Assembly (NCBI GenBank): GCA_017506865.1
Contig: JAFCMP010000121.1
Span: forward strand, 1 to 64,000
Length of the DNA stretch: 64,000 bases
Direction of reading: 5' to 3'
Origin: Tribonema minus
Taxonomy: Eukaryota > Sar > Xanthophyceae > Tribonematales > Tribonemataceae
This document shows positions 1 through 64,000 of this stretch, one piece after another. The translations under genes and the position numbers were made by a program. Every line of letters starts with the position of its first letter. Position 1 is the first letter of the stretch. The notes below the pieces were generated by a model, which ran no database searches, had not been told where the DNA came from, and saw only the letters and a program-made list of their open reading frames with translations.

Positions 1-412
1 CTATGGGATGTGCACCGGGGGAAGGGGGCTGGTGGATGCCTCGTCGAATCGCCAGAGGCCATCGCGGGCGCATGGGGGGGGAGGGGGGCAGTCGGAGCCC
101 AACGCACGCCTCATTCCAGTGCAGGTCGCCAGTGCGAACGTGCAAGAGCCCTGCCATTACAAACGGCGCACAGCCAGATTAGTGAGACAATGCTTTCAAG
201 ATGCGTGGCAGGTTCGTGGAACTCTGCCTGTGGGTATTACTTTTGTCACACATTGCTGAGCGATATCAGCCCTGTGGCCTTTCTAGGCATGCCACTGGCC
301 TCCAAATTGACGTCTTCGCTATCGAGCTGGCATCATCGTATGTACGCTTGTGTTAGGTCGTTGTGTAGCGGAATGTGCCCGCTCTGTACCAGCCTGTAAA
401 GCCTGCATGCGA
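1..412. other. No gene recognised
   Basis: The short overlapping reading frames here show no family motif, no consistent splice borders and no repeat structure that I can support. I see nothing else in it. Confidence 0.5.
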
Positions 413-2150
413 GCTTACCTGCAAGCTCCATTCTCCTGCTGCCATACTGCACCGGTCTTCATTGTCCTATGCGTCGGCAATGACATACTTATGCCTTCTA
501 GTAGCGTGCAGTACATCACTGAACACGCATGCTACGAGAGCCTCACGTTGCTACTGAATGACGATACACCCCTGCACAGCTTGCCCGCCGGACACCATGA
601 CAGCGCGCACTTTTGCCTCTCGGCAAGCAGTGCACGCACTTGTGCGTGGTGTACACTAAGCCTACTGTTGCACACCACACACAAGCACACATTGACAGCT
701 GAGCAGTAGAGCACAGGAACACCAAGAGGAGCAACCGGCATATCCAGCCAGGTAGTGGGGAGCAACGCGATACCACTGCGGCGGTACACTCGGACCGACG
801 AAACTGACCAGTTTAAAGCCTGCTCTGATGTGACCAGAGCTGTTACGAACACCGATGCCAGTGCCTGTCAAACCTTCGCGTTGCACATGCAAAGCCCATA
901 CCTGACCGGTAGCAGCCGCAACACGACGTTGCCCTTCTATCTGTGACTCTATCCTCTACCGCTGCAACTGCTAATGTGTCATCATGCGTACGTACAAGTA
1001 TAGGCTGTGCAAGCCATACGGCCAGACAGCAACAATATGCTAGACGTCCTTCTCTCTCACACAGTAGCACCATATCGCCATGGCAGCACCCTTCTGCCTC
1101 AGTGCTCCACCACTCCCTCCCTGTGTATCATCATATAGCACGCGCGGTCAGCACAGTCAGTCAGCAGCGCGCACCTTTAGACTTACCTCATGCAGCAATG
1201 CTGCGCCAGTCGTGGAAGGATCGTCCTTCACTTACCTCATGTAGCAGCCCCTTCGGGTGTTGAGCACTGTGAGGTGCGTCAAACTTCAACTACAAATTGC
1301 TTCCAACTTTGGTCAGCGACTTGCACTACCACATACTGCGTACACTTACCTCATGGTAGAGTGGTCCATCCGGTTGCTCTCCTGAGGCATGGTTCATGCA
1401 TATGTCAGACAGCCACACAGTACTACACTGTACTGCGTTGGTCACTGATGACTCACCTGTCTGTGTCGCCTGCACCCCAGCTTTCATGAGCCGCTTGCAA
1501 CGTTTGTGAATGACGAACCAGCATCATCACATACTCTAAACAGCCCTCTTCTGAACTGCGCTGCCATTTGAAGCTTCTACAGAAGCGTTCACCTACTCTA
1601 GACTTGTACAAGTACATGGGACACTTGTCTGGTTGTCGCCAGCCGCTTGCGTCCAAGCAGGTGACAGGGTCGATCCGAGGGCAGGTGTATGCCACTGGGG
1701 TCACCCTGGTGAAGATTGTTGCCACTCTGGTGCTGGCTTGATGATGGCACGTGTGGTCTGGGCTGTCTGCCATCTGTGTAGACACCAAAGCGGGCAGAGT
1801 AACGGTCACAGATCAGGAACAAAGACGGGTGGCAATAATGGCAGAGAGCTGCAATTGATGGTGACATGCGCAATTTCGACCCAATATAGTCACAGAAGAA
1901 TGAGACGTGAACCATGGCAAAGATGTGAATTTAATGGTGATTCATGCCCTGCTGACCACATATGGTGACGTCTATCAGACTACAGCCCAGCCCATTGCTG
2001 ACACTGCATACTAGGCGTAAACAGCACTGCGCAGAACACTTGAGACGAAGCTGCGGACGGAACGATGCAGCACAATGTGCAAGACAGCAGTACGGCCATA
2101 TGCAGGAGATATGCGTCCCATCTCGCATTGCATGGCCATCACTTACTCAG
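413..2150. repeat. Diverged tandem segmental duplication, copy 1
   Basis: This segment matches 2784-4500 at a constant offset of about 2371 bases. Shared blocks in the same order include the strings around 490-690 and 2860-3060 (GTGCAGTACATCACTGA, then CTCTCGGCAAGCAGTGCACG), around 985-1030 and 3395-3440 (CCATACGGCCAGACAGCA), around 1340-1400 and 3710-3760 (GTCCATCC.GTTGCTCTCCTGAGG), and around 1990 and 4360 (CAGCCC.TTGCTGAC.CTGCA). Divergence is substantial, with indels. On the minus strand the exon-like frame that is open in copy 2 near 3.75 kb is broken here, so copy 1 is probably the decayed one. Confidence 0.75.
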
Positions 2151-2783
2151 GTAATTTAATGCAACAAGTACGCGTGTCAGTGGAATGCCCAAGAGGCGAG
2201 CGGTGAACACATAATGCACTGATGCCGAGCGCTTGCGAGGGGAACGTAGCAAACTCTTGCACGACCAATCACAACTGCCCCTGCAAAAGGTGGAGCCTGA
2301 CAAACACACTCCATAACATGCAAGAATTTGGAATACACAAATTTGAGGCTCATGTCATCAGCGACTTGCGCATCACCAATGGCAGCAGCAAAGTAGCAGA
2401 ACACAAATGTGAGGTAAGCAGACTAACCTGTGCGCACCGTCAAGGCTGGCTGAGCGCTGATGCCTTCTTCTTCTGTCTTCTTGGCGCTGTCCATTGTAGG
2501 CATGTCATCCCTGTACTGGTAGTTGCACCACCCCTGTCGGACTCACAATCAGCAGAAAGAGAGAGCGACAATGAGTCAGTATGGTGTAACTTCAAGTATG
2601 AATACAATGCGGTATATACTGGCCATTGAAGTTTGAGGGCGCCCATGGCAGCAGTCGAAGCAAGCCAAATGTAAGTGGGGCCATAACTATTCATGAGAGC
2701 GTACAATTTGTGCAAAACTGTAAATAGCGTTGCCGGTCTGTCGACATGCTGCAAATGGTCATGTTGATGCCCGCATGTCATCT

Positions 2784-4500
2784 TACCTGCAAACTCCACA
2801 TTCTCCCGCTGCACCGCCCTTCATCTTCATGTGCATGGACCATGCCATGCTCGTGCCTCCAGGTAGCGTGCAGTACATCACTGATCACGCGTGCTAGAAG
2901 ACCCTGATGCTCCTGCATACTGAATGACAGTACACCCCTGCACAGTTCACCTGCAGGACACCATGATAGCGAGCACTTTTGCCTCTCGGCAAGCAGTGCA
3001 CGCGCTTGTGTGTGGTGTATGTACACTAAGCCTACTGTAGCACACCACCCACAAGGACACTACACAGTTCAAGTAGACAGCCAGACATGACACCAACACG
3101 CCGACCGGCATTCCGCACTGGTGTTGAAAAGGTCACACATGGGGAGCAACACTTCCACTGGCGGGGTTGGATCCGCAAAAGTGCACGCGTAGACTGTCCT
3201 AAGCAGCTTCTCGCCAGATCTGGAATGCCAGAAGAGTAATATCTTCACAGAAGAATGATCCCTCCACTGCAAAGGTCTACGTCAAAGCGCGGTGCTGCTC
3301 ACTAGTTTTCCATGCATGACCTGTACGGGTTTGCTACACGACGTCGAACGCAATATGGTGTATGACGGCTCAGCCACTCTTGATGCGTACATGTCATCAT
3401 AGGTACGTACAGGTATAGTGTGTGCACGCCATACGGCCAGACAGCAGCCATTTGCCACATGTCATCTCCGTCCCAGACCAGCGCACGTCGCGCGCACACT
3501 ACTTACCACAGTCGTTGAAGATTGTCCGCACTTACCTCATGTAACAGCCCTTCAGGTGCGGAGCCATGACGCTACTTGCTTCAAACTTCAACAACAAAGC
3601 GCATTGAACCTACCAATCCTGTACTGCGCCCATGTTTCAGTTCATGGCATCATCCGAAAAATGGACAACAAGCCGTTGCTTCCAACTCGCTGCTTCACCG
3701 TGCAGTAACCACTTACCAGTAGTCCATCCAGTTGCTCTCCTGAGGTATGGTCCATAGGTCAGATAGCCAGACTTGAAGTACTCAAAGATCTCGGGTGACT
3801 CACCTGTCTGCGCCGCCTGCACTCGAGCTGCTGCGTTTGAAAAAGGGAGCGCCTGGGCAAGTGCAAGTTCGAACCCATCGTCATCACATACTCTAGACAG
3901 TCCTCTACGTACTACGTACCTTGTGATGGTGGGTCCGTATCCCTGGTCGTTGAACGCGGTGGTTGCCATGAGAGCACTGCGGACACAGGGCGTCGGCACC
4001 ACTGTAAGCCGTTCTGCGATGCTAACTTTCTGCAAGGGTGTGCACCTACTTCAAGATCATACAAGCAAAGTGAACACTTATCTGGCTGTCGCGAGCAGCT
4101 TGCAGTCACAAGGGCGGGGCGACGTTGACGCGTGGTCAGGTGCATCGCTCTAGTCTTCACCCTGGTGGAGGTTGCTGCCATGTTGGAGCTTGCTTGACGA
4201 TTGTATGCGTGGTCGAGGTCTTGTGTCATCTGTACGGACACACAAAAGCAGGCAGAATCGCGGTCACACACCAATTGAGGTTGTGGTCAACAAAGAGCAG
4301 GAAAGTGCAGTTGATGGTAGCGCGGGTGTAATGACGACAGATGGTCATGTGCGTCACACCAGCCCGTTGCTGACGCTGCAGATCTGCGCACGCACAGAAA
4401 CCTGCGCACAACGCAATGCGACGCGCAATGAACAGAGAAAGCCCGTGGCAGCATGTGCGCCGTAGCAGTGCAAACATGTGCAAATGATATGCATTCATTG
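2784..4500. repeat. Diverged tandem segmental duplication, copy 2
   Basis: This is the partner of 413-2150. It holds several minus-strand exon-like pieces with good donor sites written as CTTAC on the plus strand (2783, 3535, 3712). Those donor-like strings recur at the equivalent places in copy 1, so the duplicated unit probably once carried several exons of one minus-strand gene. The product is not recognised. Confidence 0.7.
3717..3803 (-). CDS. Putative internal exon, unknown protein
   Basis: On the minus strand a frame with aromatic-rich, protein-like composition (it contains EIFEYFKSGYLTYGPYL) lies between an acceptor-like CAGACAG and a good donor, CTG|GTAAGT. A second exon-like piece with NDQGYGPTITR ends near 3919 at AAG|GTACGT. 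I could not join these into a continuous phased model and recognise no family. The matching piece in the upstream duplicate (about 1350-1470) has lost the frame, which suggests selection on this copy or simply different decay. It could also be an accidental open frame. Confidence 0.3.
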
Positions 4501-5046
4501 CATGTCGGCCTTGAAGCACAGGAAACCCGAGACCTGGCAGTACATCTGCAACAACTTGGCTAATCGCGCGCAGGTCGCCACACCACAGCAGGGCAAGCAA
4601 ACATGTGCTCACGCACGGCGGGGAATGCCTGCTGATAGCACTGACCTAATTCGCTGCTCTCATACCTACGCAGTACAACATGGACATGCGAGCAGAAATG
4701 GCGTATGCGCCACCAGTATCGTTGATTGCAATTGCTCTATGCTGCTTTTACTACTGGTAGGCATGTAGTCAGATGGCATGTGGCGTTTGCTCAGCAACTG
4801 CCGCAGTCACCTTGCATGTCCTCACAATCCAATAATACCAGATGCACTGTGTGAGCATGCCGCAGTCTACCATGGTTATGTGAATTTGCACAGCTTACCT
4901 AAGCACATCGTAGCTTCGCTTCCCTCCTTGGGTACTTCCTCAGCACCTTCAACGTGGTTTTTGGACAGCGTTGTCTTCTCCTCTGCCGCCCCCCAGGTTC
5001 TCTCAAATGGCAGCGGTTGCCTTCCCCAGGTCTTTGCGTCGTCGCT
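4501..5046. other. Spacer, no gene recognised
   Basis: The segment has no long plausible frame. A minus-strand donor-like CTTACC occurs near 4897, just downstream of the exon-like piece at 5047-5290, but I cannot build a gene from it. Confidence 0.4.
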
Positions 5047-5290
5047 TCAGGACGGCCCATAGCAGCTGCTGGCTGCGGATGATGCAGACCAGCCGTGAGC
5101 AGACAGCAAGGTACCCGGGGGGAGAGCGGTGCATGGGATGCGGTTGAAGTCAAAGCCCAGCTCGGCACGGATGGCGGGGGACAGCCCGTGGGCATATGCG
5201 CGTATGAAGCAGCCTTGCATGACTGCGCAGCGAACCAGAACGCCGATCAGTCGCCGCTGAGTGAGAGCGCACGAAGCAGGCGCGGCGGGT
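5047..5290 (-). CDS. Putative exon, unknown protein
   Basis: On the minus strand an open frame has protein-like composition (GCFIRAYAHGLSP, then AELGFDFNRIPCTAL). It continues only if the frame changes at a run of Cs near 5120, where the next frame reads LWAVLKRRRKDLGKATAAI before a stop. Either a one-base indel has broken the exon or the two halves are coincidental. No family is recognised. It may belong with 5405-5640 as one minus-strand gene. Confidence 0.25.
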
Positions 5291-5404
5291 GATTTGATTG
5301 TGAATTCCGCCGAAACCACGATGCGATGCGCAGACTCAGCTGCACACGGTGTGCGGAGAGACCATGGACACAACAAGTCTGACGCAGCTTTTGGCTTACC
5401 TCAG

Positions 5405-5640
5405 CAGTGTCCTTGCGTGGCTAGGGTGCTCGCAGGCACGTGCGCTCCGCCCTTGCTAATGTGACAGTTGGAGAATTTTTGGTACCAGCTCGGCTCAGGG
5501 CGGTGCTTCAGCCAGGCCGCTGCCGTCAATTCGTGGTGTCTGCCGGCGCAGAGCAGCCAGAGCCTGGCGCCCAGGCAGTGCGTGGCAACGTGGTGGGTAT
5601 CGTGTGTGCGAGCTGCCCCGTTACCCCGTTGTGAAGTTCA
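5405..5640 (-). CDS. Putative exon, unknown protein
   Basis: The minus strand has an uninterrupted frame of about 60 codons rich in Trp, His and Leu (HCLGARLWLLCAG, then HRPEPSWYQKFSNCH). It ends near a CTTACC donor-like site at 5395-5402. The composition looks coding but I recognise no motif and no confident start. It could be an internal exon of the same gene as 5047-5290. Confidence 0.25.
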
Positions 5641-5919
5641 CGCAGTTAGTTCAAGTTTGATGTTTGCATCACTGTTTTGATAGGGCAGCGGCAGATACAG
5701 TTTGCACATGCTTTCAGCAGACTTGTGCAGCACTTGTGCGACAGTCAACTCTTGACTCGGGCAGCACTGTGTCTGGCACATGACGTGCAGGGGAAGGATG
5801 GAAGACCAACTCAAAACACACACTGCAGCTAACAATTTGACATTTCGCCGTTTGAGCCGCCAGCAGCATGCAGAGGGCGCAGGCCCTGACATGAAAAGGA
5901 ACAGCATCCATTTAAATGA

Positions 5920-6110
5920 CTAAATGACCGTCATGAACACGCAGCCGGTCCTCGCTTCCGCAAGCAACGCGTCCAGAACTCTCTGCTGGTGAGGCGTCCA
6001 AACGCTTGCCGCGCGTGCGTCTCTGCACGCGACCTTCTGGCGCAGCATCTCGCGCGGCAGCGACACGTCCGCCTGCGCGTCAGGATGCAAAGCAGCGAGC
6101 AACGGCACAC
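5920..6110 (-). CDS. Putative terminal exon, unknown protein
   Basis: A minus-strand frame of about 60 codons (SLPREMLRQKVAC, VLDALLAEARTG, ending CVFMTVI) closes with TAG at 5920-5922. The composition is protein-like and high in G+C. An acceptor-like AG lies near 6115, but no upstream exon was found. No family is recognised. Other frames over the same bases are also open because the region is GC-rich, so confidence is low. Confidence 0.2.
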
Positions 6111-7103
6111 GCATACTTTGAGGGATATGGACGACTGCACGGCTGGTGCTTGCTTGCTTGCACGTAATGAGTGCATTGAACTCTGTGTGTGGGTATGTCG
6201 CAATGAAGTGGCCACAAGAACGCGCCTTGTGCAGTCTGAAGGGCTGCGGCGCTCCTGCCCATCAGCGGCGAGAGCGCGGTCGGCTGAGACGGCGCTGTGC
6301 TGCAGACAGTCACTGTGTGGCTTTTCTGCAGGCCGTGACTGTGAGCTGCTGGCCATGAGGACTGCACCCGTGCAGATTTCCGAATGAGCAGTGCGCGCCA
6401 CTCATCACTCGGCCTGTTCTATCTAACATATGTGCACGCAGGCGCAGTTCTGCTGAGTGCTGTGCAAAGCGGGGATGTGGCCGCTGCGCACAGGTGGTTG
6501 ACAACCACAGCAGGCATTCCACCCAGCAAACACACGTTGGCATTTACTCCACAAAAGTCGGTGTCGGCGGGGCGGTGCAGTGCGAGCCAGCACCATGACA
6601 AGCACGCTGGCTGGTGTAGCAAAGGTAGCAATGCCATGGCAACACAAAGTCGACAAGAAGGCCTATGCATAGGCACAAGTCAGCAGCGCATGCATGTCAT
6701 GAAAGCATCAATGGCGAAGGGGGGGGGGGGGCAAGTATGCGCAGGGTGCGTTAACGTGGAACTGCACAACAGCATAGGACGCCAAGCAGGACAAAGTCAG
6801 GCGCACCAAAATACAATGACTGATCCTTGCATATTATGTGAGTGTCTTGCAAGTTCATGCCATGCTTCCGCTTGTTGCATCATGTCGTAGGAGTACACTG
6901 CACAGCGCCGAGTGAATCACCTCCTCCCATCATGTCTGTGTTCGGGCTGCCAGCACGTCAATAATGTTGCACGTTCCGCAGTTCCGCGGCTGCCGCGTGG
7001 TCGGTCCCCGTGATATTATGGCCAACGATCAACATAGCTAGCAATGCAGAGAGGCCAATACAATAAACTCAGCACACGCGCCAGCATGCCAGAGGCGGCA
7101 GCT
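6111..7103. other. Intergenic region, no gene recognised
   Basis: The segment lies downstream of the Rossmann-fold gene that ends at 7104. It contains a run of 12 Gs at 6719-6730 and several overlapping GC-rich frames of 70-170 codons, none with a motif or a splice-consistent structure. I see nothing else supportable. Confidence 0.4.
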
Positions 7104-10100
7104 CTAGAGCTCTGCAGCCGTGTGCTTTGAGGCTGCGATCAGGCCCGCTGTGCCCGCCCCCACAACCGCCACGACGACCAGCAGTTTCAGCAGCTTGACC
7201 AGCAGGTACATGAGGATGGAGGCCTCGCCGATGGTGTCCATCTGCAAAGCGGCGGGCAGGGGTGTGTTGAGAACTGTTGTGTACTGCTGCGTCTTTTCAA
7301 CTCACTGAAGTAATGGCTTGAAGTACAAGTTGAATCTAGCGTTGGGGCATGTGGAGCTGCTTGCGTTTACCTTGAAGAACTGCAGCATATACTGCGATGG
7401 GATGGCAAGTAGTGTCAAAAGCATGCACACAAACTAGTTGATAAAATGGAGCGATGAGCACGCGTTGGCACAGCAAGACCTTGACACAGCAGGAGCCATT
7501 TGAGAACAGACTGCAGCATCTGCATGAGTTGACGTGTGACAGACCCGTGGTTGATAGTCGGCACGCACCACACAAGGAACCAGGCGAAATCGCCGAAGTA
7601 GGCGAGCATTAGTAGACTATGTACACATGCACCGAGGAGACTGAACAAAAAGAGAACGGCAGGTCAGCCTGCCAAACTTGAACACAGCAGAGGTTGAAAC
7701 CCGATGCCTTACAGCACCCCAGTTTACGATGATTCTCATCTGGACAGTGTACACAAAAGTGGCAGGTGCGCCAGTTCACGATTATTCTCATTTTTACAGC
7801 ATGCACACAAGTGGCAGGCGCGTCACCTTGAATCCAAGGCGCCACACGCCGCCATGGAAGGCGCCGAACGAGAAGATCTGCAGCGGTGTGGAAAGAGGGA
7901 CCGCCGGCGACGCGCCCTTGGCCTAAGGCAGCAAGCGCACAAGCAGCGGCAGTTGAACATGGATCAGCGAAGAGCAGTTGGAGGTGTTTGCAGGCCCTTG
8001 AGGGCGCGTGCATGCAAATGCACATTCTCCAGTCAGTGTGTGCAGTTGTCGGGATGCAGTACCGTAAGCCTTACCCTGTCCCTGATGCCGCTCTGAGATG
8101 CTGCAACAACGTACTGGAACTTACTCGCTCACTACCCAGTTTTGTGAGGAGGAACCACCCATGAGCAGACAGCCTTGAGCCATGTGCACGTATGCTACAG
8201 GTCAGATCCGCGATGGCGTGTCCGCCGACAGTTTTGCATGCCATGTAAGCATCACCACTGTCCTGGTGGACACTCTTCGCCACGGCCGTGATGCGCCGCG
8301 CCCAACTCTGAAGGCGCTTTGCAAGCAGATGCGCCCATTCCACTGTGGAAGCGGCGACAGCAATGGCAATTCGGGGAGCCTGCTTTTGACGCACACTCTG
8401 GCAGGAACGCTCTCACCGCCTCGTCGACACATGACATCAACATCAGCACCACCAGCACCACCAGCAGCAGCACCAGCAGAATCAGCAGCAGCAGCAGCGC
8501 TCACCCTCCTGTCCGACACGTCGCGCAGCAGCAGCGCGCCCATGACGGCGTTGCTTGTCTCCTGCTGGAACACCTCCATGGGCCTGAACCAGTGCATGCC
8601 GCCGTACGCCATCGCAAAGAGGCGGTTGTGCGTGACGCTCGCCGTGGCGGTGCTCGGCGCAATGTTGGAGCTCACTGCGCAGCCGCCGCGCGCGCGCGCG
8701 ACGACGGCGCGCCAGTGCTGCATGCGCTTGGCGAGCGCGTAGTTGGGTCCTTGCCTGCGGCGGCGATATGCGTGCAGCAGAGAGCTTGTGTTGATGGGCG
8801 GTGGTGTGTGAGGCTCTGCAGGTTGCAGAGTCCGGTGGCTTGACCGTTCTGCAAGCGCGGCGCGACCTGATGTGCTCACACTGGCACCAGCGTTCGATGA
8901 CCTTTGATGACAGCCTAACCCTAACCTTAACCCTAGTTGGGCCTTGCCTGCGCGGCGGCGGCGTGCGCGCAGCAGAGATATCGTTTTGATGGGCGGTTGT
9001 CTGTGAGGCTCTGCAGGTTGTAAGGTCCGGTGACTTGATCGTTCTGCAAGCGCGGCGCGACCTGATGTGCTCACACTAGTACCAGCCTTTGAGGACCTTT
9101 GATGACGGCCTTAACCCTAACCCTAACCCGAGTTGGGCCCTTGCCTGCGCGGCGGCAGCGACGCAGCAGACAGCTCGTTTTGCCGAGCAATGATGTGAGG
9201 CTCTGCAGTTGCAAGGTCCTGTGGCTTGACCGCTGTGCCGAGCAAACTTGAACAAGGCAGGATGTTCACACTACTACCAGTCTTTTACGACGATTGTGGC
9301 AGGGCGCTGCGCATGCGGTGGCTCACCGGCCCACAGGCATCGCGCGCGACGACGGCGGCGGCGCTCCCGACTCACTCAAAGACTCAGATTGAGACTCATC
9401 ACCCGCACCTGTTGACGAGCCCGTCCACCAGGTTGTCTCCTCGGGGCCCTTGACAGTGACTCGCAAATCACTCAAAGACTCAGACTGAGACTCATCACCC
9501 GCACCTGTTGACGAGCCCGTCCACCAGGTAGTACGTCTCCTCGGGGCCCTTGACAGTGACTCTTGACTCACTCAAAGACTCAGACGAAGACTCATCACCC
9601 GCACACCTGTTGACCAGCCCATCCACCAGGTAGTACGTCTCCTCGGGGCCCTTGACGGTGAGCCGCCCGCCAAAGTTCGGCCGCAGCGGCCCGAACCAGA
9701 ACAGCGGCGTCAGGCGCAGCAGCGCCGCAAAGGGGGAGGACAGGGGGGAGTAGTTCTTGGCGGCGGCGGCGCGCGCGTCGGCCGTGGAGACGTGTATGTC
9801 CGTGGGCGTGCAGAGGTACGCGGGGGTGACCGCGGGGTGCGCGGCCTTGTCCTCGGTGAGCCCCTAAGCACAGTGCGGGGGGGCAGCGAGGCGGGGGTGG
9901 TCGTGGGAGTGAGGTGCGACCGCGGTGCGCAGCGGCGGACGAGCCAAAGAGGGACGATGGCAAGGGATGGACGCCATGAGGGGCGACCTCAAGTGTGCGG
10001 TGCGGGGGGGGGGGGAGGCAGCGCTGCGAATGCGACAGTGACTGTACGACGCGCGCGCGCGCACCTGCAGATGAGCAGTGCAGGCGGCAGCGCTGCTGGG

Positions 10101-13100
10101 CCATGGGTTCAGTGATGTGTCGGCGGCAGCTGATCGTGTATGAGTCACTGCAGTGCAGGCAGGGGACGACTGCGACTTTGCGTTGTGGCGTACCTGTGGC
10201 AGTGCGATGCGGGTCCGGGGCTTGTTTTATGAACAACGAAGTGGACATTAATGCAAATGCGCATCATGATGCTGGCTGAAACGGCAATGCTATCCTGGGC
10301 AGCGGACGTCGCGACTGCACGTGCATGCCAAACTTCAATTTCAACCCTAGTGAGTTCGCGCGCCCCATACATGGCCCTCCATACAGTCACCCTGATCGCC
10401 GCTCTCGTCGCTGCGCTTGATGGTAAACCGTGTGCACACAGTAATGCTTGCTCTCATGGGCAATGTGCACCGCGCGCGACCGTGCGCCGTCGCACAAGTG
10501 CCGCGCATCAACGCGCCCGCCTCGACAACGCGACGCACATACGCCACGAACCTCGAGACGCGAGGGCCACACGGAGGGGCCTCTATGAGCGCTCGTCGCT
10601 ACCGCAAGCCCATGCGCGCATGCACTCGCACCGCCGTTGCCGCTGCTGCTGCATGTCGTGGCGCGCGCGCCGCCAGAGCGTCATTGTCCCGGCAGCTGCA
10701 GCTGCTGCTTCGAAGCAAAGGCCACGAATGCCGGTGTGCCGCATCCAACAACATCACGCACACCGTGATCAAGTACGTACTTCAAGGTATAACATTGAGT
10801 ATACCCATCCGACAACCGTACACACCTCGTTCCAAGCACGTACTTCAACGTACAACTCCAAAGTACACGTCGCGCACACCTTGATGATGGCGTCCATCGC
10901 CAGCGACACGCGCACGTGCAGCTCGCCGTCCAGGTACGCGTACGCCCCCACCACCAGCGGCTTCCCCGCGTGCGTGCTCCGCAGCCAGTCCAGTATCTCC
11001 GGCGTCTCCGTGAGCAGGTTGCAGCCCGCAACCCCCGCAATCTGCTCGTCCGTCAGCCCCGCCGTGTCCCCCTTCGTGGGGAACGTCATGGTGCCGCTGG
11101 AGGCGCGCGCGAGCGCCAGCAGCGACGTCCAGATGTGCGGCCTGTCGAGGTCGACCGCGATGACGTTCGCGCCGAGCTCCAGCAGCAGGCGCAGCGGGCC
11201 CATCGCGGACGACGCGCCCAGCAGCACAAAGTACTTGTCGCTGCGGCGGCGGCGCGCGGCGCGTGTGAGAGAGGGAGGAGGCGATGGCGCAGCTGAGTCA
11301 GAGGCGGCGGCGGCGGCGGCAGCAGGGCGCTCTTGCGCGGATCGCAGTTTACCGGGTTGCATGAGGTACAGTGGCGGAGTTGGCTCCATGGTCACGCATG
11401 GGCGCTGCGCGACCATGCGCGTGTGTACATACTGGTGGCGCAGGCGGCGCATCGCTGACACCACACATGTCCGGTGGAACAGCGTACTCGCCGTTGCGGG
11501 CAAGTGCTGGAGAGCGCACGCAGCGCAGACGCGCAGTTGAGAAAGGCGAGTGCCAATCGTGACGAGCGTCACGACGTGAGCGCAAATACCAGGTGCAGGC
11601 CGCTGCCTGTCGCGAGTGACATGCCGCGCACAGCACAAGAGGTGCTTGTCGGCGCAGCAGTGGCCCACGTGGGGTGGCAAGGTGCAGGCAATAATGACGC
11701 AGTCGAAATGTTCTGACAAGGTACAACAGATAAATGTGCACCAGCACATGGATGGTCTACTGCGCTAAGCGTGCTATTCAAGAGGCTGTACTTGTACTTG
11801 TACTTGTCATAGAGCTCCTTAAGTAGCAAAGTTGGAAAGTGATGATTGCTACTGAAAATTGCTGTGTACTGTGAGGGACACTGGCAGCATCGCGTTGATC
11901 AGCAGTCACTTTGCTTGAGCGCTGCTTTCAGAACTGATACAACGTACACTTAATCTTCAACTGTGCTGCAACTTTGACTTTGAATGGTGGAGCTGTGAGC
12001 ACTTGGCGACCGCAGACCATGGACTGCCTGTTTACTGTTGGAGCGCAGTGGCGGGTACAGCTGTTGCGCGCTTCTGACCGTTTAACAGCTGACAGTAAGG
12101 GCAGTTACACTGTAGATGGACTCCAGCGCCATTCACTTCATGCAGTGCAACGCTGGTGCCAGTTTCCTGTTGCTGTCACCTTGACATCTATCTCTAACGG
12201 TGTACAGGAATAGGCTCAATAAACAGCCCGCTAGTGTGCCACGCATCCCAAAGACCTCACTAGACACAGGTTCATCTATGGCTCATAGTAGCCTGGGTGC
12301 ATACGGAAGTAGGACACAGAATCCGGGACGCACAAGTGTGCTTGCCACCGTAGACACGGCGGCAAAGAGTGCATCACTGGCATGCAGACGAGCGCGCCCT
12401 ATGACTGACACATGGTCACACAATTAACTTCGAGTTCTTTCATGAACAGGGTCACCAATGTGACGACTCAACATTAGTTATGTATAAGTGTGCGCCTGAC
12501 GCAGGGAACTCGACTTATTGCTTGAGTTTGCAGGACGCGAACTGCCTATGTTAGCGTTATGCTGGCCACTGACTACTTGATTTGCGGCAGTATGCTGCTG
12601 CTTTGCAACTGGCGCTCATCGAGTGCAGCCAGCTGCCTTCAAACTCACACGTCGCTTGGCCGTGCGCACACTGCCTTAGGGTTAGGGTTAGGATTAGGGT
12701 TAGGGTTAGCGTCACGCGCCTCATCGCCCCCCCGAACACCCCCGGCACCACCGCGCACGGTGGCCGACACGCCGCGACCAAAAAAACATCAGCGGCCTGG
12801 CCACGTCCGTCTCCGCCCCCTCGCCTGACGTCACGCCGCCCGTCCGCGCGCATCAGCATGAGAATGGCGTCGGCCGATACACGTGACGCACTGTCGATAT
12901 CGGCCGGCCGGCGCATGCGACGCAAAGTCGACATTGGGCGGCCGGCATCAGCGCCCGGTTTCGCCCTCTCACCTCTGAGGTCGCGCCACCCGTCCGTGCG
13001 CAGGATTGTGAGGATGACCGACACACCGCGGCGAAATACACGTCATCAGCCGGACGACATGAAAGCATCAGTCAGCCGACCATGGCCGTTTCCGCCTTGT

Positions 13101-14677
13101 CTCACCTGAGGTCGCGCCACTCGTCCGTGCGCATCACGGTGAGGATGGCGTCGCCGGCGCTGGGCTCGATGGTTCCGTACTCCACCCAGCGCACCACCTG
13201 GCGCTCCAGCTCTCCGCCCTCCAGCACCTTCCCCTTGTACGGAATCTGGGGGCAGCGAGAATAAACACGTGCCAGCGGGCGTGAGGCTTGCGCGCTTGTG
13301 ACGTCAATGCAGCGGGACAGAGAGCCGATGTTGCAAGACTCGAACGTTGACTTTCCCTTGTACGGCGTCTGGAGGCAACAAGCGGGCTTCAGGCAGGCAG
13401 GCAGATGCACCCGTATGTGAGGTCTAGCAGCGGGAAATGGAGCTGCTGAATGTGTCAGTGTTCGTGATACTGCCGCCATTGAGGTGTGTGTGGTGGTGCC
13501 CGTGATGATTGTATCGGCGGTTGGGATGCTGCCGCCAATGAAATTGTGGTGGCATCACCAGGGGGTATCCCGGCGACCAGTGATGGTGACCAAGCTAATG
13601 AACTGCTCACTGACGCTCGTGGATGCATGCGTTTGCTGCTGTATTCCCGTCGTTTGTGCAACGCTTCAAATTAGCGCAGTGTCTGCATCCACAGAGGCTA
13701 ATTTGAATTGGAAGGAGGGCGGTTTGCACTTCACCAATTGTTGATGACATCACGAGGGGCTCCTGAAGTTCTGCATGCCATTGTATTTTCCAGCAGCAAG
13801 GTGTTGGCTCGCAAAAGCCACCTAACAGCTCACTGATTTTAAAATGGCACAGAGGCTCAGTAGCTAGTGTTCTAGGACCGCATCGCCTAATGGAGCCCCT
13901 TAGTTTATCACCTCTCGAATCTGAACCATTACCTGATGCTCCGTTGCAGTGACTAGTGCGTCCCAATAGTGTATTACAGCATTCTCTAGTGCTTCACCCG
14001 AAATGATACATGCACCTGTCGAAGGCTGACATGACAGCACATGATATATGGTGAACTACACGTGTCGTGCTGCCGCTCACCCTCAGAGGCGGTGGGGTCT
14101 CGGGCCTCGGCACGCTGCCGGTGACGGTGGCGGTCTTGAAGGTGCTCTTGATGGTAGCCATGGCTGTGGACAGCGGCATCGTCTTGCCATCCTTGATGAA
14201 CTCGAAGTTGTCGTGCACCCACTGCAGCCCTGCCTCCGCAGCGGTGACAGCGCCGTCCTTCACCTCCAGGCACGCACTGACGTGCCTGAGCAGGTACTTG
14301 CCGTAGTTCTTGCGCCAGTTGCGCTCGGCGTCGATGGCGGCCGCCTCCTCAGGGCGGATAGCCCCCGAGGCTGCCTTCAGCGCCGCCTGAGGAGCAGGAA
14401 CCAGATTGCAAGGAATTTTTGAGGCACTGGGCAAGCAGGCTGAACACACAACTTCAAGCTGGTGACAGCATGTCCGGGCGTAAGAGGCTAGATTGAAGCC
14501 TGTTAATGCTGCTGGAAAGCGGCAACAGCAGCTGTCGCACAGTGCTGCACAACATGAAGGTTCCAAAAATCATGTTACCTTGTTGGCGTAGGTCGTGGAT
14601 CTGTCGCCCTCCTTCTTGCTGTTGGGCACCAGAGGCCACTGGATGCCCGCAGGAGGTCGCCTGGGTGGGGGAGGCAT
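7104..14677 (-). CDS. Rossmann-fold dehydrogenase-like protein, C-terminal membrane helix
   Basis: The eight minus-strand exons are 14677-14579, 14386-14081, 13245-13106, 11240-10880, 9863-9607, 8754-8505, 7877-7827 and 7241-7104. All borders are GT-AG and the phases match throughout, giving 533 residues from an ATG in a Pro-rich start (MPPPPRRPPAG) to TAG. Residues about 183-196 read DKYFVLLGASSAMG, a nucleotide-binding beta-alpha-beta start, followed by GANVIAVDLDRP. Later conserved-looking blocks are YYLVDGLVNR, YALAKRMQHW and AMAYGGMHWFRPMEV. The last exon ends in a hydrophobic helix (about 497-523; MYLLVKLLKLLVVVAVVG) and a short polar tail. From memory, proteins of this layout occur as conserved unknowns in algae and related protists; the reaction is unknown. 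A further small exon between exons 6 and 7 cannot be excluded. Introns are large and full of repeats. Confidence 0.8.
7242..7826 (-). other. Intron 7 of the Rossmann-fold gene
   Basis: The intron holds hydrophobic open stretches on the minus strand (for example MLAYFGDFAWFLVWCV near 7600), but joining exon 7 straight to exon 8 keeps the frame. A short tandem-like pair containing AGTTTACGATGATTCTCATC / AGTTCACGATTATTCTCATT lies near 7720-7795. Confidence 0.4.
8430..8499. repeat. CAG/CAC-type trinucleotide microsatellite
   Basis: An imperfect (CAGCAC/CAGCAG)n array lies immediately downstream, in transcript orientation, of the exon 6 donor of the Rossmann-fold gene, so it is intronic. On the plus strand it reads as runs of CAGCAGCAG with CACCAG variants. 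Confidence 0.8.
8741..9300. repeat. Three ~195-bp tandem repeats spanning a splice acceptor
   Basis: Unit starts are at 8741, 8935 and 9131, each marked by AGTTGGG..CCTTGCCTGCG. The first unit begins inside exon 6 of the Rossmann-fold gene, so its 3' splice site and first exon bases are present three times, twice as intronic copies. Two of the three units are preceded by telomere-like CCCTAA runs (8914-8934, 9110-9130). Other shared strings are GAGGCTCTGCAG and CAAGCGCGGCGCGACCTGATG. Confidence 0.85.
9370..9661. repeat. Three ~97-bp tandem repeats spanning a splice donor
   Basis: Three copies of a unit contain ACTCAAAGACTCAGA, CCCGCACCTGTTGAC and CCACCAGG..CTCCTCGGGGCCCTTGACAGTGACT. The last copy overlaps the 3' end of exon 5 of the Rossmann-fold gene (exon end at 9607), so the coding end and donor site are echoed twice inside the intron that follows. 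Confidence 0.88.
12676..12712 (+). repeat. Interstitial telomere-like TTAGGG array
   Basis: The bases are TTAGGGTTAGGGTTAGGATT followed by more TTAGGG units, ending in TTAGCG. The array lies within intron 3 of the Rossmann-fold gene. TTAGGG is the telomere unit of many protists, animals and stramenopiles, so this supports a non-plant, non-chlorophyte origin. Confidence 0.85.
12821..13165. repeat. Three copies of the exon 3 donor edge
   Basis: The coding end and donor of exon 3 of the Rossmann-fold gene (13106-13165 on the minus strand) recur at about 12969-13020 and 12821-12885, sharing the pattern CACCTGAGGTCGCGCCAC.CGTCCG.GCGCA. Both echoes are intronic and diverged. A separate echo of the same exon's acceptor (CCCTTGTACGG..TCTGG.GGCA) lies at about 13350-13380. 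Confidence 0.8.
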
Positions 14678-14910
14678 CGTGGTGGCTTGATCGAAACGGC
14701 GTGTGTCCTCCTGCCAACTGGCATGATGTACGACGTACATGAAGTTCTGCGTGTGAAGTTCTGCGTACGTGAACGTGAACGAGTGCCCCAACCCGTATGT
14801 ACTTTTTATCAATTCTCGCTCAGGGCGCGAAAAAGCCCAGATGATTGGCATCTAGCTGTAAGGAATCTACATGTCGTATGACAGTCTGAAAGTGTCGCAA
14901 CGACAACCAC

Positions 14911-17109
14911 TCAAACGCCGCCGCCGCCAAATGGCATCTCGGGGTCCTCCCCTACGTCCTCCTCCATGTGCCCCCCCCCCCTGGATTCTGCCATGTGTGT
15001 CATGACACGGCCAGAGTACGCCATGTGGAGCGCTGCCGACAGTGCCGAGCGTAAGCGCGCCAGGGCGATGCCCTTGAGAGCTTTAGGGCACGCGCCTCCG
15101 GGCACTGACATCCTGCTGGCATACTCCGTCGCCACAGCCTCCAGCAGCTTCCGCCCCTGCTCCCCGATGCTGCCAAATGACCCCATTGCCAAAGTGGCAA
15201 GTTTGTAGCAATTCTGATCATAATGACCAGAATAGTGGGTAGTCTTGGCGGCCTCTTGGTCGCGGCAGCATCGCTCGGGGTCTGCTGCAGTCTTCGCCGC
15301 CCGCGCCGCCACCTGTGCCTCGAAGCAGGTAACGTCCACCATGAGCGGTAGGTGGCGTGTCGGATCGTCGTAGCCGGTCACCGGGAAGGCGTCGGCAGGC
15401 AGCACGATGTCCATCCTGCGACTCCCCGGCGGCCCGGCGGACCCCAGAAACGGCGTGTAGTCCTCGTCCACCAGTCCCGTTTTGAGGTATTGCCGCAGGA
15501 TGCGCTGCGTGGCCCTCTTGACGCTATTGTGGACGATGGTGTCGTGCGCCTTGACGCGTGGCGCTTGACACAGCCGTGCATGCAGGGTGCCGCCCGGCGA
15601 CTTCCCGCACAGCTTGCAGCCTGCCGTCTGCTCCTCTACTCCGATGGCGCGTTTGACGGCCAGCTGCCAGGATAGGCCATCGAACGAAGCCGTTGTGGAG
15701 TACATGGGCTCGTTGAGGAATGCCATGCCGATCGAGTGCATGTGGCGCTGCGACCGGAATCGAGCAAGTGCTTGCGTGCGTTGCGTGCCCTGCGGCAGCT
15801 GTTGCAGGTCCGCCTCTACCTTATCTGCAAGCTCAGTAGCGACGGCATCTGCAAGCGCACTCTGATTGGGGCGCTTCAGGCTACACTGCAACTGCAGAGC
15901 ACTGGCGTCAAGTACGCAAGCAGCATCCGCACCAGTGCCACCACCTGCTGGCGGCCGCAGCGGCGGCTGCTGCGTAGGTGGTTGCTGCTGCAGTGGCGTT
16001 GGCGCTGGTGGCAGCATATGTTCCAGCTTGTCACCTGTTGCTGCACGTAGAGATGTGGCAGCTGTGGCGATCGTCCGCATGAGGGGCAGGCGCGCCACCT
16101 CTGCTGCTGCTGCGCCTTGTAGCATTGCTGGTGTGGAACGCGCAGCGCCTGCATTGACGGCTGCCGCTGCTGCGTGCGCTGGTGCTGCAGCTGCGCCGCC
16201 TGCCGTTGCTGCTGCTGCCAGTGGTGTTGCTGCTGCCGCAGGTGTTGGTGCAGCACCTGCCGCATTGGCCGCTGCCACCGCCATTGCCGCTGTCGCAGCC
16301 GGCACGGTTGCGGCGCCGCCTGCCGACGCTGCTCCTGTTGCAGGTGCTGCAGCAGCCCTTAGGCTAGTTGGGCCTGTAGCAGCTGTGTTGCCTATGCCCG
16401 CAGCCGCTGCTGTTGATGCTGCAGTTAGTGATGCCGCCGAGGCCACTTGAGGTGCAACATGTGCTGCCGCTGCTGCAGCAGCCTCTGATGCTGGAGCAGC
16501 TGCTGCTGCCGGCGCTGCTGCCGCCGCCGGAGTAGTTGCGCCGTGCGCCGCTGCTGCTGCTGCTGCCGCTGGTGCCGCCTGTGCTGCCGCCGCGGCCCCT
16601 GATCCAGCGGCAGCTGCGTCGTGTGTTGCCGGAATGGCTGCGCCATAAGCGCGGCCAGCCGCTGATGCAGTTGCCGCTGCCGGAGCGGTCGCGCCTCCAC
16701 TGGCAACCGCCGCTGCCGCTGTAACAGTTGCCGCTGCTGATGCTGCTGGTGCTGGTGCTGCTGCCGCTGCTGCCGGTGCCGCTTGTGTTGCCGCATCCTC
16801 AGCAGCGTTGTCTGCAGCCGCTTGAGGAGCCGCCTGCTGCAGCACCCCCGCCCATCCAAAGAGTGCTGGTTGCAGCGCTTGCAACGTGCCCGCCACATAC
16901 GCAGCATCAGCGATGTCGCAGGCGCTGGTAATGCCAAGGCCGCCATGCCGTGTTGGGAGTCGCGCTTGCTGTAAGGCTGGGCCGAGGAGGGAATTTTTTG
17001 AAACAATCCGCCAATTCTTGGAGGGCACCACGGGTTTGAGGCCGGCGGACACGCCCTGAGAAATTGTCCAGAGGCCGAAAAAGGGTTGATACCTTTTACC
17101 CTTTTTCAA
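14911..17109 (-). CDS. Retrotransposon A polyprotein, zinc knuckle and endonuclease part
   Basis: The frame has 732 codons. After a short start the region reads LPTRHGGLGI, the usual segment after the RT thumb. About 300 residues of Ala-rich low complexity follow, made of GCTGCTGCC-type triplets (about 15.95-16.8 kb). Around residue 498 a CCHC-type knuckle (CKLCGKSPGGTLHARLC) is followed by the restriction-like endonuclease core, with RRMDIVL around 564 and LMVDVTCFEAQ around 590 supplying the two acidic residues. It would nick the target DNA to prime reverse transcription. The C-terminus is acidic and Gly-rich (HMEEDVGEDPEMPFGGGG). Here it is separated from the RT frame by a stop and disturbed sequence, so it is probably not translated as a working enzyme. 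Confidence 0.85.
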   Translation of the reverse strand: MKKGKRYQPFFGLWTISQGVSAGLKPVVPSKNWRIVSKNSLLGPALQQARLPTRHGGLGITSACDIADAAYVAGTLQALQPALFGWAGVLQQAAPQAAADNAAEDAATQAAPAAAAAAPAPAASAAATVTAAAAVASGGATAPAAATASAAGRAYGAAIPATHDAAAAGSGAAAAAQAAPAAAAAAAAHGATTPAAAAAPAAAAAPASEAAAAAAAHVAPQVASAASLTAASTAAAAGIGNTAATGPTSLRAAAAPATGAASAGGAATVPAATAAMAVAAANAAGAAPTPAAAATPLAAAATAGGAAAAPAHAAAAAVNAGAARSTPAMLQGAAAAEVARLPLMRTIATAATSLRAATGDKLEHMLPPAPTPLQQQPPTQQPPLRPPAGGGTGADAACVLDASALQLQCSLKRPNQSALADAVATELADKVEADLQQLPQGTQRTQALARFRSQRHMHSIGMAFLNEPMYSTTASFDGLSWQLAVKRAIGVEEQTAGCKLCGKSPGGTLHARLCQAPRVKAHDTIVHNSVKRATQRILRQYLKTGLVDEDYTPFLGSAGPPGSRRMDIVLPADAFPVTGYDDPTRHLPLMVDVTCFEAQVAARAAKTAADPERCCRDQEAAKTTHYSGHYDQNCYKLATLAMGSFGSIGEQGRKLLEAVATEYASRMSVPGGACPKALKGIALARLRSALSAALHMAYSGRVMTHMAESRGGGHMEEDVGEDPEMPFGGGGV

Positions 17110-17213
17110 AATTTAAACTACAACATCCTCTCCGCGATCCGGGAAAATGTAGTACTTCAGGTTGAAGTTGAAGTTGAAGTTGAAATGAAAGTTGAAGTTA
17201 CCAAATCCTGAAG

Positions 17214-18515
17214 TTATCCGTTGTGGCAGACTTTCATAAAATCGAAATGTGTGAGGCCTCGATCGAGCCCATCGGCAATTACCCAGGACGCACACGCCTG
17301 CCGAAACCTCGTGGCGTGTCTTGATAATTCGCGGATTGTATCAAAAAATTCCCTCCTGCCGTGCGCTGCCAGATGGAAGTGGGCCCCACTTTGCTCAAAC
17401 TGGCGCCAGGTCTGGCCTGGTGGCTGCAGGCCCATTGAGTGCTCAAGCACCCACTGCGTGACCCGATCCCAGTCCTTGGCGGCTGGCGCTGTCTGCGTAG
17501 TGGGAATGGTGCGCAGGCAGTACGTCATGCGAGGCACCACGCAGTAGCGCAGTAACCTGAACATAGCCCTCGGAGATGTCAGGCGCGCGCATCGCTCTGC
17601 AAATCGAGCCCCTGCCCCGCCTGCACCCGCTTCCCTGCGCAGCCATGCGTCCACAAAGCTGCTGTGGCCCACCGGCACCCCCAGCAACACAGCTCCACGG
17701 TTCTGATTTTCATCCGTATCCCCCACTAGCTGAACGCCCAGCTGCTGCAGCAGTTGCCGCTCGTGGTCTGTCACCACATGCCCCCTGCCAGGCAGCGCGC
17801 GTGACTTGGTGAGGTTTAGCTCCAGCCCCACCTCCGCAAAGTGTTGTTTGAGCTGCGCCACCGCCTGTATGTCATCCTGAGTCAGCGTGCAAGCGCCTGT
17901 TCGGACGTTGGCATCGTCCATGTAGGCGCCCATCCGCCTCCGCGCGCGCTGCGCGGCCGCCGCCTCATTGAACCGTTTCAAGCACTGAGCAATGGCGCCG
18001 CAGAAGAGCATCGGTGCCGCGGGGTCCCCCTGCTTAAACCCGCGCTGAGACATGATGATGCGCGTGGAGCCGTCGACGTGCTGGAACAGATTGCGTGGCC
18101 GAGTGCGAACGTATGTGCCGATGAAGTAGTCGAGGAAGTCCGGCAGCTGTGCTGCTACCCATTCCGCTGCCGCCAGGACGAACACCATGTTGAAGGCATT
18201 CTTGAGGTCCAGCATGAACTGCCAGTGACCGAGCTCATACGCGAGTTTGCCGGCCATGGCCGCTTTCTCCGCTCCTGCTGAGACGGCTACCCCATACTGC
18301 CCGTCTGGCTCAAGGAGCTCCGCCAGGAAGTCTTTGCGGTCTGCCACGTACACCGAAGTGCATAGTCGCTGCAGCACCTCGCCGCAAACGATGGGCCGCT
18401 GCTTAGCTGTACCATCTTCCTGTGTTCTGCAAGTGGCGTCAGGCGCCCCGCGCCATGCAACTGCCAGAAGGCATCCGGCAGCCGCGCAGCCTCCCGCATA
18501 ACGGTCTGAAGCCAC
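17214..18515 (-). pseudogene. Retrotransposon A reverse transcriptase fragment
   Basis: The frame has 433 codons. RT motifs in order are RPIVCGEVLQRL (palm entry, about residue 39), MLDLKNAFN with the first catalytic Asp at about 103, MSQRGFKQGDPAAP (about 155-168) and the catalytic box GAYMDDANV (Y198-M-D-D201). The thumb follows (GVPVGHSSFVDAWL). The N-terminal continuation (HLQDALRTSW, AFWQLHGAGRLTPLAE) is in another frame at 18426-18917, so a frameshift near 18425 breaks the enzyme. The end of this frame runs into a stop after RREFFDTIREL and FDFMKVCHNG. Confidence 0.88.
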
Positions 18516-18917
18516 CGTGTGAGGACAGCAGCAAACTCATGCCGTCCCCAGCTTGTACGTAGCGCATCCTGCAGGTGGCTGTAGCGCAGCCCCGATGGGC
18601 CTGCTCCACTGTAAGGGCTTGCTCGCTGGATGAGCTTGGCAACCGTCTCTGGCTCAATTCCCTCCCCCTGTAAGAGGCTGAGTTCTGCTGGCATGTCGGC
18701 TGCCTTCGCCACAAGCTGATCAACCATGCCGGATAGCTCATGGAGTTGTTCCCCTGGCGCAGCGGGGGGGTGTTTGGGCTGCATGGCGGCAAAGCAGTCG
18801 TCATCAGGTATCGCCACCGTTTTGGGCTGAAGGAAACGCGCTGCCTGCTGTAGCCCCCCCCGTGTGCCCATGCACTGTAGGACGTAGGCGTTGATCGCTG
18901 CCTCCGTTTGCGTATGC
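18426..18917 (-). pseudogene. Retrotransposon A, region before the RT core
   Basis: The frame is open from at least 18917 down to about 18420 and encodes the segment that precedes the RT palm (ARFLQPKTVAIPDDDCFAAM, PYSGAGPSGLRYSHLQDALR, LTPLAE). The PSGLRYSHL box is typical of this group of elements. The 5' end is cut off by the family B tail at 18919, and the reading passes into the RT frame only after a one-base shift. Confidence 0.75.
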
Positions 18918-19116
18918 ATTTTATTAATTCCGCTTCGCAAGGGGCGCGAAAAGCCCTCTCTTTGGATGTGCACTCAATGCAACATTCCTTCTCGAAGAGA
19001 GACTCAACCGCAAACAGGCTTCCCCCTCTTCACACTACCACCAACACCCCACAACCAAACCCTACTTAGGGTTGCCCAGCCGTGAGGCACACTTGTCCCG
19101 TCTTGAAAAAGATTTA

Positions 19117-19500
19117 TGCAGGCCTGGGTCGCCTTTGACAGCGCCCAGAACTGAGGACCATGCTGACACGTCTGAATCACGCCTCTAGGCAAAATGATCA
19201 CTAGGCACCAGGCACTGGTGCTAAGCGTATCAATGCTGTTGCTACGAAGAGTTCAACCCAACCCCAACAAACCCCACCCAAACCCCGATCGGTCCCCACT
19301 ATCATGCTGCACCAAAGTGCCTAAGCTACTGCCTCTACACGACCATACCCACTTTGAGGCCTCCCGTGTCTCTGCCAAAATGGTCCTAACCGTGAACAGC
19401 TTTGTGCAGGCCTGGGCTACTGGTAGCAGCGCCCAGAACTGAGGACAATGGTCATGGATCACTAAGTGCCAGGCACTGGTGCTGCAAAGGCTGATGCTGT
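19117..19500. repeat. Direct repeat pair in the 3' part of element B
   Basis: Two related segments, about 19117-19237 and 19407-19500, share GCAGGCCTGGG, AGCGCCCAGAACTGAGGAC, ATGATCACTA/ATGGATCACTA and CAGGCACTGGTGCT. They look like an imperfect tandem duplication in the element's untranslated region. Confidence 0.75.
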
Positions 19501-19732
19501 CACTCCAGCAAGCATATCTACTAAAACCCGCCCTTCTGTTTGCTAGTGTTACCCCCCCCGGTGTCCCCGGCCGCACACTGGAACCCCTGCCGCGAACTCC
19601 TTCCTCCTGCTGCTCCTGCTCCTGCTCCTCCGCGCCGCTCCCGCCAAGCAGCTGCCGCCGCCTGCCCCGTCGCCGCGCACAGGCGCCGCTCTCTAACCAC
19701 ATGCCTTGGACAACACTCCGCAGAGTTGTATG

Positions 19733-20470
19733 ACTAACAATCAAGGGTGCCGCGAGGCCCCAAGATAGTGTCTTTGTGTCGGTTGTGGGTTGAAGGCGTG
19801 CGCCATCGCCGGCGGCAGGGACGGCGGCGGATAGGCTCCGGTCTTCGACGGTGTGGTTGCAGGTGTTGGTGTTCGCGTTGATGATCTTGGCGCAGCAGGC
19901 AGCAGGCTTGACACTCGGTCGCTGCGTCGGCGTAGGCCACCAAGCAGGCGAAGCCGCCACCTGCCTGCGCCGTCGCCGCATCGCTGACCCTCTTCACGGA
20001 CAAGACTCTGAAAGAGTGTGTGTAACAACAATCAAGGGTACCGCTAGGTCCCAAGATAGTGTCCAGATGTGAGGTGCTGGGGCAGCAAATGCGGTGTACG
20101 GCGGCAAGTGCTGGTGGAGGCAGCGCAGGTCCGATGTCCACAGTCGCCGATGCAGCAGTCGGGGCCAGAGGTGCCAGCAGAAGCTGCGATTTGCCGCCAC
20201 ACGAACAACACTCCATAGGAGTAGGGTCAACAATCCAGGGTGCCGTGAAGCCCCGGGATAGTGTCCTTGGTGGCGAACTTCAAGCGCAGGTTGGTCGGCA
20301 CATGGCGTAAAAGGCACAAGCCCTGGCGACGGCCGAGCAGGCGTAGTCTGCAGCAGCTGCGCACAGCTGCATGAGCCCCACTCCTTCTGCTTTAGCCACG
20401 GATCAGCTCGAACAGCAATTGGTATGACAATCAACGGTGCCAAAAGGCCCGAAGATAGTATCCTTGGGTG
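19733..20470. repeat. Four spaced copies of a ~45-base motif in element B
   Basis: Copies start near 19737, 20028, 20231 and 20428. The consensus on the plus strand is ACAATCAAGGGTGCCGNNAGGCCCCAAGATAGTGTCC, with spacings of roughly 290, 200 and 200 bases. They lie in the long region between the endonuclease frame and the tail of element B. No protein motif is seen in it. Confidence 0.75.
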
Positions 20471-20858
20471 GCGTGAGGGGAGGGAAGTAGCTGCTCGTGC
20501 TGCTTGAGAGGCGAACTGCAAAGCTTTCCATGTCCTTGCCGATGCCGCGAGCTCGAACGTAATGCTCCTCTGGCCTGCTGGTGCTGTGTGATAAGGGGCT
20601 CCAAATGTGCGGCTGAAATGTGGCAGGTGCTGCTGCGGCGCGCCAGATGCACCATGGCTGGTGAAACATGCTAGGCGCGCCAGACAAGCAGCCCCCACCC
20701 TCCACTTCATGGCGCTGCCACACCTTTCGATGTTGGCGAGCTGGCCCGGGGGGGGCAAAAGCTTTAGGTTTCGTATGTACGTATGGACTTGTATTTATAA
20801 AAGCCCAAGGGAGGCCGGGTTGCCTATGCAATCGAAAAGCTTGCGTCAACGCAGCAGC

Positions 20859-21813
20859 CTAGTCTGCGCTGTGCCCTAGGAGTTTGGATACCGGCGCCGC
20901 AACACAGCCCAGCATTCGCGCTCCACGTGTGTATGCCATGACGCGCTCCGCCAACTCCCGCGCCAGCGATATGCTCAGCTCAATGTGGATCTGACGCTTA
21001 GCTAACCCGGCCTTGCGTAACACATCTGCCTTCCCCCCCCCTGAACACAGTGCTGAGTGCATTGCCAACTCCTTAACAAAAAGGCTTGTCTGCTTGCCCA
21101 GCCGTCCGTACGACTCCTGCACGAATGGCACAAAAGCGCAAGATGACGTCAAGGTGCCGGTGTGGTGCTTGACCTTCGCGTCCTCCCCCACCCCAGCAGC
21201 ATAGCCGTCCGTGTTCGACGCATTTGTTTTGCCTGTCAGGTACGAGCTCGCTGTGGGCGCGCGCACACTTGTGTCTAGCACTATTCCCTTGTTTTGGTAT
21301 GCACTGCTAAAGTGCAGACACCCTGGGTCAATTGACTGTGTCCGCCCGATACCCCGGTACCTTGAAGACGCTAGCGTCCTCATTGCGGACAATAGAGACA
21401 TGGTGCTGTCTCAAGATGCGCTGTAGGCACCGCTTTTGGGCAGTGTGTGTCGCGTTGTGCCCCCGTATGTGCTGGCTGGGGCAGCTGATCGCATGCGTGG
21501 AGGTGGGGCTCACGTCACTGCACCGCCATGGGCACACCTCGCCCTGTATGCCCCACCCGTCTATAAAGATCGCAACCAAAATCATCGTGGCCGCTGCCAT
21601 ACTGGACATGGGCGCCGCACCCGGGCGGTCATTGGCAGCGGGTGGCACGCTCATCCACGCCATTGCCCCGGACGCACGCTGGCTGCGCAGCTGCGCCAGG
21701 ACCCGCGCGCTAGCCTGTTGGCGGCGGCGGCTGGTGTCACGCGAGTCACCAATAAGTGTAACCTGCGTCGGCTTGCCCACGGCACCAGCCGAGGCAGCCT
21801 CTAGGTCCTCCAC
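20859..21813 (-). pseudogene. Retrotransposon B endonuclease, frameshifted
   Basis: Two overlapping minus-strand frames (21813-21328 and 21401-20859) together give a restriction-like endonuclease. The first ends with a Cys/His cluster (CPWRCSDV, CPSQHIRGHN), QRILRQHHVSI and YRADTVN. The second continues with GIVLDTSVRAPTASSY. The R-x-D and LDTS residues match the active-site acids of family A (RRMD, VDVT), but a frame change near 21345 separates them, so this copy is dead. The C-terminal part (FVKELAMHSALCSG, RQIHIELSISLARELAERV) resembles the matching part of family A in layout only. Confidence 0.7.
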
Positions 21814-21825
21814 CAGGCAGTCCTC

Positions 21826-23040
21826 TTATTGACGTCGAAGAACATTTGAAAGGCCGGCTTGTAGTCCGTGCGTGAAGTGACCGCGCCGGCGGCGGGGCAC
21901 TACCTTCCTGCAGATCTCGTCAGCATAGGCCTCCCAGTCGTCGTCGTCGTCCTCCTGCCCGCCGCTGCAGCTGCTTTCTTCCGCGCTAGTTTGTGTTTTA
22001 GCGGGCGTGGAAGAGGCAGCCGCGGCAGCGGCTTGAGGGCCAGGTACGGTCGCCGCCGCAGCGGCCGCCTCGGCGCCAGGCACAATGCCGTGGGTGTGTG
22101 GGGCTGGCTCAGTGGTCCCCGTCTCCGTGACGGCAGTTGCGGCGTAGATCGCTTGCACCGCAGTGGGGAGCGTCGACGCTGCGGCCGTCGTATCTGCTGC
22201 CCACCGTAGCAACGATGCTGGGAGCTGCTCGGCCACAGCTGTGCGTGATTTTTCGCCGCCATCAGCTGTCAGCGCTCGCGTAGAGCGTCGCACGGCCTCG
22301 ATGATTGGCGGCAGTCCCTGGTCCTCGCTTATTGCGCATGAGTGCTGCGCGAACCAGGTGACTGCGCCGTGTTCGTCAGTGCCGAGCCTCAGGGCCCCTG
22401 CTGCCACAGTGGCATGAATTACTGCAGGCCGCAGTGTTGTGCATGCCTGGGCCGTGTATGCGGCTGGTGCCAATAGCCCCAAAAGCGGCATGCCCAGACC
22501 GCCTCGTCGCTCCGGCAACCGTGACGCCCGCAGTGGCACTGCGATGTCCGTGAGTTCTGGCGGGCCCAAGCGCGGCAATACCAGCACGCTGCCACTGCTG
22601 GCTACCTCATTGTCACCAGCAGTGCAGGCGGCCAGCAGGTGTGACTTCATGACTGCCGCGGTAGCGCAGCCGTGCAGGTGCAGCATGCGTTCAAGCGTCC
22701 ATGCACAGAACCCGTCAAATGCGTGCAGCCATGTCTCACTCAAAGCCGTGTCAACGACCCGAGCTAAGAAGCCCATGCGCTTCGTCAGTGACCTGCGCAG
22801 AATGAACTGTGCTGCCTGTAGGTGATGCCGCGCCATTCCAGCTAGCTGCCACGACAATCGCCATGTCCCTGCGTCAACAAGATGCTTGCTCATGGCAGCA
22901 TGCACATAGGCTGGGTGCCCTACCGGTACCCCGACCGACGTAAAGCCCTGACTGGATTCTGGCATGGTGGCGTCCACAAACGGTATGTCAAGGGCGCGCA
23001 GGCGTGCTCTGGCCGCTTCATCAAACACTGTGCCGCGCAT
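21826..23040 (-). CDS. Retrotransposon B polyprotein, post-RT segment
   Basis: The frame has 404 codons. It begins after the RT catalytic core, which is missing upstream through 5' truncation. It contains TSVGVPVGHPAYVHAAM, the counterpart of GVPVGHSSFVDAW in family A, and RLPERRGGLGMP, the counterpart of LPTRHGGLGI. An Ala-rich stretch and an acidic patch (GGQEDDDDDWEAYADEI) follow. This segment normally connects RT thumb and endonuclease. The frame is intact for its length but is a fragment of a dead element. Confidence 0.75.
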   Translation of the reverse strand: MRGTVFDEAARARLRALDIPFVDATMPESSQGFTSVGVPVGHPAYVHAAMSKHLVDAGTWRLSWQLAGMARHHLQAAQFILRRSLTKRMGFLARVVDTALSETWLHAFDGFCAWTLERMLHLHGCATAAVMKSHLLAACTAGDNEVASSGSVLVLPRLGPPELTDIAVPLRASRLPERRGGLGMPLLGLLAPAAYTAQACTTLRPAVIHATVAAGALRLGTDEHGAVTWFAQHSCAISEDQGLPPIIEAVRRSTRALTADGGEKSRTAVAEQLPASLLRWAADTTAAASTLPTAVQAIYAATAVTETGTTEPAPHTHGIVPGAEAAAAAATVPGPQAAAAAASSTPAKTQTSAEESSCSGGQEDDDDDWEAYADEICRKVVPRRRRGHFTHGLQAGLSNVLRRQ

Positions 23041-23080
23041 GGCGATGGCCAGCGACTTGTCTGGTCGAACGCGTAGGCAC

Positions 23081-23178
23081 TTTTTATTAATTCTCGCTCA
23101 GGGCGCGAAAAAGCCCAGATGATTGGCATCTAGCTGTAAGGAATCTACATGTCGTATGACAGTCTGAAAGTGTCGCAA
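23081..23178 (-). mobile_element. Family A 3' tail, heavily 5'-truncated
   Basis: About 98 bases match the 3' untranslated tail of family A (TTTTTATTAATTCTCGCTCAGGGCGCG and onward to TGAAAGTGTCGCAA). The tail lies next to GGCAC rather than GTAC, and the other end meets CGATGTAC. Confidence 0.85.
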
Positions 23179-23186
23179 CGATGTAC

Positions 23187-23284
23187 TTTTATTATGTTCC
23201 ACTTGTGGCTGTGGAAATGCCATGTTGTAGGTGTGTCGCCTTGTTCTCACTCTTGGATGTAGCATGCAAAGCTTGCACGCCACA
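23187..23284 (-). mobile_element. Short insertion with TTTTATTA tail, flanked by repeats
   Basis: This 98-base stretch is bounded by ACGATGTAC on both sides (23178-23186 and 23285-23293). Its minus-strand 3' end is an A-rich tail (AATAAAA) as in families A and B, but its body (TGTTCCACTTGTGGCTGTGG and onward) matches neither. It may be a 5'-truncated copy of a third element or a short non-autonomous one. Confidence 0.55.
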
Positions 23285-23293
23285 ACGATGTAC

Positions 23294-23526
23294 TTTTTAT
23301 TAATTCTCGCTCTGGGCGCGAAAAAGCCCAGATGATTGGCATCTAGCTGTAAGGAATCTACATGTCGTATGACAGTCTGAAAGTGTCGCAACGACAACCA
23401 CTCAAACGCCGCCGCCGCCAAATGGCATCTCGGGGTCCTCCCCTACGTCCTCCTCCATGTGCCCCCCCCCCTGGATTCTGCCATGTGTGTCATAACACGG
23501 CCAGAGTACGCCATGTGGAGCGCTGC
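23294..23526 (-). mobile_element. Family A 5'-truncated copy with 8-bp target duplication
   Basis: About 233 bases match the family A end, including the last codons of the polyprotein. The copy is flanked by CGATGTAC at 23286-23293 and 23527-23534, an 8-bp target-site duplication that contains GTAC. Confidence 0.9.
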
Positions 23527-23534
23527 CGATGTAC

Positions 23535-26192
23535 ACGTTAGCTGTTTGTCTGTTCTGTTTTGCGCCCTATTGCGTGCCTGTATGCCATGGCGCTGTTGAT
23601 GCACATTTTATGGAGGACATGATCGCGTGCTGCAATGCCCTCGTGCGTTTTCAGCAAGTGTGTGAGCTGCACCGCCATTGTCAGCGCTCAATGAAGAATC
23701 AGTGTTGCAGGGCTCTGTCTGGAGCTTCCTAAAGTGTACTCTTCACAATGCTTTGGAGCGCGTCACACACTCAAAACTGAGGCGCTGAAGAGAGTGTGCA
23801 AATATTTACCGGAGTTAACTTCACATTTGTGTAGGTGCAACCACTATTGAACAGGGATGCACTGTTAATTGCTGCAATGCAACCAGCACCTAATTTTCAT
23901 AATATGAGAACACACCAAGCATTGGCTATGCCGCCAGCTGTGAGGATCTACGCTGTTTTCCGCGACCACATTGCATCATTACCATGGTCACATCCCCCAC
24001 AAACCAGTTTTCTTGGCAGTACCCCGTCCGATCGTTGCAACCAGCAAATACAATGGGACACACCACACACGATAACGACTCCTTCGACAGCATGCCACGT
24101 GTGTCCCCCAACCAACGGTTACGTAACGGTTGACCGTTCAGTGAGCTCGGCCGCCGAGCGGGACAGGAGCGATCACCATACTCGCACGGGCCTCAGAGGA
24201 GTCGAGCAGCGGGAGTGGGTGTCAGACCAGCGGCGTGTTTGGCTTCCGGTGACAGTGATGTTGCGTAAATGAGCCTCTCAAAGAGGGCATTCGCACCCAC
24301 GGCCTTGCTCCGTGTCAGCCCTGATTTCCCACCGGTCTTCTCCTTTGAAAGCGGAGGCACCGAGTGTGCCTACTTGTTGCCTCCTTCCAAGCCTGTGTCG
24401 AGTCCCTGGGGGTGGGACGGAGCAGATTGGAGCAGTGGCTTGGAGCGGCGGCGGCTATGCGCACTTGCTCTTATGCGCACTTGCTCTTAAGCGAGTGTCG
24501 CCTTAGCGCTTTTGGGAGGGTGGAGGGGGGGATGGCTCGCCAGGACTTACGCATGCGTGGAGATCTGATTGAGCCGATGAGGACGTGAGCGGCGACTTTG
24601 GAGCCAGGCCTTGGGGGGGACAGCGCGCTGTGGACTAATTCCATCCGCTGCTTGCTACCTGTGTTGTACCCTTCCCTGTGTACCGCTTGCGCATTCGCCC
24701 GCCCTGGTGCCTAACTCATGCATGCAGTGCTATGTAGCAAGGACGTTGTGTTGCAGTTTCGTTTACCCCCGTGCAGAAACTACGGCGACTTCTGCCCCAC
24801 ACGAATCCGGGATTCCGCCATGGTGGCGCCCGGAGAAGCGGCTCCCTGCCAGGGGGGCAGGTCAGTTTATCAGCCAGAGTACATGCTCAACTGCTGAAAC
24901 TCTTGTGCGCTTTGACTGCTGAGGTGTAGCGCTGGTAGCAACAAGGTCGGCTGAAAGCCATCACTTGTTTTCCTTTTCTCGAACAACTAAACCAGTTCTT
25001 GATGGCCATTTGAACCCCAGTGCTCATCTCCCCAACCTGTGCTGCCACTCACGCCTCTTGTCTGCTGTTGTCTGTGTTTGTCTGTTTCTCTGCTCTCATG
25101 GATTGAGACCACCTGGGCGGCTGGAAGCGCGATCGTGTCTGGCAGCAGCGCTTGCATGCTGGGACAGGCATGAGGGGCGATTGGCTCATTTGCTCTGCGC
25201 TTTGAAAGCAGCAAGTGCACAAACGGGTTGTGTGGTGTCTGTTGTAATGTAGCACAGTGTGAGCATTGCACATCACTGGTGCCAAATTTTAGTTGTGGCT
25301 GTGATCAAGGCTTGTTTGAGAGGCATGCAGCGGTGTGGCGCCAGCTCCTGTATGTAGCTTTGGCGAACTCTGCTGTTGTCGACAACCTGGGCCAAAACAC
25401 AATGCAGCGTTTTTTTTATTCGACACATGGTGGCTGATTGGTCTGCCCTTTCTTTTGTCATGTCCAAGTCTGTTTCAGCGCATGCATGCTGTCGATTCTG
25501 TGATTCTAACTGTACTGCAGGAGGCATTGTGCAGCGTCCTAGTTCACTTGGTGGTTCATCTGTACTGCAAGAGGCGTTGCGCAGCATTCTGGTTGAGCAA
25601 ATTTTTGAATGATGTGCACCATCATTGGCCGATTGACCATGTGGCCTGCCATGAAGTCACGTGCCCTTGTAGGTGGTCTGCGGCAAGGGCTCACTGCACC
25701 TTGGTTAATGTTTGTATGCTAGCTCGATGTGCAGCCAGATGATGATGAGATGTCCGGATGGCGTGCCTGCTCTCTCAACATTGCCTCGAGCCTGTCGACG
25801 TGTCAATTTGGGTGCCGCATTCGCTCAGCATCAGAACAGAGGCTGCCAGGTCTCATTGCTGCTTGTAATCACCGTGCTTGAACGCCATGTACGCCTACAT
25901 GACTGCTTTGTGTGTGTGCCGACCATATTGCACGCGCAGTACCCACGCAGAGCCACTTTGACCAGGCTGTTGCGACGTATCCAGATGGCACTTGAAGAAG
26001 GCTTTACAACAGTACATTCAGTGCAGCATACGGCAGACTTGTTGACCGGGGGTCAGGTCTGTCAGCTGTTGAATGAAAGCAGCTAAAATGACAGTAGAAT
26101 GCAGCTTTTTGTGAGGGTTCACTTGTGAGAACCTGAACACAGCGCTTGAGAGATCTGGCTGGGCAGTGCACCTTGACACCTACACGACAAAG
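23535..26192. other. Gene-poor region, no gene recognised
   Basis: Base composition is more balanced here and the frames are short (at most about 145 codons, 23835-24272), without motifs or consistent splice structure. Small repeats occur, for example GCGCACTTGCTCTTA twice at 24468-24489 and a TGTACTGCA.GAGGC pair near 25511 and 25560. I see no RNA gene. Confidence 0.4.
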
Positions 26193-26608
26193 CAGAGTGC
26201 TTGCTTCCTTATTGCATGTTTTACTGCTGGCAATATGAATGAAATGCATATTCAATTGATGTCATTGATGCTGGCACAGGTCTGAATGCCGGCGCTGCAT
26301 GGTGCAGACAACTTAATGCTAAGATGCCAGGTGGCATTGCCAGCTACTTGCATGCGCCATAGTCTCTGTATGGGGAGTATATGCTGCCGTCCACGGCAGA
26401 CAGAGTGCTTGCTTCCTTGTTGCATGTTTTACTGCTGGCAATATGAATGAAATGCATATTCAATTGATGTCATTGATGCTGGCACAGGTCTGAATGCCGG
26501 CGCTGCATGGTGCAGACAACTTAATGCTAAGATGCCAGGTGGCATTGCCAGCTACTTGCATGCGCCATAGTCTCTGTATGGGGAGTATATGCTGCCGTCC
26601 AGGGCAGA
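26193..26608. repeat. Tandem duplication, 2 x 208 bp
   Basis: Copies 26193-26400 and 26401-26608 differ at only a few bases (for example CTTATTGC against CTTGTTGC, and CCACGGCAG against CCAGGGCAG). The near identity implies a recent event. It lies about 150 bases beyond the end of the phosphatase gene and has no coding content. Confidence 0.93.
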
Positions 26609-26763
26609 CAACGTGTCCACCTTAACAGATTATTGATGTTGCACATGCACAAACAGCACAAGAACACTAGCTGCTCACAATGCATAGGCGCACAGGTGAT
26701 TGACAACACTGCGCAATGGTGCAGAAGAGGCAATTGCTGGAACATGATGATCAATCTCACGTG

Positions 26764-28315
26764 TCATTGTAGTTTCTTTTCTTGTTTGGCGCTGCTTGTA
26801 ATTTTTTCTTCTGCCGGAATCTTGTCTTGCTGACTATGTTGATCACTGGCCGCGCCCGTCTGGAGCAGCGACTGGCGCTCGTTCTCAGACGCCTGCTCCT
26901 GAGCATCGCCATTTTGAAGTACCAGCTGCTGCAGCGAGCCCGACAAACGATGTTGCGGCGCCTCAACGGAGAAGCGCGCATGAACAATGTTGAAGAAGAT
27001 CCTTGATTCTATGTACCGCGCCACCAGCGCCACCTTGTTGTCCCCCTGCAGCGTCAGAGGCTGCAAAGGCAAGACGACAATGGGCACGCAGCATGAGACC
27101 GTAGCAAAGTGAGCGAAGGCCCACTCCAGAGCAGCATGGATAGAGACATTCAGCCCACACGCGTTAGCAACTTCCAGTGCAACTGATAAGCTTGCTGATG
27201 CTCAGCTGGCTATGTCTCGGACATGAAAGCATGTATGCGCGCAACATCGTATACCGACAACAAGCCACACGACACATCAGGCCCCCCCAGCCTGCGTCAC
27301 AGTACCGGCGATGCTATGCGCGCCACACCGCCGCGCGCTCTCGCGACAGCCGCCGCGCCTCACCTTGGTGTGCACCGTGAGCATCCCGTGCAGGTTGCCG
27401 AACACGACGTCCGTGAGCAGCCTGTCGCCGATGACGCACAGGTCCCGCGCCTCGATCCCTTCGTCCGCGCAGCGCTCCCTGAAAAACGCCAGCACTTCGG
27501 GCAGGCCGCCTGGCTTCTTTTCGCGGTGCCTCAGCACCGGTATGCCCAGCCCCGTCTCTATCTTGATGGCGCTCTCGAAGTTGACGTCGTCGCCCGTGCC
27601 CGCGCTGTTGCTCATGATGCATACGCTCCCTCCGAAGTGAGACTGGCAGCGCCTGAAGCCATCGGAAATGGCGGGGTGCAGCTCCTCGACGTAGGGTGCG
27701 GTGAGGGTGTTGTCTTTGTCGAAGATGATGCCCCTGATGCCCATGGCCTGTGTGCGGTGGCAGCGCGCGAGCATCACAGCTTGAGGCGCTTGGGTGATTG
27801 GACGACGAGTGTGAGCAGCTGCTAGGGGGTCATTCGTTGACAGTACACAATTGCGTGCCGTTTCAGAGGGGAGCGGTGCGCCTGCAGCGCAGTTGTAAAC
27901 GAGCGTCATCCCCTCGTTTCCGCGTTAAACAACAAGTGGTCCACAGCAACCTTGTAAAACCGTGAATGAACCTCACATGTTCACAGCTGGTCGCAACACC
28001 CTTGTCAGGCGCAGGATCTGTGTTGCAGTCAAAATGGGGTTGGCCTGCATTTCTGACCTCTACGTCAATCTTACAGTGTAATGATCAATTTACACAGGAA
28101 TCAAAAAGCTGAAGTGCGGCAGAAGAAATGCCCATGCTCACACACATCAGCCGAGACACACGATACGGAAGACAAGACATCAAGCTCTTCACCTTCAGGG
28201 CTGCAAAGTCCAGCTGAGCAATGTTTGTGAGCGCTAGATGCGGGACGGCCAGCGAAGGGTGTCTGATGACGCTGCCGAGGGTCCTGACTGCCTTCGAATT
28301 GAAGCTCTGCCCCAT
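26764..28315 (-). CDS. GEP4: Mitochondrial phosphatidylglycerophosphate phosphatase, GEP4 family
   Basis: Three minus-strand exons, 28315-28193, 27747-27364 and 27060-26764, all in phase 0, give 267 residues. The enzyme removes phosphate from phosphatidylglycerophosphate to make phosphatidylglycerol, the cardiolipin precursor, at the mitochondrial inner membrane (family knowledge). HAD motifs are IIFDKDNTLT (nucleophile D51, acid D53), MSNSAGT (S87), the loop KKPGG (K118/K119) and GDRLLTDVVFGN (D149, D154). The N-terminus MGQSFNSKAVRTLG and LAVPHL match the start of this family, which fixes the ATG. The C-terminus after RYIESRIF carries a polar Gln/Glu/Lys-rich tail of about 60 residues not usual for the family. 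It is divergent from the inositol dehydrogenase-like gene, 610 bases away. A start farther upstream in the same frame is possible. Confidence 0.9.
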
Positions 28316-28925
28316 CCAAGGCCGCATCCTGCCCTTGGCACTGGCACTCGAGCTGCTCCCCTCTCCTGCTACTGCTGCGCCTTCTGACAGGCTTGCAGCG
28401 CACCGGTGGCCAGATGGCAGCAGCAGGCACCAGCCCACGTGCAGTATCGTCAGGGTCAGGCAGCAGATCCTTCGCTGGCCTCGCATTCGAGCTGTGAATG
28501 TTCAACATCAATTGTCAACATCACGTTGACTTGCCAAGTGCAGTTGCCGCAGTGCGCAAACGAGACGCACCTGCGAAGTTTCCACACCTCAGCTGCAGCA
28601 GGACACCGTTCCCCTGCCTCCGGACAAGATGATGGCTCACGTGGTATCCAAGGCGCGCCCGGCAGCCTTCACGTGAGTTCTGGCACACTGCAGGTCGCGC
28701 CACCTAGCCTGAGGGTCGTTCACCAGAACCGTACACGAAAACGAAGTGGCCTGCATGCAGTCGAGTTGGGTGCAGCATGGAGCATCTAACGCTGCTGCTG
28801 AGTTGCATCAAGCAAGCTCAGTTGCCAGCAATGTTCTATCGGGGGGCAGCCGCCTGAGCTGTTCCTGTTTGCATGCACCATCAACTTCATCCAAGAATCG
28901 CATGTGTGCGTATCTTGTTTAGGTT
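28316..28925. promoter_or_regulatory. Divergent intergenic region, likely shared promoter
   Basis: These 610 bases separate the starts of the minus-strand phosphatase and the plus-strand oxidoreductase, so both promoters must lie here or in the first exons. I see no TATA box or other recognisable element. The role is inferred from position only. Confidence 0.4.
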
Positions 28926-31900
28926 ATGCTCTTGTGTAGGCCGCACGATGTTGCAGGCTTGCGCACTTGGCTCTCATCAATATGCAGACTCGCCACTCAC
29001 TCGCAGAAAATTATTACACCATTGCCGCTTTCCTGCCCTTGCTGTCACTGCAGGGCCTGCCGTGCCGCCGTGAGCACGCAGACCCGCGGCCTCAAGGTTG
29101 GAATCATTGGCGCTGGCCGCATTGGCCGCGTGCACTTAGAAACCTTGGCGTCTGTGCCAGGTACGCATTGGGTTGACGTTGCTAAATCTTTGCGAGACAA
29201 GAGAGCCCAAAAGCTTGGATGCCGTTGTGACTTCGTGGCCGTTGTAGGTTTTCTCACAATGCCACAGCGTTGTTGCTGACATTTTGCAGCATACTGTGTG
29301 GTGGATTCCACAGCGACACCTCACCTGGTGTGAGTGCAAAGAGCTTCGAATGGCAATTATCTCTGGGTTGGGCTTGGCAGTTTCAACTCTGTTGCCCTTG
29401 GTAACATGCTCACCTTGCTGATATTAATCACACCGTGCAGGCAACATAAATTACATTCCGCTGTCACAACCTGATAGACCAATAAATTCGGTTGCATTAC
29501 GTAGCTGTTGCACGTGTGAGTTTCTCACAGCGTGCAGACCAAGATTCAGGTAACTGCAAGCATGCGCTAGCAACCGCGCATCTAGAATCTGGTAGAGATG
29601 CGCTCTTAGGATCATGCAGCTGCACTCCTGAGCGTGCGTTGCAAACATTTCACCGAGGCAGACCGCCAGATGCTGACCATCTGACACTGCCACCGCCTCG
29701 GCCGGGCGGCTACTGTATCACACGCAATCTCACCCACAACACCTGCATCTTAACCTCTACACTCACTGTGCCCCTCGCAGGCGTCCAGCCCGTCATCATC
29801 TCCGACGTCGTCGAGTCAGTGCTCAAGGACGTCACCGCAACGTACGGCGTGCCCAAGTATACCATGGACGCCAACGAGGTCATCCACCACCCCGACGTCG
29901 AGGCGGTGTGGATCTGCTCGCCCAGCCAGTTCCACGCGGACCAGATCAAGGTGCGGAGCGCTGCTGCGGGCGGCGCAGGACTAGGGTTTGGGGGTTAGGG
30001 TCTGGGGTCGGGGGGGGGCGGCGAAGTGGCAGGAATGAGGCACGCGCGCACAGCTATGGCTCAGCTCGCATTTGCGCCTATGCATGCGCTTCGTGCTGTG
30101 TTGAAGTACGCGGGAAAGCAGCCAAGTAGCGTGGGCACGACGCGCGGTGGCTTTACCCCGCAGTCATCTCCGTTAGGCGCAGCGCCAGCGGAATGCGCAC
30201 TACGTTGCGTGCCGGCGCTCCCGCCTCTTGCTCGTCGCCCCGCTGCGTGATCATCTGCGCCTCACCGCGGTCGTCACTCCACGTAGCGTGCCTCCGCAGC
30301 AGCTGGGCGCAGCGTTTTGAAGCGCGATGTGTGCATGTACCCACATGGCCCAATCGTGGTGCGTCCCCACTTGAAGTAGTGTGTGTCACGAATGTTGAAC
30401 TCACGGCATGTCCCCCCCCCCCGCCAGACGTGCGCCAAGGCGGGCAAGCACATCTTCTGCGAGAAGCCCATCGCCACGGACCTCGCGGGCACCATTGAGG
30501 CCATCAAGGTCGCCAAGGACTGCGGCGTCAAGCTCATGACGGCCTTCCAGAGGCGCTTCGACCCCTCCTTCGCGCGCCTGCAGAAGGTGCGCGCTGGAGC
30601 GGCGGCGGCCCGTGCAAGTCTCGCATGATGTCGAGCCGGCACTGTATGTATGAGTGTGGTCGTGCGTCGCCGCCACATACATGGCGTGGATACGTGTTCA
30701 GCTGCGCGAATTGCCTTGACAACGGGTGCTGGGTGGGGCGCTTGCATCACGCGCGCCTTCAACAGCCCCGCGCAGTGCGTTCCTCGCGCAGGCCACATTT
30801 CAAGTCGGTGTCGCCTTGATTGCGCCAGCGCTCATAGGCACACCGTCCACGATACCATGAGTAAACCGCATCCTTTCTATCATGGCTATCGCCAACAACA
30901 GCAGGCGCAGGCAGCGCTCGCGCTCAACACCACCGCTGCTGTCACAGCAAGTTGCCGGTGCTTGTGCACTGTCAGCTGCTGGTCAGCTCTGCCCCACCTG
31001 TTTGGTGCGCCTGCTGATGTCCCCATCCTGCTAACACACACATTGTAAAGAGTCGAATGTGTGACTGCATGATCCCCGCACAGGTGATCGCTGCTGGAGA
31101 GGTGGGCAAGCCCGTGAGCGCGGTGCTGCAGTCCAGGGACCCAGGGGCACCCCCCTTTGCCTACGTCAAGGGCGGTGGCGGCCTCTTCAAGGACATGGCC
31201 ATCCACGACCTCGACATTGCGCGCTGGCTCATGGGCTCCTGCGGGAAGAACGAGCCCGTGCAGGTATGTAAAATTCATGTTGATGTTGGTTTCCTTGAAG
31301 TTTTGTCCGCGCCGCGGTCGCCAGCGGGCATGCATTGTGCAGTTGCGCGTGCGCGCGGTGACACTGAAAACGACACCAGCTTTGTGCAAGCAATATTCTA
31401 CAAAACACCAAGGCTTTTAAAGTCAGAGCATTCTCGCTGCTGGAGCACCAACACAAAACAAGTTGTTGCAACAAGCCCATATCAGCGGGCGTCGCAGTTA
31501 TTTTAGCATGGCCATCGGCGATGGCAATGCAGACTGGGATCACTGATTCATCTATGTCCTCAGGCGAGACATCTGCTGCATTTGGGGCTTGCTAGCTGAT
31601 GGTGGTGCTGGCAGCGTGCACGTTGCAGCTGAGAACGTTCACAAATGTTGGAGGTCAACCCTCAGCTTCAACATTCCTTGGTCCGGAAGCAAACATAGGC
31701 CAGAAGGGGCTATGCAATTCTCATGCGTTGAGTGTCCAGCTTGTGATTTCTGATCTGTTTACCTGCCGGCTGTCATGTTGCGCGTTGAGTGTCCAGCTTG
31801 TGATTTCTGATCTGTTTACCTGCCGGCTGTCATGTTGCGCCCAGGTGTACGCCACTGGCGCCTGCAACGTGGACCAGGCGATCCTGGAGCTCAAGGGCAG

Positions 31901-33543
31901 CAACCCCTCGGAGGCGATCGACACCGCCAACATCCTGGTGGAGTTTGAGAGCGGCTCCACCGCCACCATCCAGGTGAGCACTGCCGTGGCGCAAACCAGG
32001 AAGAAATGCGCAGTGCTCAATGCGTGTTGATTCTATTCCGATCCTGGCAGACGGTGTGTCTTCCTGGTTTCCAAGATGTTGAACTTGACACTGTGCTGGC
32101 ACTCATCAGCCTGCGGCTCCACCGCAGCCATCCAGGTAAGCGTTGGCGCGACGCAACGTAATGATAGTACATAAGCGAGCGAGCGCGCTTCTGGTCTGGT
32201 TCTGGTAGATAGGTTGTGTGAATTCCGTTTTTGCAGGACTTGAAGTTGAGGTTGACGCAAAAGTCGGCGGGCGGTGTGTGCCTTGCGCTCGCGTCCACCA
32301 GGCCGCGGCGGGATCATTCACTACTTTTAAACCTGCAATGGTGTTGGTAAGGCTGATGTGTGCCGCCAACGGCTCTCCCTGCCTTCGACCCTTCGTGGCT
32401 TGTGTACCATTGTTCAAGTGCCTCTTATCATCCCGGGGGCATCGTCTGTGTTCAGAAACCTGCGGGAATGAGCAGCCTGCTGCTGCGAACGCTTTGGCGG
32501 TGTCCAGTCGTTTTGCTGCGGCTTCACCACGTGGCACTACACCTGCGCACGACACTTCACAGCATCTAACCCACAAATCAATGTAGATTGTAAACCTGAA
32601 GACACGCACCGTACACTGCTACATGCCGCATCTGCGTCACACCAAGGTCCGCGTCGCTCTGTTCGTGCACATGTTCGAGTGTGCTGCCACGCCATCAACG
32701 CCACAAGCCAGTGCCTCGCCTGAAACCGCACTGCCTCACACACGCTCAAGTACATCAGCAGTACAGCCTCACCAACCGTGAGGCCTCGCCTGTACTGCGC
32801 ACAAGTACATTAGCAGTACAGCCTCGCCCACCGTGAACCCTCGCCTGTACCGCGCGCCACACCACGCTGCAGGTGTGCCGCAAGGCGACGTACGGGTACG
32901 ACCAGCGCGTGGAGTTCTTTGGCACGGAGGGCCTGGTGAAGCACGACAACGTCTTCCCCAACACGGTGTCCGTGTGGGATGGCAAGTCCGTGCGCCATGC
33001 TGACGCCATCCACAACTTCTTCATGACGCGCTACGCCGACGCCTACAAGAACGAGACCAAGGTGAGAAGCGTATGCGGGCCGCGGCAGCTTGTGGCGATT
33101 GCGTTGCGCTGTGTGGTGTGTGGCTGCAGCTTTTGCTGTGACGATAGGCGAGCAGGGGGGGCGCGCGGGGGGTGGCTGCATGTGTATCTAGGAGGGGAGC
33201 GTTTTGGCGCCCATCAGAAGGTGTGCATCCCAATGAGTCGCTCTCTGTTCTCGTGCGAGCATGCGTTGTGATCGCAGTCCCTTTCCATGCTCCAGTGCAG
33301 CGATGTCTACGCGCTGCACCTTCTTTCACAGTCCTCGTCGAGGCACGACCAGCAGACCCGTTACTGACACCTCCCTGCTCACTCCTCTGCGCGCGTCAGG
33401 CCTTCTGCGAGATCCTCAAGTCCGGCGGCGAGGTGTCGCCCAGCGGCGACGACGGCCGCGCCGCGCTGGAGATGGCCATGGCGTGCGACAAGTCGCTCAA
33501 GGAGGGGCGCCCCGTCAAGATCAGCGAGGTGCAGCTCAAGTGA
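28926..33543 (+). CDS. Inositol 2-dehydrogenase-like oxidoreductase (Gfo/Idh/MocA family)
   Basis: Seven exons, 28926-29160, 29781-29950, 30428-30586, 31084-31263, 31845-31973, 32873-33061 and 33400-33543, have matching phases and give 401 residues. The N-terminal 54 residues (MLLCRPHDVAGL..., no acidic residue except D8) look like an organelle-targeting extension. The Rossmann part starts KVGIIGAGRIGRVH (62-67 GAGRIG). The family lysine is in CEKP (K148). The second domain has FKDMAIHDLDIARW, where D225 and H229 match the spacing of the catalytic Asp and His of bacterial IolG. Family members oxidise the 2-hydroxyl of myo-inositol or related cyclitols and sugars with NAD(P)+; the exact substrate is not readable from sequence. 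Intron 5 holds an echo of the exon 5 donor edge. The ATG is the first in frame; a shorter start is possible. Confidence 0.88.
29985..30003 (+). repeat. Degenerate telomere-like GGGTTAGGG
   Basis: A short TAGGGTTTGGGGGTTAGGGTC string lies in intron 2 of the oxidoreductase gene, 30 bases after the donor. Confidence 0.5.
31725..31838. repeat. Perfect tandem duplication, 2 x 57 bp
   Basis: The unit starts GCGTTGAGTGTCCAGCTTG and ends CTGTCATGTTGC. It is duplicated exactly and ends 6 bases before the acceptor of exon 5 (31845) of the oxidoreductase, so the polypyrimidine region of the acceptor is part of the duplicated unit. Confidence 0.93.
32757..32872. repeat. Imperfect ~60-bp tandem repeat before exon 6
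   Basis: AGCAGTACAGCCTC.CC.ACCGTGA...CCTCGCCTGTAC occurs at about 32757-32806 and 32813-32852, directly upstream of the acceptor of exon 6 of the oxidoreductase. Confidence 0.75.
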
Positions 33544-34177
33544 GCGCGTCACCGGGGGGAGGGGGGGAGTGAAAGGGGGGCCGGAGGGGGGGAGAGTAGA
33601 GCCAGGCGCAGCGGTGCGCAGAGGGCAATGCTGGGATGATTGGAAGAGGGGGGAGGGGACTCAGGCAGAGTGGGTGTTCAGCAGACTCGCTTGGGTTTGC
33701 CTACCATTCGGATCGTTCGGTCAAGTGGAGTGTGGTGGTGGTGTGGGCGAAGGGGGCGGTCAGCAAGCGCTGCTGAAGTCCAAATCAGTCTCGTGACGGC
33801 GATGCTGCCGAGGAGAGCAGAATATATCAGTATGTGGTGTGCCGCACATCATGCGCTCTCATGGATTCATGCCTGTGACTGCATGAATTATGGCAATGTT
33901 TACTGCCGGTGAGGTCGCCACTCTCGTGATTTGAAAGGTCCAGAGATGAGCCATACCTAGGCTGATGCAGCCATGTACTCGTCAGTACACACCGCCTGCC
34001 TAGCCTATGCCCTATCTCTTTCTCGCTTCTTCAACAAACGGTGTAACGGCCAAGTTCAACGAGCGGCTGATCCTGATTGGTGTGCCAGGCGCTGTGGCGC
34101 GCACGCGACAGCCGGGCGGTTGAGCTGCGTAGGCCAGCAAGCGAATTGCACATCAGCTTCTCTGAGCCTGGGGTTGT
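33544..34177. other. Intergenic spacer
   Basis: The first 120 bases are G-rich (GGGGGGAG-type runs) and follow the oxidoreductase stop codon. The rest has no frame or motif that I can support. It should contain the end of one transcript and the promoter of the EGF-like gene. Confidence 0.4.
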
Positions 34178-37100
34178 ATGCGACGGGTGCTGGGATTGGT
34201 CTCGGTGGCAGGATCGCTGTCGAGTGCGGCTGGCAACGCTGGCTGTTCTCTTCGCAACTTCTGCAATGGCCATGGAACATGCAATACAGGAGCCAAGGTG
34301 AGGCGCGCTGGGACCGATATCTTCGAAGGTCTGCTGCATTTGGCAGACACAGCACCTGACCTCAGGATAATCCGAGTGCAAATAGTTACCACAGACACAC
34401 CACGTCTGCAGCCGCTGTATCTGCTCTTTGAACTAGTGCTGGCAGCACGTCTAGCGAATATAGCAGCAGCGGCACGAGCTTGTATGAAAAAATGTGCCTA
34501 GATCTGACTTTTCAAAGAGCCGGACATGAGCATGCTGCTGGTGGTCTCATATGGCCACATGCCGAGTCCACAGCACTGTGATGACAGTGGCACATTACTT
34601 GTGACCATACTTGGAGACTGGCCTGCCCGCTACGGCTCTCAGAAGTACACATCTGTTACGTCAGCAGAGTTACATGATGCTGCGGCCATGCTAGCTGTGA
34701 CCGTGCAGCAGCGCACGTGCCAGGCACGTGCACATGTGACAGTCAAACGCATTCGCTTGCGTCCCAAGTATTTGTGATGCAATTCTACATAGAAGCATGC
34801 ACCAAGCAAACCACTGAGGCCATGCGGCAGCGCGCATGCGCATGCGCCGTCGGCAGCAGCACACAGCATCGACCCCTGCGCTTGCTTGGCTCACCGCACC
34901 TTAGCGCTGCGGTGTCCCCATGCTGCGTCCGTCGAAGCCCGCCCTGCAATCACCCCCCGCCGCTGCCGCCGCTGCCTCTGAACGCGCGCGCAGGAGTGCA
35001 TATGCGACATGGGGTGGGGGCACAGCTCGGAGGTGACCGCCGGTGACATCTCGCCCGACTGTGACGAGAGGACGTGCCCCACAGGCAGAGCGTGGGCGAG
35101 CTTGCCGCTGCCTGACGGACACCCCATACAGGTGGGAAAGAGGGGGGGGGGGAAGGGGGGCCTGTGTTGGATAATTGCTGGGGGTGGTGGGCCCCTATCT
35201 CGCTAAGAGTCGGTGGGAGCATCTAGAAATGCAGTACTATGCGTCCCTCGCAGGCTGGTGTATGGGCCCCTGTGATGAAAATTTATTGGCGTGTTGGCGG
35301 CCCTGTGCTGAGAATTGATCGAGTACACGGAGAGACACCTGCCCGCCCGCCCACTGACGCATTATGAGAATGTGACAGCCATATTTCACACGCAGACGCA
35401 CCTGCCAGCGTCATCCCTAGGACCGTGCCTGACACATTGCGCACCGGCGCTCGGCGCTCGCACTTGCATATGCTCACGCCCCCCCCCCCCCCCCTCCCTC
35501 CCTTCTTCCCCTCACGTACGCCGCGGCAACTTCAACTTCAGGAGTGCTCCGGCGTGGGCACGTGCGACCGGACGACGGGCGCGTGCGCGTGCCCGCGCGG
35601 CTACAGCGGCAGCGCGTGCCAGCGCCTCGGCTGCGCGGGCGACGCCAGCTGCGGCGGGCACGGGCGCTGCATGAGCATGCGGCAGCTGGGCCTCACGCAC
35701 GCCGCCGCGCCGCTGCTCGGCGCGGACACGGTGTACGGCAGCAGCGCCGCCGCGGCGTGGGACGCCGACAAGGTGAGAGAGCGCGGCGCGGCGTCTCTCA
35801 CAACCTCGAGCAAAGTCGAGTTCGCCTTCTCCGGCATCTGCGGCAGATCCTGCGTGATGCTGATACTCGATGGTGGCTAGGGCTGGAGAGTAGGTCCTGT
35901 AGTCCCTCTCCATGGCGGCCAGCAGGTCACTCGCATCCGCGTGGTCCATCAAGTTTGAAGTTAGGGACTCGTTGAGCGCTGCTGCTGTCGCCTGCGGTGT
36001 GGGGTGGCGGTAGCGGCCCTGCGGCACTGAGGCGAGTGGTGAACGCCTGGGCGGTGGCAGTTGGCATGCCGCTGAAGGCCACACCCTTGCTGCCGCCCCG
36101 AGCATTGTTAGCTGGGAATGCATTGTCACTACCGCCGGCGATGCAGATTTGTTCTCGTGTTCATCACGCGCTGCGGGTTCTGCAAGATCTGCGACTGGTT
36201 CCATGCGTGTGCATGCAGAAGGGCCCGCCACACTGTGTCATGTACAGTCAATTGTCAACTTCAACAGATGATACATCACAAGCGATGATAGCATGTGTCG
36301 CCTGCTGCTTGTGTCAAATGCCCCTGCGATTTGCTGCAGCTGTGGGCCTGCCTGTGCGACAGCTCGTGGCCTGTTGGCATTGGCGCTGGCGAAACTCAGG
36401 TGCGGCGCCCTGCTGACTTTCACCATTGCTGTTGCTGGTCGTGCCTCGCCCATCGCCCAGGCGGTCTGACTCTCAAAAACAGACGTTAGAGTGTATCTTT
36501 CACAAGTATACCCAAACCCTGGTTTGATGTGAGTAAATAATTCCTCGTCGTGCAAGCAGCGGCAAACCTCGCGCCCAGCCAGCCTGGCAATGGCAACATC
36601 GCTCGTCTTGCAGTCAAATGACATGCACATTCAAGATTAGATGGAGCCATTCCTCAGCAAGCCCCGCACACAGTTAAACCACTTTCCCAAAGGCCATACT
36701 CTCACAACGGCCATGACCCATCAGTGGTTTTGATACGGTTGCTGCGGCTGTCTCACTGCCGCCGCGCTGTCCCATGTCATAGTCACTCGCCGCTGCAACT
36801 ATGCATATCGCCGCCAAATGTTCGGACCTGCGTGCACGCGACATGGCGCTGACGCCGACGCCAGGACTGGTGGCGCTAGCACACGCCGCCCTCACCACCT
36901 TTAAACTCAACTTCATGTGTGTCTGCGCGCACTGCTCAGGCCTCAGAGTGGTTCGGGCCCGCGTGCACGCAGCGCCGCTGCCCCAGCGGCGACGACCCCA
37001 TGACGAGCGCGGACGAGACAGACTGCACCGGCAAAACGACGCCATATGTAGCGGCGACCGCCACGGGCGAGGCGGGTAATCTGTGCCACGTGGACTGCTC

Positions 37101-37197
37101 CAACAGGGGCACGTGCAATTACGGCACGGGCGTGTGCAAGTGCTACCCCGGGTTCAGCGGCCACAACTGCGGCCAGCTGACGACCGCGCCCGGGTAG
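34178..37197 (+). CDS. Secreted EGF-like (tenascin-like) repeat protein
   Basis: Five exons, 34178-34297, 34994-35131, 35542-35772, 36340-36399 and 36940-37197, all in phase 0, give 268 residues. Residues 1-20 (MRRVLGLVSVAGSLSSAAG) look like a signal peptide. Cys-rich EGF-type modules follow: CNGHGTCNTG, CICDMGWGHSS, CSGVGTCDRTTGACACPRGY, CGGHGRC, CLCDSSWPVGIG, then RRCPSGDDP and CSNRGTCNYGTGVCKCYPGF. The CP-x-GDDP box together with repeated G-x-C-x-C-x-x-G-[YFW] is, from memory, widespread in stramenopile surface proteins. The likely role is adhesion or cell-wall contact; there is no catalytic motif and no transmembrane helix at the C-terminus. Small exons could be missing, and an upstream exon before 34178 is possible. 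Next downstream are the GH26-like genes in the same orientation. Confidence 0.78.
35479..35494 (+). repeat. Poly-C run in a polypyrimidine tract
   Basis: Sixteen Cs, followed by CT-rich sequence, lie about 47 bases before the acceptor of exon 3 of the EGF-like gene and probably serve as its polypyrimidine tract. Confidence 0.7.
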
Positions 37198-37256
37198 CGA
37201 TGAGTACTTGTTCAGTACATGATTTTAGAGTATGTTATGTTTGAGGTGTGTAACTG

Positions 37257-37310
37257 ACTAGATGCCAATCATCTGGGCTTTTTCGCGCCCTGAGCGAGAA
37301 TTAATAAAAA
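37257..37310 (+). mobile_element. Family A 3' tail, minimal copy
   Basis: Only about 54 bases remain, from TAGATGCCAATCATCTGGGC through the hairpin to AATTAATAAAAA, followed by GTAC. It is a strongly 5'-truncated insertion 60 bases after the EGF-like gene. Confidence 0.88.
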
Positions 37311-38048
37311 GTACATGCATCGTCATCATATTATGGTGAGTCCATGGTGGCATTTGATGCATAGCATTGCATGTTGGCAGTCTCATCAATGCATGCTGTT
37401 AGCACCACATCCAGCGTGTGCTGCCAACACTATTGCACTGAGTGGGCACAAACATCTGGTATATACGATGATGCACATTTGAAGCAAGGGGTCTAGAAAA
37501 GAAAAAAGTGGGGGGGGGTCGCAACTTCCCCCCATCCCCCCGTACTAAACGCGCGCCAACTCACAAAAACGTGGCATCACGATATAAAAAACACTTTTCT
37601 CATTCATGTAGCACTACGATTTAGCTTTTATACGAAAACCACGTTGTGCAGCACTACGCGCCCGGCAATTTCTCGTGTGCGGCCCTGCATGGCAGCAACG
37701 AGGCTCCTCTGAAGTTATTGCCGGGTCCCGGTTGGCGAGAGCACTCATCGGGCGCGGCGCATCGTCCCGACGCCTCGAGCGCTAAGAGAGCCTCATCGAA
37801 GGCCCGTTCGCCGTTCAGATCCTTCTGCCCCTGAGAGCGTAGCGCGCTACGATGTCTTGGCATGCATGTGTTGTGTTGTCTCATTCTAAAATTGTGTCTC
37901 ATTCTCTTCGCTCGAGGGTGTCCAACGCGACGCTGTCATCGTGTGGAGAGCTGCTTTGACACACTCGAGGTGCGTATATCCAGCCAAACTGTGCAGGCGT
38001 TCATAGGACTGCAGAGGGCAGAGCGCGGCATAACTCGTTGACGCGTCG
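37311..38048. other. Intergenic region upstream of GH26-like gene 1
   Basis: The region contains AT-rich stretches, a G run and C runs near 37510-37545, and a pair of short related strings (GTAGCACTACGATTTAGC / GCAGCACTACGCGCCCGGC). No gene is seen. The promoter of the first GH26-like gene should lie here but no defined element is visible. Confidence 0.4.
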
Positions 38049-41000
38049 ATGAGCAATCTAGGCCTGGTCGAGGCGCAGCAGGGCGCAGACTCTGCGCCCG
38101 CAGGGTATACAGTACCACGCAAAAGACGGCCGTTGCTGATGATGGCGGCAGTGGCGACTTTCGGAGCTGCTGCCGTCATCGCCTTATCTGGACTTGGCGC
38201 CGCTTCCAGTTCTTCGACAGACGACCATCAGCGGGGCTTGCTGGTGAGGCCTGTCAATGTACCTGCCCGCACTCCAGCCCCTGTGGGAACCTCTAGTACT
38301 GACAGCTACACTACAGCAGCGAGCAGCAGTGCTGCGGCACCTGCGGTGCCCGCGAAGCCAACGCCTGCGAATCCGATAGTGCAGCCGGCGCCAATTAAGC
38401 CTGTGGCGATACCGGCGCGGCCCCTGAAGCCTCTGCCCCCGGCCGAGGTGCCCAATACCAGTACTACGGACTACACCACCTCCAGCCAGGCGACTCAGGC
38501 TCCGACGCAGGCACCTCCCGTCAAAGGCTTGGTTAAGCCCAAGCCTCGTCAGCCTCTGACGATTGGCATCCTCGACGCGATGGAGCCCAATGCAAGAGAG
38601 GCAGAGCTGGGCGCAGAATTTCAGGTGGTCGTCAAGTTCCAGCCTGTCCAACAGATGAGGTGAGAGCCCGTTCAACAACACTACTGTGATGGTGATGTAC
38701 CCCTCTGTTGCGTACAGCCATGCATGAATGCATCATTTGTCATTCTCACATGCACGCTGTGAATTGCACACACTGCAGCACACAAAACCGGGCAGCCGGC
38801 TGTCTTGCGCCACTTCCATGCCACTATCAACATGCACAATTCTTCAGAGGTCATGAACTATATATATATATAATACACCGGAGTGTACTTTTTCAAAAAG
38901 TGAGCACCATGGGTTGCGATTCACGCTGCGGGTCACTCCTTACGTGAGATTTGATTTGCCCGCATCGGCATGTTGTCACGTCAAGCTAGAGGCGCCGCTC
39001 AGGCTGCAACACGCTAGGATTGGGGATCGCTCACGTCTTCAAGGATGCAGCTTTGGTGTCAGCGCACTCTACTTTTTCATGCGTCAGTGACAACGCCGTA
39101 TAACATAGGTGGGCCAGCCCTAGCGTGCAGGCCACTCCCTCTTGCTGCCAGTAATGGTGCATAGTTGCGCAAGTCGAATGCTTAAGCGCTCATGCCAGAT
39201 TGCCTCATGGAACTGACAATTGGCACGCACTCTGCTCGCGTGTACCTCCGCCCTTCTGCCCAGGTACCCGTTCCTTGTCAAGCCGTACCTGGACCAGGGC
39301 TTTCAGGTGCGCATACGCGTGCGCTCTCACAGAACCTGATGTATTATGATTAGCATGCACCCTTCATGCTTTGTTTGTTGACGAATTCCATCTGCAAACG
39401 AGAACATTGCTGTTGGCGCCCTGTCGCACTCTGCCGGCACCAGCCGACGCACAAGTCGGCCCCCGAATTCGAGAGTAGCAGTCATTGCACATGTTGTTCA
39501 AATCCTTCCATTGTGGACTGCCTGGCCAATTGGCTGAATATCAGAGCCGCATGCTGCCATGTTTTTGTAGGCAGGCTGACAGGGAGCTTGTCCGTTGTCT
39601 CCTGTCACTGACAGTCACACAATGCACGAATGTGCTACACCGTTGCGATTCATCAGTACGTCGCAGCAGTCCAGTAACTGAGCTGCGTGACGCACTTGCA
39701 TGTGTCAGCAGACGCTACCGCAGCTTGCCGCGAATTGCGCGGCTATTGTACCGAGCGCCACGGCAATGCTGTCATAACTTCATGATGCTGCACGACTTTC
39801 AAAACGGCGGCAGTGTTCACTCACACGCAGAGCAGTGACGCTCCACAAGAGCATTATGTCCGCTGAGCACTGACTTGCGCTGCGGCCACCGCACCAGGAT
39901 TTTTGGTGTGCACGCAACGCTGACATCGGCCTGCAATCTCGCGGCGCGGCACGGCGGTCGCTGCGTCTGCGCTGGCGATGGCGACGGAGTTCCTGGATGA
40001 GCTTTTCTTTGCGCAAACAGTATCCCTCGCCACCGCACGCGTTGCTGAGCGACCAGTGGCTGGCCCGTCAGTGCTACTGTCTGCGAATGTCGCTGCGTCT
40101 GCGCATCGCAGGTGGTGATGGTGACGGAGTTTTTGGACCCCACGCTCAAGACGAACCTCAAGGAGATCGGCGACGGCCTGTACGACGCGTACCTGTACGA
40201 GTTTGTGGACGAGCTCATGAACGACGGCAACAGGGAGGTCTGGGTCAGGTAAGCAACATAGCTTGAGCGCTGCTGCTTGTGGGAATGTTGGATTGGATCT
40301 GAAGTGTTGTGCGTTGGTACCACGTGCTTCGATTGATGCATTGTACACGTGCTTTGTTGCGCTTGCGGTGGACGCCGCTGCTGGAGCGCTGCTGCTTGTA
40401 AGAATGTTGCATGGATTTCAGTATCATGTGCTTTGATTGACGCAATGTACACGTGCCGTCTTGCACTTGCAGTGAATATACATGCCCACTTGCGGTCTCC
40501 GTGTCATTGCATCATGCTCCGTGCCAGTGGCCTTCTGAAATACCCGCGCGCGCATCCTATACCCTAACGTACCCCTGGCCCTGTCGTCTGAGCACTGCTG
40601 TAGGCCGATGCACGAGTTCAACGGCGACTGGTACCCGTGGGGTACATACATGGGCGGCACCAACACGATTGCCAACTTCAAGAGGGCGTGGCTGCACGTC
40701 CACGACGTGTTCACCAACAAGGGTGCCAACATCAAGTTCCAGGTGACGCGCCGCATCACAGTCGGACGCATGCTCGCATGGTCGAAGTTTACCAACATGA
40801 AACTGTGTACTTTTTGTGTTGCTTGTTCAGTGCGCCAACAAGCCCAGATGATTGATATCCAAGCTTGCAGTCTTGTCATGTGACAATCTGAAAGTGTCTC
40901 AATGGCAATCACTTTCAAGCAACACAAGGGTGTCCGTGCACTGAGCGCCCCCCCCCCCCCCCCCCCCCCCCCCTTTCACCCCCCTGACGGCAGCTGGCGT

Positions 41001-44000
41001 ACAACTGCGAGAATGGGCAGGGCAGCGACACCCCCTTCAAGGCCTGGTGGCCCGGGGAGAACTATGTGGACATGGTGGTGTGCAGCGGCTACAACCGCGC
41101 GGGCAGCGACCCGGAGCACATGGTGTGGCAGACCTTCCAGGTATGTATGTACGTACGTTGCGCTGAGCGCTGTGTCGAGCACGCATGCGCGGCAACACAG
41201 AACGGAGCCCCAAGTGTAAGTAGACTGCTTTGCATGGGCACCATGTTTGCGCGGTGTAGCCTGGGGAGGTCTCGATCCCCGCAGCAGCGCCAGGTGACTT
41301 GCCTTGGAGCTTGCAGTCGGCGCGCATGCCCCAAATATATGTTGTTGTCTAGTAACCCTGCAAGTCTCGAACGCTAAAAGATTGAATGAAGGAACATGCA
41401 GCACCTGATACCTACGCCGTGTGCGCTGCGCATGCACCCCTCCTGTGGTTTGCAACAGCAACAACACACAACAATCTGCTCTATTGCATCACCACGTGAG
41501 TCCATCTGGGGCGTGCCGCAGCTTAGGGTTAGACTAACCCTAGCCCTATTCGTACCAGCGGCACCCACCGGGGCCGCATTGTGCAGTAGGACTTCCAGGT
41601 ATGCCACAGGGTGTGCTGCGGGAGAGCTGTCGCGCTCGCAGAATTCAAAACATGAAGTCTACATCATTCACCGTGCGTGCAAGTGCATGCATGCTGCCGC
41701 GCCGCTACGGTGTTGCACGGCAGCGCACAACTGTTTTGACATGATGACAACGGCTTTCACTTCAACGCCACTGTGAGCCCCCCTTTTCTGGATAGACTTT
41801 GCGGGCATGCAGTCGGCATGTATCTACCAGTTACGATGATAATGGTGGACGTGCGGAAGCATTCGCCAGTTACAGTGTGCGCTGCAGAATAAGGTCGTCG
41901 TGTGTTTGTGAGGTACATGCTAGCATGCAGTCACACAGATGCGTGCGCCCCGATGACGGCTAGTTCGTTGTCATTGCGGCGATGAAAGCACACCGAGGGC
42001 ACACACACCCTCTCAGCTCTCGACGGACGCCCCTGGCAGATGCCACCACGTCCCATGATGCTTCTTCCGCTGGGCCGCACGGGGTTATCCCCTTCCACTC
42101 CCCAGTACCTCAACATGAAGTAGCTGCTTCGCCTACCTGTGTGCTCACCAGTCTGCTGCCGCGTGCTGTTCACTGCCACACAGGAGGTGTACGGCCCCGC
42201 GTACCAGCAGATGGCGGACCTGCCCGGCAGGAAGCCCCTGGGGGTCGGCGAGACGAGCTGCACCGAGTTTGAGGACAACGACAAGGTGACTCTCCCCCCT
42301 TCGCTGAGCCGCGTTTTGTCTGTGGGTGTTTTGGCTGATCATGCAAAGAGTCTACTGTAGTCTGAGGGTGTTGTCCGAGTCGGATTGAGATTGGCTGCTT
42401 CAAGCGCGCGGTGCTCATCAATCAGCGCGCGCAGCTGGTTGTGCTGCTGCGCAGTGATGGTAGCAGAGACCGTGCTTGTACGCTTCGGGCAAGTGTGCTC
42501 ATCGGTCCGCGCACGACCGCAGCGGTCGCGCCGCTACACAGCGACTGTTCACAACATCATGGTGGTATACTTCCAACACATGTGTGCTCAGCAGGGTACT
42601 GGGCAGGTATGCGCTCTTGCGCCGCCCGTGAATGTGTTCTTTGCGTGACGCTACTGAGGCTACATACCCGTTGTCTGCCATATATTCAGGTGGCCGCATG
42701 CCATTCGTACGGTGGGCTGCCGTACAGGGCCGTTTCTGAAGTGTTGCAGTGCGCTGGTGGGGGTCTAATGCACTTGCAGCAGTAGATGGGCTGATTTATT
42801 TGAGAGCTGGGCAGTGTGATCGATGCACTACGTGCGGCGAGGCTCAGCCTGTGACCAGTCGTGGAGGCTGTTGTGGAACAAGAGTTCATTTGAAATGAAT
42901 GTTTGTGATCTTGGCGCTCTCATAGCAGTGGCTCATTTGTTCAGTAGACGGATTGACTTGGGCGCTAGGCAACCTTCGAACGTCCCGCGTGCCGCCGCAG
43001 TGCAACCTGCTTCAGCGGTTTGATGCATGCTTTCCTGTTCTGCCTCGTCCTACCGCAACGCCCTACAGGCACAGTGGATCAGGGACGCCTTCAATGACCT
43101 GGAGATTCTCTACCCGCGTGCGACGCAAGTGTGAGTGACTCGCTCCCATCACGCCGTCGCGCGTGTCACTGTCACTGGACCTGCTTTGCAGGTGTATGCT
43201 CGAGGCAAGATCAGCACCTCATGTTCAGGGGCCGCTGCGGCATTGCCGCACAGCAGATACAGAATGCATGTTCTCACCGGCCGTGAAGCAGTGGGCGCGT
43301 CATCAGATCACGTAACGTAGTCAGGCATGTCCTGGTGAGGTGCTGGGTATTCAATAGTCTGGGCGGTGCACGTTGCAGCGAGCTGTGCACACATTGTAGC
43401 AGAAGAAAATGCTGCCGCGCTCCCTTTCCTGTACCAAGCGGCTGCACGCATGCTCTGTGATCACGCACTGCGCAAGCAGCGGGCGCGCATGCGGCTTCTT
43501 GCTGCTGCGCACACGCACGACACCGCTGACTGCATCAGATCGCAACGCGCCTTCAGTCGACTCAAAATGGAACGTGCATCACCAACATCCGCAGCGCAGC
43601 GCACGATGCGCAGCTCTTTCTGTGCCAGACGCGTGGCTAACACGTGGCATCTGCATGCTGCAATGCTGACACTCCCCACTCCCCCCCCTGCCCTCCCGCC
43701 CCCCCCCCTCCCCCTCTTCTCCCCCTCTCCCACCCCCACAGCACGTGGTTCCTCCAGAACAAGGACGACGGCCAGTGGGACCTCAACAGCCCCGACGAGA
43801 TCCAGGCGTTCGGCGACTGCCTGCGCGAGTACACCCCCAGGGCCTGCCCCAGAACCTTCCCCCCCTGCCCCCTCAGGTCGACGTTACCGGTGACGGAATC
43901 ATCAATGGCGACGATGCCCCCCCACCTCCTGTCGCGATCGATGTAAATGGTGATGGGGTGATCAACCAGTTGGACGCGACGCAAGCGCCGGTGAACGGCG

Positions 44001-46474
44001 CGACGAATCCTCCTGCGCCTGCAGGTGTAGATCTGAACGGTGACGGGAAGATTGCGGGCCCTGCGGAGCTGCCGGGCGACTACAACTATGATGGGGTCGT
44101 GGACGCCAACGATCAGCTCGTCGCGGGCATGCAGGTATGTGTATGTATGCAGGGCTGCTCGAGTATACAGTATCGTCATGTGCCAGATTAGGTCTTTCTG
44201 TGTTGTGACTCGTTACGGAGTGTGTGGTAATCTTTTTACAGCAACTTCAAGAAGTCTGAGTCTACCCTTGGTTCAGCAGAGGAGACAGAAGCAGACACAT
44301 GACTGCATGTCCCGCTGATGGTCATATAGTGCCCGCTTGAAGGTGTTTTGAAGGCCCTGTCCTACTAGCGCCTGGTGCTTTTTTGGCCTGATTCTTACTC
44401 AGTGTCTGAGTGCTTTTTTTGGCCATTCTACTTGAATGCTTAAACGACAGGCCTAATTTGACACATGACAGTATAAATATGCCCTGGACGTGATTGTACG
44501 CTCCGCAACCGGGCCGTTGTGACCAAGTCCCACAGGCGGGACGATTAGAGTAACTAGAGTACGAGTGCTACTCTACTTTTGAACTCAAGTAGTGGAGTGG
44601 TACTCTATTGAGAGCGGCGTTTTTGTGTAGAGTGGTGGAGTAGGGCAGGCACTTTTGGAAGCGAGTACGAGTGGTTACTCCTTCTGAGCTGCCTTTTTTG
44701 TGTAGAGTTCGAGTACTCTACTCTGGTGTTCACTCAAGTACACTAGAGTGTATACTCCACATAGTAAAGTACAGGCTGTGGCGACGGAGTATGCCAGCAG
44801 GACGTCAGTGCCCGAAGGAGCGCGCCCTAAAGCTCTCAAGGGCATCGCCCTGGCGCGCTTACGCTCGGCACTGTCGGCAGCGCTCCACATGGCGTACTCT
44901 GGCCGTGTCATGACACACATGGCAGAATCCAGGGGGGGGGGGCACATGGAGGAGGACGTAGGGGAGGACCCCGAGATGCCATTTGGCGGCGGTGGCGTTT
45001 GAGTGGTTGTCGTTGCGACACTTTCAGACTGTCATACGACATGTAGATTCCTTACAGCTAGATGCCAATCATCTGGGCTTTTTCGCGCCCTGAGCGAGAA
45101 TTAATAAAAAGTACATACTCTACAGATTAGAGTACATTATACATGTTGAGAGCATATCCTTGCGCACGTTGTCTGCTACGCAGACAAAGTAGTCCTGAAC
45201 GTAATGTACTACAGTAGAGTGGAGGGTGTGAAAAGAAAACAACGCACATTTGCTTCTCAGCAACTGGTGACAAATATGCATACGTGCAGCTGCTGCATGA
45301 ACTGCTGTGAACGTCATTAGATTATCGCAGGCCAGTGACAATTTCAGCAATCTTAGACTATGCAAGAGATAGACAGACACATCATCGCTGCAGAGGCTCA
45401 ACACAGTACCAAATGGTGGCATAGCAAACAGCCACCGCCTGGCAAGAACGTTGCTTCCCTTTGGACTAGTCAGTCACAATGCCTTGATAATCTCAAGGCA
45501 AGGCACGATGTGCAGAGGGGGCTTGGACACTGCGATTAGAGCAGAAGTTCACCGGACTCCCTCTCCAGCTGCTGCGGGTTCTCTACTCCTCTTGCGACAA
45601 CTTCAGATATGCAACAGTTGAGGTTGGTGCGAGGAGTGTTCGGTGAGACGCAGGTAGTTTGACTAGTAAGTACTCTTGCTGATAGAGTGACAGAGTGGCT
45701 TACTCCGATTGCATACTCAACGAATAATAATTACTATTTCTCACTCTAACTCGACATCAATGTGTGTTTTTGTGATAGAGTACGAGTGGCCACTCCAACC
45801 GCCGCTGGATTTTTGAGGGAGTAAGGAGTGCGCACTTGTTTAGGCTCGGCAATTTTGTGTAGAGTACGAGTAATCCACTCTTTGATTGTTACTCACTCTA
45901 CTACTCTACTCTATTTACTCTTTCTCACTCGTACTCGTCCCGCCTGTGCCAAGTCCACTTGCCCGGTGAACGCGCCTTGTGGCCGCAGGGGCGGGGGGCG
46001 CTGGCGCCCGCAGGTATGCGGTCATTCCCTCAGCGAGGCCGTGCAGAGAACGCAGTCAGAGCATGCTGCATATCTAGGAAGTACAATAGTACCACCTGCG
46101 AGGTTTGCCCCGAGGCTCAGCCGTGCGTGCACCCGCCGCCGCCATGCCTGCTTAACGACGCGGCCCATTCAGCGCGTCACGCACGCACGCGCGCCGAGAT
46201 CTGACGCGTCTCGCGCTCCCGCCGCGACCCTGCGCAGGGCGATTTTAACGGCGACGGGGTCATCGCGGGCAACGCCGAGCTGCCCGGCGACTGGAACGGC
46301 GATGGGGTGGTGGACGGCAACGACGTGCCGCCCACAGCGGCACCGCCGGCCGGTGGCGGCGGGGGCGTCGATCTTAATGGTGATGGCATCATTGCGGGTA
46401 ACGCGGAGCTGCCCGGCGACTGGAACGGCGATGGGGTAGTGGACGGCAACGACGTGCCGCCGCCCGCGCCCTGA
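38049..46474 (+). CDS. GH26-type endo-mannanase-like protein 1, dockerin-like tail
   Basis: Nine exons: 38049-38659, 39264-39306, 40112-40248, 40604-40742, 40994-41140, 42184-42285, 43069-43130, 43742-44134 and 46238-46474. Residues 28-48 form a membrane anchor or signal anchor, then a Pro/Thr/Ala-rich linker to about 160. The catalytic domain has RPMHEFNGDWYPWG, with acid/base E268 of clan GH-A in the GH26-style context, and PLGVGETSC with probable nucleophile E382, followed by KAQWIRDAF. Family GH26 cleaves beta-1,4-mannan or related glycans by retention. The tail carries many DxNxDG loops: DVTGDGIING, DVNGDGVIN, then three modules of the type DLNGDG-IAG-AELPGD-N-DGVVD-ND. Exon 8 needs one extra base: its run after GAGTACA has 5 Cs where the paralogue has 6, so the tail is in frame only if this is a sequencing error. 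Intron 8 hosts a family A insertion. Confidence 0.82.
38862..38875 (+). repeat. TA dinucleotide run
   Basis: A short (TA)n microsatellite lies in intron 1 of GH26-like gene 1. Confidence 0.7.
39952..40000 (+). repeat. Echo of the exon 3 acceptor edge in intron 2
   Basis: GTCGCTGCGTCTGCGCTGGC, followed by GATGGCGACGGAGTTCCTGG, resembles the true acceptor and start of exon 3 at 40091-40140 (GTCGCTGCGTCTGCGCATCG, then GATGGTGACGGAGTTTTTGG). The echo lacks a clean in-frame acceptor. Confidence 0.75.
40262..40482. repeat. Imperfect ~120-bp tandem repeat in intron 3
   Basis: Two units share GAGCGCTGCTGCTTGT.GGAATGTTG, ATGTGCTTTGATTGA.GCA and TGTACACGTGC. They begin near 40263 and 40384 and follow the exon 3 donor of GH26-like gene 1. 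Confidence 0.75.
40806..40921 (-). mobile_element. Old family A tail relic in intron 4
   Basis: The stretch GTACTTTTTGTGTTGC, AAGCCCAGATGATTG and GTGACAATCTGAAAGTGTC is a diverged minus-strand match to the family A 3' tail. It is clearly older than the near-identical copies elsewhere and sits in intron 4 of GH26-like gene 1. Confidence 0.8.
40948..40973 (+). repeat. Poly-C run in a polypyrimidine tract
   Basis: About 26 Cs lie 20 bases before the exon 5 acceptor of GH26-like gene 1. Such a run is also prone to length change and sequencing error. Confidence 0.8.
41580..41606 (+). repeat. Echo of the exon 5 donor edge in intron 5
   Basis: GTGCAGTAGGACTTCCAGGTATGCC resembles the true exon 5 end GTGTGGCAGACCTTCCAG followed by GTATGT (41123-41146). 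It is about 450 bases downstream, just after a degenerate telomere-like stretch (41522-41550). Confidence 0.65.
44540..44772. repeat. GAGTA/TACTC-rich degenerate satellite, part 1
   Basis: Irregular repeats of AGAGTA, CGAGTG, ACTCTACT and GAGTACTC lie in intron 8 of GH26-like gene 1. The family A insertion at 44773 sits at a GTAC within it. Confidence 0.75.
44773..45110 (+). mobile_element. Family A 5'-truncated copy in GH26-like intron 8
   Basis: This copy holds the last 75-80 codons of the family A polyprotein (RMS/RTSVP.GA, ALHMAYSGRVMTHMAES, HMEEDVGEDPEMPFGGGG) and the full 3' tail. It is flanked by AGTACA (44768-44773) and GTACAT (45111-45116), so the target duplication is about 5 bases and contains GTAC. 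It is nearly identical to the other young copies. Confidence 0.9.
45650..45945. repeat. GAGTA/TACTC-rich degenerate satellite, part 2
   Basis: AGAGTACGAGTGGCCACTCC-like units, then ACTCACTCTACTACTCTACT, continue the same repeat type on the other side of the family A insertion and of about 500 bases of unrelated sequence. No gene is seen. Confidence 0.7.
46238..46474 (+). repeat. Duplicated dockerin-like coding module (last exon of gene 1)
   Basis: Within the last exon of GH26-like gene 1, two copies of a module of about 32 codons (46241-46333 and 46370-46462) encode D-x-N-G-D-G-x-I-A-G-N-A-E-L-P-G-D-W-N-G-D-G-V-V-D-G-N-D. A third, more diverged copy ends exon 8 (44029-44122). Each module has two Ca-loop motifs DxNxDG spaced 17 residues apart, as in dockerin or EF-hand half-loops. 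Confidence 0.88.
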
Positions 46475-48791
46475 TGATGCAGCGTGCGCGTGTGCGTGTG
46501 CGGCGGCGCAACGCGCGTGTGGGGCGGCGTCGAGCGCTGTCACTGTGACCGCTGAGCATTGTGACACTACTGAGCTGCTACGGAGTGCGCAGCAGCGGAG
46601 CGCGCCGCAGCGGATACGCGGCGCTCCCGCCTTGTCGTTTCTGGACTGTGTGTCTCTCGGAGACCTGTCTGAGGCTGGGGTCCGCTCCTCCTTCTTCCTC
46701 CCGGTGAACGCTCACTTTATACTCCCCTCCCCCCCACCCCTCTCGTGTAGGTGGCCTATCCGTTGAACCTGCGCAGCTTGCGGGTGGTAGAGAGTCAACG
46801 CAGCGCCGCCGGCCACCGGCGGGTGCGTGCGCTGCCAGTGCAGTCGACAGCGGCTCCGCGCTGCCATGAGTCATTAGTGATTCAATCAGTATCATTCGAA
46901 AGTTTTTAGGTGAGCTTACCGACTAACGGGCGGCCGTCCGGCGCCGCCGGCTCTTGCGGTGGCGGCGCTGGCGCAGGCGGCAGGTGCTCTAGATACCCTA
47001 CCTACCCCGCCTTGAGCGGTGCGGGCGGCAGTGCGCAAGCGCTGGTCAGCCCCGACACAACCCTTACAAAAAACACACACACAATCTGCGTGCGTATCCC
47101 TGTGCAAATATCCTGGAAGCGGGGCGAAGAAGGTGTGTTTCCGCTACATGAATTGCAGGCGCCGTCAGGGAGTCCCTGACTTCCGCCACTTCCTGAATTC
47201 CCCACCTGCGGCCTCAGGCCGACCCCCCCCGCCCCCCCTCCCCCCCTTCCCCGTTCTTTCGCAGAATTCTGAGTGAACGATGTGCTGCCACTTTTCCCAA
47301 TCCTCTTCCAAATAAGACTTGTTCTCTGTGCTCCTCTTGACGGCGTGCGCTCTGTGCCCTTCAGTATGTGCATCGTTCATCGTTGTCGCATCACGCGTGC
47401 GCATACACGAAGCAGCGCACAACATGTGCGTTTCATAGTTGATGCAGGTGCTGGAGTGACTTAGATTGCAGTGGTAAAACTACGGCGCGGCACGCACTGT
47501 GCTTTGCCACACTTGACTGCTATGGTACAGACTAGGTCTGTATGTGATGTATAGAAAGCTCGGCTGCATGACACAGACCACGTGCATGGTCAATGGTGAT
47601 CATACACAACACGCCGTGCTTGAGCTAGCCAGGGGCACTGCAGCGCTTGAAATCAGCAACAGTCAATGCGCAGTACAAAGGTTCCCCTTTACTCCGTTGC
47701 TGGCAGCTGAGCCACGGCGTGTATGTTTCCAGTGAACGCCCTTGGTTCAGCATAGAAATACTGCACCTGATAATCCGGCTGCAGTTTCTGTGCAGCCTCT
47801 CATTGGGTGTTCATATACAGCCTACAAGCACTTGACACTGTCAGCACCTCAGGTAGGCTTGCTGGAGCAGATGGGACGACTACATGCAAAGTACCGTCGC
47901 AACTGCATTTGCCTGAGAAGAAGGTTGGCAAGAAATCAGGTCCTCTATCGCCAAAGGTTGCGAGAAGGCTGCACGGACTGGACATCACAGCCTGACATTG
48001 TATCAGCATTCAAAAAGCAGATGAGACTGTGAAGGCACTATGTCCCATACTCTCAGCAGAAACGATGACCTGCTCTACGAATGCGTGTACTGCTTGATTG
48101 TCCACAAGTGCAGAAGGTGGGATGTCAGCACGTGGCCCGAGGCATGCGGCTTTCGGCGATCAAATGGACGCATCTGCAGGCACCAGCTCTCCGTATAATG
48201 CTGCAATTGTGTTTATGGCGTGCTGCAACCGCACCGTATTTCTTAGCGTCGTCAGCTGCACGCCATCGCCCTCAATAAGCATGAGTTGCAGCAGGGACAA
48301 CCTCTTGACCCTGACGGGTTGTGGTGAACATATAACTTCGTGCTGGTGATGTACATCTACGATGCCCACGGTGTCGTGCTGACAGTGTCGCCCGATAGGC
48401 AGAAAGGCGCAGCTGGTGGTGGGTTAAGCGCCACTGAGCCGCATGTTGCGTTGAGGCCGGTTTTTGATGTTGATATGTTGATCAAATTTATGTACCCTCA
48501 CGAAGCGTTCGCCCGTTTCCTCGCCGAATATTTTCCCCTCAAAACGCCAAGCGGTCAGGCTGGACCCTGAGGTTAGGTGCCTTGCTTGACCTGTGCTCAC
48601 TTCTCCCTTGCTGAACCAGGGGAGCGACCTGCTGTCTGCTGCCTGGCATACTTGACCACTGCCAGCATCATCATCCTGGCCAGCGCGGTCGGTTGCACCC
48701 AGGCACGCAGCAGGCACCTCCAGCAAGCCCCAGCCACTACACACGCACAGCAGCGAGCGCGCCAGGGCCGCCGGAGCATTGAGCCGGTACC
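46475..48791. other. Intergenic region between GH26-like genes 1 and 2
   Basis: About 2.3 kb contain CT/C-rich tracts (46728-46742, 47224-47254) and two plus-strand frames of unknown meaning. The frame at 47742-48032 is rich in Arg (RRRLARNQVLYRQRLREG) and the one at 48340-48570 contains LIKFMYPHEAFARFLAEYFPL. The latter two could be remnants of one gene but no splice-consistent model was found. Confidence 0.35.
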
Positions 48792-51700
48792 ATGCACCAC
48801 CCGTGCCAAGTGGAAGCCCAGCAGCAGCGCGCGCTTGAGAACCATGCAGAACGGCCTCGACGGCGACTTCGTCTAGCTGCCCTGGTTGCACTGCCTCTCG
48901 CAGTTGTAGTATTATGTGGAGTAGCCCTCAGCACACGCGGCGTCACCGGCAGCACACAGCAGGCCTACAAGAGCTCTGATCTGACCGTACAAGACGCTCG
49001 GATTCTGCGGGAACTGGCTCCCGACGACGCCACCGCTGCCCCCACAGGCGCCCCTACAATGGCTCCCTCTGCGGCGCCTACAGCCATTGCTCTGGTGCCA
49101 CCGATCAAGGCCATAGTCAAGCCGGCACCGCGCGGACCCCTCATGATTGGGCTGTCGGACAACATGCTGCCCGTTGCAAGGCAGGCGGAGCTCGGTGCGA
49201 AGTTCCAGGCGGTCGTCAAGTTCCAGAGTGTACAGAAGATGAGGTGAGAAGAATAACTGCATGGAATGTGGGCGTACACACTGAGAGATTACAAGAGCAC
49301 AGTAATCCACCTTTTAGCTAAACAGTAGACTTGTCAGAACCCATGTTGCCTATATGCTAACCTTTAGTGTTGCCTGAGTGCTAACTCAGCAGGCAGCGCT
49401 TACGACCCGTGCAGAGCACCCAGACCTGGCCATCAGGCTCGCTGCCTATTGCAGTGCGCACGGCAGACCATTGCATGGGCATAGTGTGTGCGAACGTGGC
49501 CGTCTTGCTTGCGTGAAGCCCTTGCCACCTCAGTCCAACAGTAACCCATGCAGCCTCAAGTGAATGTAGATTTTTGTGTGAGGTGCCTGACCTTCAGTGC
49601 CAGACACAATGCGGCGCGCGTGCCAGATTGCGCACGGCCGCTTGCGCACTGAACGCCACTCATGCGACAGCGCGCTGTACATTTGCTGAGGGTTTTCTCT
49701 GTTGTGCTTGTGATCCAACGCGTTGTGCGGCGCGCGTGCCAGATTGTGCACGGCCGCTTGCGCACTGAACGCCATTCATGCGACAGCGCGCTGTACATTT
49801 GCTGAGGGTTTTCTCTGTTGTGCTTGTGATCCAATGCGTTGAGCCAATTGCTGTCAGTCCCATGCAGCCTGTCCAATCCGCGCTGCAGTTGACGATCCAG
49901 CGTGTCCGCCAATTGCTAATTAGACCTTCGGCCCGCCACTGCCTCAGTCAGACAGCAGCAGTTGCTCACTGCGCGTTTCCTTACGTCCCTCTCGCCGCTG
50001 TTGCCTCCCGCGATAGGTACCCCTTCCTCGTCAAGCCGCACCTGGACGCCGGTTTTCAGGTACACACATGCAAACCCCTTTAATATGCACGTTTGCAGTC
50101 GGAGGCGAAGGGTATGTTTGCTTGCTGCCCATGCGACAGCGTCACAACACAGTATGGCCAGGCGCGAATGAGCTCGAGGATCTGCCCTCCGTCTTTCCGC
50201 AGCCTCTTGTTCGCATGCGCGCGTCATGAGCGGCTTGTGACACCAGACGGCTTCGACAGCGCGGCGCGGTGCACCTGTCGCACTGCACCGCCATGATGAT
50301 CATTTTTCGCAAATAACACCCTTGCGCTGCCGAGCAACGCATTGGCTGACGCGACGGTGCTGCTGCTGTCTGCAATGCCGCTGCGTCTGTGCGCCGCAGT
50401 CTGTGATGGTGATGGAGTTCCTGGATGCCACGCGCCACACCAACCTGAAGCAGATCGCCAACGGCCTGTACGACAAGTACCTGTACAAGTTTGTGGACGA
50501 GCTCATGGATGACGGCAACAGGGAGGTCTGGGTCAGGTGAGCGCTGCTGCATGCTTGGGGTTGGGGTTAGGGTTTGGGGTGAGGATTAGGGTTTGCGGTT
50601 GAGGGTACGCATTGGTTCGCGTGCATGCGCGCGTCATGCTGCGCAATGCCCTGGGGCTTGCGCTCCGTGCATTTCCATTGTCTACAAGTGCACTGTGTAG
50701 AGGTGTCGCTGAGCAAGGCGGCAGCGCATCGCGCCAGCGCGATGACGTCAGAAGCGGCGTGCATGATCCCAGCTGCGATAGCTCCATCGCGCGTACATTT
50801 TCTTTATGTGCATGCCGCAGCGGCACGCAGCAGCCGCATCACGACCATAAGACACCACTGGACCTATGTACAGCTGGTGTGCGGCTGCGAAACGCAACGC
50901 CCTCCATTGGATGCCGCGCGCTCAGCGGCGTCCGCACAACTCTAACTACCTACATACCTCCGGTCCTGTTGAGCACTGCTGTGCTCACCTGTGTCAACGC
51001 TCCGCGTGCCGCCGCTCCGCGCGCGCCAGGCCGCTGCACGAGTTCAACGGCGACTGGTACCCGTGGGGTACGTACCGCGGCGGCGACAACACCAAGCGCA
51101 TGTTCAAGCGTGCGTGGCGCCACGTGCACTGGATCCTCACCAACAAGGGCGCCAACATCAAGTTCCAGGTAACTCACCAATGTTGAAGATGAGACCACAC
51201 GTTGCAGGTGAAGGTGAACGATGCGCGCATGGCTCCAGTGATCGCGTGCTGCATGTAGCCTGTGGTAATGCGTGCTTTTGCCCTACATATGGCGTGACCT
51301 GTGCGCATGAGAATCGTGCCTCACCGTAGACATCGTGGGGCGTGAAACCTCGTGTTCCTCCTGCTATGCGTAGTGTCTGCACGAGATTGTATTTGCGTAT
51401 GCATGGACGCATGCTTGTGCAACATGCACGCTTTACTTGAAGTAGACGCCTTTCCACCTCGCTCAGATGCAAATAAGGCCCTTCTTGAACATGAAGTAAA
51501 CCATGACCTGCGCCGCCTCTGCGCACCGTGAGCTGCACCAGCCCCCCTGTGTCACCGCACTGCCAGCCGGCTCCGCTCACCTTTCCTGTGATGCCGCCTA
51601 ACCCTAACCCTAACCCTAATCCTGACCCTAACCTTAACCCTGACCTACCCCTAACCCTGACCCTAACCCTAAACGGTTGCGCAGCTCGCGTACAACTGCG

Positions 51701-53674
51701 TCAACGGGCAGAACGACCAGACGACGCCGTTCCTGGACTGGTGGCCGGGGGAGCAGTACGTGGACATGGTGGTGTGCAGCGGCTACAACCGCGCCGGCAG
51801 CGACGCGGACCACCAGCAGTGGCTGACGTTCCCGGTGAGACGCGCCGCGCCTCACACCGCGAGACAAACCCTTCTACACAAGAGTGATCATTGTGGACTT
51901 GCGTGAGAGCGCCTGCTGCCGCGACGGCGCCACAAGAGTGCTCATTGTGGACTTGCGCGAGAGCGCCTGCTGCCGCGACGGCGCGCGCGTGCTGCAGGAT
52001 GCGAGTCGGCCAGTCTAGTGGTGCTGCGCGCGTGCACGCGGCTGCGCCAACCCTAACCCTAGCCCTAAGCGCGCGGGCACGTGTCGCACACGGCGCTGAG
52101 CGCTGTCAGTGCACAAGTAGATGGCCGCAGCTAGTTTGTCGTTTCCCAGCGTCGGTGCAAATCCGCAAAGCAGTGGCCTCGACATGCTTACTTCAAACTT
52201 CTTTGAAGTATGCATGTACATGTGACGGCAGAACGGGTCAGGCAAGAGCGGTCGCGGCTAGACTGCGGCATGCGTGAACACATAAATCTGTATTGGCATC
52301 CTACACACTCATCGGCACACGCATTGCAAGTGGGACATGCTACCATATATATGCCTGCACCGCTATGGAGCTGCCCGGGGATGGAGCACACAGCGCGCAT
52401 CGCAGATGCAATACTGCCAACCTCACCCCCGCCTGCCCCCGCCGGTGCCGTCACTGCAGGAGGTGTTTGGCGCCGCGTACGAGCAGATGCTGACGCTGCC
52501 GGGCATGAAGCCCCTGGGCGTGGGCGAGACCAGCTGCAACAACTTCGAGGATAACGACAAGGTGACTCTCCCACTGCCACTATGAAACAAAGAACTCTTG
52601 CTTGAGTGAGTGAGCACCCCACAGCGCTGTGTGATCGGGTCCCCCATTCGCACCTGGAAGCCAAGCACATGGTATGCACTGTACCACCAGAAACTGACGC
52701 GAGGCACCTCATGTGCGCCACACACGCATCCAGTAGCTCAGCAGGGCTGTCGTCTACTTTTTTAGGTAAACTTTGCAGTTCGAGTTACCTCCCTGACCTA
52801 CACCGCCTTTCTCACCTCTGTTTGTTTTACTCCCCCAGGCTCAGTGGATCAGGGACGCCTTCTATGACTTTGTCAACACCTACCCGCGCATCGAGCATGT
52901 GTAAGTGTCAGCAATGAGCGGCGGCGGCGTGCACGCGCGTGATGCCTGCCAATTGCAATGCTTGCATGCTGCAACGTGCAATCCTTGAGCTGATCGCTGG
53001 CGGAGTGAAGCTCAGCTCTTTCAATTGGGAGTAAAGCCCTTGCAACTGCAGTTGCAGCAACTGCACTCTCAAGAGAATGCCAGGAACTGTTGTGGCGTGC
53101 TCAACATCATGACAACAGACTAGCGGTGGCTGGTCGCGATACGGGACAGTGGTTTCGCACCAAAGGACTATATGTGTCTGGTGGCAACATTCCTGACGCA
53201 TGTTGCCCCCAACGCCACCACCTCGCTGTACTACTTGTGTGCAATCGGTCGATGTACAAGATGATGGCAACATTCCTGACGCATGTTGCCCCCAACGCCA
53301 CCACCTCGCTGTACTACTTGTGTGCAATCGGTCGATGTACAAGATGATACATATGGCGTCACGCAACGCAGCGCTCCGGCGCCGCTGATGTCCTCACCGA
53401 AAGATGACTGCATGCTGAACTTCAGCCTCAACTTCAACCTCCTGCCCCCCCCCCCAACCGCAGCACGTGGTTCCTGCAGAACAAGAACGACGGCCGCTGG
53501 GACCTCAACTCGCCCGAGGAGATTGCGGCGTTTGGCGAGTCACTCATTGAGTACACCCCCCAGAACATCCCCCAGGACCTACCCCCCCTGCCCCCACAGG
53601 CGGACATCAACGGTGACGGCGTAATCAACGGCGACGACGCTCCGGTGGAGGCGCCCCCCGACCCGAACCTGTAA
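48792..53674 (+). CDS. GH26-type endo-mannanase-like protein 2
   Basis: Eight exons, 48792-49243, 50017-50059, 50400-50536, 51030-51168, 51685-51834, 52460-52561, 52839-52900 and 53464-53674, give 431 residues. Lengths and phases of exons 2, 3, 4, 6 and 7 equal those of gene 1, so the two are tandem duplicates. A basic stretch, then a membrane helix at about 28-47 (LAALVALPLAVVVLCGVAL), suggests a type II anchor or uncleaved signal. The catalytic acid/base is E215 in RPLHEFNGDWYPWG and the probable nucleophile is E330 in PLGVGETSC. WWPGEQYVDMVVCSGYNRAG is shared with gene 1. The C-terminus keeps one Ca-loop motif, DINGDGVINGDDAP, and stops 10 residues later without the long tail of gene 1. 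No defect is seen. The substrate is inferred from the family only; other clan GH-A glycanases are possible. Confidence 0.87.
49611..49842. repeat. Tandem duplication, 2 x 116 bp, in intron 1 of gene 2
   Basis: Copies 49611-49726 and 49727-49842 are nearly identical (GCGGCGCGCGTGCCAGATTG to GTGATCCAA.GCGTTG) with three or four differences. Confidence 0.93.
50547..50600 (+). repeat. Degenerate telomere-like GGGTTAGGG repeats
   Basis: GGGTTGGGGTTAGGGTTTGG, then GAGGATTAGGGTTT, lies just after the exon 3 donor of GH26-like gene 2. Confidence 0.75.
51598..51672 (-). repeat. Telomere-like CCCTAA array before exon 5
   Basis: About 12 units of CCTAACCC with variants (CCTAATCC, CCTGACCC, CCTTAACC) end 12 bases before the acceptor of exon 5 (51685) of GH26-like gene 2. 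The C/T-rich strand probably doubles as the polypyrimidine tract. Confidence 0.9.
51878..51985. repeat. Tandem duplication, 2 x 54 bp, in intron 5 of gene 2
   Basis: ACAAGAGTG.TCATTGTGGA and the sequence that follows repeat with a period of 54 and two or three differences. A short CCCTAA array (52048-52068) follows. Confidence 0.88.
53182..53347. repeat. Perfect tandem duplication, 2 x 83 bp, in intron 7 of gene 2
   Basis: TGGCAACATTCCTGACGCAT to GTCGATGTACAAGATGA occurs twice, at 53182-53264 and 53265-53347. Confidence 0.93.
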
Positions 53675-54990
53675 AAGCGGCGCCTTACGTTACGCCAGGT
53701 GCGTGCGTGGTGATTGCGAGGGTCATTGTGGCGCTGTTGATTGCCTGTGGCGTTTGGCAGAACGCGTGCGTTCGGCGGGATGGCGCCTCTCTCAGGGGGG
53801 TCAGCGCTGGCTGAGTTTGGGGGGGGTGTCTGGTAGGGGCACAGCAGAGGGTGTCTGGTAGGGGCACAGCAGAGGTTGAGGAGGGTAAAGAGTAAGGGGT
53901 GCAGTGGCAATTGGCATTCGATATCGGCGTCGTGCCACTGCGAAGGTGCGTTCCTATGGCGTCAGCGCAATGACTCAGAATGGGCTACATGCTGTGTTGC
54001 ATGCATTTGCATTAGTCGAGCGCTCCGGTGGTGCCAGTGCAGGCCTGTGACAGCGTTAGGCGCCATGTTGCACTGCACATGCGCAATCAACCCCCCCCCC
54101 CCTGAGCCCTGACTGCCACCGATTCTTGACCTGAGCAGAGAGTCAGTTTGGGGCTGGGGTATCCCCTTCTCCCAGCTTCTTGCCGTGCTGCGCCCGTACT
54201 GGATCATGCCTCACTTCCGCTGCATTCCACGCCCCTCGCACATGCCACAGGGCGACGCGCGCGATCGAAACGCATCGTCTTGCCGCACCACCGGCAGCAG
54301 CACCCCTGCTCAATGGTTCGCCGACAACGCTGGCATCACCATTTCGCAGCAGCGCTCGGCGTCCTCTGAGCGCGCTGACGCTGGATTGGTTTACCCAAGG
54401 GCTTGGGCCGTATTGGCCGATCGCTGTCATTTGCAACACGCAGGCGCGGCGGGGGGGGCGCAGAGAGAGGGGGGGGGCGTGGCGCGGCACTTCTGCTGCG
54501 GCTGCCGCTTACACACACCACATAGCGCGCGCACACACACGAGAGGCTTGAGTCATGATAGCGGCAATATTTAAAAAGTGGTTTCATGTAGCTATCTTCA
54601 CGCCGACAACTGTCCCCTCATAAGTTAAAAGGTGGGCGCGAGGGCCCCCCGCTGCAGGGGCTGCTGCCTTGACCAGGAGCTGAGCACTGGCGCAGCGCCC
54701 GGACTCTCCCTTGAGAAACAGATGCGATACTGCATGGCTCTTGTGCGTGCGGTCCGCCTAGTAAGACTGGGCAGAGCCTTTGTCTCTGCCCTCACCGAGG
54801 TGGTGTGTTGATTGGAGTGACACACTCACACCCTCCTTTAGCAACATCCCTTGTTCAAAAACCAAAAAAATGATGATTTTCTTTCTTTGACACGCCACGC
54901 CACGCTGGTTCTCTTGGCGTATATACGCTCTTGCTCCTGCATACACTTTGTCTTCTGTGTCATTGCCACTGGCGTGTCTGTGCCGCACAT
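53675..54990. other. Intergenic region after GH26-like gene 2
   Basis: The region contains a short direct repeat (GGTGTCTGGTAGGGGCACAG twice, 53826-53872), C and G runs (54091-54102, 54449-54475) and no supportable gene. Confidence 0.45.
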
Positions 54991-55019
54991 TACCAAAGGT
55001 GTTAGAACATCTATTGCCA

Positions 55020-55365
55020 CACGTCTGATGACACTGCAGCAGCAGCAGCCACCTATGCAGCAGCCGCCGCCGTCGCCGCCAGCAGGTGGCGGGACTGGAG
55101 CTGCCGATGCTGCCCATGGTGACTTGATGTCAGTGCTCTGCAGCTGCAGTGTACCCCAGAGGAGCCGCACCCGGAGTGCGCTTGCAGATGCCGCCGCCAT
55201 AGGGCTTGCAGACAAGGTGGAGGCGGACCTGCACCAGTTGCCGCAGGGAACGCAGCGCACCCAAGCACTTGCCTGATTCCGGTCGCAGCGCCATATGCAT
55301 TCCATCGGCATGGCATTCCTCAACAAGCCAATGTACCCTACCAGGCCAGCAGAAACCACCATGTC
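55020..55365 (+). mobile_element. Old internal fragment of family A
   Basis: The plus-strand translation (PPAGGGTGA, LADKVEADL, QLPQGTQRTQALA, then after a stop FRSQRHMHSIGMAFLN) matches the middle of the family A polyprotein (15700-15970 on the minus strand), with stops and substitutions. No tail is seen, so it is an internal fragment or a decayed copy. Confidence 0.85.
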
Positions 55366-55613
55366 GTGATGACGGCATTTGAGCGTCCATGACAGTGCAT
55401 CAGAAGTGCAGCATGCGGTGGTGGACGGCAGCGTCTTCACACACGTTACCAAAGCATCATGGTATACGTCCCACAGGGATGGTACGGCATGCCTTCAAGT
55501 TGGCACTCAAGACTGCTCTGATGCGAGGCTGACACCATAGCGTCAATGCGTATTGGACACAGTGCCCAGCGCAGTATGGATTCGAACACCATCATCAGTA
55601 TCATATGGCTCAC

Positions 55614-55669
55614 ATGGTCAGGCCTTGGGGATAAGAATTGTTTTTATCCCCAAGGTCAGGCTTGACCAT
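55614..55669. other. Strong inverted repeat (hairpin)
   Basis: Outer arms ATGGTCA/TGACCAT (55614-55620, 55663-55669) and perfect 12-base inner arms CCTTGGGGATAA/TTATCCCCAAGG (55623-55634, 55644-55655) surround a 9-base loop, GAATTGTTT. The function is unknown. It could be a foldback remnant of a transposon or a structured RNA element. Confidence 0.8.
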
Positions 55670-55726
55670 CTTGCCGAACATGCATGTGCGGCAAAGTCAG
55701 AACATCCTGAGCACTGATTTCCCGCG

Positions 55727-56332
55727 ATGGCGGCGCCAGGCGTTCGGCACGCACACACCCAAGCAACAGCGAGTAGGGCCTCATCAGGACTGCGACTGCG
55801 TCAGGAGACGCTTTCTTCAGCCATCATCGCCTTCGCCGCGCCCACGCCCACGCTACCGTCGTCAAGAACACAGCACCAAGCAGATCAGAGCGCACACTTC
55901 ACACCAAACAGAATACCAGCCTGCGGCCAGAAGACGCCTGCTTCAGCTATCGTCGCCCTTGTCACGCCCACCGCTACCGTCGTCGACAATAACAGCCCAA
56001 CCCCAAGCAAAGTTTCAGCAGCAAGGCAAGGCTCCCTTCAAGGTGAGTGCGCAGTGCGTGAACCCGTAGCTGAAGAGAGAGCTATGCAGTGGTGTTCGAG
56101 CAGGAGTGCCAGGAGGTCATGCCGTCCACGTTGGTGGATGGCGGACCAGCGAGCTTGCCTGCAGCTCTCGCAGCAGGATCTTGTGTCTTACCCGTCGCGG
56201 TGTCCTTCCGCGTACGTGTGGGATCACATGGTGGGCGCGGCGTCGCAGGCATTTGCACTCAGCTCATGGTTAAGTGCAAGCGCATGCATCACGCCGCGAT
56301 CCTGGCACGACAGCATGAGCGTCGGGTCTTGA
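55727..56332 (+). CDS. Open frame of unknown significance
   Basis: The frame has 201 codons from ATG, Ala/Ser/Thr/Pro-rich, with two related segments of about 40 codons (SSAIIAFAAPTPTLPSS and ASAIVALVTPTATVVDN), which reflect a ~128-base DNA repeat at about 55800-55990. A second frame over the same bases (55638-56069) is also open. No motif is recognised and GC-rich repeated DNA can keep frames open by chance. Confidence 0.2.
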   Translation: MAAPGVRHAHTQATASRASSGLRLRQETLSSAIIAFAAPTPTLPSSRTQHQADQSAHFTPNRIPACGQKTPASAIVALVTPTATVVDNNSPTPSKVSAARQGSLQGECAVREPVAEERAMQWCSSRSARRSCRPRWWMADQRACLQLSQQDLVSYPSRCPSAYVWDHMVGAASQAFALSSWLSASACITPRSWHDSMSVGS

Positions 56333-56399
56333 CTGGAGGTCACCGGGCGTCCGCTTGCAGGGGCGGGCTCTTGGCCCAGTTCGGACAAGGAGGCGAGCA

Positions 56400-57250
56400 C
56401 GAGTTGGTCACGAAGTGAAGACCAGAGGCTCTTGAAGCCTGCTAAGACTGGTCCGGTGCGCGAGTCGGGGGATGGGCGTGTGCCTTGTCACTTGCGGGGC
56501 GCCGTACCTCCCGCTCGCACGATAGCAGCACCTATGAGCCGGGTTCGGATATGCGAGTTTGCTGCGCGACTCACTGACAGCGACGCAGTCGGATGTATCT
56601 ATGACTGTGCTCACTGCACAGCCGTTCTTCGTGCGCCGCCGTGCTTCCACCGCCGACACTGCATACGCTCTACCATCTCTTCGGCGGGAGCTTGAGTTAG
56701 CAAGGACCTGACAGGTGATGGTGCTGCAGCAGAATCTGCGAGCACCGTGATCTGCAACCTTGCCGCCCCCTTGCTGCCGGCGGCATGGTTACTGCGGCAG
56801 CGGCACCCGATGTACTTCATCTTGAAGTAATCGGTTGCGGGGAAAGGTGCTTGCTCCCCCTTCCCTCTTGTCATGGCACCACAACTTCCCCTCCTGTCGC
56901 AGTGCGGAAGTTGCGAGCCTGGCGTGCTGTCCCCTGGTCCATTGCGCTCTGGCGTACATGAGCTGTACTCCGATTGAACAGTATGGTGCACTTGCCCTTG
57001 GGCTGGCGCGCTGTCGGGTACAGCGACCTAAACCAACCGCATTCGGACATGATTGGCTAGTGGTTTCGAGAGGTGCCCTGTCTTGTCAGGTCAGTGTCCT
57101 TCTTGGCACTTCGGGCTCGGCCTCTTGGTTGCAGGCTTGTGTCTGCATCGCAGCAGGGCCTGTGCTGCTTAAGAGTAGTAGCAGCAGCACTAGCGGTGGC
57201 TGGCGTACTAATGTTCGCAGGGAGGCCTGAAATGAACATTACCTAAAAGG
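56400..57250. other. No gene recognised
   Basis: Short frames on both strands have no motif. A plus-strand frame at 56835-57230 lacks any family signature. Confidence 0.4.
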
Positions 57251-57252
57251 TA

Positions 57253-57365
57253 GTGTATGTAGGTGCGGGGGTGAGGGTTACGCCCCCCTGCCCCCCAGCC
57301 AGCCACCATCTGTATGTAGGTGCGGGGGTGAGGGTTACGCCCCCCTGCCCCCCAGCCAGCCACCA
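57253..57365. repeat. Short tandem repeat preceding the 564-bp unit
   Basis: TGTAGGTGCGGGGGTGAGGGTTACGCCCCCCTGCCCCCCAGCCAGCCACCATC-type units of about 55-58 bases occur at 57256-57310 and 57311-57367. The second one is the start of the 564-bp duplication. Confidence 0.88.
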
Positions 57366-58438
57366 TCGTGTCCAGTGCGGCCTCACCAAGTGCTCTGCTT
57401 CCATTTGTAGATTAGCATTGTAGTGGGAAGCGAGCCAAGTTAGCTGCGGAAGTAGAACTTGTGCTGCAGAGTAGTACCATTCAGCACAAACACTTTGGAA
57501 GTAGACCTCCCTGCGTAGAGTAGTTCCCTCTGCGTACGGTCTTCACCTTGCCGCGGTGCAGAGGCATGGCACATTGGTGTCACCAAGCAAGACCATTAAC
57601 GTGTGCGCAGCAGCTCACAGCAATGTGTAATACAATTGTGCGACCTTTTTGTTGAAATTGAAACAGGCAGCAAACCTTGCACGTTCATGTTTTGTGCAGC
57701 GACTGTGATACAAATGTGCAATCTTTTTGTTGGAAAAAATTGGAAAGGGAAGGAAAAGCTTGCAGGTTCATGTTATGTTTTATGCGCGTTTGTGTGCCTG
57801 TACTCCAGTAGTACTGTGACAACTCAATACACTATTACTAACACTCGTTGCGTTTTTGTGATGTGGCTTCGCTGTGTATGTAGGTGCGGGGGTGAGGGTT
57901 ACGCCCCCCTGCCCCCCAGCCAGCCACCATCGTGTCCAGTGCGGCCTCACCAAGTGCTCTGCTTCCATTTGTAGATTAGCATTGTAGTGGGAAGCGAGCC
58001 AAGTTAGCTGCGGAAGTAGAACTTGTGCTGCAGAGTAGTACCATTCAGCACAAACACTTTGGAAGTAGACCTCCCTGCGTAGAGTAGTTCCCTCTGCGTA
58101 CGGTCTTCACCTTGCCGCGGTGCAGAGGCATGGCACATTGGTGTCACCAAGCAAGACCATTAACGTGTGCGCAGCAGCTCACAGCAATGTGTAATACAAT
58201 TGTGCGACCTTTTTGTTGAAATTGAAACAGGCAGCAAACCTTGCACGCTCATGTTTTGTGCAGCGACTGTGATACAAATGTGCAATCTTTTTGTTGGAAA
58301 AAATTGGAAAGGGAAGGAAAAGCTTGCAGGTTCATGTTATGTTTTATGCGCGTTTGTGTGCCTGTACTCCAGTAGTACTGTGACAACTCAATACACTATT
58401 ACTAACACTCGTTGCGTTTTTGTGATGTGGCTTCGCTC
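57311..58438. repeat. Nearly perfect tandem duplication, 2 x 564 bp
   Basis: Copies 57311-57874 and 57875-58438 differ at about one base (CACGTTCATG against CACGCTCATG). Each contains an open frame of about 90 codons starting MRSSSQQCVIQLCDLF with an internal echo (VIQLCDLFVE, VIQMCNLFVG). I do not think it is a gene. It is either a very recent duplication or an assembly artefact. Confidence 0.93.
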
Positions 58439-58489
58439 TTTTACCTTTGCCCTTTCGTCACTGGCACCAACATCGGTGGCGACAGTCAT

Positions 58490-58790
58490 GGTGTGTGCGT
58501 GTGCATTCACCTCTGTGTATCTTCACACCCCCTTGTCTCAAGAAATGCCTCGTGTGTTCCAACGCATGCTGCATGTATGTTTGTCTGCTTTGGCTTGTGC
58601 AACTCGTTCAAGTGCGTTTGTCTGCTTCGGCTTGTGCACCAACACCGGTGTATGTATACACCACCCTTGCTTCCAAGAAATGCCTCTGTTGTCAACTCAT
58701 GCGCGCATGTTTTGTCTGGGTTGACTTGCGCACCAACACCGGTGTATCTATACACCACTTTCAGTTTCAGGAAGTGCTCTTGTGATCAAC
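58490..58790. repeat. Three degenerate ~75-90-bp tandem units
   Basis: Units share GTGCACCAACACCGGTGTATNTATACACCAC and TTCCAAGAAATGCCTC-like strings (about 58515, 58635 and 58730). They extend the plus-strand open frames without giving a recognisable protein. Confidence 0.65.
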
Positions 58791-58971
58791 AGTACTACAT
58801 GGCAGAGAAACCAAGCGTGTTTTCCTGTTTTGTTGTTCATTGCGACTGGATTGCTGCGTGTTTCTCTGCTCTTTGTTTTCACTCATGTGTGATCACCACT
58901 TCACTTTTGCTTATTTTCCTGTAAGCAGAAACTGTTGTGAAAGAGGCTGTTGGGACGAGTCAAGCAACAAG

Positions 58972-59194
58972 TACCAGGCCTGTGCGAATGCGGCCTCCGA
59001 AAACAGGTAGAGTACATATCCTAAGTGTGCCTCGCGGCTGGGCAACCCTAAGTAGGGTTTGTGGGGTGTTGGTGGTAGTGTGAAGAGGGGAAGCCTGTTT
59101 GCGTTTGAGTCTGTCTTTGGAGAAGGGATGTTGTGTTGAGTGCACATCCAAAGAGAGGGCTTTTCGCGCCCCTTGCGAAGCGAAATTAATAAAA
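58972..59194 (+). mobile_element. Family B 3' end, 5'-truncated
   Basis: The segment matches the last ~220 bases of element B (GTGTGCCTCGCGGCTGGGCA, ACCCTAAGTAGGGTTTGTGG, GCACATCCAAAGAGAGGGC) and ends in the hairpin plus GAAATTAATAAAA followed by GTAC. Confidence 0.88.
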
Positions 59195-59265
59195 GTACAT
59201 GTCCTGTATGTACTGTACGAGCGCCTGTACTAATACTCAGCACCGCCTCTGAATTCATGTACAAG

Positions 59266-59438
59266 GGGGGCACATGGAGGAGGACGTAGGGGAGGACCCC
59301 GAGATGCAATTTGGCGGCGGCGGCGTTTGAGTGGTTGTCGCTGCGACACTTTCAGACTGTCATACGACATGTAGATTCCTTACAGCTAGATGCCAATCAT
59401 CTGGGCTTTTTCGCGCCCTGAGCGAGAATTAATAAAAA
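59266..59438 (+). mobile_element. Family A short copy, target duplication GTACAAG
   Basis: About 173 bases from the final codons of the polyprotein through the tail. The copy is flanked by GTACAAG at 59259-59265 and 59439-59445. Confidence 0.92.
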
Positions 59439-59457
59439 GTACAAGTACTCCTCCCGT

Positions 59458-59991
59458 GGACGTTACCTGCTTCGAGGCACAGGTGGCGTCGCGGGCGGCG
59501 AAGACTGCAGCAGACCCCGAGCGATGCTGCCGCGACCAAGAGGCCGCCAAAACTACCCACTATTCTGGTCATTATGATCAGAATTGCTACAAACTTGCCA
59601 CATTGGCAATAGGGTCATTTGGCAGCATCGGGGAGCAGGGGCGGAAGCTGCTGGAGGCTGTGGCGACGGAGTATGCCAGCAGGATGTCAGTGCCCGGAGG
59701 AGCGCGCCCTAAAGCTCTCAAGGGCATCGCCCTGGCGCGCTTACGCTCGGCACTGTCGGCAGCGCTCCACATGGCGTACTCTGGCCGTGTCATGACACAC
59801 ATGGCAGAATCCAGGGGGGGGGGGCACATGGAGGAGGACGTAGGGGAGGACCCCGAGATGCCATTTGGCGGCGGCGGCGTTTGAGTGGTTGTCGTTGCGA
59901 CACTTTCAGACTGTCATACGACATGTAGATTCCTTACAGCTAGATGCCAATCATCTGGGCTTTTTCGCGCCCTGAGCGAGAATTAATAAAA
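59458..59991 (+). mobile_element. Family A copy with endonuclease end, 14-bp target duplication
   Basis: About 534 bases encode the end of the endonuclease domain from VDVTCFEAQ to the Gly-rich C-terminus, almost identical to the larger copy at 14.9-15.4 kb. The copy is flanked by AGTACTCCTCCCGT (59444-59457 and 59992-60005). The target lies immediately behind the previous insertion. Confidence 0.93.
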
Positions 59992-60058
59992 AGTACTCCT
60001 CCCGTATGAGTACCTCCCCACACTTTTAAGTATGAGCAATGATAGTAACATGTACAAG

Positions 60059-60242
60059 GGGGGGGGGCACATGGAGGAGGACGTAGGGGAGGACCCCGAG
60101 ATGCCATTTGGCGGCGGCGGCGTTTGAGTGGTTGTCGTTGCGACACTTTCAGACTGTCATACGACATGTAGATTCCTTACAGCTAGATGCCAATCATCTG
60201 GGCTTTTTCGCGCCCTGAGCGAGAATTAATAAAAAATAAAAA
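60059..60242 (+). mobile_element. Family A short copy, target duplication GTACAAG
   Basis: About 184 bases, with the 5' junction at the same place in the element as the copy at 59266, so the truncation is nearly identical. It is flanked by GTACAAG (60052-60058 and 60243-60249). The tail is longer (AATAAAAAATAAAAA). Confidence 0.92.
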
Positions 60243-60249
60243 GTACAAG

Positions 60250-62089
60250 CTATGACTACCGCCTTGGATTCAAGTACCAGTACGAGTACGCACTAGTGAT
60301 CATCAAGTATGTTGTGATAATCCTCGCTCAGGGCGTGATGCCCAGATGGTGCATGTCCATGGACTTGCAACCAGAGTCTACATGTGCCTTGGGTGCACAG
60401 ATGTACTTCACAATTCAACAACACCAGATTGCTGACAGAAAGAACAATCACACCTTCGCGTACAAGCGTGTATTTGACACAGACACAGCTGTAGATGATG
60501 CATGGATGTACCAGGCACACGGGCATGAGCATGAAACTACAATCCGTGGTTACAAAGGTATCCAAGCGCCACATCGCAAACGCCACTGCACGCGGTGGCT
60601 CAGTCGGACCTGGTGGCAATCTCCACGATGACATCAGAGCGCAGTGCAGACAAACATGTGCGATAGACTCCTGGAGGCATCTTGATATGTGGTAAATGAA
60701 GTATGGCTCATGGAGGGTACACAGGTGCGTCAGCTTCAACATCAGACGCAGCACATTGGCGCGTGCGCACACGTCATGGCACGCTGCTACTGGCACGAAT
60801 GCCGGCGCTGCGGCTGTCTGCCCGGGCGCGCTTATGCCGCGCCCTGCGCTGCCCTGCAAGAGTCAGTCATTCCTCAGTGCTGCCCGCTGCTGCCGGGCCC
60901 GGCCCCTGCATTACGCACTCGTCGGCCGCTGCTGCAGATCCACAGCTGCCGCTGCCGCCACCACTGCCGTGCCCGTGTTCAACTTGTGCCACAGCAGTGT
61001 CACTGCCGCCAGCGCCGCGTGGCTCTGCGACGCATTCAGGGAGCACAATGACGACCGGCGTTTTGGCGTCCACAATCGTCTCCCCTGCTGCAGCTGCCTC
61101 TCGGCATTTGCAATGCCGCCGCTGCTGCTGTTGGCGACTGCGGCTGGCGCGGACCCACATGCGCCGGCAACAACGGCGATGGCTGCATCGTGGCGGCATC
61201 TACCACCGCATCGCGCTGCCAAGGGCGGCATCGCGCTGCCACGGGCGCAACCGCTCAGCCGTCTCCCTGCGCTCGCGCGCCAAATCGCATCGTGCTGCTC
61301 AGGCTGCCAGTGGTTCAACGCCTCCAGCGCGCCGCTGCCACCGCTGCCACCGATGCACTCCGCTGCTGCTATTAACCGCTCGTTGCTGGTGCTCCGAGTC
61401 ACATCACCGACAGTGCCGCCCTGCCGGCTCCGCCGCAGTGCGCTGGTAGGCTTGCTCGTGAACACCTTGCGTGAGGTCACTTTCACTGCCGTGCGCCGGC
61501 GGAGCATTTCTGACCAGGGGCCGCTTCACGAAAGGCACTCCGACGGATGAACTGCCTCATAGCTGGCCCCCTGCCACAGGTGACAGTGACTTCTATGTTG
61601 GTAGCTTTCGACGGCCGTGTAGCCAATCGCAACAGGTCACCAACGTGAAGTTTGAGACAATCAGGTCACCAGCATGACTTCAGAGATCAACGACGTTTCG
61701 ATCAAGGTTGGAGACAGCGGTGACGATGCATGGGCGACCTAACAACACCGAGAGAGACCGCGAAGCGACTGTTCAACGATTCGTTGTTCTCAGAACAACT
61801 GCTCGTCGCAATGGCGTGATAATAAATGGGCAGTTTCGCGCGTGAAGGCGCATCTTCAACTTCTGTGCTCATCTGGCGCTCAAGTTGCAGCCGCCCGTGG
61901 CGCGGAACGACTGTTATTTGTTTAGCTGATGTGATTCAGCGAGATGTGCAGGGGTCAGCTCCTCACGGTCGGCGCTTTTGTGCCACTGCACAACGCCTCT
62001 CCTATCACTAGCACTAAGATCACGATAGCACAAAGATCACGATAGCACTGTCCTATATCCAGATTGGATAGGGCAATAGCTGCCATCGC
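60250..62089. other. Region without a confident gene
   Basis: Between 60.7 and 61.55 kb both strands carry long GC-rich frames (284 codons on plus at 60696-61550, 198 codons on minus at 60911-61507) dominated by GCTGC/CCGCCG triplets. Neither has a motif. A family A-like internal Ala-rich fragment is possible in view of the similar triplet composition at 16-16.8 kb, but I could not align it. The rest shows nothing. Confidence 0.35.
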
Positions 62090-64000
62090 GTGTGTCTGCA
62101 GCAATCAGCAGGCATGAGACTCCATGCAGGGTCAGCGGTAACGCTGTCCAACGCCACCGCAGCTGCAACAGCACAAACAGTCAGGCGAAGACGAGACAGG
62201 AGCCATCTACCTGCTCTGGTGGCACTCCCCGCGGTGATCCTGACAGCGCTATGCGCGCTCGCCTTCATCGCCCTTCCCGATCGCTCTGGCACAACCTCAG
62301 CAATGCATCGGCTCCGCAAGCTCCAAGTGGTGCCGGCGCCACCTCAACCCGCACCGAAACCAGTGAAGCCTGTGCCGGCCAAGCCACTGGTGCCGGCGAA
62401 GCGGTTGAAGGTGGCTATTTTGGACGAAATGGAGCCAAATGCACGGCAGGCGGAGCTTGGAGCTCAATTTCAAGTGGTAGTCAAGTTCCAACCCGTGCAG
62501 CAGATGAGGTGAGCTCACGACAGCTGACGACGCTGGAAAAATTGCACCAGCTGTTGCTTTCATGAGGTGCGTGCGTGGAGCGACATGGGTGTGCTTTTGC
62601 CAGTTTCATGCGCTTTACATGTATGTGAAGCTCTGAGCAGGCTGCGCGCCTCGCGTCTACTTTCAACAGGTCACTTAAAGTTTAGGGCGGTGTATGCTGA
62701 AGCTACAGTGCTGAGTGTAAATCAGGCCAGAATCTGTCACGCTGCGGAAATCACAGTCCAGCTGCCCAACACGCTTGTTGCAATTAATTTGAAGCAGTCA
62801 GAGTTCTTGTGATCTATGTCCTCACATGTTTCGAACTCTGATTGTCTCTTTGCGGGCCGCATCGCCTCTTAGCAATTACGTGAGGTTCGGTGGCCAGAAT
62901 CGTCAGCGCAATTGAGGCATTCCCAGTGAAAAGCTGGTGTCACACTCGGAGGTAGTGTCTGTGCGCGGTCATGTTTCCTATGGCCGCATCTGCTCTTGTG
63001 TGCTCTCGTGTTGCCTCAGATGTCAGTGCCCCCCCTCTACCTTGTAGCTCTTCCTGCTTCAATGCTGACCGCGCTGCAATGGTATCGCACCCACCCCCAT
63101 GCTGTGTTCCCACTGATGTGCGACTGACATGCTGCTGCGGCAGCGTTTCAACATTCATTGCTGTCTCAGCGTCTGAGCACTGTGCCTCTGTACCTTATCC
63201 CGTCTCTGCCTCAGGTATCCTTTCCTGGTCAAACCGTACCTGGACCAGGGCTATGAGGTGAGCACCGCATGGACATCTGCTGAAATGCGGCCGAGCAATG
63301 TCTCAACGTGGACTTGTGTGTATCATCTTGTTGTGATCTCTACTTGAGGTGTATATGTTCATGCGTTACACTGTCGACATCGCCGGGCCCTGGTGGCAGC
63401 GATGAGGGGCGTGGTTAGGTCTACATGACAATTTACGGCCCTTGTAGACACATAGTTACTATACTTATGAATGTGTATATACTATGTAGCCTAGTAAATG
63501 TAGACTAGTAAATGTGAACTTCTATATAGACTACTCATGCTTTACTGACGTACCAAGGCTGGCGCACGGCCGTGCGCGCCTCGGGGCGGAGTGCTTCCAT
63601 TTGCCGAGCACTGCCGCACACGCATGCGCGGACGCCGACTGCTGGCGACACCTGGACAGCACGCTTTAGTAAGCCCCTGCGTTTGCTGAGGCAGTGCTCC
63701 GCCTCAGCACAGCGCTCAGGCGCGCCTCGCTGCACAGAAGGCAGTGCTGCTGCGGCGCCACGCACGTCATTTGAAGGCCGCCTGCGCCGGCCGTTTTCTG
63801 CGCTTTGGGTGCCGAGCGCTCTGTGTATAGCCCCTTGCAGCGAGCACATTGGCAATGCGTGGAGTCAAGCGACCAGAGGCTGTATCCTGTACTGTCTCTG
63901 CTCTTCACGACGGCACGTGGCAGAGCGCTCTCTCTCAATTGGCCAATGCTGATGCACAGCAAGTAGCCCAGATGCTGTTGCGCCGAGCGTTTCCGCGGAC
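62090..64000 (+). CDS. GH26-type endo-mannanase-like protein 3, partial at window end
   Basis: Two exons are visible, 62090-62508 and 63215-63257, with the same phases as genes 1 and 2. Later exons lie outside the window. After a basic stretch (TVRRRRDRSHL) comes a membrane helix at about 42-62 (VALPAVILTALCALAFIAL), a Pro/Lys-rich linker (PAPPQPAPKPVKPVPAKP) and the start of the glycosidase domain (AILDEMEPNARQAELGAQF, VVKFQPVQQMR, YPFLVKPYLDQGYE), close to gene 1. The catalytic exons cannot be seen, so whether it is functional is open. The first ATG was used; another in-frame ATG lies 8 codons later. Confidence 0.8.
63258..64000 (+). other. Intron 2 of GH26-like gene 3 (to window edge)
   Basis: No sequence resembling exon 3 (GTGATGGTGA.GGAGTT) occurs before the window ends. 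The tract at 63420-63540 is AT-rich with TAGTAAATGT repeats. Confidence 0.5.

Follow-up and report, generated by a model that had tools for sequence, protein, structure and literature searches.

Inward copies of exon edges in Tribonema minus introns: tandem duplication sheltered by splicing as a probable route of intron lengthening

Intron growth is usually ascribed to transposons and small indels. Zhuo and colleagues reportedly described human introns derived from tandem arrays in 2007, and Gao and Lynch are said to have dealt with internal gene duplication in 2009. A tandem duplication across an intron-exon boundary has been described for a potato RdRp gene, where, in the case as outlined there, it led to a new intron (PMC4974935). 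The duplications in T. minus that we report here likewise cross an intron-exon boundary and copy splice signals; unlike in that single case, as far as its outline goes, the outer edge appears to be kept and the copy absorbed into an existing intron, and between about a sixth and a fifth of splice sites are concerned (PMC4974935). Introns made from exon sequence are also the subject of the AGGT duplication model, with its Drosophila cases, which shares with our material a tandem duplication whose insertion is neutralised by splicing; unlike in the model as summarised in those accounts, no creation signature is found in the 151 introns surveyed here, and it is existing introns that appear to grow (PMC3443670, PMC2891723).

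Three other described systems touch on parts of the pattern. In human DNA, small tandem duplications have been attributed to CST-guided Pol alpha-primase fill-in followed by end joining, and ours resemble them in being direct tandem copies, of which seven pairs, too few to decide, would be compatible with near-blunt joining; the insertions in that summary are short (<100 bp), whereas the quartiles of the distance from an edge to its nearest copy are 135 and 246 bp here (PMC8355091). Direct repeats of 4-30 bp common to the 5' and 3' borders of introns, read as insertion scars in the outline of PMC11782384, share with our copies their location at intron borders, whereas ours are longer and repeat a single border within the interior of the intron to which it belongs. 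Introners, as characterised in PMC9860276, place copies of a single element in many genes and so are, like the duplications here, a lineage-wide source of intron sequence; unlike them, the array units of the intron described below, both of which were searched, are locally unique. Our search of the open literature, which leaves subscription journals mostly uncovered, found no report of genome-wide intron lengthening by inward copies of an intron's own edges.

The window, that is, the whole stretch of 64,000 nucleotides analysed here, covers the initial 64 kb of a 229-kb contig (assembly 158.2 Mb, 554 contigs), with a GC content of 51-63% per 2-kb bin; Rfam and tRNA searches of the window returned no matches. 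On its minus strand, intron 5 of one gene (8755..9606, 852 bp, placed by the gene model and alignments) separates exon 5 (9607..9863, real donor edge between 9606 and 9607, placed by the ab initio model and by homologue continuity over the junction) from exon 6 (8417..8754, real acceptor edge between 8754 and 8755, placed by the ab initio model and by homology at QGPNYALAKR, with a 3' end given by the model only). Two arrays on the same strand, identified by TRF and alignments, take up 721 of the 852 intron bases by TRF coordinates. Array A (9364..9661, TRF score 473) consists of three tandem copies, spaced 102/96 bp, of a unit made of the last ~55 bp of exon 5 and ~42 bp of intron, and the real edge lies in the copy at 9565-9661. 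Array B (8740..9232, TRF score 674) holds 2.6 copies, spaced 193/197 bp, of a unit made of ~160 bp of intron end and the first 15 bp of exon 6, and the real edge lies in the copy at 8740-8915. The duplicated units thus contain exon and intron sequence across a splice site.

With a slash marking the splice edge, the minus-strand end of exon 5 at plus coordinate 9607 reads AACAG/gtgtgcggg. The first copy of this edge, hereafter an echo, is a donor at 9503..9505 (edge between 9504 and 9505, CAACAG/gtgcgg, minus strand), 102 bp inward, and the second is at 9407..9409 (edge between 9408 and 9409, minus strand), 198 bp inward; both, with exon-side bases 9505 and 9409, read CGTCAACAG/gtgcgggtg. They match the real edge at 87/92 and 84/91 aligned bases, with alignment scores of 150 and 125, whereas control sequences, here and below 500 per copy shuffled in 2-mer blocks, reached at most 24. 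In the exon part, the alignment of the real donor edge with echo 1 contains three differences, all of them silent third-position changes. At the other end, the start of exon 6 at 8754 reads ccgcag/GCAAGGACCCAACTA, and its minus-strand echoes lie at 8947..8949 (edge between 8947 and 8948, gcgcag/GCAAGG), 193 bp inward, and at 9144..9146 (edge between 9144 and 9145), 390 bp inward, with identities of 154/175 and 89/107 and scores of 229 and 87, the highest scores among their shuffled controls being 29 and 27. The initial annotation had described this intron as amplified inward from both ends, with two extra copies of each edge in units of 97 and 195 bp and CCCTAA arrays in the acceptor-side units. 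The two copies per edge are where it placed them, and CCCTAA/TTAGGG-type tracts can be read on the minus strand between successive array B units at 8914..8935 and 9111..9129; the spacing, at 102/96 and 193/197 bp, is not exactly 97 and 195.

The same gene offers a second example upstream. A minus-strand exon at 13106..13245 ends in ..AILTVMRTDEWRDL, where homologue P0001 reads ..WRDLSDKYFVLLGA.., and has its donor, CCTCAG/gtgaga, between 13105 and 13106. Two minus-strand echoes of that edge sit in the intron that follows: a near one at 12955..13016, 50/62 identical, with GTGAGAG intact after two extra bases, and a far one at 12783..12872, 71/89 identical, in which the donor GT has become GC.

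Five homologues (P0001-P0004, P0028; 58-66% identity) read VDG(L/I)V(N/G)(K/R)QGP(N/S)Y(A/I)LAKR over the exon 5/6 junction, and hence the outermost donor and the outermost acceptor give the conserved protein. Among named organisms, its best-matching relatives occur in Discosporangium (66% identity), Choristocarpus (63%) and Phaeothamnion (66%, covering 73% of the query). The earlier designation as a Rossmann-fold gene was not confirmed by Pfam, which yielded no family for the spliced protein or for homologue P0001, and nothing above the cut-off for five raw reading frames. As judged by matrices trained on the same genome, the three donors of intron 5 score 6.50-6.51 and the three acceptors 5.38-5.62, so nine junctions are about equally plausible by sequence. 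Their consequences differ. Splicing from echo donor 1 would lengthen the protein by 34 residues, in frame and stop-free, and the extension from echo donor 2 would run into a stop at 9495-9497, so that only the real donor and echo 1 are open; echo acceptor 1 would put exon 6 out of frame and echo acceptor 2 would hit a stop after seven residues, leaving the real acceptor as the only one that keeps exon 6 in frame without a stop.

How common such echoes are was assessed in 304 kb of the 158-Mb genome (the 64-kb window plus 240 kb), mostly from two contigs, C121 and C5, with an additional check sample of 22 kb containing kinase loci on other contigs, all from one genome. Gene models came from a self-trained hidden Markov model, run ab initio and trained on the same 304 kb, that called 411 exons with an AG/GTGAG-like donor and a GCAG/G acceptor consensus; it merged neighbouring genes and called many tiny exons. 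The thresholds for strong exons (score 15, length 50) were passed by 182, and 151 introns of up to 3 kb lie between such exons. Using the last 50 bp of an exon as query and a Smith-Waterman score of at least 44 as a strong match, we found a match in the exon's own intron for 37/168 donors (22.0%) and 21/170 acceptors (12.4%), whereas the same queries matched other genes' introns in 0.01% (donors) and 0.02% (acceptors) of cases; the reverse-complement control in the own intron, at the same score, gave 1/168 and 0/170. This is, on 304 kb, the scan that the initial annotation had proposed, and intron interiors there proved far more similar to their own exon edges than to those of other genes, which supports its suggestion that introns could grow in this way here.

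A second measure, a nearby BLAST pair covering at least 8 bp on either side of an edge, placed edge-spanning copies inward at 44/175 donors and 30/177 acceptors, and outward at 9 and 7. After removal of the 24/182 strong exons that are in part copies of other predicted exons, a filter that discards some true cases too, inward copies remained at 29/151 donors and 21/153 acceptors and outward ones at 2 and 1, or 50/304 inward and 3 outward for both kinds of edge. Duplication is not confined to exon edges, as 50-bp pieces of intron interior recur further in at 20/163 on the donor side and 9/165 on the acceptor side, and random positions are spanned by a nearby copy, in either direction, in 552/5265 non-coding and 102/1341 exon-interior cases. 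Nearest echoes are mostly 90-430 bp from their edge. The higher rate at donors than at acceptors (44/175 vs 30/177) is suggestive only (Fisher p 0.067). The contigs are unequal, with copies in any direction at 11/61 donors and 3/62 acceptors in C121 and at 38/114 and 31/115 in C5. An echo at some edge is present in 53/151 introns, and at both edges in 15 against 7.4 expected under independence, four of these 15 being shorter than 225 bp, where one array can span both edges. Nearby duplicates make up 19.6% of the bases in the 151 introns, and the median length of introns with echoes is 907 bp vs 624 bp without, a difference that is not significant (p 0.063).

The divergence of the copies indicates which of them is under constraint. 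The 131 edge-echo pairs that were aligned comprise 86 at donors and 45 at acceptors, those with an edge in common being non-independent. Mismatches in their exon part amount to 149/2003, 145/2004 and 300/2017 at codon positions 1, 2 and 3 (7.4, 7.2 and 14.9%), and in the intron part to 892/4919 (18.1%); the nearest echoes of 72 edges alone give 6.3, 7.2 and 14.9%, and 18.7%. A constrained real copy paired with a free echo predicts t, t, up to 2t and 2t, which a t of ~0.075-0.09 fits. Positions 1 and 2 lie somewhat under half of the intron value, as is to be expected of one constrained outer and one free inner copy; had coding constraint acted on both copies, far lower values would be expected at positions 1 and 2 than at position 3. 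The splice dinucleotides of the nearest echoes differ at 13/144 positions, again near t. Pairs lying wholly within an exon keep frame in 7/8 cases, five of them in one exon, and nearest edge echoes have in-frame offsets in 21/72, without excess over the one-third chance value. Edge echoes thus ignore frame while exon-internal pairs keep it, and inner copies behave as intron.

We propose that tandem duplications that cross exon edges are sheltered by splicing and lengthen introns inward, and we put the probability of this reading at about 0.78. Local tandem duplications at the DNA level, of roughly 90-250 bp, would be frequent in this genome. A unit crossing an exon edge would give the gene a second splice site of that kind, and in time a third or more; if the outermost donor or acceptor is joined, the protein would be unchanged and the extra copy, with its exon piece and splice site, would be removed as intron. 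The inner copy would then be free to drift, and through repeated rounds at both edges the intron would grow inward from its two ends. In intron 5, separate events at the donor edge and at the acceptor edge may each have left two extra copies. The spliceosome would mostly use the outer sites, and the duplication step is probably end joining at staggered breaks. In seven near-identical adjacent pairs, match length minus lag is 11, 3, 4, -1, 2, -11 and 0, four of the values being 0 to 4; these are compatible with near-blunt end joining of staggered breaks, seven pairs being too few to decide.

Known proteins provide a check on the exon models, in that predicted products of further echo-carrying genes line up with them through their echo introns. 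For a segment of CCT gamma, a gap-free alignment of 214 residues with 3iyg_G runs through three echo-carrying introns. A beta-adaptin segment aligns to AP-1/AP-2 beta chains over two echo introns, the alignment being split in two by residues that the model leaves out elsewhere. A DYRK kinase prediction aligns except for a glycine-rich insert within an exon, and a P450 prediction matches its Pfam family over positions 20-436 of 462. Splicing at the outer edges therefore gives normal proteins, which we count in favour of sheltered duplication. On five contigs other than the main two, kinase exons, picked by Pfam search before any repeat was sought, carry inward echoes at 3/8 donors and 2/6 acceptors (5/14 edges); this count, drawn from seven loci, leaves out L040 (no exon predicted), L036 (low-scoring exon), one plus-strand exon in L039 and the 2/16 edges lacking GT or AG. 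At L035 1268-1338 and L036 118-157, the next intron holds copies of kinase exon ends whose alignment ends before, or only just at, the splice site; these were not counted. Several points weigh against the proposed explanation: its edges were placed by an ab initio model whose training set was the same 304 kb, C121 and C5 differ in echo rate, intron interiors (20/163, 9/165) and random positions are duplicated as well, tolerance alone, with duplications placed at random, would leave fewer edge-crossing arrays than found, and intact echo sites are at most slightly weaker than the real ones, so that their score does not account for a preference for the outer site.

Several other origins of the echoes were weighed. 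The suggestion that the duplications could create alternative splice choices would have the echoes kept as alternative sites that make protein or expression variants, and it draws on the state of the sites: 71/86 donor pairs and 38/45 acceptor pairs retain an intact echo dinucleotide, the nearest intact echo equals or outscores the real site at 23/37 donors and 15/24 acceptors, and echo donor 1 of intron 5 would extend the protein in frame. Yet the 21/72 in-frame offsets show no excess, extensions both in frame and stop-free number 2/44 at donors and 6/28 at acceptors, codon positions 1 and 2 of the echoes are without special conservation, and a dinucleotide mismatch of 13/144, near the 6-7% at those positions, is that of a freely drifting copy; judged from such features of the sequence, alternative choice appears an unlikely reason for their persistence. 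Selection that weakens the echo sites was considered and set aside. Scored on the nearest echoes with an intact dinucleotide (37/44 donors, 24/28 acceptors), the effect is slight at donors (mean 5.38 for real sites vs 4.90 for echoes, Wilcoxon p 0.02) and not seen at acceptors (5.15 vs 4.97, p 0.76). It is very unlikely that intron 5 itself was born by tandem duplication of an exonic AGGT: tandem duplications are indeed frequent, with 64 non-overlapping arrays of period 30 or more detected by TRF in the 304 kb, but the donor edge fails to map onto the acceptor edge, 0/151 introns have a creation-like pair of edges, and no repeat family joins arrays A and B. Slightly less credible again is construction of the intron by a mobile element, an introner or a telomeric-repeat insertion. 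TTAGGG-type tracts do lie between the units of array B, and an 18-mer of this type has 5238 + 6236 matches in the assembly; against this, arrays A and B each match only themselves in a DNA search of the 158-Mb assembly that skipped simple repeats and very common words, and duplicated flanks occur at 3/23 telomeric tracts compared with 13% of random positions, a result for which we rejected the tracts as a general cause. Least probable of all is an assembly artefact, for although tandem copies are a known failure mode of assemblers, those of intron 5 diverge from the real edge by 5-20% and carry indels, and many loci on several contigs show this pattern too.

A reading of another kind adds to sheltering by splicing and does not replace it. 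A break-prone, or transcription- or splicing-linked, process may duplicate DNA preferentially at or near exons, with exon-internal duplications purged so that the survivors gather on the edges; we consider this a real possibility at somewhat less than even odds. It was set against a simulation in which duplications fell uniformly, exon-internal ones were purged, edge-crossing ones were kept with the outer copy constrained, and copies drifted and were detected by the same BLAST procedure. The genome (151 introns) holds 59 one-edge, 8 both-edge and 22 purely intronic arrays, the simulation (1888 introns, 12 runs) 356, 72 and 880, an odds ratio of 6.6 for one-edge vs intronic arrays, although faster loss of old intron-only arrays than modelled may inflate this ratio. 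For young arrays (at least 85% identity), the figures are 21 vs 15 in the genome and 176 vs 379 in the simulation (odds ratio 3.0, p 0.0017), but the conserved exon part raises the identity of edge-crossing arrays. An earlier simulation put inward copies at 10.2% of edges vs 74/352 in the genome. Inward coverage stays flat at 0.11-0.12 from the edge into the simulated intron and falls from 0.26 to 0.07 over 300 bp on the genomic donor side, but drops only slightly, from 0.18 to 0.10, on the acceptor side. Coverage by duplicates declines with distance from exons, being 23% at 1-25 bp, 18-19% at 50-300 bp, 7% at 0.8-2 kb and 2% beyond 2 kb, a trend clear in C5 but weak in C121 (8.8, 8.4, 4.8, 5.8 and 0%). 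The simulated unit lengths came from edge echoes, and errors in the ab initio gene models could explain part of the excess. The excess of arrays over the simulation, together with the fall-off with distance, is moderate evidence of a bias toward exons, or their vicinity, in where duplications begin. A count in 20 homology-aligned introns (20 edge-crossing and 3 intron-only arrays; 6 and 4 when young) was not used, its ratio being biased upward because the genes were already known to carry echoes; one of these 20 introns, 82053-84371, probably hides an exon missed by the model, as residues are skipped there in the alignment of beta-adaptin.

Some further features were recorded alongside. A 564-bp tandem duplication at 57311-58437 is 99.8% identical and hence very recent, and further near-identical pairs lie at 26183-26610, 31725-31840 and 53179-53348. 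In C5:381086-382252 (sample coordinate c5 181086-182252), a 72-bp unit is present in ~16 copies with 96% matches. Telomere-type TTAGGG tracts are scattered genome-wide; 23 tracts of at least two perfect units occur in the 304 kb, unenriched at duplications, and those of the window are at 8914-8935, 9111-9129, 12676-12709, 50555-50606 and 51597-51672. Two short RuBisCO large-subunit fragments, L028 (G000:C334:714136-714324) and L029 (C112:516888-517037), each with a stop codon and both on 2-Mb contigs, look like plastid DNA copied to the nucleus. An echo of a CCT gamma exon end at C5:353432-353552 (sample coordinate c5 153432-153552) was called as an exon, even though a stop results when it is joined to the exon before it; false exons of this kind may be present in automatic annotations of this genome.

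Inward copies of exon edges are frequent in two contigs and in a small check on five others. Growth by copied exon edges can here be counted intron by intron and dated by divergence. More tentatively than for the preferential start at exons, we suggest that hot-spot edges combined with sheltered duplication could be a main route of intron lengthening in this ochrophyte lineage, in which case intron length would track how many duplications an exon edge had survived, a large share of splice sites would have equally strong decoys next to them, and the spliceosome would have to rank these by position, not by sequence. The genome would also offer a natural experiment on splice-site choice, in that dozens of introns present at least two near-equal donors or acceptors of which the conserved protein needs the outermost.
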